64,000 bases of DNA. It comes from Desulfoscipio geothermicus DSM 3669 (GTDB taxonomy: Bacteria > Bacillota > Desulfotomaculia > Desulfotomaculales > Desulfallaceae). Within the stretch, counting starts at the first letter, position 1. Each line of letters opens with the position of its first letter. The notes under the pieces were generated by a model. It was not told the origin of the DNA. It ran no database searches and was given only the letters and a program-made list of their open reading frames with translations. Made by a program: the position numbers and the translations under genes. This document shows, piece after piece, positions 1 to 64,000 of this stretch. Location of the stretch: NCBI RefSeq assembly GCF_900115975.1, contig NZ_FOYM01000001.1, forward strand, positions 124,001-188,000, written 5' to 3'.

Positions 1-2
1 AG

Positions 3-527
3 GCTGTCAAAATTCTCCGCAAACACGGCATCGAACCCAATATCGGGTTTATTATGTTTGAGCCCTGTTCCTCCCTGGAAGATATCCGGGCCAACTTTGA
101 GTTCCTCCGGCGCAACGACCTGTTGAACAATCTTCCGGTGACCGCCAATGTTCTGTACCACCACCAGATTATCCTGAAAGGAACCCCGGCATTTAAAATG
201 CTGCAAGGGGAGGGCCGGCTGGAATTGCCACCCGGCGCTACTTATGAAGGAAGCACGACTTTTGTCAACCCCCGGGTGGCTGTCCTGGCCGACATAATGA
301 GGCAAATTACCAACTTTCTTTTCCGCCGCATGTCGGGGATTTGGAGTGGAAAAGAGCAAGAACCCCGGGACGCGGAATTGAAATATGAACAAATAAATGA
401 AATGCTGGTGGATTTGTTTGAGGCCAATTTGCGCGCTCTCGAAAACGGCAAATTATTTACGGATGAAGAGAAGCATTTAGTGGTCCAGGAGGCCAAAAAA
501 AATATTGATCACATGTTAGAAGTTTGA
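3..527 (+). CDS. Radical SAM protein, C-terminal part (5' end outside window)
   Basis: The reading frame is open from base 3 and has no start in the window, so only about 174 C-terminal residues are present. The stretch I-G-F-I-M-F-E-P followed by an 'SLEDIRANFEFL' helix resembles the end of the TIM barrel in B12-binding or BchE-like radical SAM enzymes, followed by a helical tail. The Fe-S cysteine motif would lie upstream, so the exact family cannot be read. It is convergent with the biotin operon and they share a bidirectional hairpin. A role in biotin synthesis is not supported: it is on the opposite strand, and BioB, though also a radical SAM enzyme, does not look like this. Confidence 0.6.
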   Translation, partial: AVKILRKHGIEPNIGFIMFEPCSSLEDIRANFEFLRRNDLLNNLPVTANVLYHHQIILKGTPAFKMLQGEGRLELPPGATYEGSTTFVNPRVAVLADIMRQITNFLFRRMSGIWSGKEQEPRDAELKYEQINEMLVDLFEANLRALENGKLFTDEEKHLVVQEAKKNIDHMLEV

Positions 528-538
528 AAAAGTAAAAA

Positions 539-574
539 AGAGTAAGGAACATCTTAAATTATCTTCCTTACTCT
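539..574. terminator. Bidirectional rho-independent terminator
   Basis: An 11-bp perfect stem (AGAGTAAGGAA with TTCCTTACTCT) has a 14-nt loop. On the minus strand it is followed by a T-rich tract, so it should end the biotin operon. On the plus strand it follows the radical SAM gene and has a weaker T tail. Confidence 0.8.
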
Positions 575-650
575 TCATTATTACTTAAAACAATTGGGAA
601 GTGTGCAATGGCTTGAGGACTTCCTGGTGATTTTTTCAAGGTTGCCCGGA

Positions 651-2024
651 TTAGGCCTCCCCCTCGGTCACTTTTTTGATGGCTGCGCAGGTAATGTCGA
701 GAACATCTTTTAGTTCGGACAGGCTCATGGAGAGAATAGGCATTAGTACGATTACATTGCCCAAGGGCCTGATAATTAAGCCGTTTTTTCTGGCCTCCAG
801 GATTACCCGGTGAGGTATATTTGCCCTTACGGGGAAGGGTTCTTTGGTTTCCTTGTTTTCTACCAGCTCAATTCCCACCATCATGCCCTTTTGCCGTACA
901 TCTCCGACGTGTTTGAGTTCCTTGAATCTTTCCAAACCATGTGTCAGGAAAGAAATCTTTTCTTCCAGAGTTTCAATCAGCTTATCCTTTTCAAAGAGCT
1001 CCAGGTTGGCCAGTGCGGCGGCGCAGCCCAGGGGGTTGCCGGTATAGGTATGGCCGTGGTAGAAGGTTTTGCATTCCTCAATTCCTCCCAGAAAGGCATT
1101 ATATATTTCACCGGTGGCCATGGTGGCCGCCAACGGCAGGTAGCCGCCGGTAATGCCTTTGGCGAGGCACATCAAGTCCGGCTTGACATTTTCATGCTCA
1201 CAGGCGAACAGCTTGCCGGTACGGCCAAAGCCTACGGCCACTTCGTCGGCAATCAGCAAAATATTATACTTGGTGCACAGTTCCCGGACCTTTCCCAGGT
1301 AACCTTCCGGCGCCACTATCATGCCTGCGGCGCCCTGTACCAGGGGTTCCACAATTACCCCCGCTATTTCCCGGTGGTGGCGGGCCAGAAGGATTTCCAT
1401 TTCGCCCACGCACTGCATGGAGCAGGTGTCCTTGCTTAAATCCAAAGGACAACGGTAACAATAGGGGGCGGGGACACTTAAGGTTTCAAATAGCAGGTGC
1501 GAGAATATTTTATGGAACAGGTCGATGCCGCCCACGCTTACCGAACCGATGGTATCACCATGATACGCATTTACCAGGGACACGAATTTACGCTTGGACT
1601 TGTATTTTTCATCACCTTGTTGTTGCCAGTACTGGTATGCTATCTTAAGGGCGATTTCCACCGCGGTGGAGCCGCTTTCCGAATAAAACACATAATCCAG
1701 TCCGGGAGGGGTTATTTCTACTAATTTTTTGGCCAGCAGGATTGACGGTATGTTGGCCTCACCCAGTAATGTACTGTGGGCCACTTTATCCAGTTGTTCT
1801 ATAATGGCCCGGTTGATCGCCTCTTTCCCGTGACCGTGCACTGTTACCCACAGGGAAGAAATGCCGTCCAAATATTTATTGCCCTCCACATCAAAAAGAT
1901 AGCTGCCTTCTCCCCGCTCAACAATTAAAGGCTTTTCCTTCCTGTATTCGCGCATTTGCGTAAACGGGTGCCATACGTATTCCTTGTCCCAATGCTCGAG
2001 CTGTTCCGGTTGAAGAATATCCAC
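651..2024 (-). CDS. bioA: Adenosylmethionine-8-amino-7-oxononanoate aminotransferase (DAPA synthase)
   Basis: This PLP enzyme converts 7-keto-8-aminopelargonate to 7,8-diaminopelargonate, using SAM as the usual amino donor. The 457-residue length fits BioA. It shows the class III aminotransferase pattern: W-H-P-F-T-Q near residue 18, 'SGSTAVE' near 117, the 'ADEVAVGFGRTG' region with the PLP-contacting Asp at about 260, and the Schiff-base lysine at about K289 in 'CLAKGITGGY'. The Rossmann and binding motifs are intact. It is the last gene of the biotin operon, 19 nt after fabF, with a good ribosome binding site (AAAAGGAGGG). An annotation as another omega-aminotransferase is possible from sequence alone, but the operon settles the assignment. 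Confidence 0.95.
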   Translation of the reverse strand: MDILQPEQLEHWDKEYVWHPFTQMREYRKEKPLIVERGEGSYLFDVEGNKYLDGISSLWVTVHGHGKEAINRAIIEQLDKVAHSTLLGEANIPSILLAKKLVEITPPGLDYVFYSESGSTAVEIALKIAYQYWQQQGDEKYKSKRKFVSLVNAYHGDTIGSVSVGGIDLFHKIFSHLLFETLSVPAPYCYRCPLDLSKDTCSMQCVGEMEILLARHHREIAGVIVEPLVQGAAGMIVAPEGYLGKVRELCTKYNILLIADEVAVGFGRTGKLFACEHENVKPDLMCLAKGITGGYLPLAATMATGEIYNAFLGGIEECKTFYHGHTYTGNPLGCAAALANLELFEKDKLIETLEEKISFLTHGLERFKELKHVGDVRQKGMMVGIELVENKETKEPFPVRANIPHRVILEARKNGLIIRPLGNVIVLMPILSMSLSELKDVLDITCAAIKKVTEGEA

Positions 2025-2043
2025 GGTTTTTCCCTCCTTTTAG

Positions 2044-3285
2044 TCATTCGGTGAATCTTTTGACCAGCAAGCTGGCATTATGTCCGCCAAAGCCCAGGGA
2101 ATCGGACATCACCAGGTTTAATCTGCTTTTTCTGGCCAGGTTTGGCACATAATCCAAATCGCAATCAGGGTCAGGAGTTTCATAATTAACGGTGGGGGGG
2201 ATCAGGTTATTTTCCATTGCCAGTAAACAAGCTATAAATTCCACCGCCCCGGCGGCGCCCATCAGGTGCCCGGTCATTGACTTGGTCGAGCTTACCGGAA
2301 GGGAATAGGCATAAGGGCCAAAAACCTGCTTGATGCCCAGGGTTTCGCACCGGTCGTTTAAAATGGTGGAAGTGCCATGGGCATTTAAGTAATCCACTTC
2401 TCCCGGTGAAACTTTGCCTTCAGACAAAGCAAGGCTCATGGCCATGGCAATTCCACTGCCCTTTGGGTGGGGGGCGGTAATATGGTAGGCGTCACAGGTC
2501 AACCCGTACCCGATAATTTCACCGTATATTCTTGCATTCCGTTGCAAAGCATGGTTTAGCGTTTCCAGTACCACCATGCCCGCCCCTTCTCCCATCACAA
2601 AACCGTCCCGGTTTTTATCAAAAGGACGGCAGGCCTGCCGGGGCCTGTCGTTGGAGGTGGACATGACCCTGCTGGCACAGGTACCTGCAAACATTAACGG
2701 GGTGAGGGGAGCTTCGGTTCCACCGGTTATAATAATATCGGCATCTCCTCTCTGCAGGGCGCGAAACGCGTTGCCGATGGCTGCGGTGCCGGAAGCGCAG
2801 GCAGCCATAACGGTACCGGTCGGCCCCCGGGCACCCGCCATGTTTGCCACAAGGGAGGTTGCAGCATGGGGAAAACACTGCCCGAAAAGGGACGGATTGA
2901 TATGCTTGGAACCTTTGTTTTGCAGTACTTCATGAAATTTTTCCAGGTTTGTTATACCACCCCTGCTGGTTCCCAGGAAAATACCCACTTTCTGCCGGTT
3001 CTCCCGATCCATTTTCAATTCGGCATCGGAAATGGCCTCCGCTGCTGCAACCAGTGCAAATTGAGCGAATCTGGCCGTTTGTTCCGCCAGTTCCCGGCCA
3101 ATAAATGCACTGGCTTCAAACCCTTTAACTTCCGCCGCTATTCTGGTGGGGTAATCCGAGGCATCAAACAGGGAAATCTCATCAATTCCGACAATACCGG
3201 CCCTTAATGCTGCCCAGAAATCTTTTTTTCCAATGCCGACGGGGGATACAACTCCCATTCCGGTAACTACCACCCGGTTCTGCAT
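2044..3285 (-). CDS. Beta-ketoacyl-ACP synthase II-like enzyme in the biotin operon
   Basis: This is a FabF/KAS II family condensing enzyme of 413 residues. The Cys-His-His triad is intact: C163 in 'AACASGT', H303 in 'NAHGTST' and H340 in 'KSMTGHLMGAAG'. It should condense an acyl thioester with malonyl-ACP. The active-site flank 'ACASGT' differs slightly from the usual 'ACATG' of housekeeping FabF. It sits between fabG (9 nt gap) and bioA (19 nt gap) and is surely co-transcribed with biotin genes. The inference is a dedicated role in building the C7 pimelate chain used by BioW rather than membrane lipid synthesis. No acyl carrier protein gene is present in the cluster. Confidence 0.85.
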   Translation of the reverse strand: MQNRVVVTGMGVVSPVGIGKKDFWAALRAGIVGIDEISLFDASDYPTRIAAEVKGFEASAFIGRELAEQTARFAQFALVAAAEAISDAELKMDRENRQKVGIFLGTSRGGITNLEKFHEVLQNKGSKHINPSLFGQCFPHAATSLVANMAGARGPTGTVMAACASGTAAIGNAFRALQRGDADIIITGGTEAPLTPLMFAGTCASRVMSTSNDRPRQACRPFDKNRDGFVMGEGAGMVVLETLNHALQRNARIYGEIIGYGLTCDAYHITAPHPKGSGIAMAMSLALSEGKVSPGEVDYLNAHGTSTILNDRCETLGIKQVFGPYAYSLPVSSTKSMTGHLMGAAGAVEFIACLLAMENNLIPPTVNYETPDPDCDLDYVPNLARKSRLNLVMSDSLGFGGHNASLLVKRFTE

Positions 3286-3294
3286 AATTAATCC

Positions 3295-4038
3295 CTACAC
3301 CACCCGGCAATCAACATTAAAGACCTGCCCGGAAATATAGTCTGCTGCATCGGAAGCGAGATAATTTACCATACCGGCCACATCTTCGGGGCTACCGGGG
3401 CGGCCCAGGGGTATTTGTTCCAGGATTTTTTCCCTGGCCTTGATGGGTAATTGCAAAGTCATATCCGTCTCGGTGAAACCGGGAATTACCACGTTAACTT
3501 TGATATTCCAGCGTGCCAGTTCCAGAGCCAGAGATTTGCTGAAGGCAATAACGCCGGCTTTGGCTGCGGCATAATTAGCCTGCCCTATTTGTCCCCTTAG
3601 CCCTACTACGGAAGATAGGTTAATTATGCGACCCCGGCGTTGTTTTTGCATGGTTTTAAGAACGGCCTTGCTGCAATTAAAAACGCCTTTCAGGTTAGTG
3701 TTTATCACCCGGTCCCAATCCTCTTCGGTCATCCTGATAAGCAGGGCGTCACGGGTTATACCAGCATTGTTGACAAGGATATCGATACGTCCGAATTTTT
3801 CTTGGACCTGGCAAATCATGTCCGCAACTTGATGATAAATGGAAACATCGGCTTGAACGGGTAAAGCTTCCACCATAAAATGTGAACTGACGGCCCGGGC
3901 CAGCTTGCCGGCAGCGTGGCGGTTATTTTTATAATTTATAACGACGTTAAACTGGTTGGCAGCCAATTTTTGAACAATGGCGGCCCCTATGCCCCGGGAC
4001 CCGCCGGTAATTAGCGCCACTTTTGGGGGACATTCCAT
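3295..4038 (-). CDS. 3-oxoacyl-ACP reductase-like SDR in the biotin operon
   Basis: A classical short-chain dehydrogenase/reductase of the FabG type, 247 residues. It has the nucleotide motif T-G-G-S-R-G-I-G at 11-18, 'NNAG' at 90-93 and the catalytic Ser142/143, Tyr156 and Lys160 ('YAAAK'). It should reduce a 3-oxoacyl thioester with NADPH. It lies between the FabZ-like gene (22 nt) and the FabF-like gene (9 nt). The order FabZ-FabG-FabF inside bioD...bioA suggests these enzymes carry out the elongation cycle for pimelate. It could instead be a general fatty-acid enzyme that happens to be co-regulated with biotin, which fatty-acid synthesis needs through acetyl-CoA carboxylase. Confidence 0.85.
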   Translation of the reverse strand: MECPPKVALITGGSRGIGAAIVQKLAANQFNVVINYKNNRHAAGKLARAVSSHFMVEALPVQADVSIYHQVADMICQVQEKFGRIDILVNNAGITRDALLIRMTEEDWDRVINTNLKGVFNCSKAVLKTMQKQRRGRIINLSSVVGLRGQIGQANYAAAKAGVIAFSKSLALELARWNIKVNVVIPGFTETDMTLQLPIKAREKILEQIPLGRPGSPEDVAGMVNYLASDAADYISGQVFNVDCRVV

Positions 4039-4060
4039 GGTTTGTCACCTCGATCACTTT

Positions 4061-4480
4061 TCAAACTAAGGCAAATAAAATATCGGCTTTTGCCACAACT
4101 GTGTCTCCTACCAGTGCCCGGCAATTTCTCCGGCCTACTTTTCCTTTAAGCCGCGTGATTTCAGCTTCTAAACGAAGTTCATCCCCGGGTAATACATCCC
4201 TGAAGAAACGGGCCCCGTTTATTCCGGCCAGCAGGGTAATTTTATTGCGGTATTGGGGGCAACTCAAAACGGCCACTGCCCCTACCTGGGCCATGGCTTC
4301 CAAAACAAGTACCGGGGGCAGTACATGCTTTCCGCCGGGCCCGGCCTGCAGGAAAATATAGTCCATAGTAACTTTCTTTTGACCAACAGCCCATTTACCC
4401 GGGACCAGTTCGGTTATACTATCTATCAAGAGAAAAGGGTGGCGATGAGGAATGATGGCCTCAATCTCACTGATATTCAC
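4061..4480 (-). CDS. FabZ-like hot-dog protein lacking the catalytic histidine
   Basis: A single hot-dog domain of 139 residues, with 'IIPHRHPFLLID' at 9-20 and the FabZ helix motif 'LEAMAQ' at 60-65, which carries the catalytic acidic residue E61. In FabZ the catalytic His lies 14 residues before this Glu in a G-H-F-P-G motif. Here that segment reads A-G-P-G-G-K-H (46-52) and the His position is Gly47. The only nearby His (H52) is displaced by five residues. It overlaps the end of bioD by 14 nt, so it is translationally coupled. It may be an inactive or altered dehydratase, a thioesterase-like hot-dog protein, or a dehydratase using another residue. Family assignment is firm and activity is open. 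Confidence 0.8.
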   Translation of the reverse strand: MNISEIEAIIPHRHPFLLIDSITELVPGKWAVGQKKVTMDYIFLQAGPGGKHVLPPVLVLEAMAQVGAVAVLSCPQYRNKITLLAGINGARFFRDVLPGDELRLEAEITRLKGKVGRRNCRALVGDTVVAKADILFALV

Positions 4481-5231
4481 CGGCCATACCCCCTGTACCC
4501 GGTAGGGAAATCATCTCCCAGTCAACTGCGGCTCCAACCAATTCAACAACCCGGCCCGGCTTACAAGTGTCCACGTCCACGCCGGCATCGTGAGGTATAA
4601 TTCCCATAACGGGAACTCCCGACAATTCAGCAATCAGGCCGGGGTTTGTTTTTTCCGCCGTGCCGGCCTCACTTTCCTTTAACCCGTTGATAATGATACC
4701 GGCAACGTGAATGCCTTTGGATTTTGCGTACTCAACGGTGAGCAGGGTGTGATTTACCGTGCCCAGTCCGGGCCTTGCCACGATGAGGGCCGGCAGGTTC
4801 AACATTTTAATCAGGTCGGCCATTAAAAACCGGCCCGCTATGGGCACCATGATGCCGCCGGCCCCTTCCACCAGCATAAAATCATGTCTATTGAGTAATT
4901 CTTGGTAGGCCCGGTTTATCTTGAACAGGTCAATGGTGATGCCGGTGAGCTCGGCGGCTACCCGCGGGGCCAGGGGCGGTTCCAGGCGATACGGGCTGAC
5001 CAGTTCCATTTCGTCTTTAATTCCCGCCACTGTCATGGCAAACAGGGCGTCCACCGAAACCAGGCTGCCGTTTAAATTTTTACTCCCGGTTTGCACCGGT
5101 TTCATTATCCCCGCGTTTATTCCTTTTTGTCTCAGGTTTGCCGCCAGCCCGGCTGTGACAACCGTTTTCCCGATGCCGGTATCGGTGCCGGTGACAAAGT
5201 ATCCTTGCAACAAATTAAGGGGTTTATACAT
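4467..5231 (-). CDS. bioD: Dethiobiotin synthetase
   Basis: This ATP-dependent carboxylase closes the ureido ring of dethiobiotin from diaminopelargonate and CO2. The P-loop G-T-D-T-G-I-G-K-T is at residues 15-23, followed by 'KPVQTG' and the 'EGAGG' motif. The start chosen is the ATG at 5229-5231, which has AGGAGA about seven bases upstream. A longer open frame to 5315 would overlap bioF and lacks a ribosome binding site. The resulting length of about 254 residues is slightly longer than the usual 225-240. The C-terminal tail overlaps the start of the FabZ-like gene. The gap to bioF is 19 nt. Confidence 0.93.
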   Translation of the reverse strand: MYKPLNLLQGYFVTGTDTGIGKTVVTAGLAANLRQKGINAGIMKPVQTGSKNLNGSLVSVDALFAMTVAGIKDEMELVSPYRLEPPLAPRVAAELTGITIDLFKINRAYQELLNRHDFMLVEGAGGIMVPIAGRFLMADLIKMLNLPALIVARPGLGTVNHTLLTVEYAKSKGIHVAGIIINGLKESEAGTAEKTNPGLIAELSGVPVMGIIPHDAGVDVDTCKPGRVVELVGAAVDWEMISLPGTGGMAGEYQ

Positions 5232-5250
5232 TTTTCTCTCCTTTAAATAA

Positions 5251-6417
5251 TTAAATAATTCCCAGTTCTTCACCGGATTGTTTGAAGGCAGAAAGCGCCC
5301 TGTCCAGGTGTTCACGGGTGTGCGTGGCCATTACCGTGACCCTGATTCTGCTGGTGCCCGGCGGTACTGTGGGTGGTCTGATACCCGGAGCGAACACACC
5401 CCGGGCAAATAACCTTTCGGCCATTTGCATGGTTTTGCCGGAATCGCCGATAAATATTGGAATTATAGGTGACTCTTCGGCCAGGATGGTAAATCCCGTT
5501 TGCTTAAGCCCGGACTTTAAATAATGGGCGTTGGCCCAAAGATTTTCCCTGATTTGCGGTTCTTGTTCAATAACCCGAAAAGCCGCAATGGCCGCTGCAA
5601 TTACCGCCGGGGGGAGGGCAGTGGAGAAAATAAAACTCCGGGCCCTGTTTCTCAGATAATCAATTAATTTGCGGGAGCCTGCAATATAGCCGCCGGCACT
5701 ACCCACCGCCTTGCTCAAGGTCCCCATTTGAACATGGATTTTACCTTCCAGGTTGAAATGGTCTGCCGTACCCGCACCCCGGCGGCCCAGCACTCCGGTG
5801 GCGTGAGCATCGTCTACCATTAACAGAGCCCGGTACTTTTCGGCCAGTTCCACCAGCCGGGGCAACGGGGCAAGGTCGCCGTCCATGCTGAAAACTCCGT
5901 CGGTCACAATGAGGCGACGGCGATACCCTTGAGTTTGTTGTAATAACTTTTCCAGGGCCAGGGTATCTTTATGGGGGAAAATTTTTGTTTCCGCCCGGCT
6001 GAGCCGGCACCCGTCAATTATACTGGCGTGGTTGAGCTCATCGCTCAAAATTACATCGTTTTTTCCGGCCAGGGCGGTTATGCCCCCCAGGTTAGCCATG
6101 TAACCGGTATTAAAAACAATGGCCGCTTCGGCTTTTTTAAAGCGGGCAATAGTTTTTTCCAGCTCTTCGTGCAGTTGTAAATTGCCGGTGGTTAAACGCG
6201 AGCCTCCCGCGCCGGTACCCCACCGGGTTACAGCTTCGCAGGCCGCTGCTTTCAGCTCGGGGTGTTCGGTAAGGCCCAGGTAGTTATTGGAAGAAAGCAA
6301 AAGGCATTCTTTCCCGTTGACTACCGTCCGGGCGGCCTGGGAATCGTCCATCCTATTGAGCCGGCGGTAAAGGTGATTCTCTTGCAGATAAGTTAATTCC
6401 CGTTCTAATAACTTCAT
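5251..6417 (-). CDS. bioF: 8-amino-7-oxononanoate synthase
   Basis: This PLP-dependent enzyme condenses pimeloyl-CoA with L-alanine. The 388 residues show the alpha-oxoamine synthase pattern: 'SNNYLGL' near 43-49, 'GTGAGGSR' at 67-74, 'DELNHAS' at 126-132, 'DDAHATGVLG' at 202-211 and the Schiff-base lysine K236 in 'TLSKAVGSAGGY'. The family also includes KBL and serine palmitoyltransferase, but the overlap with bioW by 4 nt (ATGA) fixes the role. It takes the pimeloyl-CoA produced by the preceding gene. Confidence 0.95.
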   Translation of the reverse strand: MKLLERELTYLQENHLYRRLNRMDDSQAARTVVNGKECLLLSSNNYLGLTEHPELKAAACEAVTRWGTGAGGSRLTTGNLQLHEELEKTIARFKKAEAAIVFNTGYMANLGGITALAGKNDVILSDELNHASIIDGCRLSRAETKIFPHKDTLALEKLLQQTQGYRRRLIVTDGVFSMDGDLAPLPRLVELAEKYRALLMVDDAHATGVLGRRGAGTADHFNLEGKIHVQMGTLSKAVGSAGGYIAGSRKLIDYLRNRARSFIFSTALPPAVIAAAIAAFRVIEQEPQIRENLWANAHYLKSGLKQTGFTILAEESPIIPIFIGDSGKTMQMAERLFARGVFAPGIRPPTVPPGTSRIRVTVMATHTREHLDRALSAFKQSGEELGII

Positions 6418-7265
6418 TTACCCGGTATCCCCTCAATTAATTTTTTAAATTCGTCAAAGGTCAATTCACCGTAAACGGGACCTAACTTTGTAATCACGTA
6501 AGGTTCTTGCTCCAATTTTTTGATGACTTCTTCCCGTGTTCCCAGGGCAGGGTCGAAGAAAAAAACCCTGCCGCCGCGCCGGCTGCCCTTTTCTTTTAAA
6601 TGGTTGAAGCGAATGTAACCGAGGTTTGCCGCAGCAACATAACCCGCTGTGTAACCGGGGTCGTCGGACCAGCATAACTCCGCTGCTATACCGGGCATGT
6701 GGGCCACCTTGGTGGCCAGGCAAAGGGCCTCACGAACGTGGTTATTGTTTAACCCGAACTCCTCCAATTTTTGAGATAAAGTTTTTTTCGTCTCAGGGTC
6801 ATAATCCATGCGTGAAGCTCTTATTCCGCGGTTAGGGTCAGGTTCCAGCCGGTGCCCGGTATTAACATCCATCAGGATGGCCCCGCGCATGCCGGTTTCG
6901 TTCTCGGAAGGATCCCCCAAAAGTAAATTAAACCCTTGTTCAATTACATGGTGTTGGATTCCGAATAGCTGCAAAACCTTTTTGGCCAGTTCCCGGCCTT
7001 CCCGGTGATCCCCGGACCGTATAGTATAAACCGGGAGGGAAGTCACCGTTTGTATGTCTTTAGCGGGAAGAAGTTCAATATTGATGTTGATAAAATCAGG
7101 GCGGCCCAGCTCATGTTTTTGGGCCCGGAAGAAGAGTTTATTCATGATGTTCGGAATTTCTGCCTCTGAAACAATCCTTTCCGCACCGGAAATGTGTCTC
7201 CCGCCGCGTTCATGCGGCCCGCCCCGGGCTGCGCGCATCCTGATACTGTATAAATTTTGATACAT
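6414..7265 (-). CDS. bioW: 6-carboxyhexanoate-CoA ligase (pimeloyl-CoA synthetase)
   Basis: This enzyme activates free pimelate with ATP and CoA, the entry step of biotin synthesis in BioW organisms. The 283 residues show the BioW signature: an N-terminal 'SIRMRAA' and 'HISGAERI' segment, a central 'EPDPNRGIRASRMDYD' element (131-146, written here as the family hallmark around R-G-I-R-A-S-R-M-D) and a C-terminal 'RGGRVFF' segment. It is the first gene of the operon and starts 20 nt after the second BirA-type operator, with a GGGGGAT ribosome binding site. The presence of BioW implies that free pimelate is the intermediate, so BioC/BioH are not expected; neither they nor bioB appear in this window. 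Confidence 0.93.
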   Translation of the reverse strand: MYQNLYSIRMRAARGGPHERGGRHISGAERIVSEAEIPNIMNKLFFRAQKHELGRPDFININIELLPAKDIQTVTSLPVYTIRSGDHREGRELAKKVLQLFGIQHHVIEQGFNLLLGDPSENETGMRGAILMDVNTGHRLEPDPNRGIRASRMDYDPETKKTLSQKLEEFGLNNNHVREALCLATKVAHMPGIAAELCWSDDPGYTAGYVAAANLGYIRFNHLKEKGSRRGGRVFFFDPALGTREEVIKKLEQEPYVITKLGPVYGELTFDEFKKLIEGIPGK

Positions 7266-7284
7266 ATAAAAAATCCCCCTCGAT

Positions 7285-7318
7285 AACGTTAACCCGGCTC
7301 GATATGGTGGTTAACAAT
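7285..7318 (-). promoter_or_regulatory. BirA-type operator, downstream copy
   Basis: The half-sites CGTTAACC and GGTTAACAAT are separated by 14 nt. The right half matches the Firmicute biotin repressor consensus GGTTAACAA exactly. It lies in the 5' untranslated region between the predicted transcription start and the bioW start codon, so BirA bound here could act as a roadblock. Confidence 0.75.
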
Positions 7319-7349
7319 AGGAGTAAAAAAATTGCCAACCCTTGCATAA

Positions 7350-7378
7350 ATTTTAGCAAACCAATAATGAATTGTAAA
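7350..7378 (-). promoter_or_regulatory. Sigma-A promoter of the biotin operon
   Basis: On the minus strand TTTACA is followed by 17 nt and TAAAAT, about 85 nt upstream of bioW. The -35 box lies inside the left half-site of the upstream BirA-type operator, so repressor binding should block polymerase. Confidence 0.7.
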
Positions 7379-7404
7379 CCCCGGGGCCATATTTGGTTAA
7401 CAAT
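7371..7404 (-). promoter_or_regulatory. BirA-type operator, upstream copy overlapping the -35 box
   Basis: ATTGTAAACC and GGTTAACAAT are arranged as an inverted repeat with a 14-nt spacer, an excellent match to the biotin-repressor operator (TTGTwAACC, about 14-16 nt, GGTTwACAA). Same spacing as the second copy 86 nt downstream. The regulator would be a bifunctional BirA with a DNA-binding domain; no birA gene is in the window. Confidence 0.85.
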
Positions 7405-7423
7405 TGGAGCTTGCCAGGTGGTG

Positions 7424-7453
7424 AAAAAGCGCCGGTAGAATTACACGGCGCTT
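7424..7453 (-). terminator. Terminator of the ABC importer operon
   Basis: The stem AAGCGCCG/CGGCGCTT with an 11-nt loop is followed on the minus strand by TTTTC. It lies between the end of the ABC ATPase gene and the biotin promoter and separates the two same-strand operons. Confidence 0.75.
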
Positions 7454-7487
7454 GCGTATCAAAATATAGTTAGTATAGGTCTGACCT

Positions 7488-8282
7488 CTATGCCAGCAGC
7501 ATCCGGTCGTTGCCTAGAGCCTTGCCGCTGGCCTTTTCAAACATGGCCAGCAGGTCGGGTACCCGGGTTTTTTCCCTTTGGGGGCCGTCGATATCAAGGA
7601 GAATTCTGCCCTCGTGCAGCATCAAGGTTCTGGTGCCGAAAGAAAGCGCCTGTTCCATATTATGGGTGACCATCATGGTTGTCAGCTTATTCTCTTCCAC
7701 TATTGTCCTGGTAAGCTGCAAGACTTTTGTAGCGGTTTTGGGATCCAGGGCTGCCGTATGCTCATCGAGTAGTAACAAGCGCGGCATGGCAATGGTGGCC
7801 ATAAGCAGGGTCAGGGCCTGACGCTGCCCTCCGGATAACAAGCCCACCTTGGTGGACAGGCGGTTTTCCAGTCCAAGACCCAATAACTCCAGCCGCTCCC
7901 GGAAAAGTTCGCGCTCCTTGCGGGTAACCCCCCGGCGCAGCTTTTTGGACCGGCCCCGCCTCAATGCCAGGACCAAGTTTTCCTCGATGGTCATGGATGC
8001 CGCGGTTCCCAGCATGGGATCCTGAAAGACCCGGCCGATGCTTCCCGCCCGGGTATGCTCCTGCTGGCAGTGAATTTCTTTACCGTCCAGCACGATCCGG
8101 CCCCGGTCCACCGGGTAAACTCCGGCGATGCAATTAAGCAGGGTGGATTTCCCGGCCCCGTTGCCCCCAATTATGGTTACCACTTCGCCGGGTTTCAAAT
8201 GCAGGGTTATTTCCTGCAGAGCCACACGTTCATTTACCCCTCCCGGGTTGAAGGTTTTACTGATAGTCTCAACAGCCAGCAT
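7488..8282 (-). CDS. ABC importer ATP-binding protein (TrpXYZ-like)
   Basis: An ATPase subunit of about 264 residues. Walker A is G-G-N-G-A-G-K-S-T, the signature is 'LSGGQRQALTL' and Walker B is 'LLLLDEHTAALD', with the switch His in 'MMVTHNMEQAL'. The ATG at 8280-8282 is preferred because a GAAAGGTG ribosome binding site precedes it and it overlaps the permease gene by 14 nt. A longer open frame reaches 8321. Together with the next two genes it forms the ATPase-permease-binding protein set typical of the ABC_sub_bind family (YcjP/TrpX type). Nucleotide- and signature-motif residues all look intact. Confidence 0.88.
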   Translation of the reverse strand: MLAVETISKTFNPGGVNERVALQEITLHLKPGEVVTIIGGNGAGKSTLLNCIAGVYPVDRGRIVLDGKEIHCQQEHTRAGSIGRVFQDPMLGTAASMTIEENLVLALRRGRSKKLRRGVTRKERELFRERLELLGLGLENRLSTKVGLLSGGQRQALTLLMATIAMPRLLLLDEHTAALDPKTATKVLQLTRTIVEENKLTTMMVTHNMEQALSFGTRTLMLHEGRILLDIDGPQREKTRVPDLLAMFEKASGKALGNDRMLLA

Positions 8283-9180
8283 TCTTTTCACCTTTCTCCC
8301 GTGCGCCGCGGCCGGCCACAAATTCCTTAATTACAGGCGATGACAGGGCCAGGGTCACAATGATTGCCGTAAAAAGTTTCAGGTCGGTTGGGGCAACCAA
8401 CTCCAGCTGCAGTACTATGGCGATAACCAGCCGGTAAATAATTGATCCCATGACCACGGCCACCAGGGCCCTAAGCAGGGTGAGGTTGCCAATTAGAACC
8501 TCACCAATAATCACCGAAGCCAGGCCTACTATAATCATGCCTATGCCCATGCCGACATCGGCAAACCCCTGCTTCTGGGCAATCAGGGCGCCGGAAAAGG
8601 CAATCAGGGTGTTGCTCAGACTAAGGCCGATCATTTTCATAGTGTTGGTGTTTACGCCCAGACTGCGAATCATCTGCTCGTTGTCTCCGGTGGCCCGCAA
8701 AGCCAGGCCCACCTCCGTTTCCAAGAACAGGTAAAGGAGCAAAATAACAACAGCCGTTGCGGTCAGGCCCAGGATCAGCACGCTAAAATATTCACTTATC
8801 CCCCAACTGATAATATCCGTATAAATGGTATCCATCCTTAGCAGGGAGATCATTGACTTGCCCATAATCCTGAGGTTAATGGAGTACAGGGCAATCATGG
8901 AAAGAATCCCCGCCAGCAGCGGCGTAATACGCAGTTGGGTATGCAGAAAACCGGTAACCAGGCCGGCCAGCGCCCCGCCCACCAATGCCAGGGCGGTACC
9001 CAGCCAGGGGTCGTAGCCAATGATAATCGTATGGGCGGCTATTGCCGCCCCCAAGGTAAAACTGCCGTCAACGGTCAAATCCGGGAAATCCAAAATGCGA
9101 AAGGTGAGGTACACCCCCAAAACCATGATACCCCAGAGTAAACCCAGTTCCAAAACCCCTACAAAAATACTTGCCGACAT
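8269..9180 (-). CDS. ABC importer permease (TrpXYZ-like, LivH-type fold)
   Basis: A 303-residue integral membrane protein with about eight to nine hydrophobic segments. It belongs to the branched-chain amino-acid permease superfamily and shows 'GLSLSNTLIAFSGAL' and 'GMIIVGLASVIIGE' like the permeases paired with TrpX-type lipoproteins. It should form the membrane channel with the ATPase encoded by the overlapping downstream gene. The gap to the upstream lipoprotein gene is 27 nt. Substrate cannot be read from sequence; relatives are annotated for tryptophan or other amino acids. Confidence 0.85.
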   Translation of the reverse strand: MSASIFVGVLELGLLWGIMVLGVYLTFRILDFPDLTVDGSFTLGAAIAAHTIIIGYDPWLGTALALVGGALAGLVTGFLHTQLRITPLLAGILSMIALYSINLRIMGKSMISLLRMDTIYTDIISWGISEYFSVLILGLTATAVVILLLYLFLETEVGLALRATGDNEQMIRSLGVNTNTMKMIGLSLSNTLIAFSGALIAQKQGFADVGMGIGMIIVGLASVIIGEVLIGNLTLLRALVAVVMGSIIYRLVIAIVLQLELVAPTDLKLFTAIIVTLALSSPVIKEFVAGRGAREKGEKNAGC

Positions 9181-9207
9181 TCCTTCCTCCGTATAAACTT
9201 CTTTTCT

Positions 9208-10203
9208 TTATTCAATAACGCGAACTGCTTTAGTCTTAACCTCGTCTGAAACGGTGACGCCCATTCTTTCGGCGGCTTGCAGGTTAATTACGATATTACT
9301 ATCCTTTTGCGATTCCACCGCGATATCCTGCGGTTTTTCACCGTTTAATACTCTCAAGGCTATTTCAGCAGTTTGGCTCCCGAGCTTATAATAATCCAGA
9401 CCGATGGTTGCCAGCGCTCCCTGTTCGACTGAATTGCTTTCGCCGGCAATCACGGGAATCTTATTTTCCTCCGCCACCTGGAGTACCGCTGCCAGGGAGG
9501 ATATAACCATGTTATCGGTGGGCAGGTAAATGGCGTCAACTTTTCCCACCAGGGACTGAGCCGCCTGCATTACCTCGCTGCTGGCGGTAACGGTGGCCTC
9601 CTGCAGCTCGATGCCCAGTTTGGGAGCGGCCTCCCGGGCGATTTTTACCTGCACATCGGAGTTAATTTCGCTGGAATTATAAATAATGCCCACGTTTTTG
9701 ACATCCGGCACAAAGTCCTTGATCAGTTCCAGCTGTTTCTCCACCGGGTTCATATCAGTGGTACCGGTGACGTTTGTGCCCGGTTTTTCCAGGCTGTTTA
9801 CCAGCTTGGCTGCCACCGGGTCCGTGACCGCGGTAATCAGTATGGGTATTTCCTTGGTTTCATTGGCCATGGCCATGGCCGAAGGGGTGGCTATAGCCAG
9901 CACCAGGTCTTTTTTGTCCTGGGCGAACTTGTTGGCGATGGACTGCAGGGTGGGCTGGTCCCCCTGGGCATTTTGATAATCAACTACTAAATTTTTACCG
10001 TCCTCGTAGCCGTTCTTGGCCAGGGTATCCAAAAAACCCTGCCTGGCGGCGTCAAGCGCCGGGTGTTCGGCGATCTGGATAATGCCCAGCTGCACCTGCT
10101 TGTCCCCCTGCTGTTCTGAGCTTTCTGATTTTCCTCCGCCTCCGCACCCCGTGAGGGTTACAAACAGGCCGAGAATCATCAGTCCCAAAAGTATTCTTTT
10201 CAA
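9208..10203 (-). CDS. ABC importer substrate-binding lipoprotein (TrpX-like)
   Basis: A secreted lipoprotein of about 331 residues with a signal sequence and lipobox L-T-G-C followed by Gly/Ser linkers. The mature part is an ABC_sub_bind (PF04392-type) two-lobed protein, with 'GTTDMNPVEKQLEL' in the middle and 'GLDYYKLGSQTAE' towards the end. A TTG start at 10201-10203 is chosen because AGGAGG lies seven bases upstream; an in-frame ATG at 10225-10227 has the Shine-Dalgarno sequence downstream of it and cannot be right. It is first in the three-gene operon. No T-box sequence was found upstream, which many TrpX-type operons of lactic acid bacteria carry. Confidence 0.85.
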   Translation of the reverse strand: MKRILLGLMILGLFVTLTGCGGGGKSESSEQQGDKQVQLGIIQIAEHPALDAARQGFLDTLAKNGYEDGKNLVVDYQNAQGDQPTLQSIANKFAQDKKDLVLAIATPSAMAMANETKEIPILITAVTDPVAAKLVNSLEKPGTNVTGTTDMNPVEKQLELIKDFVPDVKNVGIIYNSSEINSDVQVKIAREAAPKLGIELQEATVTASSEVMQAAQSLVGKVDAIYLPTDNMVISSLAAVLQVAEENKIPVIAGESNSVEQGALATIGLDYYKLGSQTAEIALRVLNGEKPQDIAVESQKDSNIVINLQAAERMGVTVSDEVKTKAVRVIE

Positions 10204-10227
10204 AACCGCACCTCCTATAAATTGCAT

Positions 10228-10720
10228 TAATTTATAGACGGCACAGCACGTTTTGCCGGTTTATGCAGTGCAGAAACTAATTAAATATATATTACAGGTT
10301 ACAATCCGTGCCATGCTGCCGTCCTGCTTCTCTTATGCTAACCCAGCATCATCATTCTGTCAATTATCATAGTTTACGTGCGACAAGGGAACGGCGTGCG
10401 ACAGGGGTACGGTTCTTAAAGGGCGCAATCGGGACATAAGATATTATTCGAATGCTATAATGGGAATCACAACTAAAAGAAAGGGAAAGTGATTCTAACA
10501 CCTGGCGTCCGCCCGTGGTCATTCAATACAGCATTACACAAACGACCATTACGCCCGGTGCAATCAAAGTTTAATTACAATCGGGTATTGATTTTATGCT
10601 ATATTCTTGTATAATTAATATAAAAGTGGGTTTTAAGCAGCTTCTCTTAACGTGCTTTTCATACTTCATGCTTAGACCTTGCCGTACATGTGATAAGTGT
10701 ATAATTAATCAAGTATAAAA
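10228..10720. other. Intergenic region with degenerate REP-like sequence and a plus-strand promoter
   Basis: No convincing gene. At 10379-10416 there is a degenerate copy of the GACAGGGG(G)ACGGTTCTT repeat that also flanks the transposase at 22.7-23.6 kb. A plus-strand promoter-like pair TTGATT-16-TATAAT lies at 10588-10615 and would drive transcription into the structured region at 10.73 kb. Confidence 0.45.
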
Positions 10721-10724
10721 AAAC

Positions 10725-10834
10725 CAAATACCTTGGTAATAATGGCGTTTCCATATCTAAGATTAGTAAGGTGATGATGCCTCATACCGGCCTGCAACGG
10801 TCGGCTTGAGGCTTTTTGTTTTTTATACCGGACG
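10725..10834 (+). ncRNA. Candidate structured leader or small RNA ending in a strong terminator
   Basis: The segment starts with a small hairpin (ACCAA/TTGGT), continues through unpaired conserved-looking sequence, and ends in a two-tier hairpin: GCCTCA pairs with TGAGGC (about 10779-10811) around an inner CCGGCC/GGTCGG arm, followed by TTTTTGTTTTTT. No ORF follows on the plus strand before the convergent amtB-glnK operon, so this may be a free-standing small RNA or an attenuator whose gene was lost. It did not match the riboswitch consensus sequences I know. Confidence 0.4.
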
Positions 10835-10966
10835 AAAGGAGGACGCTTTATCTAAACTCCGCTTTCATTTTAAATTTACAAATGTAATTTAAATCCACCG
10901 GCATCGCCGACGCCAGTTTCTGGGGGCCTGAAGCCGAGTTCTTTGGTTAATTCAAAGCCTCCCGTT

Positions 10967-11068
10967 TCAATTAATCGGGGGGCTTAAACTTTTGGTTTTT
11001 GGGGTTTTACCGTCCACCACGCCCAGGCAGCCCTCTTTGGAAGCCTTGGCAACATTTTTTGCAGGCAT
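10967..11068 (-). CDS. Small ORF of 33 residues with good expression signals
   Basis: The ORF begins M-P-A-K-N-V-A-K-A-S-K and is lysine-rich. It has AAAGGAG seven bases before the ATG and an extended -10 promoter (TGTTATAAT, 11099-11106 on the minus strand) about 30 nt upstream. It ends in S-L-S-P-P-I-N inside an AAGCCnCCCG/CGGGnGGCTT hairpin that could terminate it. No family was recognised. There is one cysteine and no hydrophobic segment. It lies directly downstream of glnK, beyond that operon's terminator hairpin. Confidence 0.4.
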   Translation of the reverse strand: MPAKNVAKASKEGCLGVVDGKTPKTKSLSPPIN

Positions 11069-11128
11069 TTAAATGCTCCTTTCGATTGAGTTAAATGAAT
11101 TATAACAGATTACCTGGCATTAATGCGA

Positions 11129-11163
11129 AATACCCGGTGTTCTTGGTCCAGAGCACCGGGTAT
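11129..11163 (-). terminator. Terminator-like hairpin after glnK
   Basis: ATACCCGGTG pairs perfectly with CACCGGGTAT around a 14-nt loop just after the glnK stop. The T tail on the minus strand is short, so termination strength is uncertain. Confidence 0.6.
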
Positions 11164-11186
11164 CAAACAACTTACAGGTTCGCTGC

Positions 11187-11525
11187 CTATAGAGCGGCGT
11201 CTCCCTTTTCACCGGTACGAATGCGGATAGCGTCCTCAATCTTGGTAATAAAGATTTTTCCGTCTCCAATCTCACCGGTTCTGGCCGCCTTGGTAATCAC
11301 GTCAATAACTCCTTCAATATCTTTGTCTGTGAGTACGATTTCTACTTTTACCTTGGGCAGCAGGTTGATGCTGTATTCCGTGCCGCGGTATACTTCCTTT
11401 CTTCCTTTCTGCAACCCGCAACCCATGACCTGCGATACCGTCATGCCGTGGATTCCAAACTTGGACAGGCCGTCCTTGATGTCCTCCAGAACACCAGGCC
11501 TGACGATAGCTTCTATTTTAACCAT
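11187..11525 (-). CDS. glnK: P-II nitrogen regulatory protein
   Basis: A 112-residue P-II signal protein that senses ATP/ADP and 2-oxoglutarate and gates the ammonium channel encoded by the preceding gene. Starting at the ATG at 11523-11525 places the T-loop tyrosine exactly at position 51 in 'YRGTEY', as in the family, and gives an eight-base spacing from AAAGGA; an ATG three codons earlier is the alternative. The C-terminal 'TGEIGDGKIFI' loop contains the ATP-binding residues. It lies 48 nt after amtB in the same operon, so GlnK is the natural name. Confidence 0.93.
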   Translation of the reverse strand: MVKIEAIVRPGVLEDIKDGLSKFGIHGMTVSQVMGCGLQKGRKEVYRGTEYSINLLPKVKVEIVLTDKDIEGVIDVITKAARTGEIGDGKIFITKIEDAIRIRTGEKGDAAL

Positions 11526-11573
11526 GTTCAGCATCCTTTCCTTATGAGTTGTAAATATATTACCACAATTTTA

Positions 11574-12857
11574 TTAAACCGAGTAAGCTTTTTCGCTGTG
11601 TTCGATAACGTCAAGACCCATTGCCTCGGCTTCGCCGTTAACGCGCAGCGCGGTAATTGCACCAACAACCTTAAGGATTACAAACGTCGCCACGGAAGCC
11701 AGCACGATTGTGGCACCTACACCGACAGCCTGAATGCCAAACTGAGCAGGGTTGCCGTAGAATAGGCCTTCAGAGCCCGCTTCAACCGATAACAACCCGG
11801 TAGCCAGGGCGCCCCAGATGCCGCCAATACCGTGAATACCGAACACGTCGAGAGAATCATCGTAACCCAGTTTAACCTTAAGCGTACTTACCGCGAAGTA
11901 GCAGAGCGCACCGGCAACGAGACCAATAACCAGCGACCCCATGGGAGTAACAAAAGCACAGGCCGGAGTGATGGCCACCAGGCCGGCGATAGCACCGGAG
12001 GCCGCGCCCAGCATGGTGGGCTTGCCGTGCCGCAGCCATTCAGCCAGCACCCAGGAGATTACCGCGGCGCCGGTGGCAATCTGAGTGTTCACGAATACAG
12101 CGGCTGCTACTCCATCTGCTGCGAGTTCGCTGCCCGCGTTGAAACCGAACCAGCCAAACCACAGCATAGCGGCGCCTAACACGACATAGGGAACGTTATG
12201 GGGAACCATGGGCTCGGTGCCGTAACCTTTCCTTTTACCCAGCACCAAGGCTGCCACCAGAGCCGAAATACCGGATGAGATGTGCACCACGGTGCCGCCG
12301 GCGAAGTCCAGGGCGCCCAGTTCGCCCAGCCAGCCGCCGCCCCAGACCCAGTGACAAATGGGGTCATAAACCAGGGTAGCCCAAAGGACCAGAAACAACA
12401 TGTAGGCCGGAAAACGCATCCGTTCCACCATGGCGCCGGTAATCAGCGCCGGGGTCAGGATGGCGAACATCATTTGGAATACCATGAACAGTAAGTGCGG
12501 AATAGTGCCATTGGGTTCCATGCCGACACCGCTAAGACCAAAGTAACTAAGGTCGCCGATAATTTTGTTGATATCGGGGCCGAATGAAAGACTGTAGCCC
12601 CAAAGTACCCACTGGATAGTAATGACGCCCAGGCAAATAAAGGACATCATCATGGTGTTGAGCACGTTTTTCTGGCGCACCATGCCGCCGTAAAACAGGG
12701 CCAGGCCGGGCACCATCAGGAACACCAGTGCCGTTGAAACGATAATCCACGCAGTATCACCGGTATCTATTCCTTCCTCTGCTGCAAAAGCAAACACGGG
12801 AAATATAAATATCATGATTAGTGCAAGTGATGCAATTACACCCAACCTTTTTTTCAT
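11574..12857 (-). CDS. amtB: Ammonium transporter
   Basis: A 427-residue Amt/Rh channel with a cleavable N-terminal signal sequence (about 1-25, ending A-F-A-A-E) and 11 predicted membrane spans. The pore twin histidines are visible in 'VVHISSGISAL' and 'FGIHGIGGIWG', and the external gate aromatic region is in 'FMVFQMMFAI'. It conducts ammonia/ammonium across the cytoplasmic membrane under nitrogen limitation and is blocked by GlnK. It is the first gene of the operon, after a long leader with several terminator-like hairpins, which suggests attenuation control. The ribosome binding site is GGGAGG. Confidence 0.95.
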   Translation of the reverse strand: MKKRLGVIASLALIMIFIFPVFAFAAEEGIDTGDTAWIIVSTALVFLMVPGLALFYGGMVRQKNVLNTMMMSFICLGVITIQWVLWGYSLSFGPDINKIIGDLSYFGLSGVGMEPNGTIPHLLFMVFQMMFAILTPALITGAMVERMRFPAYMLFLVLWATLVYDPICHWVWGGGWLGELGALDFAGGTVVHISSGISALVAALVLGKRKGYGTEPMVPHNVPYVVLGAAMLWFGWFGFNAGSELAADGVAAAVFVNTQIATGAAVISWVLAEWLRHGKPTMLGAASGAIAGLVAITPACAFVTPMGSLVIGLVAGALCYFAVSTLKVKLGYDDSLDVFGIHGIGGIWGALATGLLSVEAGSEGLFYGNPAQFGIQAVGVGATIVLASVATFVILKVVGAITALRVNGEAEAMGLDVIEHSEKAYSV

Positions 12858-13237
12858 AATTTAAACCTCCCACGCAAATTCAAGTTACCATTTTGTAAAT
12901 CGCTTCTTTTGAAACCAACCGTTTATCCGACCCCTACCCGGCATGTATCATTCACTCACCTGCCGGGTAATCCTTATGTTTACCTTTCAATAAGGCTCCA
13001 CCTCCCCTTAAGAATAAATAAAGGCACTTCACCAGGGCATCAATGCCCTGAATAAAGCGCCTTCGCTTTTTTACATAAAAAAGGGGCTTCCGGTATAATA
13101 TCAACCGAAAAGGCCCCTCTGCCTGCCGTCCAACGTTGGACAATTATTAAATTAAAAACAAAAACACCTTTTGAGGCATATTTGTTAAACCTCAAAAGGC
13201 ATCGTTGCCATATCTATACTGCACTGTATAAAATCTT
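12858..13237 (-). promoter_or_regulatory. amtB-glnK leader with three terminator-like hairpins
   Basis: About 380 nt separate the predicted transcription start from amtB. In order of transcription there is: a small GGCA/TGCC hairpin overlapping a CCTTTTGAGG/CCTCAAAAGG terminator with a TTTTTGTTTTT tail (13160-13208); a GTCCAACGTTGGAC palindrome (13128-13141); an AGGGGC.../...GCCCCT hairpin followed by TTTTTT (about 13080-13120); and a third hairpin with inner arms CAGGGCA/TGCCCTG and outer arms AAGG(C)GCTT/AAGTGCCTT followed by TTATTT (13022-13066). Then come a possible leader peptide and a CCCGGC/GCCGGG hairpin. This layout suggests transcription attenuation; the ligand or protein is unknown. 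Confidence 0.6.
12952..12990 (-). CDS. Possible 12-residue leader peptide before amtB
   Basis: TTG start, sequence M-K-G-K-H-K-D-Y-P-A-G-E then TGA. A GGGGAGGTGG ribosome binding site lies about eight bases upstream. The second half of the ORF forms the left arm of a CCCGGC/GCCGGG hairpin, so its translation would affect downstream folding. It may be a chance ORF. Confidence 0.25.
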   Translation of the reverse strand: MKGKHKDYPAGE

Positions 13238-13243
13238 AAAGGA

Positions 13244-13273
13244 ATTATACATTGGGTGATTACAAATTGTCAA
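13244..13273 (-). promoter_or_regulatory. Sigma-A promoter of amtB-glnK
   Basis: TTGACA, 18 nt, TATAAT on the minus strand. Both hexamers are perfect consensus. No sigma-54 -24/-12 element was seen. Confidence 0.8.
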
Positions 13274-13487
13274 TAGCTAATTTATTAATTTTAATTTGTT
13301 TTTGTATTAAAAAAATAAACCGCCTAAACAAAATGACATACTACCGTACATTGGGTTGGCAAGTTTTCTCCCCACCGGCTCGACTCGCCCGTGAAATTAT
13401 CATATAATTTTATTAACGTAGGGTTCGCTTAGTTATATTGGTTAAGCGTTCTGTCTTATTGCCATTATCAAATAACGGGGTGAAGAA

Positions 13488-15116
13488 ATGTATATAGCGC
13501 TGGCCCAGATTAACCCGGTAGTGGGAGATTTGCATTACAATACGGAAAAGATCCTCACCTATACGGAAAAGGCCAAGTCGGCCGGAGCCGAGCTGGTGGT
13601 GTTTCCCGAACTCACTCTGACCGGTTATCCGCCCAGGGATTTGCTGTTCTGCAACAAGTTTCTGGACGCGGTGGAAGCCGGGGTGGAAAAACTGCTGCCC
13701 GCCAGCCGGGATATCGGGATCCTGATCGGCGCCCCCTGCCGGGACGCCGGTAAACTGTATAACGCGGCACTGCTGCTTCACGGCGGCAAGGTTACCGGCA
13801 AGCAGTACAAGAGCCTGATCCCTTTCTACGACGTTTTTGATGAACAAAGGTATTTCACCCCGGCCAGGGAAAGGAACTGTATCGACTTCAAGGGTATTAA
13901 ACTGGGAGTTACGGTTTGCGAAGACATATGGAACGACAAGGATTACTGGAACCAGCGCCGTTATGATCTAGACCCGGTTGAAGAACAGGTGCAGAAGGGG
14001 GCGCAGCTGATCGTCAACCTGTCCGCATCCCCCTACAGCTACGGCAAGCACCGCCTGCGCTGCGACATGCTGGGCAAAGCCGCCGCCAAGCACGGGGTTG
14101 GGATTATCTATGTCAACCAGGTGGGTGGAAACGATCACCTGTTGTTTGACGGGTCAAGTTGCGCGGTAACCCGTAACGGCACAGTATGCCTGCAGTTGGA
14201 GAACTTTGCCGAGGACTTCGCCTTCATTGATACCCGAACCCTGCAGGAAAAAACCTCAGACAGTTGCAGCGTGGAAGATATAAGCTGGATATATAAGGCC
14301 CTGGTAATAGGTACCCGTGATTACCTGCACAAAAACGGTTTCCACAGAGCTGCTGTGGGCCTCAGTGGAGGAATCGATTCATCGATAACCGCAGCCGTGG
14401 CGGCGGATGCCTTGGGACCGGACAACGTAATCGGCGTATCCATGCCGTCCCGCTATTCATCTCAGGGCAGCAAGAACGACGCCCGGGACCTGGCCCGCAA
14501 CCTGGGCATCGAGTACCGGGTGGTACCCATTGAGAACATGTTCAACGCTTACGTACAGGTACTGAATCCCGACGGAACACCTCTTGTGGACCTGGCGGAG
14601 GAAAACGTGCAGGCACGTATCAGGGGTAACATATTAATGTACATTTCCAACCGGGAAGGCCCTATGGTACTGGCCACCGGCAACAAGTCGGAAATGGCCA
14701 TGGGTTACAGCACCCTTTACGGTGACATGTCCGGCGGACTGGCCGTGCTGGCGGACGTGCCCAAGGTAATTGTTTATGAATTGGCTGAGTACATTAACCG
14801 GGAGCGGGAGATCATCCCCCGCAGCGTGATTACCAAGCCGCCTTCCGCCGAACTGCGGCCCGGACAAAAAGACGAGGACAGCCTGCCTCCCTATGAAATA
14901 CTCGACGCCATTCTGAAAGCTTACATTGAGGAAATAAAGTCCATTGATGAAATAGTATCCCTGGGCTATGACAGGGACCTGGTGGTGGACATCGCCCGCC
15001 GGGTGGACAGGGCCGAGTACAAGCGGCAGCAGGCGCCCCCCGGGCTGCGGGTAACTTCCCGCGCCTTTGGCCCCGGCCGCCGCATGCCCATAGCCCACCG
15101 CTGGCACCTGGAATAG
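13488..15116 (+). CDS. nadE: Glutamine-dependent NAD+ synthetase
   Basis: A 542-residue two-domain enzyme that amidates nicotinate adenine dinucleotide. The N-terminal nitrilase-type glutaminase (about 1-250) has the Glu41-Lys-Cys triad: 'FPELTLTGYPP', 'KSLIPFYDVFDE' and 'GVTVCEDIW'. The C-terminal ammonia-dependent synthetase has the PP-loop 'SGGIDSS' (about 294-300) and 'NKSEMAMGYSTLYGD'. It is transcribed alone, with a GGGGTGA ribosome binding site and a strong bidirectional terminator 34 nt after the stop. Its position divergent from amtB-glnK links two glutamine/ammonium-related loci. Confidence 0.95.
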   Translation: MYIALAQINPVVGDLHYNTEKILTYTEKAKSAGAELVVFPELTLTGYPPRDLLFCNKFLDAVEAGVEKLLPASRDIGILIGAPCRDAGKLYNAALLLHGGKVTGKQYKSLIPFYDVFDEQRYFTPARERNCIDFKGIKLGVTVCEDIWNDKDYWNQRRYDLDPVEEQVQKGAQLIVNLSASPYSYGKHRLRCDMLGKAAAKHGVGIIYVNQVGGNDHLLFDGSSCAVTRNGTVCLQLENFAEDFAFIDTRTLQEKTSDSCSVEDISWIYKALVIGTRDYLHKNGFHRAAVGLSGGIDSSITAAVAADALGPDNVIGVSMPSRYSSQGSKNDARDLARNLGIEYRVVPIENMFNAYVQVLNPDGTPLVDLAEENVQARIRGNILMYISNREGPMVLATGNKSEMAMGYSTLYGDMSGGLAVLADVPKVIVYELAEYINREREIIPRSVITKPPSAELRPGQKDEDSLPPYEILDAILKAYIEEIKSIDEIVSLGYDRDLVVDIARRVDRAEYKRQQAPPGLRVTSRAFGPGRRMPIAHRWHLE

Positions 15117-15149
15117 TGAAGGTCAGACAAGCCCCCACCTAACCATAAT

Positions 15150-15187
15150 AAAGAAAGACCCTGCTCCCAAAAGCAGGGTCTTTCTTT
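15150..15187. terminator. Bidirectional terminator after nadE
   Basis: A 16-bp perfect stem AAAGAAAGACCCTGCT/AGCAGGGTCTTTCTTT with a six-base loop. The outer stem itself supplies the T-rich tract. Confidence 0.9.
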
Positions 15188-15826
15188 AACAACTATTAAG
15201 CTTTAATTGATTTAGACAGCTCAATCAGGGTAATAATTTTCACTTAATCTTTGTGTGGTTACACCTGTTCCGGCTCACTCACAGGCTCCCGCACCGACGG
15301 CACCAACGGCTTGCTTCGGGGCTCAACCGGACCGCCATAAACTCATTCCTGCCTGTGCCCGGCACGGGTATATCGGTTATGGCTCTCGCGAACGTCCTGC
15401 TTGTGCCAAGAATGGGTATTCGCTCGTCCGGTTTCGCACCTCGCTGCGCCGGTGCCGTTACCGGCGCTCCCGCAAATTGCTGCCCGGGACAGGTATAACC
15501 ACGAGGCTTCTCTTCCTCTACCGTTGCCGCATTAGCGGTAAGGGCGTCTATCCTATTTGAGATATGTCCCCTTTCATTTTTGGGGACATTCATGTCCCCA
15601 AAGGAATACCCCAGCTTCAGCAGGTGTGTCCCCATTCCTTTATATCGCCGCCTCGCCCCGCTCGCCGGTCCTCACCCGGACGGCGTCCAGAATTGTAATA
15701 CGAATTTAAACTTAAAAATACCGGCATCTTCACCGGCGTCTTACCAATCTCAACTTTAATATAACATTTATCAATATTTATTAATCACTATAATTTATAC
15801 TTTAGAAGTAAAAATTATTACAATTT
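15188..15826. other. Non-coding GC-rich region with palindromes
   Basis: No gene is supported. The segment 15448-15466 forms a GCGCCGGT/ACCGGCGC hairpin. The 16-mer CCGTTACCGGCGCTCC (15455-15470) recurs at 46065-46080 between thiE and thiH. A ten-base stem TTTGGGGACA/TGTCCCCAAA lies at 15579-15602, with two further GTCCCC segments nearby. It looks like an accumulation of degenerate repeat elements. Short open frames here have no ribosome binding sites. Confidence 0.5.
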
Positions 15827-17263
15827 TTAACCTCCATTGGCGGCAGAAACGCCGGATACCTCAAGCGACTTCTTGGAGTATTTCTGCAGTTTACGCACTA
15901 CCGTTGGCTGGCTCACGCCCAGAATATTAGCCGCCTTATAGGTACTGCCGTATATATCAACTGCATTTTTTATCAACTCAAATTCAAGCTCGGCCACGGC
16001 CTCTTTAAGCGGTTTAAAGCTATCGGTTCCCTTGTTGCCTATACTCTTTAAGATATACGACGGCAAGTGCTTGGGCAGGATTAATTTGTTTTCTACGGTG
16101 ACGACCAACCTTTCCACCAGGTTGACCAGTTCCCGGACATTTTCCGGCCACTCGTAATCCACCAGCAGTTCCACCGCCCTGACGGAAAACCTCTTATTTG
16201 TGCTATATTTTTCATTAAACAGCTGTGTATACCGCTGCAGCAACAGTGGGATGTCATCACTGCGCTTGTGTAGCGGCGGGATTGCTATGGTCGTTTTTTC
16301 CAACTCTTTACTCAAGTCACGAAGAAATTTACCGTTATTAACTAATTTTTTAAGGTTTTTTTCCGAGGCTGCAATAACCCGCACATCTACCTTGACCGGT
16401 ATTACACCCCCAACCCTGGTGAACTGTCCTTCCTGCACCACCGCCAACACTTTTTTCTGTAGATCTGTGGGTATGTCTGCCACTTCCGTGATGAATAGCG
16501 TGCCTCTGTCGGCCATTTCAAACAGCCCGGTCTGAGAGACTACCCCCGATTGTTCCCGACCGAACAGTATAGACTCCAGCATGCCGGGCGGGATGGCCCG
16601 ACAATTGGCGTTTATAAAAGAGCCTTCCCGGCCGCCCGATATATGGGTAATTCTAGCCACCATCTCTTTTCCCACACCGGCCCTGCCAAACAACAGAACA
16701 CTGGATTTAAGCCGGGCTACCCTATGCACGGCGTCCAGCACATCCCGCATGACCTTACTGTTGGCCACCAGATGGTCCGCGCCCAGTTGATAGGTATGGA
16801 GTTCATTAATCTCGCTGTTAAGCCTCTCCGTGGTTAAACGGGCTTGTTCCAGCTTGCTTTTCAGTTCGTTCAGTTCGTTTGGTTCACGCAACCTCATAAC
16901 CACGCCGGTAATGTTTTCTTCATCGTCAAATATCGGGTAACCCGTGACTATAGCCTTTACACCGCCTGCAAAGCTTTGCTCGGCGATAACCGGTTCTTTC
17001 TTTTTTAACACCTCAAAGGCAACGCAGCTGTCTGTTATGCCATCTTGCACCAGACTATATATGTTTTTGCCCAGCAAGGAGTCCGGGTTGAGACCGGTTA
17101 TTCTTTCCACCGCCCTATTGACGCGTACGGTCATGCACGCACCGTCCGTGATCCAGATTCCATCACAAAAGGAATCCAGGACTGCATCCAGCTCGCGGTT
17201 TACTTGTTGCACGCTCGCCAGTCTCTGTGCCAGGCAAACAAATAAATTAATCATATCCTGCAA
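15827..17263 (-). CDS. TyrR-like transcriptional regulator (PAS, degenerate sigma-54 AAA+ domain, HTH)
   Basis: 478 residues: an N-terminal PAS sensor (about 20-125), a coiled-coil linker, an AAA+ domain (about 165-400) and a C-terminal Fis/TyrR-type helix-turn-helix (440-461). Walker A is present as G-R-A-G-V-G-K-E (193-200). The GAFTGA loop that contacts sigma-54 is missing: the matching segment reads E-Q-S-G-V-V-S-Q (237-244). Walker B reads T-L-F-I-T-E-V, with Thr replacing the usual Asp, and the arginine-finger region reads L-R-D-L-S-K-E-L. It should therefore act with sigma-A RNA polymerase, as TyrR does, perhaps without ATPase activity. It is monocistronic behind an attenuator-like leader. 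Confidence 0.85.
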   Translation of the reverse strand: MQDMINLFVCLAQRLASVQQVNRELDAVLDSFCDGIWITDGACMTVRVNRAVERITGLNPDSLLGKNIYSLVQDGITDSCVAFEVLKKKEPVIAEQSFAGGVKAIVTGYPIFDDEENITGVVMRLREPNELNELKSKLEQARLTTERLNSEINELHTYQLGADHLVANSKVMRDVLDAVHRVARLKSSVLLFGRAGVGKEMVARITHISGGREGSFINANCRAIPPGMLESILFGREQSGVVSQTGLFEMADRGTLFITEVADIPTDLQKKVLAVVQEGQFTRVGGVIPVKVDVRVIAASEKNLKKLVNNGKFLRDLSKELEKTTIAIPPLHKRSDDIPLLLQRYTQLFNEKYSTNKRFSVRAVELLVDYEWPENVRELVNLVERLVVTVENKLILPKHLPSYILKSIGNKGTDSFKPLKEAVAELEFELIKNAVDIYGSTYKAANILGVSQPTVVRKLQKYSKKSLEVSGVSAANGG

Positions 17264-17467
17264 GGTTATACCCTCCCGATTACCTCATTAAACAAAAAGA
17301 GCCGCCGGATACTACACCGGTTGCGGCTCCAATGCCCATATAGTCCAGCGTCGGACCAATATGTTGTCAAATGCTGCAGATAACCTTAGTCTAAAACATA
17401 AAACGCCTCACAGGTAATACATAACCTCAAGGCGCCTTCGCCGTAAACACAACTTTGTATTTATTAT
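17264..17467 (-). promoter_or_regulatory. Leader of the TyrR-like gene with two terminator-like hairpins
   Basis: In order of transcription there is: GGCGAAGGCGCC overlapping a hairpin CGCCTnnAGGT/ACCTnnnAGGCG with TTTTATGTTTT (17390-17441); the near-palindrome GTCCGACGCTGGAC (17343-17356); and a strong AGCCGC...CCGG/CCGG...GGCT hairpin with a CTTTTTG tail (17294-17331) right before the start codon region. The order and several sequence blocks match the amtB leader, as described in the findings. Confidence 0.6.
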
Positions 17468-17473
17468 GTTTAA

Positions 17474-17502
17474 TTTATATATCATTTTAAATTAATTGTC
17501 AA
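17474..17502 (-). promoter_or_regulatory. Sigma-A promoter of the TyrR-like gene
   Basis: TTGACA, 17 nt, TATAAA on the minus strand in an AT-rich stretch, about 210 nt upstream of the coding start. Confidence 0.75.
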
Positions 17503-17655
17503 TGATTAATCCAATGCATATTTTATATATATTTTTGCATTATCGCCATATGTTGCGTTTTGTCTTATTATCTCTTAAACTTAAACCATCGAAATCTGTT
17601 CCGGCGCGAAACCGGCCCGGCCCCCGGTACAGGAGGCCAGGCCGGAATGACGGTT

Positions 17656-19569
17656 TCAGACGTTCTGCTTGACGTATTTTAACAGGCCACCGGCCATCAG
17701 GATATCGATTTGCCGCCCGGAAAGGGTGTGCTTTACAGGGTATACTTTACCGCTCCGGGTGTTGCGCACCCGCACAGTGTTGGCGGCCAGGTTTTCCCGC
17801 AGGCCCTCGATTACCAGCCGGTCGCCCTGCCGAATATCGTCGTAGTCGGCTTCGTTGGCGAACACCAGCGGCAGCAGGCCGAAATTGACCAGGTTCTGCA
17901 TGTGGATACGGGCGAATGACTTGGCCAGCACCGCCTTAATCCCAAGGAACAGCGGAGCCAGGGCGGCGTGCTCCCGGCTGGAGCCCTGCCCGTAGTTCAG
18001 GCCGCCCACCACGATACCGCCGGCAACCAGAGCCCGTTCGGCGAAGGTGGGGTCCACCCGGCTGAAGACGTGCATGGAGATGGCCGGGATGTTGGAGCGC
18101 AGGGCCAGTATTTTAGCCCCCGCCGGCATGATATGGTCGGTGGTGATGTTGTCACCCACTTTGAGCAGCACTTCGCCTTCGATTTGTTCAGCTAGCGGGG
18201 CGGCCACGGGCAGGGGCTTGATATTGGGGCCCATCACCAGCGGCAGGTCCGCGCCGGGCTCCGGCGGCGGGATGATCATCCGGTCGTCCACCGGAAACCG
18301 CTCCGGCATGGAAACCTGAACAGGTTCGCCCAGGTCACGCGGGTCGGTAATTACACCGGCCAGGGCCGAGGCCGCCGCCGTCTCGCAGCTGACCAGGTAA
18401 ATCTCAGCGTCGGCGGTGCCGCTGCGCCCCTCGAAGTTGCGGTTGGAGGTGCGCAGGGATATCCCGCCGGATGGGGGCGACTGTCCCACGCCCACGCAGG
18501 GGCCGCAGGCGCATTCCAGGATCCTGGCCCCGGCGCCCACCAGGTCGGCCAGCGCACCGTTGGATGCCAGGGCGGTCAGCACCTGCCGGGAACCGGGGGC
18601 GATCACCAGGCTAACCCCGGGATGCACAATTTTACCTTTAAGGATGGCGGCCACTTTCATTAAGTCGGTGTACGAGGAATTGGTGCAGCTACCGATGAAC
18701 ACCTGGTTCACCCGGCGGCCCGCCACCTCGGATACTTTTACCACGTTATCAGGCATATGCGGCAGGGCGATCAGGGGTTCCAGCGCGCTTAAGTCAATGT
18801 CCACCACTTCGTCATATTCCGCGCCGGGATCGGGCAGCAGTTTCACGAAATCCTGCTCCCGGCCCTGGGCGGCCAGAAACCGCCTGGTGACCTCATCGCT
18901 GGGGAAAACTGACGTTGTGGCCCCCAGTTCGGCCCCCATGTTGGTGATAGTGGCCCGCTCCGGTACGCTGAGGTATGCGATCCCCTCGCCGGTGTACTCC
19001 ATCACCTTGCCCAAGCCGCCCTTAACGGAAAGGCGCCGCAGCACTTCTAAAATGATGTCCTTGGCGGCCACCCAGGGGGCCGGCCTGCCGTGCAGCCGGA
19101 TGTTCACCACTCCCGGCATTTTAACATAAAAGGGGTACCCAGCCATGGCGGTGGCCACGTCCAGCCCGCCGGCGCCGATGGCCAGCATGCCCAGCCCGCC
19201 GCAGGTGGGGGTGTGGCTGTCCGAGCCCAGCAAGGTTTTGCCCGGCTTGCCGAAGCGTTCCAGGTGTACCTGGTGGCAGATCCCGTTTCCCATACGGGAA
19301 AAGTAAACTCCGAATCTGGCGGCGGCGCTTTGCAGGAAGCGGTGGTCGTCGGCGTTCTCAAAGCCCACCTGCAGGGTATTATGGTCCACGTAGCTGACCG
19401 AAAGCTCGGTCCTGACGCGCGGCAGCCCGATGGCCTCGAACTCCAGGTAGGCCATGGTGCCCGTGGCGTCCTGGGTAAGGGTCTGGTCTATCCTGACGGC
19501 AATCTCCTCTCCCGGTATCATGTTGCCCTCCACCAGGTGGGAGGATAAGATTTTCTGGGTAATATTCAT
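17656..19569 (-). CDS. Aconitate hydratase (short, about 640-residue type)
   Basis: It interconverts citrate and isocitrate through a [4Fe-4S] cluster. The 637 residues match the mitochondrial-like/anaerobe-type aconitase in size, shorter than the roughly 900-residue AcnA. Cluster ligands are in 'GSCTNSS' (about 298) and 'CACGPCVG' (about 352-359), and 'LGSDSHTPTCGGLGMLAIGAGGLD' lies in the N-terminal domain. The C-terminal swivel domain has 'DNITTDHIMPAGA' and 'YGQGSSREHAA'. It follows the GntR-type regulator gene by 11 nt, so they share an operon. A 3-isopropylmalate or homoaconitase role is less likely given the fused single chain. Confidence 0.92.
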   Translation of the reverse strand: MNITQKILSSHLVEGNMIPGEEIAVRIDQTLTQDATGTMAYLEFEAIGLPRVRTELSVSYVDHNTLQVGFENADDHRFLQSAAARFGVYFSRMGNGICHQVHLERFGKPGKTLLGSDSHTPTCGGLGMLAIGAGGLDVATAMAGYPFYVKMPGVVNIRLHGRPAPWVAAKDIILEVLRRLSVKGGLGKVMEYTGEGIAYLSVPERATITNMGAELGATTSVFPSDEVTRRFLAAQGREQDFVKLLPDPGAEYDEVVDIDLSALEPLIALPHMPDNVVKVSEVAGRRVNQVFIGSCTNSSYTDLMKVAAILKGKIVHPGVSLVIAPGSRQVLTALASNGALADLVGAGARILECACGPCVGVGQSPPSGGISLRTSNRNFEGRSGTADAEIYLVSCETAAASALAGVITDPRDLGEPVQVSMPERFPVDDRMIIPPPEPGADLPLVMGPNIKPLPVAAPLAEQIEGEVLLKVGDNITTDHIMPAGAKILALRSNIPAISMHVFSRVDPTFAERALVAGGIVVGGLNYGQGSSREHAALAPLFLGIKAVLAKSFARIHMQNLVNFGLLPLVFANEADYDDIRQGDRLVIEGLRENLAANTVRVRNTRSGKVYPVKHTLSGRQIDILMAGGLLKYVKQNV

Positions 19570-19580
19570 AATTTATGCAG

Positions 19581-20294
19581 TTACTCCTTTCCTGGCATAT
19601 TGCTGTCCGGTTCGGCGACTCCGATGCCGGTAATGGCTTGCAGGCATTCCCGGCAGGCGCTTTTCAGGTGCCTGACGGTCAGCTCTTTGGCCCGGGATAC
19701 GTCCATCTGGTCGATGGACCGCAGTATTTCCTCGTGGTCTTTTAAAGCATCAACTTTACGCGAAGGCTTGGACAGGGTGGCTTTTCTGAACCTGGCGATG
19801 TATTCCTGGTAATTGTTAATCAGGCTCACCAGCCTTGGCATCCGGGAAGCCCGCAGCAGCAAATCGTTGAAAAGCCGGGACGTCTGCAGCAGTTCCTCAT
19901 CGTCACCCACTTCGATAAGCACCTTCATCCTTTCGATCAGCTTGTATAGCTTTTGCTTTTCGCCTTCGGTGATGTTCTCCACCACGAACGAAATGGCCAT
20001 GGTCTCCAGGGCCTCGCGGATGGCATAGATCTCGATGATGTCCTCGGCGGTGATGCCGCGCACCAGCACCCCCTTGCGCGGGTAATGTTTGATCAGGCCT
20101 TCCATCTCCAACCTCCGGAAAGCCTCGCGGACAGGCGTCCGGCTAACCCGCAGCTTTTCGGCCAGCTCTTTTTCCACTATGCGCTCGCCGTGCCTGAACA
20201 CGCCCTCGAAAATAGCCTGCCTGAGGGTTTCGTAAACCATATCCCGCACCGTCCGCGCTTCGGCGGCGTTAAATTTCTCTATAAACTTTTCCAT
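19581..20294 (-). CDS. GntR-family transcriptional regulator, FadR subfamily
   Basis: 237 residues. The N-terminal winged helix (about 15-80) contains 'ELAEKLRVSRTPVREAFRRL', the classic GntR recognition helix. The C-terminal all-helical FCD ligand-binding domain (about 90-220) has the metal-binding pattern with Asp/His residues ('FNDLLLRAS', 'HEEILRSI', 'HLKSACRE'). It lies directly upstream of aconitase in the same operon, so it probably controls that operon in response to an organic acid. The upstream GTATACCGCGATAC sequence (about 20322-20335) could be its operator, which is only a guess. Confidence 0.88.
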   Translation of the reverse strand: MEKFIEKFNAAEARTVRDMVYETLRQAIFEGVFRHGERIVEKELAEKLRVSRTPVREAFRRLEMEGLIKHYPRKGVLVRGITAEDIIEIYAIREALETMAISFVVENITEGEKQKLYKLIERMKVLIEVGDDEELLQTSRLFNDLLLRASRMPRLVSLINNYQEYIARFRKATLSKPSRKVDALKDHEEILRSIDQMDVSRAKELTVRHLKSACRECLQAITGIGVAEPDSNMPGKE

Positions 20295-20548
20295 GCTATC
20301 ACCCCCCGTGCCCCGGGATGTATCGCGGTATACTTTACTGACAATTTAGTTTCGCCAAGAAGCCGGGCAAAACCTTTCACCCGCAAGTTTTTTTTCAAAA
20401 ACATAACGGACCGGCTCCCCACCCCCGATACAGTCTGATGGACTGCAGCGTGTTAACGGAACAAGCATGGATCCTTTCCTGCATATTAACCCAATTGAGA
20501 CACAGCGAATTAGCCGCTCCCGTTAAGGGGACACCTCCGTTTAAGGAA
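20295..20548. other. Intergenic region upstream of the GntR-aconitase operon
   Basis: No gene. A weak minus-strand promoter (TTGTCA with a poor -10) and the imperfect palindrome GTATACCGCGATAC lie 30-60 nt before the GntR gene. The rest has no recognised signal until the REP-type element. Confidence 0.4.
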
Positions 20549-20612
20549 AGGGGACCGGGACAGGGGACGGTTCTTTGTCTTAGTTATATATACTTTGAGA
20601 ACCGTATCTTGT
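20549..20612. repeat. REP-type palindromic element, solo copy
   Basis: GGGACAGGGGACGGTTCTTTGTC is followed, after an AT-rich loop, by AGAACCGT, which pairs with ACGGTTCT (20567-20574 with 20598-20605). The same arrangement forms the 3' border of the transposase gene at 22.69 kb, so this is a non-autonomous copy. Confidence 0.75.
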
Positions 20613-20623
20613 TTAAAAACCGT

Positions 20624-20670
20624 AAAAAAGCCCACGGTTGATTAGGAAATTCTCCCGGCAACCGCAGGCT
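20624..20670 (-). terminator. Terminator downstream of hcp
   Basis: Arms AGCC-TG-CGGTTG and CAACCG-TG-GGCT pair with one internal mismatch pair and are followed by TTTTTT on the minus strand. It lies about 130 nt after the hcp stop. Confidence 0.7.
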
Positions 20671-20800
20671 GTATTTTATTTCAGTTCCTCTTTGATTAAC
20701 TTTTTAATTGCAACTAAAAACATCATTGGGAGATTAATGTTTTTCAACAACATCACCCGGGATTTAAATGCATGTTCATAATTATAAACGATTGATCTTC

Positions 20801-22507
20801 TTAACTGCACTGCTTAAAGAGAAGTCTTTTAATAAAATTTCTGAAGCCGGAGCCGGATTTGGCCGGCTCTGTTTTATTCTTGCCCAGGATGGCGGCCAGA
20901 TCCTCATCTGGAGTGGTGATGGGCTTGATGTCGAAGTTTTTAACCAGCACATCCAGCACATTGGGCGTCACGAAGGCCGGCAGGCTCGGGCCCAGACGGA
21001 TATTCTTGATGCCCAGGTGCAAAAGCGTGAGCAGGATGGCCACCGCCTTTTGCTCGTACCAGGAAAGCACCAGGGAGAGCGGCAGGTCGTTTACGCTGCA
21101 ATTGAAAGCCTTGGATAGCGCCACGGCAATCTGGATGGCCGAGTAGGCGTCGTTGCACTGGCCAATGTCCAACAGCCGAGGGATGCCGCCGATGTCGCCC
21201 AGCTTTTTATCAAAGAAGCGGAACTTGCCGCAGGCCAGGGTCAGAACAACTGTATCCTTGGGCGTCTTCTCCACAAACTCGGTGTAGTAATTTCGGCCTG
21301 TTTTAGCGCCGTCGCAGCCGGCCACGAGGAAGAAGTGCTTGATGGCGCCGCTCTTCACCGCGTCAATGACCTTGTCAGCCACGCTCATGAGGGCATTCCG
21401 GGCGAAGCCCACCATCACGCTGCCCATGTCTTCATCAGAAGGGAAGCCGGGCATTTCCAGGGCCTTTTCAATAACCGGGCCGAAGTCGCCGTTCTTGACG
21501 TGCCTGACACCGGGCCAGCCCACCAGGCCGGTGGTAAAGATGTTGCCGGCGTAAGACTGCTGGGGTTCCTGAATGCAGTTGGTGGTCATAAGGATGGCGC
21601 CAGGGAACTCGGCAAACTCCTTCCTCTGGTTCTGCCAGGCGGTGCCGAAGTGACCGTAGAAGTGTTTGTACTTCTTTAGCTCCGGGTAGCCGTGTGTCGG
21701 GAGCATCTCGCCGTGAGTGTAAACGTAGATTCCTTTGCCCTCGGTCTGCTTGAGGAGTTCTTCCAGATCTTTGAGGTCGTGGCCGGAAATCAGGATGCAC
21801 TTGCCCTTCTTGTGACCAAGGGGAACCTCGGTGGGTACCGGGTGGCCATAGGCGCCGGTGTTAGCGGCATCCAGGAGTTCCATGGTCCGGAGGTTGACCT
21901 CGCCACACTTGAGCGCCAGGCCCACCCAGTCGTTCAAAGACAAGTTCTTGTTGGTCAGTGCGGCCATTCCCTCATGGATGAAGGCATAGACTCTATCGTC
22001 CTCCTGGCCCAGGATCCTGGCGTGGTCGGCGTAGGCCGCAATGCCCTTGATGCCGTATACGGTAATCTGCTGGAGGGACTGGATGTCAGTGTCGGCGTCG
22101 TGGTCGTTCACCATACCTACAGCCTCACCTTGTTTCATCAGGCCCTTCAGATCAGCAGCGGGTTGGAAGACTGCACTCGGGTCGGAGAAATCGATATTTC
22201 CGCCTGCCTTTGCTACTTTTTCTTTCAGTGCTTCCCTGAGTTCGACGCAGCGATTGATTAGCAACTGGAAGCGGGCCGGGTCGAAATCCACGTTGGTGAG
22301 GGTGGAGAACACGGCTTCAACAGTAAATATATTAACTTCAGCATCGACCACGCCGGCCTTACGTCCTTCGCAGGCATAGAGGGACAATCCCTTTACGGCA
22401 TGGAGCAGGAGATCCTGCAGGGCCGATACTTCGGGCTTCTTGCCACAGACACCCATGACAGTGCAGCCCACTCCTTTGGCGGTTTGTTCACACTGATTGC
22501 AAAACAT
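20801..22507 (-). CDS. hcp: Hybrid-cluster protein (hydroxylamine reductase)
   Basis: 568 residues. The N-terminal cysteines C3, C6, C15 and C21 give a CX2CX8CX5C spacing, the short pattern found in strict anaerobes. The hybrid-cluster ligands lie in the C-terminal half, including 'ACGKFRFF', 'GIPRLLDIGQCNDAY' and the 'TGLVGWPGV' segment. Hcp reduces hydroxylamine in vitro and is linked to nitric oxide and nitrosative stress defence in vivo. It appears monocistronic, with a 13-bp inverted repeat about 70 nt upstream. No partner reductase gene (hcr) is adjacent, as is usual in anaerobes. Confidence 0.95.
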   Translation of the reverse strand: MFCNQCEQTAKGVGCTVMGVCGKKPEVSALQDLLLHAVKGLSLYACEGRKAGVVDAEVNIFTVEAVFSTLTNVDFDPARFQLLINRCVELREALKEKVAKAGGNIDFSDPSAVFQPAADLKGLMKQGEAVGMVNDHDADTDIQSLQQITVYGIKGIAAYADHARILGQEDDRVYAFIHEGMAALTNKNLSLNDWVGLALKCGEVNLRTMELLDAANTGAYGHPVPTEVPLGHKKGKCILISGHDLKDLEELLKQTEGKGIYVYTHGEMLPTHGYPELKKYKHFYGHFGTAWQNQRKEFAEFPGAILMTTNCIQEPQQSYAGNIFTTGLVGWPGVRHVKNGDFGPVIEKALEMPGFPSDEDMGSVMVGFARNALMSVADKVIDAVKSGAIKHFFLVAGCDGAKTGRNYYTEFVEKTPKDTVVLTLACGKFRFFDKKLGDIGGIPRLLDIGQCNDAYSAIQIAVALSKAFNCSVNDLPLSLVLSWYEQKAVAILLTLLHLGIKNIRLGPSLPAFVTPNVLDVLVKNFDIKPITTPDEDLAAILGKNKTEPAKSGSGFRNFIKRLLFKQCS

Positions 22508-22575
22508 TACAGGAATGCTCGTATAAAATTAACTTTGCTCCAATTTGAGAGCCCCAAGCCCAATAATTCCAGGAG

Positions 22576-22588
22576 TTGAGAATCTCAA
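22576..22588. promoter_or_regulatory. Inverted repeat upstream of hcp
   Basis: TTGAGA and TCTCAA are perfect arms separated by one base, 69 nt before hcp. It may be the operator of a redox or nitric oxide regulator, but it does not match the FNR (TTGATN4ATCAA) or HcpR-type spacing that I know. No clear promoter was identified next to it. Confidence 0.4.
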
Positions 22589-22676
22589 ATAAAAAAGTAT
22601 TTACAAGTTATGGGTTTTCCAGCATAATCCTCTGGTGGGATAGGATAAGTACAAACTTTCCTTGTTGCGCCTTTTA

Positions 22677-22729
22677 GGGTGGGGCAGGGAACGGTTCTTT
22701 GTCTTAGCTATACTTTCAGAACCGTATTC
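22677..22729. repeat. REP-type palindromic element at the 3' end of the transposase gene
   Basis: GGGCAGGGAACGGTTCTTTGTC then an AT-rich loop and AGAACCGT (arms 22691-22698 and 22718-22725). It overlaps the last codons of the transposase gene. It closely matches the solo copy at 20.55 kb, including the TATACTTT loop. Confidence 0.75.
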
Positions 22730-23502
22730 TTATTTATTCCCAGTAATCCGGCAATTTGTCGGATTGAAAGATTTGATTTTTCCTTCAATTCCTTAATAAT
22801 CTCATTTCTTATTTCATAGTTCGCCCTGACATTTAGCATTCCCCAATGTAGTCCTTTTCCCTTTAAATATGTGTCAACAAACTCCCTGGCATCCTTTTCA
22901 CAGAGAATGGTTTTGTTTTTTTCTTCCTCTTCACATTCAATAAACGTGTCATTGTTCAATTGGTTCATGTATTCTACGAAAAGTTCTACAGCCTTGCCTT
23001 TTTCGGAAGAAAACATCTCCAGCACCATATTCTTTTCTATTATATCGTCTTCAAGGCTGCCCCTGCCTGTATAAGAGCCGTAACTGCTCCATTTATAATG
23101 CCGTGGTGCCTTTACCATGCCTGCTTTGACAGGGTTGTTATGTATATAGCGTATCGCAGCAAGAAGGTAGCTTTCATTTTCTATTGCCTCACTCTTAAAC
23201 CTATCCTGGAATACATGTCCCACACGCTGGTATTTTTTGTTATAGTAATAGGCATAGCTGGTATTTATCCTTTTCATTATATTCGCCAGTCGGTCGTTTT
23301 CTACTTTTAAAAGCAAATGTGCATGGTTATCCATAATACACAACGCATATACCGTAAATTCTCCATTCCTCATCTTCTCCTTCAAGATATCACAAAATCT
23401 TTGCTTGTCTTCTTCATCCAGGAAAATATCCTTCCGCTCATTCCCTCTGATCATAATATGATATATCCCACTTTCGCTAAGCTTTCTAACCTGCCTTGGC
23501 AT
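22708..23502 (-). CDS. REP-associated tyrosine transposase (RAYT, Y1_Tnp family)
   Basis: 264 residues. The Y1 transposase domain has the HUH metal motif H60-A-H62 in 'DNHAHLLLK' and 'RYIHNNPVKAG' with the likely nucleophile at about Y119. A C-terminal extension ends in a helix-turn-helix ('SIRQIAGLLGINKNTV'). Such proteins nick single-stranded REP palindromes and are domesticated single-copy transposases. REP-like GACAGGGGACGGTTC elements lie on both sides, and the TAG stop lies inside the loop of the 3' palindrome. It may have inserted next to, or into, the UPF0158 gene whose remains lie at 23.6 kb. Confidence 0.9.
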   Translation of the reverse strand: MPRQVRKLSESGIYHIMIRGNERKDIFLDEEDKQRFCDILKEKMRNGEFTVYALCIMDNHAHLLLKVENDRLANIMKRINTSYAYYYNKKYQRVGHVFQDRFKSEAIENESYLLAAIRYIHNNPVKAGMVKAPRHYKWSSYGSYTGRGSLEDDIIEKNMVLEMFSSEKGKAVELFVEYMNQLNNDTFIECEEEEKNKTILCEKDAREFVDTYLKGKGLHWGMLNVRANYEIRNEIIKELKEKSNLSIRQIAGLLGINKNTVLKV

Positions 23503-23549
23503 ATTTTTTCACCACTTTTTTTACATAATTATACCATAACAAGAAAAAT

Positions 23550-23575
23550 GGGACAAGGAACCGTCCCCTGTCTCA
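23550..23575. repeat. REP-type element at the 5' side of the transposase gene
   Basis: GGACAAGGAACCGTCCCCTGTC is an inverted copy of the GACAGGGGACGGTTC core, forming a short hairpin by itself. It abuts the truncated UPF0158 coding sequence. Confidence 0.7.
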
Positions 23576-23580
23576 TTTTT

Positions 23581-23969
23581 AAACCTGAAAACTGGGGAAG
23601 TGGTCTCAGTTACTGATGAAGAGTTCAGGGCCGTAGAGAACGATGAACCGTTTGGGAATTTTCCTGCATGGCAACAGGAAAGTTTAAAAACAGCCCGAAA
23701 AATACTGAAAGAAGATTATTTTATTCAGTTACCCTCGAAATTTAACATTCATGAATGTTACATAATGGAAAAATTTTTGCTTGTCAATTGAAGATGATCG
23801 TCTCAGTAATATTATGTATAGTTCAATAAAAGGAAGCGGCGCTTTTAGAAGGTTTAAAGATAATATACACAGATATCAAATTGCAAAGAATTGGTACAAG
23901 TATCGGGATGAAGCAATAAAACGAATCGCCATTGAATGGTGCGAGGGAAATGGAATTAGATACAAGTGA
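23581..23969 (+). pseudogene. UPF0158 family protein gene, 5'-truncated and frameshifted
   Basis: The family signatures are split over two frames. The first holds 'LKTGEVVSVTDEEF' and 'IHECYIMEKF'; the second continues with 'SIEDDRLSNIMYSSIKGSGAFRRFKD', cited here by its key block G-A-F-R-R-F-K-D, then 'WYKYRDEA' and 'IAIEWCEGNGI'. Removing one T from the run at 23774-23778 (AAAAATTTTTGC) would restore one reading frame. The N-terminus is also missing: the matching sequence begins right after the REP element. UPF0158 proteins have no established function. A sequencing error in the homopolymer could explain the frameshift but not the missing start. Confidence 0.7.
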
Positions 23970-24048
23970 ACATTCTGTATATATTTATGAAAGCCATTCT
24001 TAACCTCAAAGCTAATATTTTTGCGTAAGATGCGCTGGAGGTAATTTT

Positions 24049-26142
24049 ATGAGAACGGGTCCGGCTTTAGATGAAGCTTTGTCCAGGCACTTTCATTTTG
24101 AACGCTTCCGCCCGGGGCAAAAAGAGGTGATTGAAGCGGCCCTGGCCGGGGATGATGTACTGGCGGTTATGCCCACCGGCAGCGGGAAATCCCTTTGCTA
24201 CCAGCTTCCGGCCCTGTTGCTTCCCGGCCTTACCCTGGTGATTTCTCCCCTGGTGGCTTTGATGAAGGACCAGGTGGACAACCTGCATAAAAAGGATTTC
24301 TCTCAGGCCACCACGCTCAACAGCCAGCTTAATCCGGAAGAGTACCGGCTGAGGATGCGCGGTATCCGCAGCGGCGAGTATAAACTTGTTTACGTTGCGC
24401 CGGAGCGGTTACGTAACAGGTATTTTAACGAATTGATCAATGAACTGGGTGTGGATCTGCTGGTGGTAGACGAAGCCCACTGTATCTCCCAGTGGGGTCA
24501 CGATTTCCGGCCGGACTACCTCTGGATCAGGGATTTTTATGAACAACTTCCGCGGCGTCCGCGGATCATGGCCCTCACTGCCACGGCCACGCCGGCTGTC
24601 CAGCGGGACATCTTGAAGCAGCTGGGTATTCCCGGCGCCAGAAAGGTGGCGGCAAGCAGCGACCGGCCCAACCTGTATATTTCCGCCCAAAGGGTTGACG
24701 GCGAGAGGGAGAAACAGGCGGCACTGCGAGAGTTCCTCGACGGGCAACGGGGCAGCGGCATTATATACGCCGTCACCAGGAAAGAGAGCGAGGCAGTGGC
24801 CGTCTGGGTAAGAGAATCTTTGGGGATTCCCACGGGTTGCTACCATGCCGGTCTGGCTCCCAACGAGCGCGCCGGGGTGCAGGAGGCTTTCATCAGGGAA
24901 GAAATCAGGGTGGTTGTGGCCACCAACGCCTTCGGAATGGGTATCGACAAGGCCAATATTCGCTTTGTGGTCCATTACAGCCTGCCGGCCTCCCTGGAGG
25001 CCTATTACCAGGAGATCGGCAGGGCCGGGCGGGACGGCTTGCCGGCCCGGTGCCAGCTGCTGTTTTCTTTAAAAGACAAGAGGCTGCAGGAATGGATCAT
25101 TGACAACGATGCCGTCACCCGCGATGATCTGGCTCTTTTCTGGCGGGCCTGCGCCAGGCATGCGGACGGCGGGAGGTCTGCCGTACCGCTGGTTGAACTG
25201 GAGCGGGCCGGCCTGGGCGAAACCAAGCTGCGACTGGTTGTAAGCATGCTTGAGCGGCTGCAGGCTGTCAGATTGTCCGACCGGGACGAAGAATACCTTT
25301 ATGTGGAACCGGGGAAGCGCCCGGCGCCCGGGGCGGTGCAGGCCGCCCTGCAGGAGGTGGAAAACCGGCTGGCCCACCGCAAGAATAAGCTCTCTGCCGT
25401 GGTGAACTGGGCCAATACCACCCGCTGCAGAAGAGCAATGCTGCTGGAGTATTTTGGAGAAGAACCGGAAGGCAGGGCGGAGCCTTGCTGTGACAACTGC
25501 CTGGCTGCTGCGACAGGCGATCTGGAGTTTTCAAAAGAGCCGCTGGTGGTGCTGGCCTGTGTGGCGGAGCTGCAGCGGGGGGTGGGCCGCAAGAAACTGG
25601 CGGACATTCTCCGGGGCGCCGTGTCCGCTAACATGTCTGCCTTTGGGTATGACAGCCTGATCTACTACCGCAGCCTGGTGGGCAAAAGCGGAAAAGCGAT
25701 CCTGGCAGTGATCGACCGGCTCCTGGCGGACGGCTACCTTGCCTTAAAGGGCGCGGAGTATCCAGTGGTGGTTTTGACTGCGCAAGGCAGGAAAACATTG
25801 AAGAAGGGTGAGCCCCTGCCGGTAATGATTAACAAAAACAAGGTGGAAGTAAAAAAATCAGCCGACCGGCTTGTAAAGGCTGATGCAAAAATAAGTGCAT
25901 CGGCACCGGATGAGAGGGAGCTGCTGTCTGCGCTGAAAGAATTTCGCAGCAGCCTGGCCAGGCAAGAGCAAAAGCCGGCTTATATTTTCTTCCACGACAG
26001 CGTGCTCATGGAAATAGCCAGGGTCCGGCCTCGTACCCTGGCAGAACTACGGGATATAAAGGGGCTGGGAGAGAAAAAGGTTTCTGCCTATGGAAAAGAA
26101 ATCCTGTCCATTATTGAGAGTTTTCCTAATAACTTGTTATAA
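24049..26142 (+). CDS. recQ: ATP-dependent DNA helicase RecQ
   Basis: 697 residues. The superfamily 2 helicase core has Walker A 'PTGSGKS' (42-48), the DEAH box at 141-144, 'ALTATATP' and motif VI 'QEIGRAGRDG'. The RQC zinc site is visible as C-R-R... and 'CCDNC' near 470-485, and the C-terminal HRDC domain (about 620-690) is complete. It unwinds forked and recombination DNA in the 3'-5' direction. The full domain set marks a housekeeping-type RecQ rather than a short RecQ-like paralogue. It appears monocistronic, with a GGAGG ribosome binding site. Confidence 0.95.
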   Translation: MRTGPALDEALSRHFHFERFRPGQKEVIEAALAGDDVLAVMPTGSGKSLCYQLPALLLPGLTLVISPLVALMKDQVDNLHKKDFSQATTLNSQLNPEEYRLRMRGIRSGEYKLVYVAPERLRNRYFNELINELGVDLLVVDEAHCISQWGHDFRPDYLWIRDFYEQLPRRPRIMALTATATPAVQRDILKQLGIPGARKVAASSDRPNLYISAQRVDGEREKQAALREFLDGQRGSGIIYAVTRKESEAVAVWVRESLGIPTGCYHAGLAPNERAGVQEAFIREEIRVVVATNAFGMGIDKANIRFVVHYSLPASLEAYYQEIGRAGRDGLPARCQLLFSLKDKRLQEWIIDNDAVTRDDLALFWRACARHADGGRSAVPLVELERAGLGETKLRLVVSMLERLQAVRLSDRDEEYLYVEPGKRPAPGAVQAALQEVENRLAHRKNKLSAVVNWANTTRCRRAMLLEYFGEEPEGRAEPCCDNCLAAATGDLEFSKEPLVVLACVAELQRGVGRKKLADILRGAVSANMSAFGYDSLIYYRSLVGKSGKAILAVIDRLLADGYLALKGAEYPVVVLTAQGRKTLKKGEPLPVMINKNKVEVKKSADRLVKADAKISASAPDERELLSALKEFRSSLARQEQKPAYIFFHDSVLMEIARVRPRTLAELRDIKGLGEKKVSAYGKEILSIIESFPNNLL

Positions 26143-26200
26143 AACAGGTGTTTTTTGACACCAGGAAAGTTTGTTCAAAAAAAAAATGTCCACTTGATGC

Positions 26201-26478
26201 TCAATTAGATTTTACGCAAAGATAAGCTTTGTTGCAGTATCCCGGCTGGTATACATTTTCTATTATGAAACCGGCTCTGGTAAGCATGCCCTCCATTACC
26301 CAGTCCAGAGTCTATTCCAGCAAGCCCCTCCTTTACTTTTTACTTCAAACCCGTCAAGCTCTCCTGTTTCAGCATCCCAAAGTTCGGTAACATCAGCATC
26401 AGTAACCGAACCATGTCTTGTTGTATATTCAGGGTATTTAGTTCTGACTACCCAGATTATACGCTCAGTAGCTTATTT
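26201..26478 (-). pseudogene. Decayed gene fragment, possibly a methyltransferase tail
   Basis: On the minus strand one open frame reads W-V-V-R-T-K-Y-P-E-Y then 'DADVTELWDAETGELDGFEV' and stops. An overlapping frame continues with 'LDWVMEGMLTRAGFIIENVY' and ends at 26201. The last part resembles the end of a small SAM-dependent methyltransferase. No start codon is available because a stop lies just upstream in frame. The fragment lies 8 nt after the ABC-2 permease stop. Protein-like composition in two joined frames is the only evidence, so this is tentative. Confidence 0.4.
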
Positions 26479-26485
26479 TGTTTTC

Positions 26486-27265
26486 CTAATCCTGCCGGTT
26501 GAAGGCCAGGGCGCCCGTTCCAACGAACAGCAAAGCCATGGCTGCCACCACCAGCAGGTCCAGGCCCAGGGAAAATTGGACCAGAAAATCACGCAAGGGT
26601 GTGTCGCCGTACATGATGTTTCGCAACGCATCCACCCCGTAGGTCAGCGGATCAAGGCGCATCAGCGTTTCCATCCAGGGAGCCACCCCCCGCAGCGGAA
26701 ACATGGCGCCGCTCAAGAAAAACAGGGGCATGATTAAAAAGTTCATGATCATCTGGAATCCTTCCATAGTTTCCATACGGGAAGCAATGGTAATACCCAG
26801 GGAAGTGATGGCAAAGGCCATGACCAGCAGCACCCCCATTAATTTTAGAACCATAAGCGGAGAGAGGGCTACCCCAATCAGCGGGGCCAGCAGTATAAAT
26901 ATGGTCCCCTGCATGACGGCCACGGTGCTGCCCCCCAGCGCTTTGCCCACGGCCACGGTCCAGCGGGGCACCGGCGCCACCAGCACTTCTTTCAGGAAAC
27001 CGAATTCCCGGTCCCACACGATGGAGATGGCCGAGTAAATGGAAGTAAAGAGCACCGCCATACCGAGGATCCCAGGGTACATGAACTGCACGTAGCTAAA
27101 TCCCGGTGGCGCATCGGGAACCTTAAAAGTGGCCGCCAGCCCGTTACCCACTATCAGCAGGTACAACAGCGGCTGGCCCAGCATACCCACTATCCGGGTT
27201 TTTTCCCGGAAAAACCGGATCACTTCCCGCAGCCAGATGATGTATATACCACGTAAATATCTCAA
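26486..27265 (-). CDS. ABC-2 type exporter permease
   Basis: 259 residues with six predicted membrane spans and the ABC-2 motif near the end of the domain ('FFLSGAMFPLRGVAPWMETLMRLDPLTYGVDALR', key block L-S-G-A-M-F-P-L). It belongs to the DrrB/NodJ family, which export drugs, lipids or polysaccharides. It overlaps the ATPase gene by 4 nt and is co-transcribed. Substrate is unknown. A long N-terminal cytoplasmic helix with 'WLREVIRFFREKTRI' is the usual ATPase-contact segment. Confidence 0.88.
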   Translation of the reverse strand: MRYLRGIYIIWLREVIRFFREKTRIVGMLGQPLLYLLIVGNGLAATFKVPDAPPGFSYVQFMYPGILGMAVLFTSIYSAISIVWDREFGFLKEVLVAPVPRWTVAVGKALGGSTVAVMQGTIFILLAPLIGVALSPLMVLKLMGVLLVMAFAITSLGITIASRMETMEGFQMIMNFLIMPLFFLSGAMFPLRGVAPWMETLMRLDPLTYGVDALRNIMYGDTPLRDFLVQFSLGLDLLVVAAMALLFVGTGALAFNRQD

Positions 27266-28239
27266 CGCCTGCGCCCCCTTCTAAACACCCGTATACGGTC
27301 CACCGCGGAAACGCTTTCTTCCCGGATCTCCCGGCCGGTCAATTTGAGAAAGACATCGTCCAGAGAAGGTTTATGCAGGGTGACGGACTTGATGTCTTCC
27401 CCCATTTCTCTGACCAGCAGGGGTATAAACGCCTCGCCCTGTTCCACTTCCACCCGCAAAATATTCCCCTGCCCGGCTGCCCGCAATCCGAACCGCTCCG
27501 CAAGGCGATCCGCCATTTCCCCGGCACGGGTAGTTAAGATGGTGATTATGTCGCCCCCCACCAGCTTTTTTAAATTGGCGGGGGTATCCATGGCCACTAT
27601 TTCGCCATGATCTATAATGGCGATGCGATGGCAGTTTTCCGCTTCCTCCATATAATGGGTGGTCATAAAAATGGTAATGTTCTCCCGTTGTCGCAGGGCA
27701 TGGATATATTCCCATATTTTGCTTCTGGTCTGGGGGTCCAGCCCCACGGTGGGCTCATCCAGAAAGAGCACCTGCGGGTAATGCAAAAAGCCCCGGGCAA
27801 TTTCCAGACGCCGTTTCATCCCGCCCGAAAAATACTTGACCGGATCGTTTAACCGGTCGGTCAACTCCACCATTTCCACCATTTCCTGCATCCGGCGTTT
27901 GAATACGCGGCTTTCCACGTTATAAAGCATAGCGTGAAAGAACAGATTTTCCCGGGCGGTGAGCCGCTCATCCAGGGAAGGGTCCTGAAAAACAAGCCCG
28001 ATAGAACGGCGCACCCGGTCCTGCTGGCGCACCACATCGTAACCGTTTATCAGTGCCCGGCCCGCGGTGGGCTTGAGCAAGGTGGCCAGCATTTTAATGG
28101 TGGTAGATTTGCCGGCGCCGTTGGGCCCCAGAAATCCAAAGACTTCACCCCGGGCCACCTGGAAACTGACGCCCCGCACCGCAGTCAAGTCTTTAAACTT
28201 GCGCACCAGGTTTTCCACCTGGATTACTGCATCACTCAT
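27262..28239 (-). CDS. ABC-2 exporter ATP-binding protein (DrrA family)
   Basis: About 325 residues. Walker A 'GPNGAGKSTT', signature 'YFSGGMKRRLEIARG', Walker B 'VLFLDEPTVGLD' and the switch His in 'FMTTHYMEEAE' are all present. The C-terminal DrrA-type extension (about 230-310, 'KPSLDDVFLKLTGREIREE', key block L-D-D-V-F-L) fits the drug/lipid exporter class. The ATG at 28237-28239 has GAGGTG five bases upstream; a TTG one codon earlier is the alternative. It energises the overlapping permease. Confidence 0.9.
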   Translation of the reverse strand: MSDAVIQVENLVRKFKDLTAVRGVSFQVARGEVFGFLGPNGAGKSTTIKMLATLLKPTAGRALINGYDVVRQQDRVRRSIGLVFQDPSLDERLTARENLFFHAMLYNVESRVFKRRMQEMVEMVELTDRLNDPVKYFSGGMKRRLEIARGFLHYPQVLFLDEPTVGLDPQTRSKIWEYIHALRQRENITIFMTTHYMEEAENCHRIAIIDHGEIVAMDTPANLKKLVGGDIITILTTRAGEMADRLAERFGLRAAGQGNILRVEVEQGEAFIPLLVREMGEDIKSVTLHKPSLDDVFLKLTGREIREESVSAVDRIRVFRRGRRR

Positions 28240-28362
28240 CAAATCACCTCAAAACAATTCTCCCTCTACTAAAATACACAATCCAGGCTATTATTTCCAT
28301 ACCATACGCCCAAAAATAATGGGTGTCCGGCAGGACACCCATGCTGACAAAGAATTTACAGT

Positions 28363-30909
28363 TTAAAAATTTTCCGCCCAGCGCACCAGAGGCAGTTCGA
28401 ATTTATCCGCCAGAAAACGGTAACTGGGCCTGACCCTGACGGTGTAGCCGTACGTCCCCTGACATAACGGCAACCTGCCTGCATAGCGGTATAGCCCATC
28501 CCCCACCCGTTCTTTAAGCTCCATGACTATCGTATTCAGATCACTGAGGTATGGCCCCCGGTCATTGCCGAAAGCGATTTCCACCACCACTTCCTCCGGG
28601 GAGATGGGCCCCAACTTCACCACCGATTCCACCGTCAATTCCTCGCCGGCCTGCATGTCCCACCGACCGTTGGTCTCGGTGCGCTCCACCTTGACATGGT
28701 GCCAATTTTCCTGCATAAACCGTTTGAACCGGCAGGCGCGCTCGGCCTCGGAAAAATTTGATTCCATGAAAGCAATTCCCCGGTTAATGGCCGGTATATA
28801 CAATTTTTCCGTGTATTCTTTCAGCATACGGGCGGAACTAAAGCGAGGGATGATCGTGCGTAACGCATTGCGGATTATGTTGATCCACCGGAAGGGAAGC
28901 CCGTCCCGGCGTTCATAATACAGCGGTATGACCTTTTCCTCCAGAACCTTGTATAGGTAATAGCTGTCGTCCAAGTCCTGATCTTCTTCATTCAAGTGCA
29001 GATTACCCGGGTGACCGATGGCAAACCCGTTTTGTCCGTTGTAGGCCTCGGGCCACCATCCGTCCAGCACGCTACAGTGCAACACCCCGTTCATGGCCGC
29101 TTTCATGCCGCTGGTGCCGCTGGCTTCCATGGGCCAGCGGGGGTTGTTCAGCCAAATGTCCACACCGTGCACCAGGTGGCGTGCGGCATTGATATCAAAG
29201 TTTTCCAGGAAAACTATCTTGCCCCTGAAAGGTTCCTCCCGGGAATAATCCAGAATTTTTTTGATTAATTCCTGGCCGGCCCGGTCATTGGGATGCGCCT
29301 TGCCGGCAAAAATAATTTGCACCGGCCTGTCCAAGTTGTTCAGCATGGCCGCCAGCCTGTCCGGGTCGCTGAAAAGCAAGGTCGCCCTCTTGTAGGTGGC
29401 AAACCGCCGGGCAAAACCAATGGTAAGGGCGTGGGGCAGCATAATGTCATCGGCTTCCATGATCAGCCCTTCCGGTTCATGGTTGCGCCGCCGCCTTTCC
29501 TTTACCTTTTCCCTGACGTATTTGATAGCCCTATCCTTCAGGATCCTGTGCGTATCCCAAATTTCCCGGTCCGGGATTTCGTCGACCCGCTGCCACATGG
29601 CTTCATCGGTGACCTGTTCCACCCAGCCGGCGCCCAGGTACCTGCTAAAAACATTTTTCCACTCCTCGGCAATCCAGGACCTGGTATGGACCCCGTTGGT
29701 CACCGAAGTTACGGGCACCTCCTCTACAGGAATCCCCGGGTAAAAGCGGTGAAACATCTGGCGGGTCACTTCCCCGTGCAGCTTGCTCACACCGTTGCAA
29801 AAAGCAGCCATGCGCATGGCCAAAAGGGTCATGTTGAACTCGTTATTCTCCGCATCCCAGCCCAGGTCCATGAAGGCATCGCAGTCCAGACCCGTATCCC
29901 GGCACAGCCCCTTTAAATATTTTTCCGCCAGGTGCCGGTCAAAAACATCATGGCCGGCCGGCACAGGGGTATGGGTGGTGAATATGGTATTGGCCCGGAT
30001 GGCCTCCCTGGCCGTGGCGGCGGAAATACCCTCGCTGACCATTTCCCGCAGCCTTTCCAGGTTTAAAAAGGCGGCGTGCCCCTCATTGATATGCCAGACA
30101 AAGGGCGTGATCCCCAGCGCCCGCAGCGCCCTGACACCACCCACCCCCAGCAGCATTTCCTGGGTGATACGCATTTCCCGCCCGCCGCCGTACAGCCGTC
30201 CGGTGATTTTCCTGTCCTCTTCCATATTCAGGGGCAAGTCTGTATCCAGTAAAATCAACCGCGATAACCCCACTTTGATCTCCCAGAGCCGGGCAAAAAC
30301 ATTGCGCCCCGGCAGTTCCAGCGATACGGTGGTATCCAGGCCGCTGGCCCCCACCACCGGCGTCATGGGCAACTCATTAAAATTAATATCCGGGTAATAG
30401 GCTTCCTGCCAGCCCGAACGGTTGATGCGCTGGTAAAAATAACCATGCTTGTACAGGAGCCCCACTCCCACGAAGGGCATACCCAGGTCGCTGGCCGACT
30501 TGGTATGATCGCCGGCCAGCACGCCCAGCCCGCCGGAATAAATAGGACATGATTCATGCAACCCGAATTCGGCGGAAAAATAAGCAATCACCTTATCCCT
30601 GTGCTGGGGGTACTTTTGCTGAAACCATTTTTCTTGGCTCATGTAGCAATCATATTCAGCCATAACGGCATCATATTTTTGCAAAAACTCCCCGTCTGCC
30701 GCCGCCCGCTCCAAATCCGCCTGGCGCACCTGCAGCAGAAATTTAACCGGATTGTGTTCCACCCGCTCCCAAAGCTGGTGATTTATTTCTTTGAACAATT
30801 CCCGAGCCGGGTTATGCCAGCTGAACCACAGGTTGTAAGACAGCTCCCGCAGGCGGCTGATCCGTTCAGGCAGTGGCGGGTTAACTGAAACAGTGCGAAA
30901 ATAAAACAT
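28363..30909 (-). CDS. Alpha-glucan (glycogen/maltodextrin) phosphorylase
   Basis: 848 residues of the divergent bacterial/archaeal alpha-glucan phosphorylase subfamily (TIGR02094-like), with an N-terminal 'ISRLRELSYNLWFSWHNPAREL' helix (key block L-S-Y-N-L-W-F-S-W) that is absent from animal-type GlgP. The catalytic region has 'YSGGLGVLAGDH', 'HINEGHAAF' and the PLP lysine at about residue 602 in 'EASGTSGMKAAMNG'. It releases glucose-1-phosphate from storage glucans in the cytoplasm. It appears to be transcribed alone; no other glycogen genes are nearby. Subfamily members often act on short maltodextrins. Confidence 0.93.
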   Translation of the reverse strand: MFYFRTVSVNPPLPERISRLRELSYNLWFSWHNPARELFKEINHQLWERVEHNPVKFLLQVRQADLERAAADGEFLQKYDAVMAEYDCYMSQEKWFQQKYPQHRDKVIAYFSAEFGLHESCPIYSGGLGVLAGDHTKSASDLGMPFVGVGLLYKHGYFYQRINRSGWQEAYYPDINFNELPMTPVVGASGLDTTVSLELPGRNVFARLWEIKVGLSRLILLDTDLPLNMEEDRKITGRLYGGGREMRITQEMLLGVGGVRALRALGITPFVWHINEGHAAFLNLERLREMVSEGISAATAREAIRANTIFTTHTPVPAGHDVFDRHLAEKYLKGLCRDTGLDCDAFMDLGWDAENNEFNMTLLAMRMAAFCNGVSKLHGEVTRQMFHRFYPGIPVEEVPVTSVTNGVHTRSWIAEEWKNVFSRYLGAGWVEQVTDEAMWQRVDEIPDREIWDTHRILKDRAIKYVREKVKERRRRNHEPEGLIMEADDIMLPHALTIGFARRFATYKRATLLFSDPDRLAAMLNNLDRPVQIIFAGKAHPNDRAGQELIKKILDYSREEPFRGKIVFLENFDINAARHLVHGVDIWLNNPRWPMEASGTSGMKAAMNGVLHCSVLDGWWPEAYNGQNGFAIGHPGNLHLNEEDQDLDDSYYLYKVLEEKVIPLYYERRDGLPFRWINIIRNALRTIIPRFSSARMLKEYTEKLYIPAINRGIAFMESNFSEAERACRFKRFMQENWHHVKVERTETNGRWDMQAGEELTVESVVKLGPISPEEVVVEIAFGNDRGPYLSDLNTIVMELKERVGDGLYRYAGRLPLCQGTYGYTVRVRPSYRFLADKFELPLVRWAENF

Positions 30910-30978
30910 ATAGTACCCTCCGTTATCTCTTTTAGGCTATTTTATTTTATCCTCTTGACGAGACAACAATGCACCCAA

Positions 30979-31101
30979 GAATAAAAAGGGGACTGGCTCC
31001 TTTTTCGTTTTTTGAAAAAGGTGCCTGTCCCCTTTTTATTCTTGCTTTTTCGTTTTTTGAAAAAGGTGCCTGTTGAAAAAGGTGCCTGTCCCCTTTTTGC
31101 G
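30979..31101. repeat. Cluster of GGGGACAGGCACC-type palindromic repeats
   Basis: On the minus strand the unit A5-GGGGACAGGCACC-T5 followed by CAAAAAACG-A5-G occurs twice (about 31000-31044 and 31045-31101), with a third diverged copy reading GGAGCCAGTCCCC at 30983-31005. Within one copy a 16-bp segment (TGAAAAAGGTGCCTGT) is duplicated in tandem. The arms AAAAAGG/CCTTTTT can form hairpins and may terminate transcription of the zinc-ribbon gene. Confidence 0.7.
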
Positions 31102-31173
31102 CACACTTTCCATAACAATAAAAAACCCGGCAACGGGTAAAAGACCGCCAACCGGGTAACCGGCGATTTTTAT

Positions 31174-31494
31174 TTAAGCCCAGGCGCTGTTTGACCGTCT
31201 GGCCTGATAACAATCTTTGCAATAAACCGGTCTGGTGCCGTTTGGTTTGAAGGGTACGCTGGTCATGGCACCGCATTCATCGCAGACCACTTCATACATT
31301 TGTCTTTCCCTGGAACCGCCGGCGCGCATATTGTTTTGCTGGCGACGCGCCTTGCGGCATTGGGGGCAACGGGCGGGTGCGTTCTCAAAGCCTTTTTCAA
31401 AAAAGAACTCTTGCTCACCGGCCGTAAAGGTAAATTCCTCACCGCAGTCCTTGCATACCAAGTTCTTGTCCGTAAAAACCATTAGCTTATCCAA
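31174..31494 (-). CDS. Zinc-ribbon domain protein
   Basis: 106 residues with three CxxC pairs: 'CKDCGEEF' near 17-24, 'CPQCRKAR' near 44, then 'CDECGAM' and 'CKDCYQAR' in the second half. This is a small zinc-ribbon protein of the type often found in anaerobic Firmicutes, with an N-terminal probable zinc-ribbon followed by a CxxC-x17-CxxC domain. The cellular role is not established. An internal ATG four codons in (MVFTDKN) is an alternative start. The protein is basic and soluble, so nucleic-acid binding is conceivable but not shown. Confidence 0.85.
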   Translation of the reverse strand: MDKLMVFTDKNLVCKDCGEEFTFTAGEQEFFFEKGFENAPARCPQCRKARRQQNNMRAGGSRERQMYEVVCDECGAMTSVPFKPNGTRPVYCKDCYQARRSNSAWA

Positions 31495-31651
31495 TGTCCT
31501 CCTTATGAATTATTCTACCCTATGGAACCTTTGACTGATGATTCACCCCTTCATAAGAAAGACAGGGAAGCACCCGCAAACAATTCCACGAGTAATTACA
31601 CTATTATAATATGAAATATTTTTTGAAAATACAATAACCCGTTAAAATTTT

Positions 31652-32206
31652 TTACACCCGCCTGGCGCGCAAAATGGTAGCCCATTTCTTTTGCCTGTTT
31701 CCGTTACCGTCGCACTCATCCTGCACCCGGTCCGCCGCCGCTGCAACCTCCACCCCCGGCGGCAGCATTTCCACGACGCAGGCGCTATCGAACCGCTGTT
31801 GCTCCCTTTCCAGGCGGTTTCGCAATTCATGGACGGTTTTTTCCAGTCGTTCCACGCGCTCCCAGGTGCTTTTTTTCTTTTCCGCTTCCACCAGGCAGGC
31901 CAGATCCCGCATCCGACTGCGCAGTTTAAAATTGTCGGCGCTCAGGCGCTCAATTTCACCGGCCATTTCCAGATACTTTTCGTTGCTGAACAGGGCATTT
32001 TCCAACTGTTCGATGCGTTCCCGGTAAATGCTGTTGGTTCTGCTCAAAGCCTCGTTTTCCACCATGTTGGCCCGCAGCTTTTCCTCCATTTCCTGGTCCT
32101 TGATCCCATTCACCAGCCGGTAGGTCAGCAGTGAGCCCACCGATGCGCCTGCACCTAACCAGGTTAAAATCACCACACCCTCGATCAGCACAGCCTTACC
32201 CTCCAT
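31652..32206 (-). CDS. Membrane-anchored coiled-coil protein of unknown function
   Basis: 184 residues. One N-terminal membrane segment (about 5-30, rich in V/L/G/A) is followed by a long helix with heptad-like leucines and many Glu/Arg/Lys (about 35-150), typical of a coiled coil, and then a short basic tail. No catalytic motif or known domain was recognised. It sits between the zinc-ribbon gene and the divergently transcribed pckA. The layout recalls DivIC/FtsL-like or YneA-like anchored coiled coils in general shape only. The gene has normal codon use for the region. Confidence 0.6.
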   Translation of the reverse strand: MEGKAVLIEGVVILTWLGAGASVGSLLTYRLVNGIKDQEMEEKLRANMVENEALSRTNSIYRERIEQLENALFSNEKYLEMAGEIERLSADNFKLRSRMRDLACLVEAEKKKSTWERVERLEKTVHELRNRLEREQQRFDSACVVEMLPPGVEVAAAADRVQDECDGNGNRQKKWATILRARRV

Positions 32207-32396
32207 TTTTGTTTTTATATTTTACTTATTCCAGCTTAAAATGGATTTTCCTTCCATGAAATTAAAAAATTTCATTCATCCAATATAGATAATCCAGCAT
32301 ATTGAATAGTGTATACAAATTTACCTAAACAAGCAGGAAAGGGTAAACCAATGCAGAATTTGATTATTAATTAATATAACATCGAGGTGAAATGCA

Positions 32397-33941
32397 GTGA
32401 ACTTTTCCCGACAACCTGTAACAACCGGAAAAATCATTAACAACCCCGGCCATCAGGAATTGAAAAAACTGGCGCAGGGGAATAAAACTACCGTTTATAA
32501 CAGCGCCAGCTTCATTTCCGACGTGCGCAACCGCAGCGCCAAAAAAACCTACATCGTCGAGGACGGGGTTCCCCTGGGTGTGGACCAGCAGGGCATTCCC
32601 GTTCAGGACGCCATTAAAATAGCCAACGAGGTGCATGAGTACCTGAAGCAGCAAGAGGTCATCCGCCTGGACCGGCGCATGGGCCTGCACCCTGATTTCA
32701 GCCTGCACTGCCGCCTTTACATAACCTCCCGGTACGCCCGGATTCCCCTGAAGTGGAACTTGATGTTGTTCCCACCCGTCAACCCCGAAGCCGAGCCCGA
32801 CTTGGTCAGCATCTACGTGCCGGAATGGCCGGAGCGCATCATTTTCTGCCATCCTTTGGCCGGCGTTACCTATATCCTGGGTACGGATTATTTCGGGGAG
32901 GCCAAAAAATCCTTCCTGCGCATGGCCATGTTTCGCGCCAAGCAGGCGGGCGGCCTGGGCTTTCACGCCGGCAGCAAGGTTTTACGGGTACAGAACGGGG
33001 CCGGGGAACTAAAGGACGTGGGATTCCTCCTTTTCGGTCTGAGCGGTACCGGCAAAACCACCCTGACCATGCACGACCACAACCTGGCAAAGCCGGAGAA
33101 GGCCATTATCCGGCAGGACGACGTGGTGATGATGACTCCACAGGGCTACTGTTACGGTACGGAAAACGGCTTTTATATCAAAACCGAGGGCCTGGACGAA
33201 TCGCAAAGGGTGCTTTATCACGCAGCCCGGAGCCCGGAGGCTGTTTTTGAGAACGTTATGGTCCGCGACGACGGCACCATTGATTTTGATAACAGCGAAC
33301 TTACCTCCAACGGACGCGGGGTCATCCGCCGGGAAGACGTGGAGGGCGTGGACAACAACATTGACCTGGAAAAAGCCCACCGCCTGATTTTCATCACCCG
33401 GAACGACAAAATCATCCCCCCCGTGGCCAAACTGAACCCGGCCCAGGCAGCGGCGTTTTTCATGCTGGGCGAGTCCATTGAAACTTCGGCCGGCGACCCC
33501 GCCAAAGCCGGGCAGGCCAAGCGTGAAGTGGGCACCAACCCGTTCATCGTGGGGCCGGAAGAAGAGGAAGGCAACCGCCTGCTGGAAATATTACAGGCCA
33601 ACCCGGACATCGAGTGTTACTTGCTCAACACGGGCAGCGTAGGTGTGGGCGGCAGCCGACCGGGGGTGAAAATAAGCATCGGCGCCTCCACCACTGTTTT
33701 AAAACATATCGCCAAAGGTGATATTGAGTGGAAAACCGATCCCGACTGGGGTTACCAGGTACCGGCGGCCATCCCGGAAATGGACATTTCCGTTTACGAG
33801 CCGGCATCCTATTACAGCGAGGATGAGTACCGGGACATGGTAGAAAACCTGCGGGCGGAAAGAAAACAGTGGCTGGCCAAATACCCCGGCCTGAAGCCCG
33901 AAATCGCCCGGACTATAGATAAGGCGCAGGTTTCAGATTAA
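32397..33941 (+). CDS. pckA: Phosphoenolpyruvate carboxykinase (ATP)
   Basis: 514 residues. The kinase-type P-loop 'GLSGTGKTTL' is at 214-223, with 'IIRQDDVVMM' and 'YCYGTENGFYIKTEG' following and the substrate-binding 'GFHAGSKVL' segment earlier. It interconverts oxaloacetate and PEP using ATP and serves gluconeogenesis or anaplerosis in the cytoplasm. A GTG start is chosen, with GAGGTG six bases upstream. The sequence is somewhat diverged from E. coli PckA but carries the nucleotide- and metal-binding blocks. It is monocistronic with its own hairpin terminator. Confidence 0.92.
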   Translation: MNFSRQPVTTGKIINNPGHQELKKLAQGNKTTVYNSASFISDVRNRSAKKTYIVEDGVPLGVDQQGIPVQDAIKIANEVHEYLKQQEVIRLDRRMGLHPDFSLHCRLYITSRYARIPLKWNLMLFPPVNPEAEPDLVSIYVPEWPERIIFCHPLAGVTYILGTDYFGEAKKSFLRMAMFRAKQAGGLGFHAGSKVLRVQNGAGELKDVGFLLFGLSGTGKTTLTMHDHNLAKPEKAIIRQDDVVMMTPQGYCYGTENGFYIKTEGLDESQRVLYHAARSPEAVFENVMVRDDGTIDFDNSELTSNGRGVIRREDVEGVDNNIDLEKAHRLIFITRNDKIIPPVAKLNPAQAAAFFMLGESIETSAGDPAKAGQAKREVGTNPFIVGPEEEEGNRLLEILQANPDIECYLLNTGSVGVGGSRPGVKISIGASTTVLKHIAKGDIEWKTDPDWGYQVPAAIPEMDISVYEPASYYSEDEYRDMVENLRAERKQWLAKYPGLKPEIARTIDKAQVSD

Positions 33942-33967
33942 TTAACGGGATCCGGACTTTATACTAC

Positions 33968-34007
33968 AAAGCCCTTGATATCGCATTCTTGTGCGATCAA
34001 GGGCTTT
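33968..34007 (+). terminator. Terminator after pckA
   Basis: AAAGCCCTTGAT pairs with ATCAAGGGCTTT over 12 bp, extended by CGCA/TGCG. The T tract after the stem is short (GTTGC), so the outer stem bases may contribute. Confidence 0.75.
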
Positions 34008-34201
34008 GTTGCTAAATAACCCCATGGCCCATCCGGTCTGGGATCATTCCCATATTATCAAGCATTTGTTATATAATATTCTAAATGGCAATAATATTCA
34101 TTTGTTAAAATATAAAATTTATCGACGAATTGATAAAGGTATAACCCGGGTGCACAGCGAAATTTGTTGAGTTAAATACAGTTACCGACGGAGGTTTGGA
34201 A

Positions 34202-35056
34202 ATGCCCGCGGAAAAGATCGCCCTGATAACCGACAGCACCTGTGACCTGCCCGATGAAGTTTTGCAAAAGCTGAACGCCTGGATGCTGCCTTTAAAGGTT
34301 GTTTACAACGATAGATCCTATAACGACAGGGTGGAAATACAGCCCCAGGAAGTATACGATAAAATGCCCGGGGAAGTGCCCACCACTTCCATGCCTACTC
34401 CGGAAGATACCCGGTCTTTACTGGAAAAACTCTGTGCGGAAGGTTTTACCCACGCCGTGGCCATACACATTTCCAGCGGGCTCAGCGGAACTTACGAGAA
34501 CGTAAAAATGGTCGCCCGGCAGTTTGGCAAAATGAAGGTGGAAGTAATTGATTCCAAGGCCCTTTCCCTGGCCCTGGGCTTTCTGGTTCAGGAAGCCGGC
34601 AAATGCATCCAAAACGGCCTAAATTTTGAAAAAGTGGTTTCCCGGATGAGAGAACTGCAGAAAAAAATCAAGGTTTATTTCGTAGTCAAAACCCTGGAAT
34701 ACCTGAAAAAAGGCGGGCGTATCGGTTACGTGGAAGGAACCGTGGGCCAGATACTTGATATCAAGCCCATCATTTCCATAAATGAGGAAGGTAAATACTA
34801 CAGCGTCTGCAAAGTTAGAGGACGAAAAAAATCAATCTACAAATTGCTGGATATTTTGAAAGAACAGGCTGCCGGCAAGAATATTAAATTGGCCGTCGCC
34901 CACGGTGACGCCGGGGAAGAAGCGGAATCGTTGCTGCAAAATATATTAAATATGAAGGGGGTTAATATAAAGGAAAGCATGCTAACTCAACTGGGCCCCG
35001 TGATGGTGGTGCACACCGGGCCGGGCCTGATCGGCGTAGCTTTTTATGAGGTGTAA
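34202..35056 (+). CDS. DegV family fatty-acid-binding protein
   Basis: 284 residues. The EDD/DegV fold begins with '[12 protein letters not shown]', and '[16 protein letters not shown]' and '[13 protein letters not shown]' form the lipid head-group site (Thr and Ser residues). A '[13 protein letters not shown]' helix and the terminal '[17 protein letters not shown]' block follow. DegV/FakB proteins bind a fatty acid and, with FakA kinase, present it for phosphorylation; no fakA is nearby. The ATG at 34202-34204 has GGAGG seven bases upstream; a TTG two codons earlier is less likely. Confidence 0.9.
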
Positions 35057-35093
35057 CCGCTACCAATGCACCGAAAATTATACGGGGGTGCTT

Positions 35094-35552
35094 ATGAAAA
35101 TAATTGTTGACGCCGACGCGTGTCCGAAAAATGTGCTGCAAATATGCTCCCAAACAGCCCGGGAGTTTACCGTCCCCCTGCATACCGTAGCCAGTTTCAA
35201 CCATAATATAGTTTCCGACCATCATACCACGGTGGGGAACGGGCCCCAGGAAACGGATCTGGCCGTCGTCAACATGACGGCCGGCGGCGATATAGTGGTC
35301 ACCCAGGACTGGGGGCTGGCCGCCCTGGCGCTGGGCAAGGGTGCGGCGGCCATTTCCCCGGGCGGAAGAATTTTTAAGCAAGACACCATTGATTTTCTGC
35401 TGGAAGAGCGGGAAGTCAAGGCCCGGCTGCGCCGGGGCGGCGGTCGAACCAGGGGGCCGCGCAAACGCACGGCGCAGGACGACGGTCGTTTCGCCGCCGG
35501 CCTGCGCCGGTTGATCAAGGAGCGCCTGCACTCAACCCGCCCCGTATTGTAA
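35094..35552 (+). CDS. UPF0178 (YaiI/YqxD, DUF188) family protein
   Basis: 152 residues starting [11 protein letters not shown], the family signature, followed by '[26 protein letters not shown]' (key block V-T-Q-D-W-G-L-A) and a basic C-terminal tail with '[12 protein letters not shown]'. The conserved Asp residues and PIN-like fold hint at a nuclease-like activity, but no function is established. The ATG at 35094 is chosen because of the GGGGGTG site; the upstream in-frame extension overlaps the DegV gene. The 3' end overlaps the convergent thiZ-like gene by 21 nt. Confidence 0.88.
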
Positions 35553-36296
35553 TGCCCGCATGATTTGTTTCTTTAATGCCAAAAACCGTTCTGTTGTAAC
35601 CATTTCCACCTGCCGCGGCCTGGGCAAATCAATGTTGAGGTGCAGGCACACCCTGGCGGGGCGCGGCGTAAGCACGTACACCCGGTCAGCCAGGAATATG
35701 GCTTCGTCTATGTCATGCGTCACGAAAAGCACGGCCTGCCGGAAATTATCCCACACCTGGAGCAACCACTGCTGCATGCGGTTCCTGGTGATGGCGTCCA
35801 GCGCTCCGAAGGGCTCGTCCAACAGCAGCACCCGCCGGCGGGCCAGCACGGTGCGCATCAGGGCGGCCCGCTGCCGCATCCCGCCGGAAAGTTCCGCCGG
35901 GTAACTGTTTTCAAAACCTGACAGCCCAAACAGGGGCATCAGTTCCATCGCTTCCTTTTTCACCGCGCGGCTGTCTTCCCGGGTGGCCCGCCTGGCCAGG
36001 ACAACATTATCCAGCACGGTGCGCCACGGCAGCAGCAGGTCCTTCTGGGGCATGTAGGATACCGCTTCCCCGGCCCGCACTCCGGCCCGCCCGCCCAGCA
36101 GCACCCGGCCCCGGTCGGGCTCGGTCAGCCCGCAAATAATGTTAAACAGGGTGCTTTTACCGCAGCCGCTGGGCCCGATGAGACTGACAAACTCCTTTTC
36201 CTCCACCTGCAGCGAAACGCCGTCCAGCACGGGCAGCGACACACCGTTCATCCTATATGATTTGGCTACGTCCTCCAACAAAATTTCCAACGTCAT
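35532..36296 (-). CDS. thiZ: ABC importer ATPase, thiamine-precursor type (ThiZ-like)
   Basis: 254 residues of the nitrate/sulfonate/HMP-precursor ATPase family. Walker A is 'GPSGCGKST', signature '[13 protein letters not shown]', Walker B '[12 protein letters not shown]' and the switch His in '[11 protein letters not shown]'. The substrate assignment rests on its operon partners: thiN, a thiamine-binding DUF77 protein and a NMT1-like binding protein. It should energise uptake of a pyrimidine precursor such as formylaminopyrimidine or HMP. It is the last gene of the salvage operon. A taurine/nitrate type importer would be the alternative without this context. Confidence 0.82.
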
Positions 36297-36347
36297 ATTC
36301 TCTCCCGTTAGCCTCCCGGCGTAAATCCCCGATAAAAATCCCGGTAT

Positions 36348-37343
36348 TTAATTTGGAAGAAATTGATTGGTGAAAGCCTTATCTGCCTCAATCATTCCGG
36401 GCAACAGCTTGTGGTCGTACATCCAGCGGGCGTAGCGTTCCCAAACCTCCGCCTTTTGCTCGCCCCAGCGGTCCGCGTCATCCCGGTAGCGGGGGCTCAG
36501 GTACCGCTGGCTGGCCAGCACCAGTTCCTCGTTTAACTCCGGCGCGTGTTTGAGCAGTATCCGGGCCGCTTCATCGGGATGCGCAATGGCAAACTCATAT
36601 CCCCTGGTTGTGGCCCGCATGAATTTTTGCACCAGCTCCGGGTTTTCCTTTATCAGCTTTTCACCGGTGATCAAAACCGGCGTGTAATAATCCAGCGCCC
36701 GGTCCAATTCGCGCAGTTCGATATAGTTTAAATCCAGTCCCCTTTGCTCGGCCTCTATGCCGGTCCAGCCGTAATAAATCCAGGCAAAGTCCACGTCCCG
36801 CTCAATGGCGGTGAAAAAGTCGGACGTGCCGATATTCAATATTTCCACTTTGTTAAAATCTCCACCGTCGTTTTCCACCACCGCCTTCAGCACGGCTTCC
36901 TCGGTGGGCGAACCCCAGCCGCCGTAGCGCTTGCCTTCCATATCGCGGGGGCGGGTTATCCCCGCTTCCTTTTTGGAGGCAAATCCCGAAGTGTTGTGTT
37001 GAATCACCGCGGCTATGGATACCACCGGCACATCGCCGGCCCGGGCCTGGGTCACGTCTTCCTGGTACCCCACGCCGAATTGGGCCTGCCCGGTGGCCAC
37101 CAGCTGCGTAGTGCCTCCCTGGGTGGGTTCCACAATTTCCACCTGCAGCCCCTCATCCTTATACCAGCCTTTCTCCAGCGCAACATAAAGACCGGTATGG
37201 TTGGTGTTGGGCACCCAGTCCAGCATCACGGTGACGGGCTGCAAATCCCGCTTTACCTCCTCGGGCGACCCGCCGCCGGACGCACAGCCCGCCAGCGCCA
37301 CCAGGACCAGCATAAGAACCGCTGCCAAAATTTTTTTGCGCAT
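36348..37343 (-). CDS. thiY: ABC importer binding lipoprotein, thiamine-precursor type (ThiY-like)
   Basis: 331 residues. A signal peptide with lipobox L-A-G-C (about 16-19) is followed by an NMT1/ThiY-like periplasmic-binding domain: 'VTVMLDWVPNTNHTGLYVALEKGWYKDEGL' (key block D-W-V-P-N-T-N-H-T-G), 'GQAQFGVGYQEDV' and 'FAWIYYGWTGIEAE'. The 'DWxPNTNHTG' block is typical of proteins binding pyrimidine precursors of thiamine. It is exported and anchored to the membrane. Its start codon touches the stop codon of the permease gene. Lipidation should occur on Cys19. Confidence 0.87.
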   Translation of the reverse strand: MRKKILAAVLMLVLVALAGCASGGGSPEEVKRDLQPVTVMLDWVPNTNHTGLYVALEKGWYKDEGLQVEIVEPTQGGTTQLVATGQAQFGVGYQEDVTQARAGDVPVVSIAAVIQHNTSGFASKKEAGITRPRDMEGKRYGGWGSPTEEAVLKAVVENDGGDFNKVEILNIGTSDFFTAIERDVDFAWIYYGWTGIEAEQRGLDLNYIELRELDRALDYYTPVLITGEKLIKENPELVQKFMRATTRGYEFAIAHPDEAARILLKHAPELNEELVLASQRYLSPRYRDDADRWGEQKAEVWERYARWMYDHKLLPGMIEADKAFTNQFLPN

Positions 37344-38105
37344 TCAATCATTTCCCCTTTCGTTAAAATACCACGGCATGGCCAGCCGGGCAAAAAATTC
37401 AATCAAAGCGTAAATCAATAAACTGACCAGCGAAATAATAACAATAGCGGCAAAAACCCGGTCCAGCTGGTAAGCATGGGTGGCCCTGGTCATAAACACC
37501 CCCAGGCCGCTTCTGGCCCCCAGCCACTCGCCGATTACCGCGCCCATTACGGCATAGGTGCCCGCTATTTTGAGGCCGGCGAAAAAGGAGGGCATGGCGG
37601 CGGGAAACCGGACCAGCCTGATGATTTGCCAGCGGGAAAAACCCATCACCCGCAGCAGGTTGACCATGTCGGGGTCCGCGGCCTCCATGCCCTCCACCAT
37701 GCTCACGGCTACGGGGAAAAAGCAGACCAGCGCCACCACGACCACCTTGGGCAAAATGCCCAGCCCGAACCAGATCATAAACAAAGGCGCGACGGAAATA
37801 ATCGGCACGGTTTGCGATATGACCAGCAGCGGGTATATGCCCTGCCTGACCCAGGGGGAAAAATCCATCAGCGCCGCCAAGGCCAGCGCCACCAGCACAG
37901 CCGCCAAAAGGCCCGCTGCCGCCGCCAGCAAGGTGTTTTGGGAGTGCCGGGCCAACAGCGGCAGCATGTCCCACAGGGTTACGGCCACCCGTCCGGGCGC
38001 CGGAAGCAGCCACGGCTGGATGCCCGTCAGGCGCACGCCGGCCTCCCACGTTAACAGAAACGCCAGTATAAACCCCAACGGCGCCATTAATTTATTTCGC
38101 AGCAT
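37344..38105 (-). CDS. thiX: ABC importer permease, thiamine-precursor type (ThiX-like)
   Basis: 253 residues with six membrane spans and the binding-protein-dependent permease motif 'EGMEAADPDMVNLLRVMGFSRWQ' (EAA-like loop, key block E-A-A-D-P). It forms the channel for the ThiYZ partners encoded immediately downstream. It overlaps the 3' end of the DUF77 gene by 14 nt, indicating translational coupling. The ribosome binding site is weak, as expected for a coupled gene. An internal ATG at codon 7 could also serve. Confidence 0.85.
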   Translation of the reverse strand: MLRNKLMAPLGFILAFLLTWEAGVRLTGIQPWLLPAPGRVAVTLWDMLPLLARHSQNTLLAAAAGLLAAVLVALALAALMDFSPWVRQGIYPLLVISQTVPIISVAPLFMIWFGLGILPKVVVVALVCFFPVAVSMVEGMEAADPDMVNLLRVMGFSRWQIIRLVRFPAAMPSFFAGLKIAGTYAVMGAVIGEWLGARSGLGVFMTRATHAYQLDRVFAAIVIISLVSLLIYALIEFFARLAMPWYFNERGND

Positions 38106-38391
38106 GCCTGTATTTGCCCACCTTCTCTTCCATGGTCACCCCTTGTGGAGCATAGTCTATTTTGACCAGCGTCATCACCCGCTTCGCTCCGGCATCAATA
38201 CAGGCCTGCTGGGCCCGTTTGACTATTTCCAGCAGTTCATCCAGTTCGCCCTCCATGGTGGTTTCCATGGGGCCCACTTCGTACTTGACGCCCGATTGCT
38301 GTACAACCGCAATAGCCCGGTCCACTACGGGATAGGTGTCCCCGCCGGGCACCTGGGGCAGTACTTGAAAACTCACGTTTATAGTAGGCAT
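38092..38391 (-). CDS. Thiamine-binding protein, MTH1187/YkoF-like (DUF77)
   Basis: 99 residues with the DUF77 pattern: an N-terminal beta strand 'INVSFQVLP', 'YEVGPMETTMEG' in the middle, and 'GAKRVMTLVKIDY' near the end. Members form ferredoxin-like tetramers and YkoF binds thiamine or HMP. In this operon it lies between thiN and the importer, so a carrier or sensor role in thiamine uptake is likely. It abuts thiN (1-nt gap). The direct biochemical role is still inferred from the family. Confidence 0.85.
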   Translation of the reverse strand: MPTINVSFQVLPQVPGGDTYPVVDRAIAVVQQSGVKYEVGPMETTMEGELDELLEIVKRAQQACIDAGAKRVMTLVKIDYAPQGVTMEEKVGKYRHAAK

Positions 38392-39045
38392 TTATAATTC
38401 ACCTCTATCTGAAGGTCTGATCAATAACAGCAGACCCGTCTTAATCGAAATCTCAGCCCTGCCGGCGGCCAGCCGGTTGCTGACACCGTACGGGTTGCCG
38501 ATACAGAAAGTGGCGTCCTGCAAAGGCCAGCGGGCGCCGGTGACGTTAACCCCGGTGACTTGCTCGGTCAGGGGCAGCAGGGAAAACGCATCCCCGGGGT
38601 CCCCCGCCAGCACTACCCGTTGTCCGGGTGCCACCAGGGTGATCTCATTGTATTCATTCATAATCCGGGCCTTTACACCCCGGTCATGGGCCACCCGCAG
38701 CAAATGTACATTGGCCAGGGAGTGGTCAAACCGGGTGCCGATGGCCCCCAGGATGATAATTTCCTCCGGGCCGCCGGCCAGAGCTTCGGCCAGGGCCAGG
38801 GCGGTATCGGTATCATCCTTTTCAACGGAATACTCCTTGATAAGCGCCCCCTGCCCGGCAAACCGCTCCAGGTCCGCCCGGTCAATGGAATCCATGTCGC
38901 CGATGATCACATCGGGAACCAAACCCAGCGCGGCGGCGTATCCTGCTCCCCCGTCCACGCAAATAATGCGGTCGTCTTTTTTTATAACCCCGGCCAACCA
39001 CTGAAAATTATCCACGGCGCCTCCGGTCAATATAGCGGTACGCAT
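38392..39045 (-). CDS. thiN: Thiamine diphosphokinase
   Basis: 217 residues. The TPK catalytic domain has 'CVDGGAGYAAALGLVPDVIIGDMDSID' (key block D-G-G-A... I-G-D-M-D-S) and 'KDDTDTALAL', which hold the metal and pyrophosphate. The C-terminal thiamine-binding beta-sandwich ends in 'GNPYGVSNRL'. It pyrophosphorylates imported thiamine to TPP in one step. It is first in the salvage operon. The only TPP riboswitch nearby on this strand lies about 600 nt upstream, beyond two genes on the opposite strand. Confidence 0.92.
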   Translation of the reverse strand: MRTAILTGGAVDNFQWLAGVIKKDDRIICVDGGAGYAAALGLVPDVIIGDMDSIDRADLERFAGQGALIKEYSVEKDDTDTALALAEALAGGPEEIIILGAIGTRFDHSLANVHLLRVAHDRGVKARIMNEYNEITLVAPGQRVVLAGDPGDAFSLLPLTEQVTGVNVTGARWPLQDATFCIGNPYGVSNRLAAGRAEISIKTGLLLLIRPSDRGEL

Positions 39046-39141
39046 TCAATCACCTTCATTTCAAATTACTTCATTACTTTAATAAGCCGGCACATAATTA
39101 TTTTACGCCGGGAAAAAATATTTACAAAGGAGGTGTCGCGT

Positions 39142-39402
39142 GTGCTGGGCATATTTAAAGCAATGAACGCCAACAAACCTCAATTGCGGGAATTTGACCC
39201 CGCCACCATTCAAAGAATCAAAGAAGGAGCTTACCTGGTAAAAATAATTTCCGAAACCCAGGTGGCCGCCCGCAAATGCGATTTTTATGCCGGCAACGCC
39301 GTTGACCAGGAAGTTAGAAATGCCTTTGCAGACGAGGCCAAGTTATTGAAACAAGGCCTTCGCCCCTTACAACAGTATTATGAAGCTATGACTATGGAGT
39401 GA
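39142..39402 (+). CDS. Small helical protein, possibly spore-coat or CotF-related
   Basis: 86 residues, mostly helical and charged ('IKEGAYLVKIISETQVAARKCDF', key block E-G-A-Y-L-V-K). A GTG start at 39142 is preferred because AAAGGAGG lies eight bases upstream; the frame is open much further back, but only as the antisense of thiN. It is followed by a second small gene 7 nt later, making a two-gene plus-strand unit embedded between thiN and its riboswitch. The resemblance to coat F-type ferritin-like helices is loose and could be wrong. Confidence 0.55.
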   Translation: MLGIFKAMNANKPQLREFDPATIQRIKEGAYLVKIISETQVAARKCDFYAGNAVDQEVRNAFADEAKLLKQGLRPLQQYYEAMTME

Positions 39403-39409
39403 TAAACAG

Positions 39410-39604
39410 ATGAAATTCACGGACATGGATATGCTGCAGGATTACGAAAAAGATGCCAGAATGGCGGCCATGGCCTACGCTATAATTGAAACGGAAATAA
39501 TAGATCCCGATTTGCGCAAAATTATTGCTAAGGCAGCCGGCGCCGCAGCCAAATCGCAGCAAAAATTTGCGGATTTAATAATCAAAAAGGGAGACCGCCC
39601 GTAA
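39410..39604 (+). CDS. CotF-like small helical protein
   Basis: 64 residues. The pattern 'FTDMDMLQDYEKDARMAAMAYAIIETE' (key block D-M-L-Q-D-Y) followed by 'IIDPDLRKIIAKAAGAAAKSQQKF' resembles the spore coat protein F (ferritin-like) repeat, in which a Tyr and 'E..nP.LR' are conserved. Coupled closely to the preceding gene. If this assignment holds, both genes would be expressed in sporulation, but no sporulation sigma promoter was identified with confidence. Confidence 0.6.
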   Translation: MKFTDMDMLQDYEKDARMAAMAYAIIETEIIDPDLRKIIAKAAGAAAKSQQKFADLIIKKGDRP

Positions 39605-39625
39605 ATTGCGACATCAACGTAAAAA

Positions 39626-39747
39626 GCGCACCCCGGCAGGTAGGTGCGCATACATTTTGAATACCTTCCCTACGCGGGCATTACCCCGATCAGGTCCGTG
39701 GGTCAGGTGCTCGGCAGCCCTTTCTCAGCCCATGACATGAGCTCCCC
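39626..39747 (-). ncRNA. TPP riboswitch with terminator, upstream of the thiN operon
   Basis: The minus-strand aptamer (39664-39747) has the conserved blocks GGGGAGCTC, GGGCTGAGAAAGGGC, ACCTGATC and GGTAATGCCCGCGTAGGGAAGG, in the usual order. It is followed by a GCGCACC/GGTGCGC terminator with TTTTTA (39621-39649). With TPP bound, transcription should stop here. Without TPP, it would read through 39604-39140 antisense to the two small genes and into thiN. Confidence 0.95.
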
Positions 39748-39776
39748 ATTTGGCAGGTTTATTTTACAATAAATAG

Positions 39777-39805
39777 ATTATATAACCTACATAACATCAA
39801 GTCAA
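39777..39805 (-). promoter_or_regulatory. Sigma-A promoter of the first TPP riboswitch
   Basis: TTGACT, 17 nt, TATAAT on the minus strand, 30 nt before the aptamer. Confidence 0.85.
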
Positions 39806-39879
39806 TGCACCTTACGAAACTGACTTTTATTAACAAACGGCAGTGCTGTTTTTAAAATTTTCAAACTTTTGTCACTATT

Positions 39880-39917
39880 TGTCAAACCTTGACATCTTGC
39901 CTAAACCCAATTATATT
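39880..39917 (+). promoter_or_regulatory. Promoter and candidate operator of hdrCBA
   Basis: TTGACA (39889-39894), 17 nt, TATATT. The -35 box forms the right half of an inverted repeat TGTCAA-ACC-TTGACA (39880-39894), with another TTTGTCA nearby upstream. A repressor could compete with RNA polymerase here. The leader is about 145 nt and AT-rich. Confidence 0.65.
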
Positions 39918-40068
39918 TATTATTATATTTAGTTAAACTATAGCTTTTGATACATAATCCGTAATTTACTTATTATCAGATAATTAACCGGTAAAACAAT
40001 AGCGAAATTCAAGCGTAATCACAGCGAAATTTTTTATACTAAATCAATCAACAAAGGGGTCCTGCACA

Positions 40069-40650
40069 ATGCCGGCAATCAATTTAACTGCCAGTCTAAA
40101 TGACAATTTTGATTTTATCATGCATGTCAGCAAGGAAAGCGGGCAGCCGGTGGAGCAATGTTACCAGTGCGGCAAGTGCACCGCCGGGTGTCCGATTGCC
40201 TTTGCCATGGATTTCTCTCCCCACCGCGTGCTCCGCATGGTTCAACTGGGCTTAAAGGAACGCGTGCTGCAAAGCCAAGCCATCTGGCTCTGCGCCTGTT
40301 GCTCCACATGCACCTCAAGGTGTCCCCGCAATGTCGACCTGGCGCAGGTCATGGATTGTTTGCGCGGCCTGGCCAGGCGGGAGGGCATCCCGCTGGAGGA
40401 CCGGGCCAGGGACATCGCCATGTTTTACGATTGCTTTTTAAATACCGTAAAGGACAACGGCAAACTGTACGAGCTGGGCATGATGCTCAACTACAATTTA
40501 AAAACCCGGCAATTCTTCAAGAATGCCGATACCGGCCTGGCCATGTTTACCAGAAGCAAGATCAAATTCTTGCCCGCCAAAAACAAGAATCACCGGGACG
40601 TAAGGCAGATTTTCCAGCGGGTTAAGGAATTGGAGGAGAAAACCAAATGA
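40069..40650 (+). CDS. hdrC: Heterodisulfide reductase subunit C-like protein
   Basis: 193 residues with two [4Fe-4S] ferredoxin motifs: 'CYQCGKCTAGCP' (about 32-43) and 'CACCSTCTSRCP' (about 74-85). Soluble HdrC links the HdrA flavin and HdrB's non-canonical clusters. The C-terminal helical part matches HdrC length. It is first in hdrCBA and overlaps hdrB by 4 nt. In sulfate reducers and acetogens, such sets take part in electron bifurcation or thiol-disulfide reactions, but the physiological disulfide is not known for this organism. Confidence 0.92.
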   Translation: MPAINLTASLNDNFDFIMHVSKESGQPVEQCYQCGKCTAGCPIAFAMDFSPHRVLRMVQLGLKERVLQSQAIWLCACCSTCTSRCPRNVDLAQVMDCLRGLARREGIPLEDRARDIAMFYDCFLNTVKDNGKLYELGMMLNYNLKTRQFFKNADTGLAMFTRSKIKFLPAKNKNHRDVRQIFQRVKELEEKTK

Positions 40651-41507
40651 AATACGCTTATTTTCCGGGGTGCTGTGATCATACCAGCGCCAGGGAGTAC
40701 GACATATCAACCAGGGCGGTTTGCCGGGAACTGGGTATTGAACTGGTGGAAATACCCGACTGGAACTGCTGTGGTTCAACACCCGGCCACAGCACCAGCC
40801 ATTTGCTGGGTGTGGCCCTGGCGGCCCGCAACCTGGCCCTGGTGGCGGAAATGGGGCTGGAAGAATGCACCGCTTCCTGCGCGGCCTGCTACCAGCGCCT
40901 GGCCATGGCCAATGTGGAAATGCAAAGCAATAAAAAGCTCTGCGATAAGGTCAATTGGGTGACAGGCAAGCCGTATCACGGCGGCGTCCGGGTTAAATCA
41001 ATACTCGAAATAATTTCCGGTTTACAACCGGAGCAGATATCAAGCCGGCTGGTCAAACCGCTTGATAATTTAAAAACGGCGGTATATTACGGCTGCCTGA
41101 TGGTCAGACCCAAAGCGGTGCAGGTAGATGACCCTGAAAACCCCCTGGTAATGGACCACCTGCTGCAGGCCGCCGGAGCCGAAACCATTGATTGGTGCAG
41201 CAAAACCGAATGCTGCGGCGCGTCCCTGGCCATATCCAACGAGGACGTAGTTTTAAAACTGACCGGCAAAATACTTGCCGAAGCCACCCGGGCCGGAGCC
41301 GACTGCATTGTCACGGCCTGTCCCTTGTGTCACTTCAATCTGGACATGCGCCAGAAAAAGATTAACCAGGTTTTCGGCACCGGTTACCGGCTGCCCGTGT
41401 TTTATTTCACTCAGTTGATCGGATTGGCCATCGGGATTTCACCAGATGATTTGAGCTTTAACACCCATTTTGTAGATACGCGCAAAGTACTTGAATTGGT
41501 TGGTTAA
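40647..41507 (+). CDS. hdrB: Heterodisulfide reductase subunit B-like protein
   Basis: 286 residues with two CCG domains: the first has 'PGCCDH', 'NCCGSTPG' and 'CAACYQRL'; the second has 'YYGC', 'ECCGASLA' and 'CPLCHFNLDMRQ'. These ligate the two non-cubane [4Fe-4S] clusters that cleave the disulfide in methanogen HdrB. All the cysteines needed for both clusters appear present. It overlaps hdrC and is 24 nt from hdrA. The substrate in bacteria that lack CoM-S-S-CoB is unknown. Confidence 0.93.
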   Translation: MKYAYFPGCCDHTSAREYDISTRAVCRELGIELVEIPDWNCCGSTPGHSTSHLLGVALAARNLALVAEMGLEECTASCAACYQRLAMANVEMQSNKKLCDKVNWVTGKPYHGGVRVKSILEIISGLQPEQISSRLVKPLDNLKTAVYYGCLMVRPKAVQVDDPENPLVMDHLLQAAGAETIDWCSKTECCGASLAISNEDVVLKLTGKILAEATRAGADCIVTACPLCHFNLDMRQKKINQVFGTGYRLPVFYFTQLIGLAIGISPDDLSFNTHFVDTRKVLELVG

Positions 41508-41531
41508 TAGACAGTAATAGGAGCGATGCAT

Positions 41532-43514
41532 ATGCGGATCGGAGTTTTCGTTTGCTGGTGCGGGTCAAACATCGGCGGGGTCGTGGACGTACCCCGGGTG
41601 GCCGTGGAAGCCGCCCGTTTCCCCCATGTCGCACACAGCGTAGATTACAAATATACCTGTTCCGAGCCGGGGCAAAAAATGATCGTCGACGCCATCAAAG
41701 AACATAAACTGGACCGGGTGGTGGTGGCATCCTGCTCACCCCGCCTGCATGAGCCCACCTTTCGCCAGACCATCGCCCGGGCGGGGTTAAACCCTTATTT
41801 GCTGGAAATGGTCAACATTCGCGAACAATGCTCCTGGGTGCATGCCAAGGAGCCCGATAAAGCCACCGCCAAAGCCATTGACCTGGTAAGAATGGCCGTT
41901 GCCAAAGCGGCCCTTTTGGAACCCCTTTTTGAGGGCGCCATTCCCGTAACTAAAAAGGCGCTGGTGGTCGGCGGCGGCATTGCCGGCATCCAGGCGGCGC
42001 TGGACATCGCGGATGCCGGGCACAAGGTAATCCTGGTGGAAAGGGAACCGACCATCGGCGGCAAAATGGTCATGCTGGATAAAACTTTTCCCACCCTGGA
42101 CTGCTCGGCATGTATCAGCACGCCCAAGATGGTGGCGGTGGCGCAGCACCCCAACATCGAGCTTGTGACTTATGCCGAAGTTACCGCGGTAAGCGGGTAT
42201 ATCGGCAACTTTTCGGTGACGATCAAACAAAAAGCCCGTTATGTCGATCATGCCAGCTGCACCGGGTGCGGCACCTGCTGGGAAAAATGCCCGAAAAAAG
42301 TGCCCGGCGAGTTCAATCAATATTTAGACAACCGCAAGGCCATATACATTCCCTTCCCACAGGCGGTCCCCAACAAACCTTGCATAGACGCGGCCAATTG
42401 CCGCCTTTTGAACGGGCAAAAGTGCGGTGTTTGCGCCAAAGTATGCCCCGCGGGGGCAATCGATTATGAACAAAAAGATGAATACCGGCAGGTGGAAGTA
42501 GGCGCCATCGTCATGGCTACGGGTTATGACCTTTTTAACTGGGCACAGGCCTACGGCGAATACGGTTACGGAAAATTTCCCGACGTGATCACGGGCTTGC
42601 AATTTGAGCGCCTGGTCAACGCCTCCGGCCCCACCGGCGGGAAAATTGTCCGGCCCTCCGATGGCAAGGAACCCCAAAACGTAGTCTTTATCAAGTGCGT
42701 GGGCTCCCGGGACGAAGCCAAGGGCAAAGCTTACTGTTCAAGGGCCTGCTGCCTGTATACCGCCAAGCATGCCCACCAAGTCCTGGAGAAAATTCCGGGC
42801 TCCCGGGCTTTTGTGTTTTACATGGATGTCCGGACGCCGGGCAAAGCATACGAAGAATTTTACCAGCGCACCGTCAATGAGGGGGCCCGGTACATCCGGG
42901 GACGGGTATCCAAGATCTCCCGGCTGGGCGACAAATTGTTGGTAAGGGGTGCGGACACCCTGCTGGGCAGCCAGGTGGAAATTGAAGCGGACCTGGTTGT
43001 CCTGGCCACAGCGATGGTACCGGCTGAAAATTCCCGGGAACTTGCCAGAACAATAGGTTTTACCACGGATCAAGACGGCTTTTTCCAGGAGGCCCACCCC
43101 AAACTTCGCCCGGTGGAGGCCAACACGGCGGGAATCTTTTTGGCCGGCACCTGCCAGGGCCCCAAGGATATTCCAGATACTGTGGCCCAGGCCAGCGCGG
43201 CGGCGGTTAAAGTCTGCGCATTGTTTGCCAAACAGGAAATCGCCACCAACCCCATGATTGCGGAGGTTAACGAGACGCACTGCCAGGGCTGCCTGTTGTG
43301 CCGGGATGTATGTCCGTTTAAAGCCATTGAAGCAAAAACAATTTCCGACAAAGCACACGGTACGGTCAAAACGCGCCCGGTGGCCCGGGTAAACGCCGGT
43401 CTGTGCCAGGGTTGCGGCAGCTGTACGGCATCCTGCCGCTCGGGAGCGATTGATTTAAAAGGCTTCTCCAATGAGCAAATAGCCTCCGCGGTCAAGGCAT
43501 TTCTTTGCTGTTAA
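41532..43514 (+). CDS. hdrA: Heterodisulfide reductase subunit A-like flavoprotein
   Basis: About 660 residues. The N-terminal domain has cysteines in 'FVCWCGSNIGG' and 'CSPRLHEPTFR'. The FAD Rossmann motif G-G-G-I-A-G lies near 148, followed by 'DCSACISTPKM'. Inserted ferredoxin clusters follow: 'CTGCGTCWEKCPKK' and 'CGVCAKVCPAG'. Two more clusters lie at the C-terminus ('CQGCLLCRDVCPF' and 'CQGCGSCTASC'). HdrA is the bifurcating flavin subunit. The ATG at 41532 has AGGAG eight bases upstream; an ATG two codons earlier sits too close to it. No mvhD, flox or formate dehydrogenase gene follows, so its electron donor is encoded elsewhere. Confidence 0.93.
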   Translation: MRIGVFVCWCGSNIGGVVDVPRVAVEAARFPHVAHSVDYKYTCSEPGQKMIVDAIKEHKLDRVVVASCSPRLHEPTFRQTIARAGLNPYLLEMVNIREQCSWVHAKEPDKATAKAIDLVRMAVAKAALLEPLFEGAIPVTKKALVVGGGIAGIQAALDIADAGHKVILVEREPTIGGKMVMLDKTFPTLDCSACISTPKMVAVAQHPNIELVTYAEVTAVSGYIGNFSVTIKQKARYVDHASCTGCGTCWEKCPKKVPGEFNQYLDNRKAIYIPFPQAVPNKPCIDAANCRLLNGQKCGVCAKVCPAGAIDYEQKDEYRQVEVGAIVMATGYDLFNWAQAYGEYGYGKFPDVITGLQFERLVNASGPTGGKIVRPSDGKEPQNVVFIKCVGSRDEAKGKAYCSRACCLYTAKHAHQVLEKIPGSRAFVFYMDVRTPGKAYEEFYQRTVNEGARYIRGRVSKISRLGDKLLVRGADTLLGSQVEIEADLVVLATAMVPAENSRELARTIGFTTDQDGFFQEAHPKLRPVEANTAGIFLAGTCQGPKDIPDTVAQASAAAVKVCALFAKQEIATNPMIAEVNETHCQGCLLCRDVCPFKAIEAKTISDKAHGTVKTRPVARVNAGLCQGCGSCTASCRSGAIDLKGFSNEQIASAVKAFLCC

Positions 43515-43521
43515 ACTTTTT

Positions 43522-43564
43522 AAGGTCACCCGGTTGCGAGGACAAACCCCGGCCGGGTGGCCTT
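43522..43564. terminator. Bidirectional terminator between hdrA and thiD2
   Basis: AAGGnCACCCGG pairs with CCGGGTGnCCTT around an 18-nt loop, between the convergent hdrCBA and thiamine operons. T-rich tracts flank it on both sides. Confidence 0.7.
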
Positions 43565-43602
43565 CATTCATCTGAAAACTTATAATACCAACACGCCCGG
43601 TT

Positions 43603-44034
43603 TTATTGACTTGATGTATTATTATCATGTGCCGGTATTAGTTCTTTCTCAAGCCCGTAAAGCAAAAACCGTATTTTTTTAATCTCCACCGCCTGTTCAA
43701 CAGAAAAAATTTTTCCGTATTCCTCCAGCACCCTGGCCGCTTCCTGGGCCCTTTTAAAGTTGGCCGTCAGTATTTCGCCATGCGTCCGGCGGGTCATTTC
43801 CGAATCGGTATTTAACCCGGCACCCACGTCCCCGGCACTATCCCTGGACTTCAACAAAGCCATGTACCCGCCGGGCAGTTCGTTGACCAAGTTCTCCAGG
43901 GTATGCCTGGCATCTTTCAAAACCAGTGTCGATTCCCTGTCATCGTTAATAAACCGTATGGTATCTTCAATCACCCGCAGGCCCTCCCGCAACCGGTTCA
44001 GGTTGGCGTCAATGATCCGCAGCACCCCGTCCAA
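43603..44034 (-). CDS. thiD2: ThiD2-type HMP-phosphate kinase
   Basis: 143 residues starting M(TTG)-D-G-V-L-R-I-I-D-A-N-L-N-R. The block 'RIIDANLNRLREGLRVIED' (key part N-R-L-R-E-G-L-R-V-I-E-D) and the terminal 'EAARVLEEYGKI' are the signature of the ThiD2 domain, known either as a stand-alone protein or fused to ThiE. It phosphorylates HMP-P to HMP-PP without acting on HMP. The TTG start is preferred since AGGAGG lies eight bases upstream; an upstream in-frame start would overlap thiC. It ends the de novo operon, and no classical thiD is present there. Confidence 0.8.
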   Translation of the reverse strand: MDGVLRIIDANLNRLREGLRVIEDTIRFINDDRESTLVLKDARHTLENLVNELPGGYMALLKSRDSAGDVGAGLNTDSEMTRRTHGEILTANFKRAQEAARVLEEYGKIFSVEQAVEIKKIRFLLYGLEKELIPAHDNNTSSQ

Positions 44035-44072
44035 GTAAAATTCCTCCTCACAACATTGCCGGTATGGAATTT

Positions 44073-45356
44073 TTAACCCCGCAGCACCCGGTTCATATTC
44101 CGCACCGCGCACATCTTGCCGCACATGGTGCAGGAATCTTCGTGTTCGGGCTGTGATTCGGCCCGGTACCTTTTGGCTTTATCCGGGTCGACAGCCAGCC
44201 GGAACATTTCGGGCCAATCCAGATTGCGCCTGGCCTCGCTCATGTCATCGTCCCACTGTCTGGCTCCGGTTACCCCCTTGGCTATATCCGCCGCGTGGGC
44301 GGCGATCCGGGACGCTATAATCCCCTCTTTCATGTCTTCCAGCGTGGGCAGGCGGAGGTGTTCGGCCGGTGTTACGTAACAGAGGAAATCCGCCCCCGCG
44401 GCGGCGGCGACGGCCCCGCCGATGGCACTGGTGATGTGGTCATAACCCGGCGCAACATCCGTGACCAGCGGGCCGAGCACGTAAAACGGGGCGCCGTGGC
44501 ACAACTTCTTTTCCATCACCATGTTGGCCGTAATTTCATTCAGGGGCATATGGCCGGGCCCTTCGATCATCACCTGTACATCGCGTTCCCAGGCCCGGCG
44601 GGTCAACTCGCCCAGGATAATCAGCTCATGCACCTGGGACGCGTCGGTGGCATCCTTGAGACTCCCCGGGCGACAGGCATCACCCAGGCTGACGGTCACG
44701 TCGTAGCGGCGGCATATCTCCAGCAAATCGTCGTAATACTCGTAGAAAGGATTTTCCCGGTCATTCAATTCCATCCAAGTATATAACAGGGAACCACCCC
44801 GGGAAACAATGTTGGTCAGGCGTGGATTTTTTTTGAAGGTAACCGCCGTTTCACGGTTAATACCGGCGTGGATGGTCATGAAGTCCACCCCGTCCCGGGC
44901 GTGGGTCTCCACCACGTCCAGAAATTCCTGCGCTGTAATTTCCTCCAACTCCTTATCGTAATAGCCCACGGCATCATAAACCGGCACAGTACCGATGGGC
45001 ACCGGCGATATTTCCACCAGGCGTCGCCTGAATTCAGCGGTTTTGCCGTAACAGCTCAAATCCATGATGGCGTCGGCCTGCAGTTCCACGGCATAACGGG
45101 CTTTGGCCATCTCGGACTCCACATTGCAACAATCCTGGGAAACACCCAGATTGACATTTATTTTGGTCCTAAGTCCCCGGCCGATGCCGCAGGGTTCCAG
45201 GGAGACGTGGTTCTTGTTGGCCGGGATGACCACCTTGCCTTCGGCCACCAATTGCTGCAATGCAGCCACATCCATGTTTTCCTTGCGGGCCACCGTTTCC
45301 AGTTCCCGGGTTATAACGCCCTTGCGGGCGGCATCCATTTGAGTGGTAAAATTCAA
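44073..45356 (-). CDS. thiC: Phosphomethylpyrimidine synthase (HMP-P synthase)
   Basis: 427 residues, the short ThiC type common in anaerobes. The radical SAM cluster motif is C409-x2-C412-x3-C416 ('CTMCGKMC') near the C-terminus, atypical of radical SAM but standard for ThiC. '[11 protein letters not shown]', '[11 protein letters not shown]' and '[11 protein letters not shown]' are family blocks. It rearranges aminoimidazole ribotide to HMP-P. The TTG start has GGAGG seven bases upstream and overlaps the thiE stop by 4 nt. It lies between thiE and thiD2, the enzymes that use its product. Confidence 0.95.
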
Positions 45357-46015
45357 TTTTTGTCCTCCTTCCGGCCCATGGCGGTCCTTAAAGCATGTAT
45401 TTTGGCCGCAATATCAGCGGCCCCGACAATTTCCGTCACCAGAGCTATACAGCGAGCACCCCGCCGGGCCACCTCGTTTATGTTATGTTCCTTGATGCCC
45501 CCGATAGCCACAAACGGCAATTGGATGTTGTTCACTACAAAATCAAGATACTCGAATCCCACCGGGGCGCAGACGTCCTTCTTTGTTTTGGTGGCAAAAA
45601 CGGGCCCCACGCCGATATAGTCCACGCCGCTTTTTTCAGCGGCCCGGGCCTGGGCGGGGGAATGGGTGGACAGGCCGATTATCATTTCGTCCCCCACCAG
45701 CCGGCGAATTTGTTCCGGCGGCAGATCGTCCTGGCCGATGTGCACGCCGTCCGCGCCCACCAATACGGCTAAATCCACATGGTCGTTGACAATAAAGGTA
45801 ACCCCGGCTTCCCGGGTCATTTCCCGGATTTGCAGGCATTCGCGGTATTTTTCCCGCAAGGTTTTTTCTTTTTCCCGGTACTGGATTACCTTGATCCCGG
45901 CAGCGATCATTTGCCGGACCACTTCGATGTTGTTTCTGCCCCGGGAGTATTCCTCGGCGGTAATACCGTAAATGTCCGCCTGCAGCAGCCCGGCCAATCC
46001 GGGTTTACATGTCAT
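45353..46015 (-). CDS. thiE: Thiamine-phosphate synthase
   Basis: About 220 residues of TIM-barrel fold. It joins HMP-PP and thiazole phosphate to form thiamine phosphate. The pyrophosphate- and Mg-binding residues appear in '[13 protein letters not shown]', '[24 protein letters not shown]' (key blocks V-N-D and H-I-G-Q-D-D-L) and 'GIGGI'-like 'AIGGIKEHN'. The ATG at 46013-46015 is chosen with AGGTGG eight bases upstream; a GTG four codons earlier is possible. A gap of about 160 nt separates it from thiH. Confidence 0.93.
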
Positions 46016-46178
46016 GGCCGCCACCACCTGTCTTATAAAATAGCATCCTCAGCTTCGCCAAGTCCCGTTACCGGCGCTCCGATGCATCACTTGCGGGGAC
46101 CACCGGACCCATATCTATTTTCAGTCTTCTGCCAGCCGAATTAGCACAATATGAACCACTATCCCCAAAACGCAGTGG
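46016..46178 (-). other. Spacer between thiH and thiE with a repeated 16-mer
   Basis: No gene. The 16-mer CCGTTACCGGCGCTCC (46065-46080) also occurs at 15455-15470. The AACCACT/AGTGGTT pair (46153-46172) next to the thiH stop can form a weak hairpin that may set transcript levels within the thiamine operon. Confidence 0.4.
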
Positions 46179-47282
46179 TTAAATAGTTTGCCAGTCCTTG
46201 TAAACGGGCTGGTAGCCGTGGCTGTAAATCACCCGGGCCATGGTCGCCACGTCCCGCTCGTCCGATATTTCAAACTGCCCGGTTGACTTATCGGCGCCGC
46301 TTCGCCCGCCCACCGCCGTGCAGGAACCCGCAGACATCCTGGTGGTCCCCAGTTTAATCAAATACTCCCGCAGTTCCGGCCTTTCCCGGGTAGAAATGCT
46401 AATCCCTCCCCGGGGCACGAACAGCCGAAAGGCCAGCATATATTGTACCAAGTTTTTGTCGTTTACCATCACCCTCGGGGCTGCGCCCCCGGGGTACGGG
46501 CGCATGCGCGGCGGGGAAATGCTGACTTCCACGTCGGGATAGCTGTTTTGCAAATAGTTGGCATGCAGGCCGGTGAAAAAAGCCTCGGTGCGCCAGTCAT
46601 ACAATCCGAGCAGTGCGCCGACGTTTACCGACCTGATGCCCGCCCGGCAGGCCCGCTCCGGGGCATCCAGCCGGAAACGGTAATCCCGCTTCGGCCCGGC
46701 CGGGTGCACCTCGCTGTAAACCTGCTCATCATACACTTCCTGGTAGATAGTCAGGCCGTCCACCCCCGCGAAAACCAGTTCGGCGTACTCCGCCTCTTCC
46801 AGGGGGTAAATTTCAATGCCGATGGAAGTAAAATATTTTTTCAGTATCTCCACGCATTCCTTAATGTAACTTACCGGTGAGTGCTTCCGGGATTCTCCCG
46901 TGAGGATTAAAATGTGCTTCAAGCCCGTGCCTGCGATAACCCTTGCCTCGGATTCCAATTCATCAAGGGATAGTTTTTTCCTGGCAAATTTGTTTTGCAC
47001 CCGAAAACCGCAATACACACAGCTGTTTATGCAGTAGTCGGCCAGATACAGTGGGGTGTAGAGCAAGATCACCCGCCCGAAATGTTGTATCGTAAGGCGG
47101 TGAGCTTTCTGCGCCATCTCTTCCAGGCACTTCTCGGCCCGGGGCGACAGCAGGGCCAGGTAGTCCAGTTCAGACAGGCGGTTTTTGTTTATAATTCTCC
47201 GGATGTCTTGGTCAGTCAGCCGGTTGAAAAAAGAGGCATAATCAAAATCCTTAAAACGCTGGTATTGTTTGTAAAAACTCAT
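46179..47282 (-). CDS. thiH: 2-iminoacetate synthase (tyrosine lyase)
   Basis: 367 residues. The radical SAM motif is C84-x3-C88-x2-C91 in '[10 protein letters not shown]'. '[16 protein letters not shown]' (key block T-G-E-S), '[14 protein letters not shown]' and '[13 protein letters not shown]' are ThiH blocks. It cleaves tyrosine to dehydroglycine, the anaerobic source of the thiazole C-N unit, instead of oxygen-dependent ThiO. This fits a strict anaerobe. It follows thiG by 36 nt. Confidence 0.95.
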
Positions 47283-47318
47283 CGGGGTCAGGCCTTTCTT
47301 AATTGAAATTAAAAATAG

Positions 47319-48095
47319 TTAATCTTCGTCCCGCAAAAAGCCGGTCAGCGGTGAGGATGCCCTGGCGTACCGCTGCACCTCGCCGGGGCCGGCCAGGAAT
47401 GCGGCCCGCCCCGCTTCCACGGCCCGGCCGAAGGCCCGGGCCATGGCCACCGGGTCGCCGGCCGTGGCAATGGCGGTATTCACCAGCACCGCAGCGGCGC
47501 CCATCTCCATGGCTTCCGCCGCCTGGGAGGGACGCCCGATTCCGGCATCCACGATGACAGGGAGGGAAATTTCTTCGATCAATATCCTGATCAGTTCCCT
47601 GGTTTGCAAACCTCTGTTGCTCCCAATGGGCGCACCCAGGGGCATCACCGCCGCCGCGCCCACCTCTGCCAGCTTCCTGGCCACCATCAGGTCCGGGCTC
47701 ACATACGGCAGCACTACAAAACCATCAGCAGCCAGTTCTTCGGTGGCCTTAATGGTTTCATAATTGTCGGGCAGCAAATACCGGTTATCCGCAATAACTT
47801 CTATTTTTACCCAGTTGCCGCAGCCCGCAGCCCGGGCCATCCTAGCTATCCGCACCGCTTCCCGGGCGTTGCGGGCCCCGGAAGTGTTGGGCATCAGGAT
47901 ACAGCCCTTAGGAACAAAATTAACAATGTTTTCTTCCGGAAATTCAGGGTCCACACGCCGCAGGGCAATTGTGACCACCTGGGCCCCCGAGGCCGTTACC
48001 GCCTCGGGAATCATTTTATTGTTAGGGAATTTCCCGGTTCCCAAGAAAAGACGGCTGAATAGTTTCTGGCCGCCGATTATCAATGGGTCAGACAT
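47319..48095 (-). CDS. thiG: Thiazole synthase
   Basis: About 258 residues starting [12 protein letters not shown]-barrel enzyme that condenses deoxyxylulose phosphate, dehydroglycine and ThiS thiocarboxylate to the thiazole ring. The Schiff-base lysine is about K97 in 'WVKIEVIAD', and '[15 protein letters not shown]' and '[17 protein letters not shown]' (key block D-A-G-I-G-R-P-S) are conserved. The ATG at 48095 has GGAGG eight bases upstream; a longer frame uses a TTG inside thiS. Confidence 0.95.
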
Positions 48096-48099
48096 TGCA

Positions 48100-48300
48100 T
48101 TAACCTCCTCCAACTAATTGAAAGATTTCTATCTTGTCCTCATTTTTAAGCTGAATTTCAGGCCAACTATCCTTTTGAACAATTTGATTATTATACTCTA
48201 CAATAACGTAATTCGAGTTTAACTTTTTCAACACTACCAGATCAGCAATACTGGAACCTTCAACAAAATCAGCTATTTTGCCGTTTAAAAAAATTTTCAT
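48100..48300 (-). CDS. thiS: Sulfur carrier protein ThiS
   Basis: 66-residue ubiquitin-like protein ending in G-G-G, whose last glycine is thiocarboxylated as the sulfur donor for ThiG. The N-terminus 'IFLNGK' and the 'IVEYNNQIV' block are typical. It is the first gene of the de novo thiamine operon and lies about 30 nt after the riboswitch terminator, with a good GGGAGGTGAG ribosome binding site. No thiF is present in the cluster. Confidence 0.93.
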
Positions 48301-48331
48301 TATCTCACCTCCCTTCTATAAATATAAAATT

Positions 48332-48456
48332 AAAGCGCGCACCCCATAGGCTAGGTGCGCGCTAATCTTTACCTTACCTACGCAGGCATTACCCTGATCA
48401 GGTTTAAGGGTCAGGTGCTTGTTAGCCCTTTCTCAGCCCATAACATGAGCTCCCCC
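48332..48456 (-). ncRNA. TPP riboswitch with terminator, upstream of thiSGHEC-thiD2
   Basis: The minus-strand aptamer (48372-48456) has GGGGGAGCTC, GGGCTGAGAAAGGGC, ACCTGATC and GGTAATGCCTGCGTAGGTAAGG. The expression platform is the GCGCGCACC/GGTGCGCGC terminator with a TTTAATTTT tail (48335-48362). An extended -10 promoter TGCTATAAT lies at 48502-48510. It should shut down thiazole and pyrimidine synthesis when TPP is plentiful. Confidence 0.96.
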
Positions 48457-48517
48457 AGAAACAATAATGAACACACTTTTTGTCGTTGTTAACTTTATAC
48501 AATTATAGCAGAAAAAA

Positions 48518-48540
48518 AGCTTTTTTTCTACTAAATGTTT
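48518..48540. terminator. Palindromic terminator between the ArsB-type permease and thiS promoter
   Basis: AGAAAAAAAGCTTTTTTTCT is a perfect 20-base palindrome (about 48509-48528 region) just after the permease stop. The A/T-only arms make it weak as a hairpin, but it lies where an operon end is needed. The thiS promoter starts inside it. Confidence 0.45.
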
Positions 48541-48549
48541 CTAGAATTT

Positions 48550-49950
48550 TCAATCAGTTATTGTGTTAATTCCTTGCTTTGTGCTAAAAATCGCTTTGCT
48601 TATTAACATTAGTAAAAACCATAGCCCAATACCAACCATTAGAGTTGCATATAAGGTAACCAGCCCGTGATAATAATACCAGAAAAGTAGATAAACCATG
48701 GCCAATACAATGGACATAATCATCAAAGGAAAGGCTATTTTCATAAAACCAATAAAAGAAATAGGGCTACCTCTCTTCTCTGCCATACCAATAACTACCA
48801 CGTTAGCCGAAGCGCCAATAATTGTACCGTTACCTCCAAGGCACGCACCCAGCGATAATGACCACCACAGCAGATCCAGGTTCGCCATCCCGCCCAGGCG
48901 GCCCATATCTTGAATGAGGGGAATCATGGTAGCCACAAAGGGGATATTATCCACAAAAGCCGAAGCCAGTGCAGCAATCCATAAAATAAGCATAGCAGCT
49001 GGTATTGGCTCCCCCTGGGTAACATCTAAAGAAAAACGGGCAACTGCCTCAATGACACCTACTTTTTCCAGCGCGCCTACCACCACAAAAAGACCGGCAA
49101 AGAAAAAGATTACTGGCCATTCCACCGCATGCAGGGCATGTTCGGGATCCTCCCGGGTGATTAGTAAAAGGAGGCTGGCGCATGATAGGGCAACGACAGA
49201 TGATTCCAAATGCAAGTATTGGTGCAGTACAAATCCCGTAATGGTAATGAACAGCACTATCAGGCACTTTTTTAACAAAATCGGGTTTTTAATTTCATCC
49301 TTTTCATTCATCTGCATGATTTTAGCCTTTAATTCTATACGGGCTTTCATTTGCCGGCGGTAAATAATGCGCAGGCAGAAAATAGTTAAAATATAAATTA
49401 CCACAATTGCCGGAGTAAGGTTGATAACAAAATCCATAAATCCCAGGTGAGTCTGGCTGCCGATCATAATGTTGGGAGGATCGCCGATCAATGTGGCCGT
49501 GCCACCTATATTCGATGCGATTATTTCACTAATTAAAAAGGGGATAGGACTGATTTGCAACCTGCTGGCAATGGCAAAGGTAACTGGAACAATTAATAGT
49601 ACAGTTGTTACATTATCCAATAAAGCAGAGAGTAATGCGGTTACCAGAGAAAGAGCTGCCAATATCTGCACGGGCTCACCTTTAGCTTGACGAGCCGCCT
49701 TGATAGCCAGATATTCAAAGACTCCAGTCTGGCGGGTGATCCCAACAATGATCATCATCCCTACTAAAAGCCCAATGGTATTAAAGTCAATCGCGTGAAC
49801 TGCTTCTTCGGGTTTAATGATGCCGCTTAATGCCAACAAAGCTGCTCCTACTAAAGCGGCCACCGTTCTATGAATCTTTTCCGAAACAATAATAGCGTAG
49901 GTAAGTAAGAAAATTGATGTAGCAAAAATCACCTGGGTCTGTTCGGACAT
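48550..49950 (-). CDS. ArsB/NhaD-family permease (SLC13-like)
   Basis: About 466 residues with 11-12 membrane spans. The ion transporter superfamily repeats are visible: 'LLSALLDNVTTVLLIVPV' with 'GGTATLIGDPPNIMIGS' in the first half, and 'ASAFVDNIPFVATMIPL' with 'GGNGTIIGASANVVVIG' in the second. This pattern fits a sodium/proton- or anion-coupled carrier (NhaD, ArsB or citrate/dicarboxylate type). Substrate cannot be read. The ATG at 49948-49950 has GGAGGGA upstream. It is likely monocistronic, downstream of the acyl-CoA cluster and on the same strand. Confidence 0.85.
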   Translation of the reverse strand: MSEQTQVIFATSIFLLTYAIIVSEKIHRTVAALVGAALLALSGIIKPEEAVHAIDFNTIGLLVGMMIIVGITRQTGVFEYLAIKAARQAKGEPVQILAALSLVTALLSALLDNVTTVLLIVPVTFAIASRLQISPIPFLISEIIASNIGGTATLIGDPPNIMIGSQTHLGFMDFVINLTPAIVVIYILTIFCLRIIYRRQMKARIELKAKIMQMNEKDEIKNPILLKKCLIVLFITITGFVLHQYLHLESSVVALSCASLLLLITREDPEHALHAVEWPVIFFFAGLFVVVGALEKVGVIEAVARFSLDVTQGEPIPAAMLILWIAALASAFVDNIPFVATMIPLIQDMGRLGGMANLDLLWWSLSLGACLGGNGTIIGASANVVVIGMAEKRGSPISFIGFMKIAFPLMIMSIVLAMVYLLFWYYYHGLVTLYATLMVGIGLWFLLMLISKAIFSTKQGINTITD

Positions 49951-50036
49951 GATCAATCCCTCCAATAAACACCCCAAATAAAATAATAATTTTTAGTCGT
50001 AATTCTGTTATAGAAATAACAGTATAGATATGAACA

Positions 50037-50819
50037 CTATTGTCCCTTAAATTCAGGTTTGCGTTTTGATAAAAAGGCGGATATACCCTCTTCTTTATCT
50101 TTGGTTGCAAAAACAATCGCAAATAAATCAGCCTCATGAGCCAAGGCTTTTTCTAAATCCATCTCTAACCCATCATTTATTGCTTCTTTAGTCAGCTGCA
50201 CGGCTATAGGTCCTCTAGAGGCAATTACGGAAGCCATCTTTTTGCAATAATTCATTAATTCTCCCGGCTCAACCACATGATTAACCAAACCAAACTTACA
50301 TGCAGCCTCAGCATCATAAACATTTGCAGTTAGCAAAATTTCCTTGGCTAGACCCGGGTTTACAAGCCTTGTTAAACGTTGAGTACCTCCAAAACCCGCA
50401 ATTAACCCTAAATTTACTTCTGGTTGCCCAAATTTAGCATTGCTACTCGCTATTCTAATATCACAGGCCATGGCCAACTCGCACCCGCCTCCCAGTGCAT
50501 AGCCATTTATTGCAGCAATAACAGGCTTAGGAAAATTTTCAATCTTACTTAATACAGATTGGCCATACCGGGCGAATTTTTTCGCTTCCAGTGGGGTAAG
50601 GTTCTGCATATAAGCTATATCCGCACCGGCAACAAAAGATTTTTCGCCTGCACCTGTTAATATAATCACCTTGATACCATTTTCGTTTTCTAATTGCGAA
50701 ATAGCATTCCCTAACTCCATAACAGTTTCATAATTTAAAGCGTTTAAAACCTTTGGCCGGTTAATTGTGATAATTGCAATGTTATCTTCCTTTTCGATAA
50801 TGATGTTTTTCCAATCCAT
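50037..50819 (-). CDS. Enoyl-CoA hydratase (crotonase family)
   Basis: 260 residues. The oxyanion-hole block is 'SFVAGADIAYMQ', and both catalytic glutamates are present in 'GGGCELAMACDIR' and 'FGQPEVNLGLI'. It should hydrate crotonyl-CoA or a related 2-enoyl-CoA to the 3-hydroxyacyl-CoA. It lies 26 nt after the first thiolase gene, at the end of the acyl-CoA cluster. The distal 'GFGGTQRL' block is canonical. Other crotonase-fold activities are possible but the two Glu residues favour hydration. Confidence 0.9.
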   Translation of the reverse strand: MDWKNIIIEKEDNIAIITINRPKVLNALNYETVMELGNAISQLENENGIKVIILTGAGEKSFVAGADIAYMQNLTPLEAKKFARYGQSVLSKIENFPKPVIAAINGYALGGGCELAMACDIRIASSNAKFGQPEVNLGLIAGFGGTQRLTRLVNPGLAKEILLTANVYDAEAACKFGLVNHVVEPGELMNYCKKMASVIASRGPIAVQLTKEAINDGLEMDLEKALAHEADLFAIVFATKDKEEGISAFLSKRKPEFKGQ

Positions 50820-50844
50820 AACGATGCCTCCTTAATTTAACAAT

Positions 50845-52023
50845 TTATTCCACTTTAATTAGAACAGCGTCCCCCTGAGCCGCACCGCTGCATATAGCCG
50901 CGACGCCCAATCCACCCCCGCGACGGCGCAATTCATAGGCCAGCGCCATAAGAATCCTAGCCCCGCTGGCACCGATGGGGTGTCCATAAGCAACTGCTCC
51001 CCCGTTAACGTTTACTTTATTGCTGTCCCAGTTGCAAATCTTACCACTAACCAGGGTAACTGCCGCAAAAGCCTCATTAACTTCAAATAAATCTATCTGA
51101 TTAATGTTTAGATGCTCTTTTTGTAATAATTTATTGATTGATAATCCTGGAACTGTAGCAATATAAGAGGCTTCCTGTGATACAGATGCATGGCCTAGAA
51201 TTGTAGCTAATGGCTTGAGGCCTAATTCCTTTGCTGTTTCTTCAGACATTATAACCAGTGCTCCTGCACCATCATTTATGCCTGGAGCATTACCCGCAGT
51301 AACAGTATTTTCGGGATCAAACACAGGTGGTAGCTTGCGTAACTTTTCCATGCTAGTGTCTCTTCTAGGTCCCTCATCAGTATCCACTACCAGTGGATCA
51401 CCTTTCTTTTGGGGAATGGGTACTGATATTATCTCTTCCTTTAATTTACCGGAATCAATAGCTTTTATTGCAAATTCATGGCTTCGAAGGGCCCACTCGT
51501 CTTGCTCCTCACGGCTGACCCCATACTCTTTAGCAACTACCCCACCATGAATGCCCATATGTCTGTTGTAAAAAGCGCACCATAGTCCGTCATGTACCAT
51601 CAGATCCACAAGCTTGCCATCCCCCATACGTAACCCCCAACGGCAATTTCCAAAATAAGGTGCATTACTCATGCTTTCCATACCGCCGGCGACAATAATA
51701 TCTGCATCTCCACACCTAATCATCTGGTCGCCCATAGTTACGGAGCGTAAACCCGATGCACAAACTTTGTTTAGGGTTTCCGAGGGCACTTCCCAAGGCA
51801 TACCGGCTTCGCGTGTAGCTTGGCGAGAAGGGATTTGCCCACATCCCCCTTGAAGGACTTGCCCCATAATTACGTTGTCAACTATTGCACCGTTTCCAAG
51901 CCCGGCCCTGTTTAATGCTTCCTTAATAACAATACCACCTAATTTTGTTGCCTTAATGCTGGATAGCTTACCACCTAGCTTTCCAAAAGGCGTCCTGACA
52001 GCACTTACTATTACCGTTTTCAT
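50845..52023 (-). CDS. Acetyl-CoA acetyltransferase (thiolase), copy 1
   Basis: 392 residues. The acyl-accepting cysteine is in '[12 protein letters not shown]' (about C89), the histidine in '[13 protein letters not shown]' and 'NEAFAAV' is conserved. The usual last-cysteine block C-I-G-G-G reads C-S-G-A-A here, retaining the Cys but changing neighbours. It interconverts acetoacetyl-CoA (or a longer 3-oxoacyl-CoA) and acetyl-CoA. It lies between the decarboxylase beta subunit and the crotonase gene. A perfect 13-bp hairpin just upstream may mark a separate transcript end or processing site. Confidence 0.92.
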
Positions 52024-52081
52024 TAAATACCTCCTCTAAAATAAATAAAATTTAAGTTTTATAAAATTTAAAATTTTTTGT

Positions 52082-52123
52082 AATTTGAGGCCTCACCTTT
52101 ATTTAAAGACGAGGCCTCAAATT
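52082..52123 (-). terminator. Perfect 13-bp hairpin between decarboxylase beta and thiolase
   Basis: AATTTGAGGCCTC pairs with GAGGCCTCAAATT around a 16-nt AT-rich loop, starting at the stop codon of the beta subunit gene. The following minus-strand sequence is A- then T-rich (ACAAAAAATTTT), so it could act as a partial terminator or as an RNA-stability element. Confidence 0.65.
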
Positions 52124-53238
52124 TACATAATTGCCGATATAAATGCTCCTGCCGCTACCGCCGTACCGATGACTCCCGCAACGTTAGGACCCATAGCATG
52201 CATCAAAAGGTAATTTTGCGGGTTTGCTTCCGTACCCATAACGTGTACAACCCTGGCGGCCATTGGAACAGCAGAAACACCAGCTGCACCAATTAACGGA
52301 TTAACTTTTTCTTTGGCAAAAAGGTTCATTACTTTTGCAAATACTACTCCACCGGCAGTAGCAAAAGCAAAAGCAACTACCCCGAGTATAAATACATAAA
52401 TCGTTTGAGCCCGCAGAAAGTTTTCCGCTGACATAGTAGCCCCCACACCGATGCCAAGGAAAATGGTAACTATATTCATTAACGCATTACGCGATACATC
52501 AGTTAACCTGTCCACAACACCGCATTCCATAAAAAGGTTACCCAGCATAAACATGGCAATTAACGGTGCGGATTGGGGAACTAATAATATGATTACTATG
52601 CTCGCTGAAATAGGATAGATAATTTTTTCTGTCTTACTCACGGGACGCATTTGTTTCATGATAATTTGCCGCTCTTTCTTGGTGGTCAATGCTTTAGCAA
52701 TGGGTGGTATGATAATAGGTACCAAAGCCATGTAAGAGTATGCAGCTACAGAAACCGCACCTAACAAATGCGGTGCCAAATTTGAGGATAAGAAGATGGA
52801 GGTAGGCCCGTCTGCCCCCCCTATAATGCCGATGGAAGCGGCTTCAGGTACGCTAAACCCCAAAAGAAGGGCAGAAAAAAACGCCATATATACACCTATT
52901 TGAGCCGCCGCACCCAGGAAAAAAGTTTTCGGGTTGGCTATTACAGGGCCAAAATCCGTCATAGCACCCAGCCCTAAAAAAATAAGCGGTGGAATTAACT
53001 CCGTTTCAATGCCATAGTGAAAAAATATATAGAATAATCCACCCTCTTCCATTAAGCCCGCTAATGGAAAATTTGCTGCAAAAACACCAAAACCAATAGG
53101 TATAAGCAATAAAGGTTCTACGCCCTTCTTAATAGCCAGGTAAAATAAAATAAATGAAATCATCCACATAATTACCTGGCCAATTTCAATGTGGAACAAG
53201 CCAATATTCATAAAATTTTCTAAAAACTGTTCCCACAT
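52123..53238 (-). CDS. Sodium-pump decarboxylase beta subunit
   Basis: 371 residues with about nine to eleven membrane spans of the OadB/GcdB/MmdB family. The conserved 'GIIGGADGPTSIF' block holds the Asp needed for sodium binding, and the ending 'GPNVAGVIGTAVAAG' is typical. It decarboxylates carboxybiotin and exports sodium ions. It works with the biotinyl protein, the small delta-like protein and the carboxyltransferase encoded upstream. The family covers oxaloacetate, methylmalonyl-CoA, glutaconyl-CoA and malonate decarboxylases, and the beta subunit alone does not distinguish them. Confidence 0.92.
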   Translation of the reverse strand: MWEQFLENFMNIGLFHIEIGQVIMWMISFILFYLAIKKGVEPLLLIPIGFGVFAANFPLAGLMEEGGLFYIFFHYGIETELIPPLIFLGLGAMTDFGPVIANPKTFFLGAAAQIGVYMAFFSALLLGFSVPEAASIGIIGGADGPTSIFLSSNLAPHLLGAVSVAAYSYMALVPIIIPPIAKALTTKKERQIIMKQMRPVSKTEKIIYPISASIVIILLVPQSAPLIAMFMLGNLFMECGVVDRLTDVSRNALMNIVTIFLGIGVGATMSAENFLRAQTIYVFILGVVAFAFATAGGVVFAKVMNLFAKEKVNPLIGAAGVSAVPMAARVVHVMGTEANPQNYLLMHAMGPNVAGVIGTAVAAGAFISAIM

Positions 53239-53266
53239 AAGTAATTTCCCCTTTCCCGGGTTAAAA

Positions 53267-53476
53267 CTATACTAAAGTAACAATCGGCGTATCTGGATCA
53301 ACAACAGCACCAGGCGATGACAAAATTTCTTTTATCTCACCATCTGAAGGAGCAAATATTTTTATAATCATTTTCATAGCTTCCAAAGTAGCCAAGGTAT
53401 CATTTTCATTAACTTTATCACCAACATTTACATCGATAGAAACCAATTTTCCCACCATTGGCGCTTTAACTTGCAT
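53267..53476 (-). CDS. Biotin carboxyl carrier protein (small biotinyl domain)
   Basis: 69 residues, a bare biotinyl domain without the Pro/Ala-rich linker common in decarboxylase gamma subunits. The biotin acceptor is K35 in 'EAMKM'. It carries CO2 from the carboxyltransferase to the membrane beta subunit. It links this cluster to the biotin operon at the start of the window. Start at ATG with GGAGG upstream; 28 nt from oadB. Confidence 0.93.
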   Translation of the reverse strand: MQVKAPMVGKLVSIDVNVGDKVNENDTLATLEAMKMIIKIFAPSDGEIKEILSSPGAVVDPDTPIVTLV

Positions 53477-53496
53477 AATATTTTATTACCTCCTCT

Positions 53497-53652
53497 TTAT
53501 TTTTCTAATTGCACCTTATCTTTTTGTTTATTCGTAGTTTTATTTAATAAGGTACCAGTTAAATTTACCACTAAACTTAGAACACCTAATACTATAAAAA
53601 CAGACACAATACCCGTAATCGCTACCGACAAAGCAGCATCCCAATCAACCAC
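53497..53652 (-). CDS. Small OadG-like subunit of the sodium-pump decarboxylase
   Basis: 51 residues. GTG start with a G-rich site just upstream, one membrane span (about 8-30, 'ALSVAITGIVSVFIVLGVL', hydrophobic throughout), then a charged tail with many Lys ('NKTTNKQKDK'). This is the shape of OadG/MmdD delta-like subunits, which assemble the decarboxylase at the membrane. It lies 20 nt before the biotinyl gene, exactly where such a subunit is expected. It is too short to be found by standard length cut-offs. Confidence 0.75.
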   Translation of the reverse strand: MVDWDAALSVAITGIVSVFIVLGVLSLVVNLTGTLLNKTTNKQKDKVQLEK

Positions 53653-53791
53653 CTATACCCCCCCATTCATTAGTTAATAATGACATACATTTAAAAGATA
53701 GTCTTGCTAATTATTAATCTAAGTAAACATCACTCCTTTATTACCGTATATTTAAGAAAGAAGAACCTCTTCTTTTAGAATTGGGAGAAAT

Positions 53792-54355
53792 TCACCCGCC
53801 GGTAAAAGGCTTTATGGAACTTAACGGCACTGGTTTTACAGCCTGGTTGTAGAGCACAGCCCTTCGATAATAAGCAATATTAATTGCCATAACCCATTGT
53901 TTTTCTTCGTCAGTAACCGGCCGTATAATTTTAGCAGGTACCCCCATAGCCACAACGTTAGGGGGAATTTCAAACCTCTCAGGAACAAGGGACCCTGCTC
54001 TGATTATAGCTCCTTCCCCGATATGAGCACCGTTTAATATAACAGCTCCCATGCCTATAAAAGCGTTAGTTTCAATCTTGCATCCATGTAATACAGCATT
54101 ATGACCGACGCTGACGAAATCTCCAACCTCTACATCCATTTGTGCTGGTTTTTCTGCGCCATGCAATACGCTTCCATCTTGAATATTTGTATTATAACCT
54201 ACCTTAATATTTGCAACATCGCCACGTAAAACGCAATTATACCAAATACTAGCTCCTTCTGATATGTTAACTCTGCCTATGATAAGTGCGCTAGGTGCAA
54301 TAAAAGTATTTAAGGCAATTTCAGGTTTATGTGGACCAAAGGAATAACATGTCAA
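53792..54355 (-). CDS. Gamma-class carbonic anhydrase-like protein
   Basis: 187 residues forming a left-handed beta helix of hexapeptide repeats, with the three zinc-ligand histidines in 'GSVLHGAE' and 'VGHNAVLHGC'. It may hydrate CO2 at the decarboxylase site or act as another hexapeptide protein. It follows the AEC permease gene by 20 nt. The proton-shuttle Glu loop of the archaeal Cam enzyme is missing, as in most bacterial CamH/YrdA-like members, so carbonic anhydrase activity is uncertain. Confidence 0.85.
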   Translation of the reverse strand: MTCYSFGPHKPEIALNTFIAPSALIIGRVNISEGASIWYNCVLRGDVANIKVGYNTNIQDGSVLHGAEKPAQMDVEVGDFVSVGHNAVLHGCKIETNAFIGMGAVILNGAHIGEGAIIRAGSLVPERFEIPPNVVAMGVPAKIIRPVTDEEKQWVMAINIAYYRRAVLYNQAVKPVPLSSIKPFTGG

Positions 54356-54375
54356 TTAGATTCACCCCGAAAACA

Positions 54376-55278
54376 TTAGCTCAATAAAATTTTGATAAGT
54401 ACGGATAAAGTAATAAAACTAAATATAGTTGTTACCAAAATAATGTTTGAAACAACGTCAGGCTCTCCTTTAAACTCTATGGCCAAAAGTATGTTATTTA
54501 CCGCTGTAGGCATTGCTGACTCTACCAGCAAAACCTTGCAGGTAATGGCATCTTGTGTTTTAAAAAGAAAATATAAAATTAGAAATGCTAAAAAAGGCGA
54601 AATTATTAATCTAAAAAAAGTTACCCCAAAGACTAAATTTATAAAATTAAGTTCTTTTTTACCTGCCAGCTGAGCACCTAGCAGCACCAGCATAACAGGG
54701 ATTGCTCCCTGACCTAAAAGATCCGCTGTGGAAATTAATGATTTAGGTAAATGCCAACCTGTCACCCTTAATATGATGGCTAGCGCCACTGCAAATATAG
54801 TAGGCAAATAAACAATCTTTTTAAAAGCTTTTAACCAACTCGCAGCAGCCTGTGCCCCCCAAAAAACCCCTAATGTATTAAATAAAACTAATTGCATTAC
54901 AACAAAAATAATCGCCCGCTCCACACCTGCTTCGCCAAAAGCAAAAAGTACTACCGGCAAACCATAATTTGCGCTGTTCATAAAAACCGCACTTAATATT
55001 GCGGATGTCTTAATTTCACGCGCATAGCAAGTAAGGTAAAGTACTACGGCCATTATTGCAATACCCAAAACAAAATGTAATACCGTAAAGGAAATAATCT
55101 GCCATGTTTCTGAAGAAGTTAATTGGACTTTGATTAATAAACTAAATGTTAAACATGGCCCGAGTATATAAAGGACAAGTTGTGAAAGTGTTTTTACTTC
55201 CAGCCGCAGCACTCTTCCTGAAATAACACCCACGGATATACAAAGCAATATAGGCAACAAAATATTTGCCATATTCAT
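54376..55278 (-). CDS. AEC-family permease (auxin efflux carrier-like)
   Basis: 300 residues with about ten membrane spans in two inverted repeats of five. 'VLYILGPCLTFSLLIKV' and 'MLVLLGAQLAG' are AEC-type blocks. Bacterial members transport malate, malonate or other organic acids (MdcF-like). In this operon it could take up or export the carboxylic acid handled by the oxidoreductase or decarboxylase. It lies 18 nt after the ferredoxin gene. Direction and substrate cannot be told from sequence. Confidence 0.82.
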   Translation of the reverse strand: MNMANILLPILLCISVGVISGRVLRLEVKTLSQLVLYILGPCLTFSLLIKVQLTSSETWQIISFTVLHFVLGIAIMAVVLYLTCYAREIKTSAILSAVFMNSANYGLPVVLFAFGEAGVERAIIFVVMQLVLFNTLGVFWGAQAAASWLKAFKKIVYLPTIFAVALAIILRVTGWHLPKSLISTADLLGQGAIPVMLVLLGAQLAGKKELNFINLVFGVTFFRLIISPFLAFLILYFLFKTQDAITCKVLLVESAMPTAVNNILLAIEFKGEPDVVSNIILVTTIFSFITLSVLIKILLS

Positions 55279-55296
55279 ACATCTAATAAATATAAA

Positions 55297-55554
55297 TTAA
55301 TTTTGTTTATTTTTTAACTTTTCAACATATATAGCGCAATCCGGGCAAACAATTTCACATATTGTACAGGCAGTGCATTCTTTTTCACCATGCCCGGGCT
55401 CAACACTCGGCGTGCCATAAACCCCTAATACTTGAGACCAACCAAGATTATTGACAGGGCACTTTTCAATGCATAAACCACAACCTTTGCATAGCCCAGG
55501 GAAAATATGAAATGCGGCTTTGCCATTTTCTATCCTAATATAATTCGTGTTCAC
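55297..55554 (-). CDS. 2-oxoacid:ferredoxin oxidoreductase, ferredoxin (delta) subunit
   Basis: 85 residues with two [4Fe-4S] motifs: 'CKGCGLCIEKCP' (about 21-32) and 'CTACTICEIVCP' (about 60-71). It passes electrons from the TPP site of the beta subunit to external ferredoxin. The gap to the gamma gene is 29 nt. It matches VorD/KorD/PorD-type delta subunits. The spacing between the clusters is longer than in plain 2[4Fe-4S] ferredoxins. Confidence 0.9.
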   Translation of the reverse strand: MNTNYIRIENGKAAFHIFPGLCKGCGLCIEKCPVNNLGWSQVLGVYGTPSVEPGHGEKECTACTICEIVCPDCAIYVEKLKNKQN

Positions 55555-55583
55555 CTACTAAAGTCACCCCTTCCCGCCAAAAC

Positions 55584-56147
55584 TTATATTACTTTTTCAA
55601 CAAGTTCCATACCCCGTTGTAATGCCTTATAATTTAATTCACGCAAGTTTGAGTCTTGTTCAAATTTGTGACCCAATTTCTTTTCCAGAGCATTTTTGGC
55701 ATCTTGTTCACTAATTACCCCAGTTGCTTTAACTACCGCACCCAGGATAACCACGTTAAAGACACGCGGATGCAGCTCTGTTTTGGAAATTTCAACCGCC
55801 GGGATGCCCAAAACATATTTAGCGTTTTGCGGAAGATATTCAACGTTGGTTATACTTTTGTCATAGACAAAGATAGTATTTTGATCAACATACTGCTTGG
55901 TCCTGATTATAGCTCTTTCACTCAGAGCAATTACAATATCACCTTTTTGAAATTTCGGGGCTCTAATTTGGTCGCTTGAAATTTGCACAAAAGCGATGGA
56001 AACGCCGCCGCGTTGTTCCACACCAAAGTTAGGTATATATAAAGCCTCCCGGCCATCTTCGTGAGCCGCCTCTGTGATTATCTCAGCTACAGCTTGCACG
56101 CCTTGACCGCCTTCACCTGCCAGAGCAATTTTAATCAGGTTACTCAT
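55584..56147 (-). CDS. 2-oxoacid:ferredoxin oxidoreductase, gamma subunit
   Basis: 187 residues starting 'LIKIALAGEGGQGVQ', the nucleotide/CoA-binding block of the gamma domain, with 'GVEQRGGVSIAFVQIS' following. It completes the four-subunit enzyme together with the alpha, beta and delta genes. It overlaps the beta gene by 4 nt. The gamma subunit is the one that distinguishes four-subunit KGOR/VOR-type enzymes from fused pyruvate oxidoreductases. Confidence 0.92.
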   Translation of the reverse strand: MSNLIKIALAGEGGQGVQAVAEIITEAAHEDGREALYIPNFGVEQRGGVSIAFVQISSDQIRAPKFQKGDIVIALSERAIIRTKQYVDQNTIFVYDKSITNVEYLPQNAKYVLGIPAVEISKTELHPRVFNVVILGAVVKATGVISEQDAKNALEKKLGHKFEQDSNLRELNYKALQRGMELVEKVI

Positions 56148-56899
56148 GATTGTTCCCCCTTCGCTGCAGGTGTTTTAAATTCCCCTACTTTGAAAAATTT
56201 CGTCATCTCTTCCTCTAAATATTTCCATGTGCCCTTTGCATCCGTACGCCAGTTGGTTGGGCATGTGGATAAAACCTCTACGAAGGAGAAGCCGTTGCCA
56301 TCTATTTGATTTTGTAATGCCTTTTTAAAAAATCCCTTTAGCTGGCGCATATTTGCAACCGTTCCACGCGCAGCATATGCCTCATCTCTTGCTATGGCCG
56401 CTACCATTTCCGGCCCCTGGGTGGGGTAACCGGTTTCTTCAATACTTCTACCATAAGGACTTGTTTCAGTCTTTTGATTAGGTAAAGTGGTCGGTGCCAT
56501 TTGCCCGCCAGTCATACCATAGTTTGTATTATTGACGAGTATGGCAGTAATTTTTTCATTTCTTGTTGCTGCGTTTACTAAATGCTGAGAACCAATTGCA
56601 TAACCCCCACCATCACCCATGTAGGCAATACCTATTAGATCGGGGTTTGCTCGTTTTAAACCCGTAATAACCGGCGTTGTACGCCCGTGGTGTGTTTGCA
56701 CTATATCAACGTCAAAAAAATCCCATGCCAGCAAAGAACAGCCAATATCACAACCAAAAACAACCTTATCCTGAATACCCAGCTCATCAATGGCCATGCC
56801 TAAAGCCTTGAGGGCCAATCCATGACCGCATCCGGGACAAAACTTATGGGGCTTACTTTCCTTGCGCCAGCATTTTGGCATTTTAGGTTCAACTGACAT
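56144..56899 (-). CDS. 2-oxoacid:ferredoxin oxidoreductase, beta (TPP) subunit
   Basis: 251 residues. The TPP pyrophosphate motif is 'GDGGGYAIGSQHLVNAATRN' (key block G-D-G-G-G) followed by 'NNTNYGMTGGQMAPTT', as in KorB/VorB. N-terminal cysteines include 'FCPGCGHG'. It decarboxylates a 2-oxo acid and passes the acyl group to CoA. The 'TGGQ' block is typical of 2-oxoglutarate and branched-chain oxoacid enzymes. Overlaps both neighbours. Confidence 0.93.
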   Translation of the reverse strand: MSVEPKMPKCWRKESKPHKFCPGCGHGLALKALGMAIDELGIQDKVVFGCDIGCSLLAWDFFDVDIVQTHHGRTTPVITGLKRANPDLIGIAYMGDGGGYAIGSQHLVNAATRNEKITAILVNNTNYGMTGGQMAPTTLPNQKTETSPYGRSIEETGYPTQGPEMVAAIARDEAYAARGTVANMRQLKGFFKKALQNQIDGNGFSFVEVLSTCPTNWRTDAKGTWKYLEEEMTKFFKVGEFKTPAAKGEQS

Positions 56900-57998
56900 T
56901 AAAGTGCCCCCCCTTCAATAAAGTTTTAACTCGTTCAACAATTTCTTCTGAAATTATACCTACCCCGGGTTTTGATAGATTTTCTATAGGAGTAGCGCAA
57001 CCATAAATAGCATCTTTAACTAATTTAGCTAATTGACCTAATGCGGATTCCACGACTATTAGCATTTTAGCTTGCCTGGCCCTGTTAAATAATTGTTTTG
57101 CTGGAAATGGCCGTAGTGTAATGGGGCGGAAATAACCTACCTTGTATCCTTGCTCCCGCAATTCCAACATAGCTCCATAAGCAGCTCTGCTAACAACTCC
57201 ATGAGATATTATAATTATTTCGGCATCGTTTATGTTTTGCTCATCGTATTCAATAATTTCAGGGGCAAATTTCTCATAGTCTTGCGCAATGGACATAATT
57301 ACATCATATAACTCTTCTTCAGTATTATAAGTGTTTCTAATATGAGTAGGAGAGCGGTCTATACCCGGCACACCTGGTTTCCCCAAAATTGGTTCAACAG
57401 GCACCATGTCAATGCCCCTGTCTTTGGGATCATACATAGTTAAAGACTCTCTCATCTTGGCCTGATATCCATCCGCCAAAACAAACGTGGGAAAACGATA
57501 TTTCCATGCGGTATTAAATGCTTTAATGGTATAGTCAAACAAGTCCTGGTGGGTTGCAGTGGAATATACTACACGCAAACCTTCGCCATTTCCACCATAG
57601 CATGTTAGATTAGTTTCCTGCTGAGAATAAATTACTGTTGCTGTTGACGGACCGCCTCGCTGTTGTATCACAATTACCATTGGTAAGCGCATCATCTCAG
57701 CCATAGACACAGGTTCTTGCATCAAAGTGTTTCCCGGCCCGGCAGTACCTGTAAAAGCTCTTTTTCCCGCCAAAACCCCACCTATCGTGGTGAATCCCGC
57801 AGAAAGTTCATCCTCAGTTTGTAGAAACTTTTTTCCGGCTTTTGGTGCCATTCTAGTCCAGTAGTGCATTATTTCGTTCTGGGGTGTAATAGGGTAACCA
57901 TACATAATATCTGCCTTAGCAGCAATTGCAGCCCAGGCGATTACCTCATTTCCGGTCATAAATACTTTTTTTTCTCCTTGGAGTAAGTTTTTAATCAC
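56889..57998 (-). CDS. 2-oxoacid:ferredoxin oxidoreductase, alpha subunit
   Basis: 369 residues. 'GNEVIAWAAIAAKADIMYGYPITPQNEI' (key block Y-P-I-T-P) binds the oxoacid, and 'RAFTGTAGPGNTLMQEP' is also conserved. The protein resembles VorA/KorA more than pyruvate oxidoreductase. A GTG start has AAGGAGG upstream. It overlaps the beta gene by 11 nt and follows the carboxyltransferase gene by 39 nt. The substrate may be 2-oxoglutarate, a branched-chain oxoacid or 2-oxoadipate. Confidence 0.9.
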   Translation of the reverse strand: MIKNLLQGEKKVFMTGNEVIAWAAIAAKADIMYGYPITPQNEIMHYWTRMAPKAGKKFLQTEDELSAGFTTIGGVLAGKRAFTGTAGPGNTLMQEPVSMAEMMRLPMVIVIQQRGGPSTATVIYSQQETNLTCYGGNGEGLRVVYSTATHQDLFDYTIKAFNTAWKYRFPTFVLADGYQAKMRESLTMYDPKDRGIDMVPVEPILGKPGVPGIDRSPTHIRNTYNTEEELYDVIMSIAQDYEKFAPEIIEYDEQNINDAEIIIISHGVVSRAAYGAMLELREQGYKVGYFRPITLRPFPAKQLFNRARQAKMLIVVESALGQLAKLVKDAIYGCATPIENLSKPGVGIISEEIVERVKTLLKGGHFNVS

Positions 57999-58037
57999 AA
58001 TCCCCCTCCTTAGTTTTTAATCAACTGCCAATAGTTA

Positions 58038-59567
58038 TTAAAGAGGAATATTACCATGCTTCCGCCAAATAACATTTTCCTTTTTATCTCTTAAAATCCC
58101 GAGAGCGCTAATTATTCTAGACCTTGTTTCATTTGGTTCGATAACATCGTCCACATGATGCTTAAAGCAAGCGTCATAAGGATTGGCAAACTTATCTCTG
58201 TATTCTTTAATTAACCGCTGCCTTGTTTCTTCAGGGTTGGACGAAGATGCAATATCTTTCTTGAAAATAACGTTAACCGCCCCTTCCGGGCCCATCACGG
58301 CTATTTCAGCAGTAGGCCAGCTTAAAATAAGGTCTGCACCCAAGTGCTTACTGCACATACCTATATACGCGCCGCCGTATGCCTTTCTCATAATTATCGT
58401 AATTTTCGGTACGGTAGCTTCTGAATAAGCATAAAGGAGCTTGGCGCCATGTCTGATAATGCCTTTATGTTCTTCCTGGGTTCCGGGCAGATAGCCGGGG
58501 ACATCCACGAAAGTAACCAGCGGTATATTAAATGCATCACAGAACCTGACAAAACGTGCAGCTTTATCTGAACTATTGCAATCCAGTACACCGGCTAAAA
58601 ACTGGGGTTGGTTTGCCAATATCCCAATACTTTGACCGGCCATATGCGCAAAGCCCATAACAATGTTTGGAGCATAATGTTGTTGTACTTCATAAAATTC
58701 TCCGTTATCGACTATAGCTTTAATTACTTTATATACGTTTAAAGGCTCCCGGGAATCATCAGGTACCAGATCCGCTATGTCCTGATCAGGATATAAAACT
58801 TCTCTGGAATCTATTGGAGCAGGTTTTTCCCTATTATTTTGCGGAATATAAGTCAACAGCTTTCTAATTTGCTTGAGACATTCTTCCGGGCTATCTACCA
58901 AAAAATGGGCATTGCCTGAAATCTTGCTTTGAACTTCCGCCCCTCCCAGCTGTTCCATTGTTACTTCCTGCCCCATAACTTCCTTTACCACTGCGGGCCC
59001 GGTTATAAACATACAGGCATCTTTTACCACATAAATAAAGTCTGTTATAGCCGGGGAATATACAGCCCCTCCGGCACAAATACCCATGATCGCTGTAATT
59101 TGTGGCACAACCCCTGAATAACGGGTATTCCTTAGAAAAATTCCTCCGTACCCGGCCAACGCATCTGTCCCTTCTTGGATTCTTGCCCCGGCCGAATCAC
59201 ATAACCCCACGATAGGGGCACCGGCTCTGGCAGCCATATCCATTATGTTCCATATTTTCTTAGCCTGGGCCAAACCAAGAGATCCCCCCAAGACAGAATA
59301 GTCCTGGGCGTAAACAAAAACCGTACGGCCCATAACATTACCATAGCCGGTAATTACACCATCGCCGAGTGCACCCTTGTTTTCCATGCCAAAGTCCGTG
59401 CAACGATGTTTCACCAACATATTTACCTCAACAAAAGTACCTGGATCCATAAGTTTTTGGCACATCTCCCGCGCACTCATTTTTCTGGCGCCTAATTGTT
59501 TACCCGGCCGGGATAAGGTAGCCAGCTCTTTCATTTCTTCAAATTTTTTAAGAGCCTCTTCTAACAT
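58038..59567 (-). CDS. Acyl-CoA carboxyltransferase (methylmalonyl-CoA decarboxylase alpha-like)
   Basis: 509 residues, a fused N/C carboxyltransferase of the propionyl-CoA carboxylase beta/MmdA type. Oxyanion blocks are 'GLCDSAGARIQEG' and 'GICAGGAVYSPA' in the first half, and 'RKAYGGAYIGM' in the second. It transfers CO2 from an acyl-CoA to the biotinyl carrier. Length matches MmdA better than the roughly 590-residue glutaconyl-CoA decarboxylase GcdA. Together with the small delta-like, biotinyl and beta genes it gives the complete sodium pump. Confidence 0.9.
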   Translation of the reverse strand: MLEEALKKFEEMKELATLSRPGKQLGARKMSAREMCQKLMDPGTFVEVNMLVKHRCTDFGMENKGALGDGVITGYGNVMGRTVFVYAQDYSVLGGSLGLAQAKKIWNIMDMAARAGAPIVGLCDSAGARIQEGTDALAGYGGIFLRNTRYSGVVPQITAIMGICAGGAVYSPAITDFIYVVKDACMFITGPAVVKEVMGQEVTMEQLGGAEVQSKISGNAHFLVDSPEECLKQIRKLLTYIPQNNREKPAPIDSREVLYPDQDIADLVPDDSREPLNVYKVIKAIVDNGEFYEVQQHYAPNIVMGFAHMAGQSIGILANQPQFLAGVLDCNSSDKAARFVRFCDAFNIPLVTFVDVPGYLPGTQEEHKGIIRHGAKLLYAYSEATVPKITIIMRKAYGGAYIGMCSKHLGADLILSWPTAEIAVMGPEGAVNVIFKKDIASSSNPEETRQRLIKEYRDKFANPYDACFKHHVDDVIEPNETRSRIISALGILRDKKENVIWRKHGNIPL

Positions 59568-59594
59568 AAAGATTCTCCTTTTTAACTAAATGAA

Positions 59595-61160
59595 TCATAT
59601 CATTCGCTCTTGCCCTTCCCAGTAAGGCTTCTTGACAAGCCGTTTTAAAACTTTACCGGTGGCTGTACGTGGAAAATCGTCTTTAAATTCCACAGACCTC
59701 GGCCTCTTATACCCAGCCAGGCGTTCCTTACAGTATTCTAAAATCTCTTCTTCAGTTGTTTGGGCCCCTTCTTTTAAAATAATCAAGGCTTTAACTTCTT
59801 CCCCCCACTGTTCATGGGGCACGCCAATAACTGCAACTTCCGAAACAGCAGGATGCTTAATAAGTACTTCCTCAATTTCCGCAGGATATATATTTTCCCC
59901 ACCACTTATGATCATGTCATGCTTCCTGTCCACCAGGTAGTAATATCCTTCTTCATCCAGATAAGCCATATCTCCGGCCGTTGCCCATTCACCATTAATG
60001 GCCTCTTTTGTTTTTTCAGGGTCCTTGTAATATCCGATAAAGGCTGAGGGCGCCTTAGCCCAAAGCACGCCAACTTCATTAGGTTTGGTAACCTCTCGTC
60101 CCTCTTCGTCAATAAGCTTAATCTCAATACCCGGGTTAGGTTTGCCAATACTGCGTACTTTTCTAAGCTGGTCCTTGTGACGCAGGGTGGTAAGAGCTCC
60201 CGTCTCCGTAGAGCCGTAACCTTCACTGAAGCGTGCATTTTTGAAAAATTCCAAAGCTGCTTCTTTGGTTTTAGTTAATAACGGCGCAGAAGATGATCCC
60301 ACGGAGGTTAATGAATCCATGCTATACTTGTATTTAACTTCATCAGGTAATTCAAGAATTCTAGTAATCATAGTGGGAACCATTGACGTAGTGGTAACTT
60401 TTTCCTTGTGGATAATTTGCAAGACTTTTTCAGGATCGAACTTCCCTGAGGGAAAGATAACATTGGTACCTCCCATCCAATAAGTTATCAAAGTAGCCCA
60501 TATACTATTGGAATGGCAAATAGGCATGATAGCCAGGAAAACCCTCTTGGTCATATCAACACCTTGCCGCCCGGAGTTACGAATAAGGGCATTTTTTATT
60601 ACTTCCAGGGTTCCTCTGGTTTGAATCATGGCCCCTTTAGGAAATCCTGTTGTACCAGAAGTATATCCCAGATAAAATAAATCTTCTTCACTTTGATCTA
60701 CAAATGGTTCGTGATCCGGCATACCTTCGATAATATTTTCGTAATAAGCCATCCCTTCAGGTACGTCTTCAGGTGAACCAACTATTATACAATTATTAGC
60801 TACATTAGGAACCTTCTTTGGATCAAAATCTTTTAAAAATTCAGAACCCATAAATAATGCCCTGGAATCTGAGTTGTTAACTATATACTCCCGTTCGTTT
60901 GGGACTAAACGGAAATTAATAGGTACGGAAACAACACCAATACGCGCCAGTGCGTGATATATTTCCAAAAATTCAATGCAGTTATAGAGAATTATCGAAA
61001 CCTTATCTCCCCGTTTAAATCCCCTTTTCAATAAACCATGTGCCAAACGGTTGGCCCTAGCGTTTAATTCACTATAAGTAACCCGCTGTTCATTAAAGAC
61101 AGCCGCAACTTTATCAGGAAAGCGCCAAGAGTTAATACGCAAACCGTCTGCTAAATTCAT
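59595..61160 (-). CDS. Acyl-CoA synthetase (AMP-forming)
   Basis: 521 residues of the ANL superfamily. The P-loop 'YTSGTTGFPKG' (about 170-180), 'YGSTETGALTT' and the C-terminal 'SGGENIYPAEIEEVL' with the catalytic lysine in 'RTATGKVLKR' are all present. It activates a fatty or other carboxylic acid to the CoA ester with ATP. In this cluster it may provide the acyl-CoA for the thiolase, dehydrogenase and hydratase. The chain length is not predictable. It follows the 3-hydroxyacyl-CoA dehydrogenase-like gene by about 50 nt. Confidence 0.92.
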   Translation of the reverse strand: MNLADGLRINSWRFPDKVAAVFNEQRVTYSELNARANRLAHGLLKRGFKRGDKVSIILYNCIEFLEIYHALARIGVVSVPINFRLVPNEREYIVNNSDSRALFMGSEFLKDFDPKKVPNVANNCIIVGSPEDVPEGMAYYENIIEGMPDHEPFVDQSEEDLFYLGYTSGTTGFPKGAMIQTRGTLEVIKNALIRNSGRQGVDMTKRVFLAIMPICHSNSIWATLITYWMGGTNVIFPSGKFDPEKVLQIIHKEKVTTTSMVPTMITRILELPDEVKYKYSMDSLTSVGSSSAPLLTKTKEAALEFFKNARFSEGYGSTETGALTTLRHKDQLRKVRSIGKPNPGIEIKLIDEEGREVTKPNEVGVLWAKAPSAFIGYYKDPEKTKEAINGEWATAGDMAYLDEEGYYYLVDRKHDMIISGGENIYPAEIEEVLIKHPAVSEVAVIGVPHEQWGEEVKALIILKEGAQTTEEEILEYCKERLAGYKRPRSVEFKDDFPRTATGKVLKRLVKKPYWEGQERMI

Positions 61161-61212
61161 TTAAAATACCTCCCATCTAGTAGCAAGGAATTAAGTAAAT
61201 TAAATTTAAAAA

Positions 61213-62043
61213 TTATACAGATAAACTATCCTGATAATTGTGAAAACCACGTCTGGTTTTACAACCTAACCAATTTGACTTAACATACTTGTAAAATAAA
61301 TGGCATGGGTAAAATTTATTATCGCCTGTACTAGCATACAGTCTTTCTAAGAAAATAAGACAATCGTCCAAGCCAATCAAATCAGCCAGAGCCAATGGGC
61401 CGATCGGCAAATTGGCGCCAATTCTCATTAAGTTGTCAATTTCTGGAGCGGTACTTACACCTTGCATAAGAAAATATGCCGCCTCGTTGATCATGGGCAT
61501 TATCATATGGTGAATTAAATGCGGCGGGTAATCTGAAAATTCTAAAATTTTTTTCTTTAATTTTTGCAAAAATTCTTTGGATCGCAGCACTGTTTCATCA
61601 GAAGTGGCGACATTTCTAATAATTTCTACAACATTCCCTTGATTATCAATGTGTAACCCTATGACCTTTGCTGGTCTCTTGGTTTCCGCAGCAATCACAG
61701 TTAAATTAAATGAAAAACAGTTGGTTGCAAAAATTGTTTTTGCAGGACAAATTTGATCCAGAAATTTAAATAAAATTTTTTTAGTATTTAAGCTTTCTTC
61801 AGTGCATTCCAAAATTATGTCAACATCCTTAAAAATTTGAATATATGAGTTTTTACTAAAGTTTCTTTGTACACCATGACGATAGCCCTTCTTTGCAGGA
61901 GCGCTGTATTGATTAAGTATTTTCTGCATGAAATCATCACGCATATCAAACAAATCTACAGTAAGACCAATCCCTTCTGCTTCTTTGGCCAAGTCCATTC
62001 CAATGGTGCCATCATAAATTATCACTATGCGATCTATGTTCAT
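61213..62043 (-). CDS. Degenerate 3-hydroxyacyl-CoA dehydrogenase-like protein
   Basis: 276 residues matching the 3HCDH family along its length, including the C-terminal helical domain ('PIGPLALADLIGLD'). The N-terminal G-x-G-x-x-G of the NAD fold reads Y10-D-G-T-I-G15, so the first glycine is lost. The histidine-glutamate pair is present as H131 and E140 ('GLHIDNQGNVVEI') but spaced by 9 instead of the usual 12 residues. The 'GFxxNR' block after the dyad reads 'HLIHHM'. It may be inactive, a partner subunit or changed in substrate. It lies between the ligase and the second thiolase. Confidence 0.75.
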   Translation of the reverse strand: MNIDRIVIIYDGTIGMDLAKEAEGIGLTVDLFDMRDDFMQKILNQYSAPAKKGYRHGVQRNFSKNSYIQIFKDVDIILECTEESLNTKKILFKFLDQICPAKTIFATNCFSFNLTVIAAETKRPAKVIGLHIDNQGNVVEIIRNVATSDETVLRSKEFLQKLKKKILEFSDYPPHLIHHMIMPMINEAAYFLMQGVSTAPEIDNLMRIGANLPIGPLALADLIGLDDCLIFLERLYASTGDNKFYPCHLFYKYVKSNWLGCKTRRGFHNYQDSLSV

Positions 62044-62102
62044 GCGAATTCTCCCCTTTACAGCGAACCCTAAAACCGAAGCTCACTATTCAAACAACAA
62101 TT

Positions 62103-63287
62103 TCAGGAAGCGTTTTCAACTATCATTGCGGCACCCTGGCCACCGCCAATGCATAAAGTTGCCAGACCGTACTTGCTATTTCTTCGTTTCATTTCATAAA
62201 GAAGGGTTACCAGTATCCTTGCTCCACTTGCCCCAATGGGGTGTCCAAGCGCAATAGCCCCACCGTTTACATTAGTTCTATCAACAGGCAACTCAAGCTC
62301 TTTCATGACCGAAATGGCCTGACTGGCAAAAGCTTCATTTGCCTCAATTAAATCCATGTCTGAAATAGTTAATCCAGCTTTAGCTAATGCCTTCCGACTG
62401 GCGGGGATAGGACCTGTTCCCATGTAGGCAGGATCGACACCTGCAACGGCGGAAGATTTAATTATTGCCATGGGCTTAACATTTAGCTCTTTGGCCTTCT
62501 CGGCAGACATTACCACAACTGCGGCAGCTCCATCATTGATACCGGAAGCATTTCCCGCTGTAACCGTACCTCCTTTTTTAAAGGCGGGCGGAAGTTTGGA
62601 CAATGCTTCCATGGACGTACCGCGACGGGGAAATTCGTCAGTATTAAACATTACCGGGTCGCCTTTTTTTTGCGGAAGAGGCACGGGAACAATTTCGTCC
62701 TTAAACTTTCCTTCGTCTATGGCCGCTATTGCTTTTTGTTGACTGTTTAAAGCGAAAGCATCTTGCTCCTCCCTGGTAATACCATACCTTTCAGCTATAT
62801 TTTCAGCAGTAATTCCCATGTGGTAATTGCCAAAAGCACACCATAAACCGTCTTTAATCATCAAGTCAACCAAATTCCCATCGCCCATACGGTAACCCCA
62901 ACGGGCCTTTTCCACCAGGTACGGTGCCGCGCTCATATTTTCGATACCACCGGCTACTACTATATCCGCCTCGCCAAGGGCAATTAAACTGGCGGCAGTA
63001 GAAACCGATTTAAGTCCCGAGCCACAGACAATATTTAAGGTCCATGCCGGAATTTCTTGTGGTATGCCTGCTTTAACAGAAGCTTGCCGGGCTATGTTTT
63101 GCCCAAGCCCACCTTGCAGGACATTACCCATTATGACTTCATTCACTTGACTACCTTCAATGCCCGCCCGCCGGAGACTTTCCTTTATCACCAGCGAGCC
63201 CAAATCCACCGGTGAAATGTTCTGCAAGCTACCACTGTACTTGCCGACCGCTGTGCGAACAGCACTAACAATCGCCACATCTTTCAT
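62103..63287 (-). CDS. Acetyl-CoA acetyltransferase (thiolase), copy 2
   Basis: 394 residues. The catalytic cysteine lies in '[12 protein letters not shown]' (about C88), with His in '[13 protein letters not shown]' and the last Cys in the canonical '[10 protein letters not shown]'. It should form or cleave acetoacetyl-CoA, and is closer to the textbook biosynthetic thiolase than copy 1. The ATG at 63285-63287 is chosen with a GGGGG site; a longer frame to 63314 overlaps the upstream gene. It is 59 nt from the dehydrogenase-like gene. Confidence 0.93.
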
Positions 63288-63304
63288 AAACCAGCCCCCT
63301 TTTT

Positions 63305-63628
63305 TTATTGCCATATAAGTTTGATGTTTTTATACTCGTCAACCAGTTGCCAAGGATAACTGCCACTCTTTAATTCACCTAGACCTACCATTCCTTTTTC
63401 CAAATCTTCAACCGTGGGTAAATTAAGTATGAGTTCATCCGGCCTAGCCCCCACCAGGAACCCCATTTCTTCCCAAATATCCACATCAATTACATCTCCC
63501 AGGGCATAATGCCAATTATGTGATAGAACGATCATTACGCCTTCTGTACTTAAACCCTGCTCAAGCAGCCTCAGGACCGCTTGAAGAATGTAGTTTTTAT
63601 CAAGTTTTACCTGTGCAGTGTTATTCAT
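63305..63628 (-). CDS. Hypothetical protein of 107 residues
   Basis: A mixed helix/strand protein with '[29 protein letters not shown]' (key block [11 protein letters not shown]) and an acidic C-terminal half. No family was recognised. It lies 18 nt after the radical SAM gene and 17 nt before the thiolase, so it is certainly part of the operon. The W-H-Y-A-L-G-D segment is the best candidate for a conserved motif. Its ribosome binding site is AGGAG. Confidence 0.65.
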
Positions 63629-63646
63629 AAAGCCACTCTCCTTATT

Positions 63647-64000
63647 CTACCAACCACACTCTTCACCGATTAATAAATCCAAGGGGTGTACCGCTAAAGG
63701 CATTTCAGCTGCTCGCTGACATAAAACATTACGGAGACCGGCATCTTGAAGAATTGCCAGTGAATTCTCTGTTTCATCCTCGGATATGTATGCTAAGTCC
63801 CTTTTCCTAAAAGCCGCTTGATATTCAATTAAATTTACTGCTACATCAGGATTTATTGCAGCTAATTTCTTACCAATTTGATAAAGCTCTTCAGCCGTTG
63901 ATAAATCTTTATGGAAAGGAATCCCCACTACAGTAAATAACTTATCTGCACATTGCTCTATAATGTACCGCACAACTTGCCAGGCATTACCTAGATACCT
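63647..64000 (-). CDS. Radical SAM protein, C-terminal part (5' end outside window)
   Basis: The frame stays open to the window edge, so the start and the Fe-S motif lie beyond base 64000. The visible 118 residues include 'VVGIPFHKDLSTAEELYQIGK', 'INPDVAVNLIEYQAAFRKRDL' and 'AGLRNVLCQR', resembling the C-terminal barrel half of pyruvate formate-lyase-activating enzyme-like radical SAM proteins. It is the most upstream visible gene of the acyl-CoA operon. The function within that operon is unknown. Confidence 0.65.
   Translation of the reverse strand, partial: RYLGNAWQVVRYIIEQCADKLFTVVGIPFHKDLSTAEELYQIGKKLAAINPDVAVNLIEYQAAFRKRDLAYISEDETENSLAILQDAGLRNVLCQRAAEMPLAVHPLDLLIGEECGW

Follow-up and report, generated by a model that had tools for sequence, protein, structure and literature searches.

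The window, by which we mean the whole 64,000-nucleotide stretch that was analysed, contains on its minus strand a TPP riboswitch and a thiamine operon headed by thiN, and between these two elements lie two small genes of the opposite strand, named here orf1 and orf2. The coordinates of the features are given in Table 1. The thiN gene is the sole full-length copy in the genome and is, on comparison with relatives, the ancestral target of the riboswitch.

Table 1. Features of the thiN riboswitch locus and the evidence for each (positions are those of the window).
Feature	Position	Strand	Evidence
ThiXYZ-type ABC transporter (permease, NMT1/THI5-like binding protein, ATPase), remainder of the operon	35532..38105	minus	Pfam, NCBIfam
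MTH1187-family thiamine-binding protein, thiN operon	38092..38391	minus	PF01910, E 2.5e-30
thiN, thiamine pyrophosphokinase	38392..39045	minus	TIGR01378, E 1.7e-52, and Pfam; TPP riboswitch upstream in 11 relatives
Inserted segment relative to Bu1-1, about 550 bp	39066..39615		Flanks of L026 align on both sides; borders ± roughly 10 bp
orf1, 86 aa, GTG start, partner of orf2	39142..39402	plus	Homologues, purifying selection, predicted helical hairpin
orf2, 64 aa, Coat_F family	39410..39604	plus	Pfam PF07875 and homologues
Riboswitch intrinsic terminator	39626..39649	minus	8 bp stem (6 G-C) followed by TTTTT
TPP riboswitch aptamer	39652..39758	minus	Rfam RF00059, 63.7 bits, model positions 1-105 complete
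Promoter of the riboswitch RNA, TTGACT-17-TATAAT	39777..39805	minus	11/12 consensus positions; counterpart in relatives

Two further elements were observed in the window. A second TPP riboswitch is located about 9 kb from the first (48358-48466, minus strand, 70.1 bits) and has downstream of it a thiG-thiH-thiE-thiC operon, the gene names of which derive from the translations and from relatives and not from a family scan. In addition, a near-consensus promoter on the plus strand (TTGACA-17-TATATT, 39889-39917) probably serves hdrC-hdrB-hdrA.

The view put forward in a preliminary description of this DNA, that two plus-strand genes separate the riboswitch from thiN by ~580 nt, was borne out, and both genes are intact. 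Each is preceded by a strong Shine-Dalgarno sequence, and the two are adjacent and in constant order in about 20 homologous loci. A search of 113 genomes of the order gave orf1 homologues in 19 at E <= 0.001, a few of these hits being weak, and the genome collection contained 14 loci. When the pair of the window was compared with those of relatives, dN was 0.06-0.15 while dS was above 1.6 or saturated, which corresponds to strong purifying selection. Together, the Shine-Dalgarno sequences, the ~20 loci of co-occurrence and the purifying selection indicate that orf1 and orf2 are genuine genes.

The same description had called both genes coat-like, a label that holds for orf2 and not for orf1. 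The window copy of orf2 scored 25.0 bits against PF07875 (Coat_F), 0.7 below the cut-off of 25.7, and Coat_F matches at E <= 1e-3 were obtained for 13 of the 23 orf2 homologues (best 1e-7), which places orf2 in this family. A Pfam search with the orf1 family gave no match. The idea that orf1 might be a second Coat_F protein was dropped, as it does not match PF07875 and as comparison of its profile with that of orf2 was not significant. The AlphaFold models of orf1 (pLDDT 86.7) and orf2 (pLDDT 92.3) are each a helical hairpin. A distant orf1-like sequence containing a stop codon is present elsewhere in the same genome (L087, G000:C60:65906-66073).

Since the genome encodes SpoIVA, the organism very likely sporulates, and a role of orf2 in the spore would be reasonable. 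The pair is probably expressed only in sporulation. CATA boxes were found upstream of orf1 at 14 of 22 loci, as compared with a mean of 6.4 and a maximum of 13 in mono-nucleotide shuffles, and the SigE-like sequences CATACAAT or CATACACT are present upstream of orf1 in two relatives. Full SigE/SigK patterns upstream of this gene are rare, the number of loci having them is within the range of the shuffles, and the window has none; a sporulation sigma promoter for the pair is for these reasons only suggested.

How the pair came to lie at this position is best seen in Desulfallas sp. Bu1-1 (G008, locus L026), where, in the neighbourhood known from the window, the genes for the transporter, the thiamine-binding protein and thiN are followed by the riboswitch and then by hdrC and hdrB on the opposite strand. 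The Bu1-1 locus lacks orf1-orf2, the terminator of its riboswitch is about 45 nt from thiN, and its own orf1-orf2 pair is present on a different contig. An opposing gene was absent at all 11 thiN-linked TPP riboswitches of the relatives examined, Bu1-1 included; the riboswitch normally adjoins thiN. This uninterrupted site and the 11 relatives without an opposing gene strongly support a lineage-specific insertion of the pair between riboswitch and thiN, a possibility that the preliminary description had offered as its alternative. The neighbourhoods of the pair are mutually unrelated in the six relatives compared, which suggests that the pair relocates often; at none of about 20 other loci is it next to thiN. 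The arrangement was absent from all examined relatives that have either thiN or the pair, and a survey covering about 150 TPP riboswitches of the order, all but a few of the weaker matches, yielded no second case in which real genes of the opposite strand separate the aptamer from its cognate gene. Other candidates for such a case in the order were judged by eye to be shadow ORFs overlapping thi genes in sense orientation, or else ORFs that are short and spurious. Transposition or site-specific insertion was discarded as the mode of entry, as the insert contains no transposase and neither a target duplication nor a terminal inverted repeat is conspicuous. Judging from the gene orders in the relatives, the leader of the thiN riboswitch is a site of repeated gene gain and loss.

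Some riboswitches of relatives show other changes. In G015 an intact sense-strand ORF of ~115 aa, assigned by eye to a DsrE-like family, is located between terminator and thiN (L019, C6, riboswitch at 151350-151458, minus strand), and G012 (L024) has a decayed remnant of this ORF. In G013 a TPP riboswitch has been duplicated over about 310 bp (L203 and L204, C1:186382 and 191556), the duplication including a truncated start of the gene downstream of the riboswitch. The first of these copies is orphaned and is followed only by opposite-strand genes, which by eye are ABC-transporter-like.

The riboswitch of the window corresponds in most respects to the preliminary description, in which it had its own promoter and terminator on the minus strand and extended from 39626 to 39747. 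Promoter, terminator and the limit at 39626, which is the end of the terminator, stand; the upper limit of the aptamer is at 39758 instead. The score of the aptamer exceeds the gathering cut-off of RF00059 (54.3 bits), which makes it a member of this family, and falls within the range of 54.7-79.5 bits obtained for the above-cut-off riboswitches of relatives. Relatives have an equivalent promoter in front of their thiN riboswitch, and they also carry terminators homologous to 39649-39626. The sequence following the aptamer is predicted to pair with the 5' arm of the terminator as an antiterminator (-11.9 kcal/mol, with a z of only -1.4 against shuffles), the geometry of which matches that in relatives although the sequence has changed. 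As the riboswitch is comparable to those of relatives in its score, its terminator and its predicted antiterminator pairing, no decay of it is seen; no decay after the insertion is visible, and we infer that TPP-dependent regulation has been retained. The insertion may also be recent, in which case the riboswitch would be intact merely as a recent survivor.

With promoter, aptamer and terminator intact and an antiterminator predicted, a read-through RNA that crosses the pair and enters thiN is plausible. Neither of two features that the preliminary description had named as speaking against it was found in convincing form between the terminator and thiN, namely a separate promoter directly before thiN and a small minus-strand gene directly after the terminator. 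No convincing minus-strand promoter was detected between 39625 and thiN, the promoter-like TTGTAA-16-TAAAAT (39127-39100, minus strand) having 9/12 consensus positions, which is at chance level. Neither did a search for a hidden minus-strand gene give a convincingly translated ORF, as no frame combines a ribosome-binding site with a meaningful length, the best one being a 35-codon frame with a TTG start at 39173. In the same interval there is no strong minus-strand terminator, and the single candidate, at 39509-39492, is a weak one of 5 bp.

An alternative to read-through is that the insertion uncoupled the riboswitch, in which case thiN would be transcribed from a local minus-strand promoter within 39046-39141 and the leftover RNA would end at the terminator or shortly past it, through the action of Rho. 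Rho is encoded in the genome, and in B. subtilis it suppresses antisense transcription of such kind (PMC5540618). The predicted read-through RNA is 580 nt long, untranslated, pyrimidine-rich and antisense to the pair, so that with Rho present transcription may stop short of thiN. Orphaned TPP riboswitches moreover exist in the family, for example the duplicate copy in G013, and the promoter-like site before thiN would fit as the local promoter. Its chance-level match and a riboswitch that has not decayed argue against uncoupling, which we therefore regard as rather unlikely while giving it some weight.

The explanation that we favour, and consider fairly probable, is that the pair was inserted in the leader and that the riboswitch still gates thiN by read-through, with antisense RNA as mostly a by-product. 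A two-gene operon, consisting of orf1 and the Coat_F gene orf2, would have entered the leader that the riboswitch provides to the thiamine salvage operon, bringing its own upstream region along, and would have come to lie between terminator and thiN with its genes facing the other way. At high TPP transcription would terminate at 39626, whereas at low TPP the polymerase would cross the antisense strand of the pair over 580 nt and proceed into thiN. This would make the locus a noncontiguous operon gated by a riboswitch. RNA antisense to the coat-type genes would then arise mostly as a by-product, because the pair is probably expressed only in sporulation. Since no plus-strand terminator is recognisable between the pair and the riboswitch, mutual antisense would also be possible.

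Parts of this arrangement have counterparts in known systems. In noncontiguous operons, such as menE-menC-MW1733-ytkD of Staphylococcus aureus (reviewed in PMC7154746), genes of one strand are split by a gene of the opposite strand, and the overlapping transcripts could regulate each other. The same gene order is present here, with the opposite-strand pair between the riboswitch leader and thiN, and the resemblance concerns gene order only. Unlike in menE-menC, what lies beyond the opposing genes is a riboswitch leader instead of upstream coding genes, and co-transcription is a prediction. Riboswitch-controlled antisense RNAs are exemplified by aspocR of Listeria, which responds to vitamin B12 (rli39), and by the SAM-responsive S-box antisense RNA of ubiG (ubiGmccBA) in Clostridium acetobutylicum (PMC7154746, PMC2258182). 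As in these systems, a riboswitch, here predicted to be terminated by its ligand, is located upstream of a region antisense to opposing genes, here those at 39142-39604, and the read-through RNA would be antisense to them. The riboswitch of the window differs from both in belonging to the TPP class. Unlike the RNAs of aspocR and ubiGmccBA, its read-through RNA would also lead to the normal cognate gene, thiN. Further differences are that no metabolic connection is known between the ligand and the opposing genes, and that the arrangement is not conserved. With the Desulfallas operons of TPP riboswitch, thiN and transport genes the locus shares aptamer, terminator, thiN, thiamine-binding protein and ABC genes, and it differs from them by the opposite-strand pair between terminator and thiN.

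From the geometry, TPP-controlled antisense RNA over the coat-type genes would be possible, which raises the question whether the arrangement has been selected as a device in which the pair is controlled by an antisense RNA whose level depends on TPP, low TPP silencing the pair and high TPP relieving it. The geometry itself, the intact riboswitch and terminator and the precedents in Listeria and C. acetobutylicum are in line with such a device. It is nevertheless improbable, as the arrangement was found in one genome only among those searched, as transcription of the pair likely falls in sporulation, a stage at which the vegetative promoter of the riboswitch may be weak, and as there is no known reason that ties TPP to orf1-orf2. 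We hold equally doubtful a two-way scheme in which thiamine shortage would activate salvage and silence the pair by the antisense leader, and in which the transcript of the pair, by extending into the riboswitch, would repress thiN in sporulation. That an assembly or binning artefact joined two loci is very hard to believe: the genome is a draft of 83 contigs and the arrangement is unique to it, but the locus is inside a 300 kb contig, clean homologous flanks surround both junctions, and the assembly is 99.99% complete with 0.24% contamination.

In a 2007 survey of riboswitches the data set contained no further aptamer in antisense position, and for some aptamers remote from related genes a possible origin as orphans left by rearrangement was suggested (PMC2258182). 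The case described here is intermediate between antisense riboswitches and such orphans, being rearranged, apparently intact and not conserved. It provides a clean natural example in which genes entered a riboswitch leader past the terminator while the riboswitch shows no visible decay, and in which the uninterrupted site can be compared. Should the polymerase read through, the locus would indicate that antisense riboswitch RNAs and noncontiguous operons can originate by insertion, before there is selection for an antisense effect. The arrangement is a modest, lineage-specific curiosity and probably an accident of gene movement; accident aside, a shortage of vitamin B1 could here yield an RNA that opposes coat-type genes.
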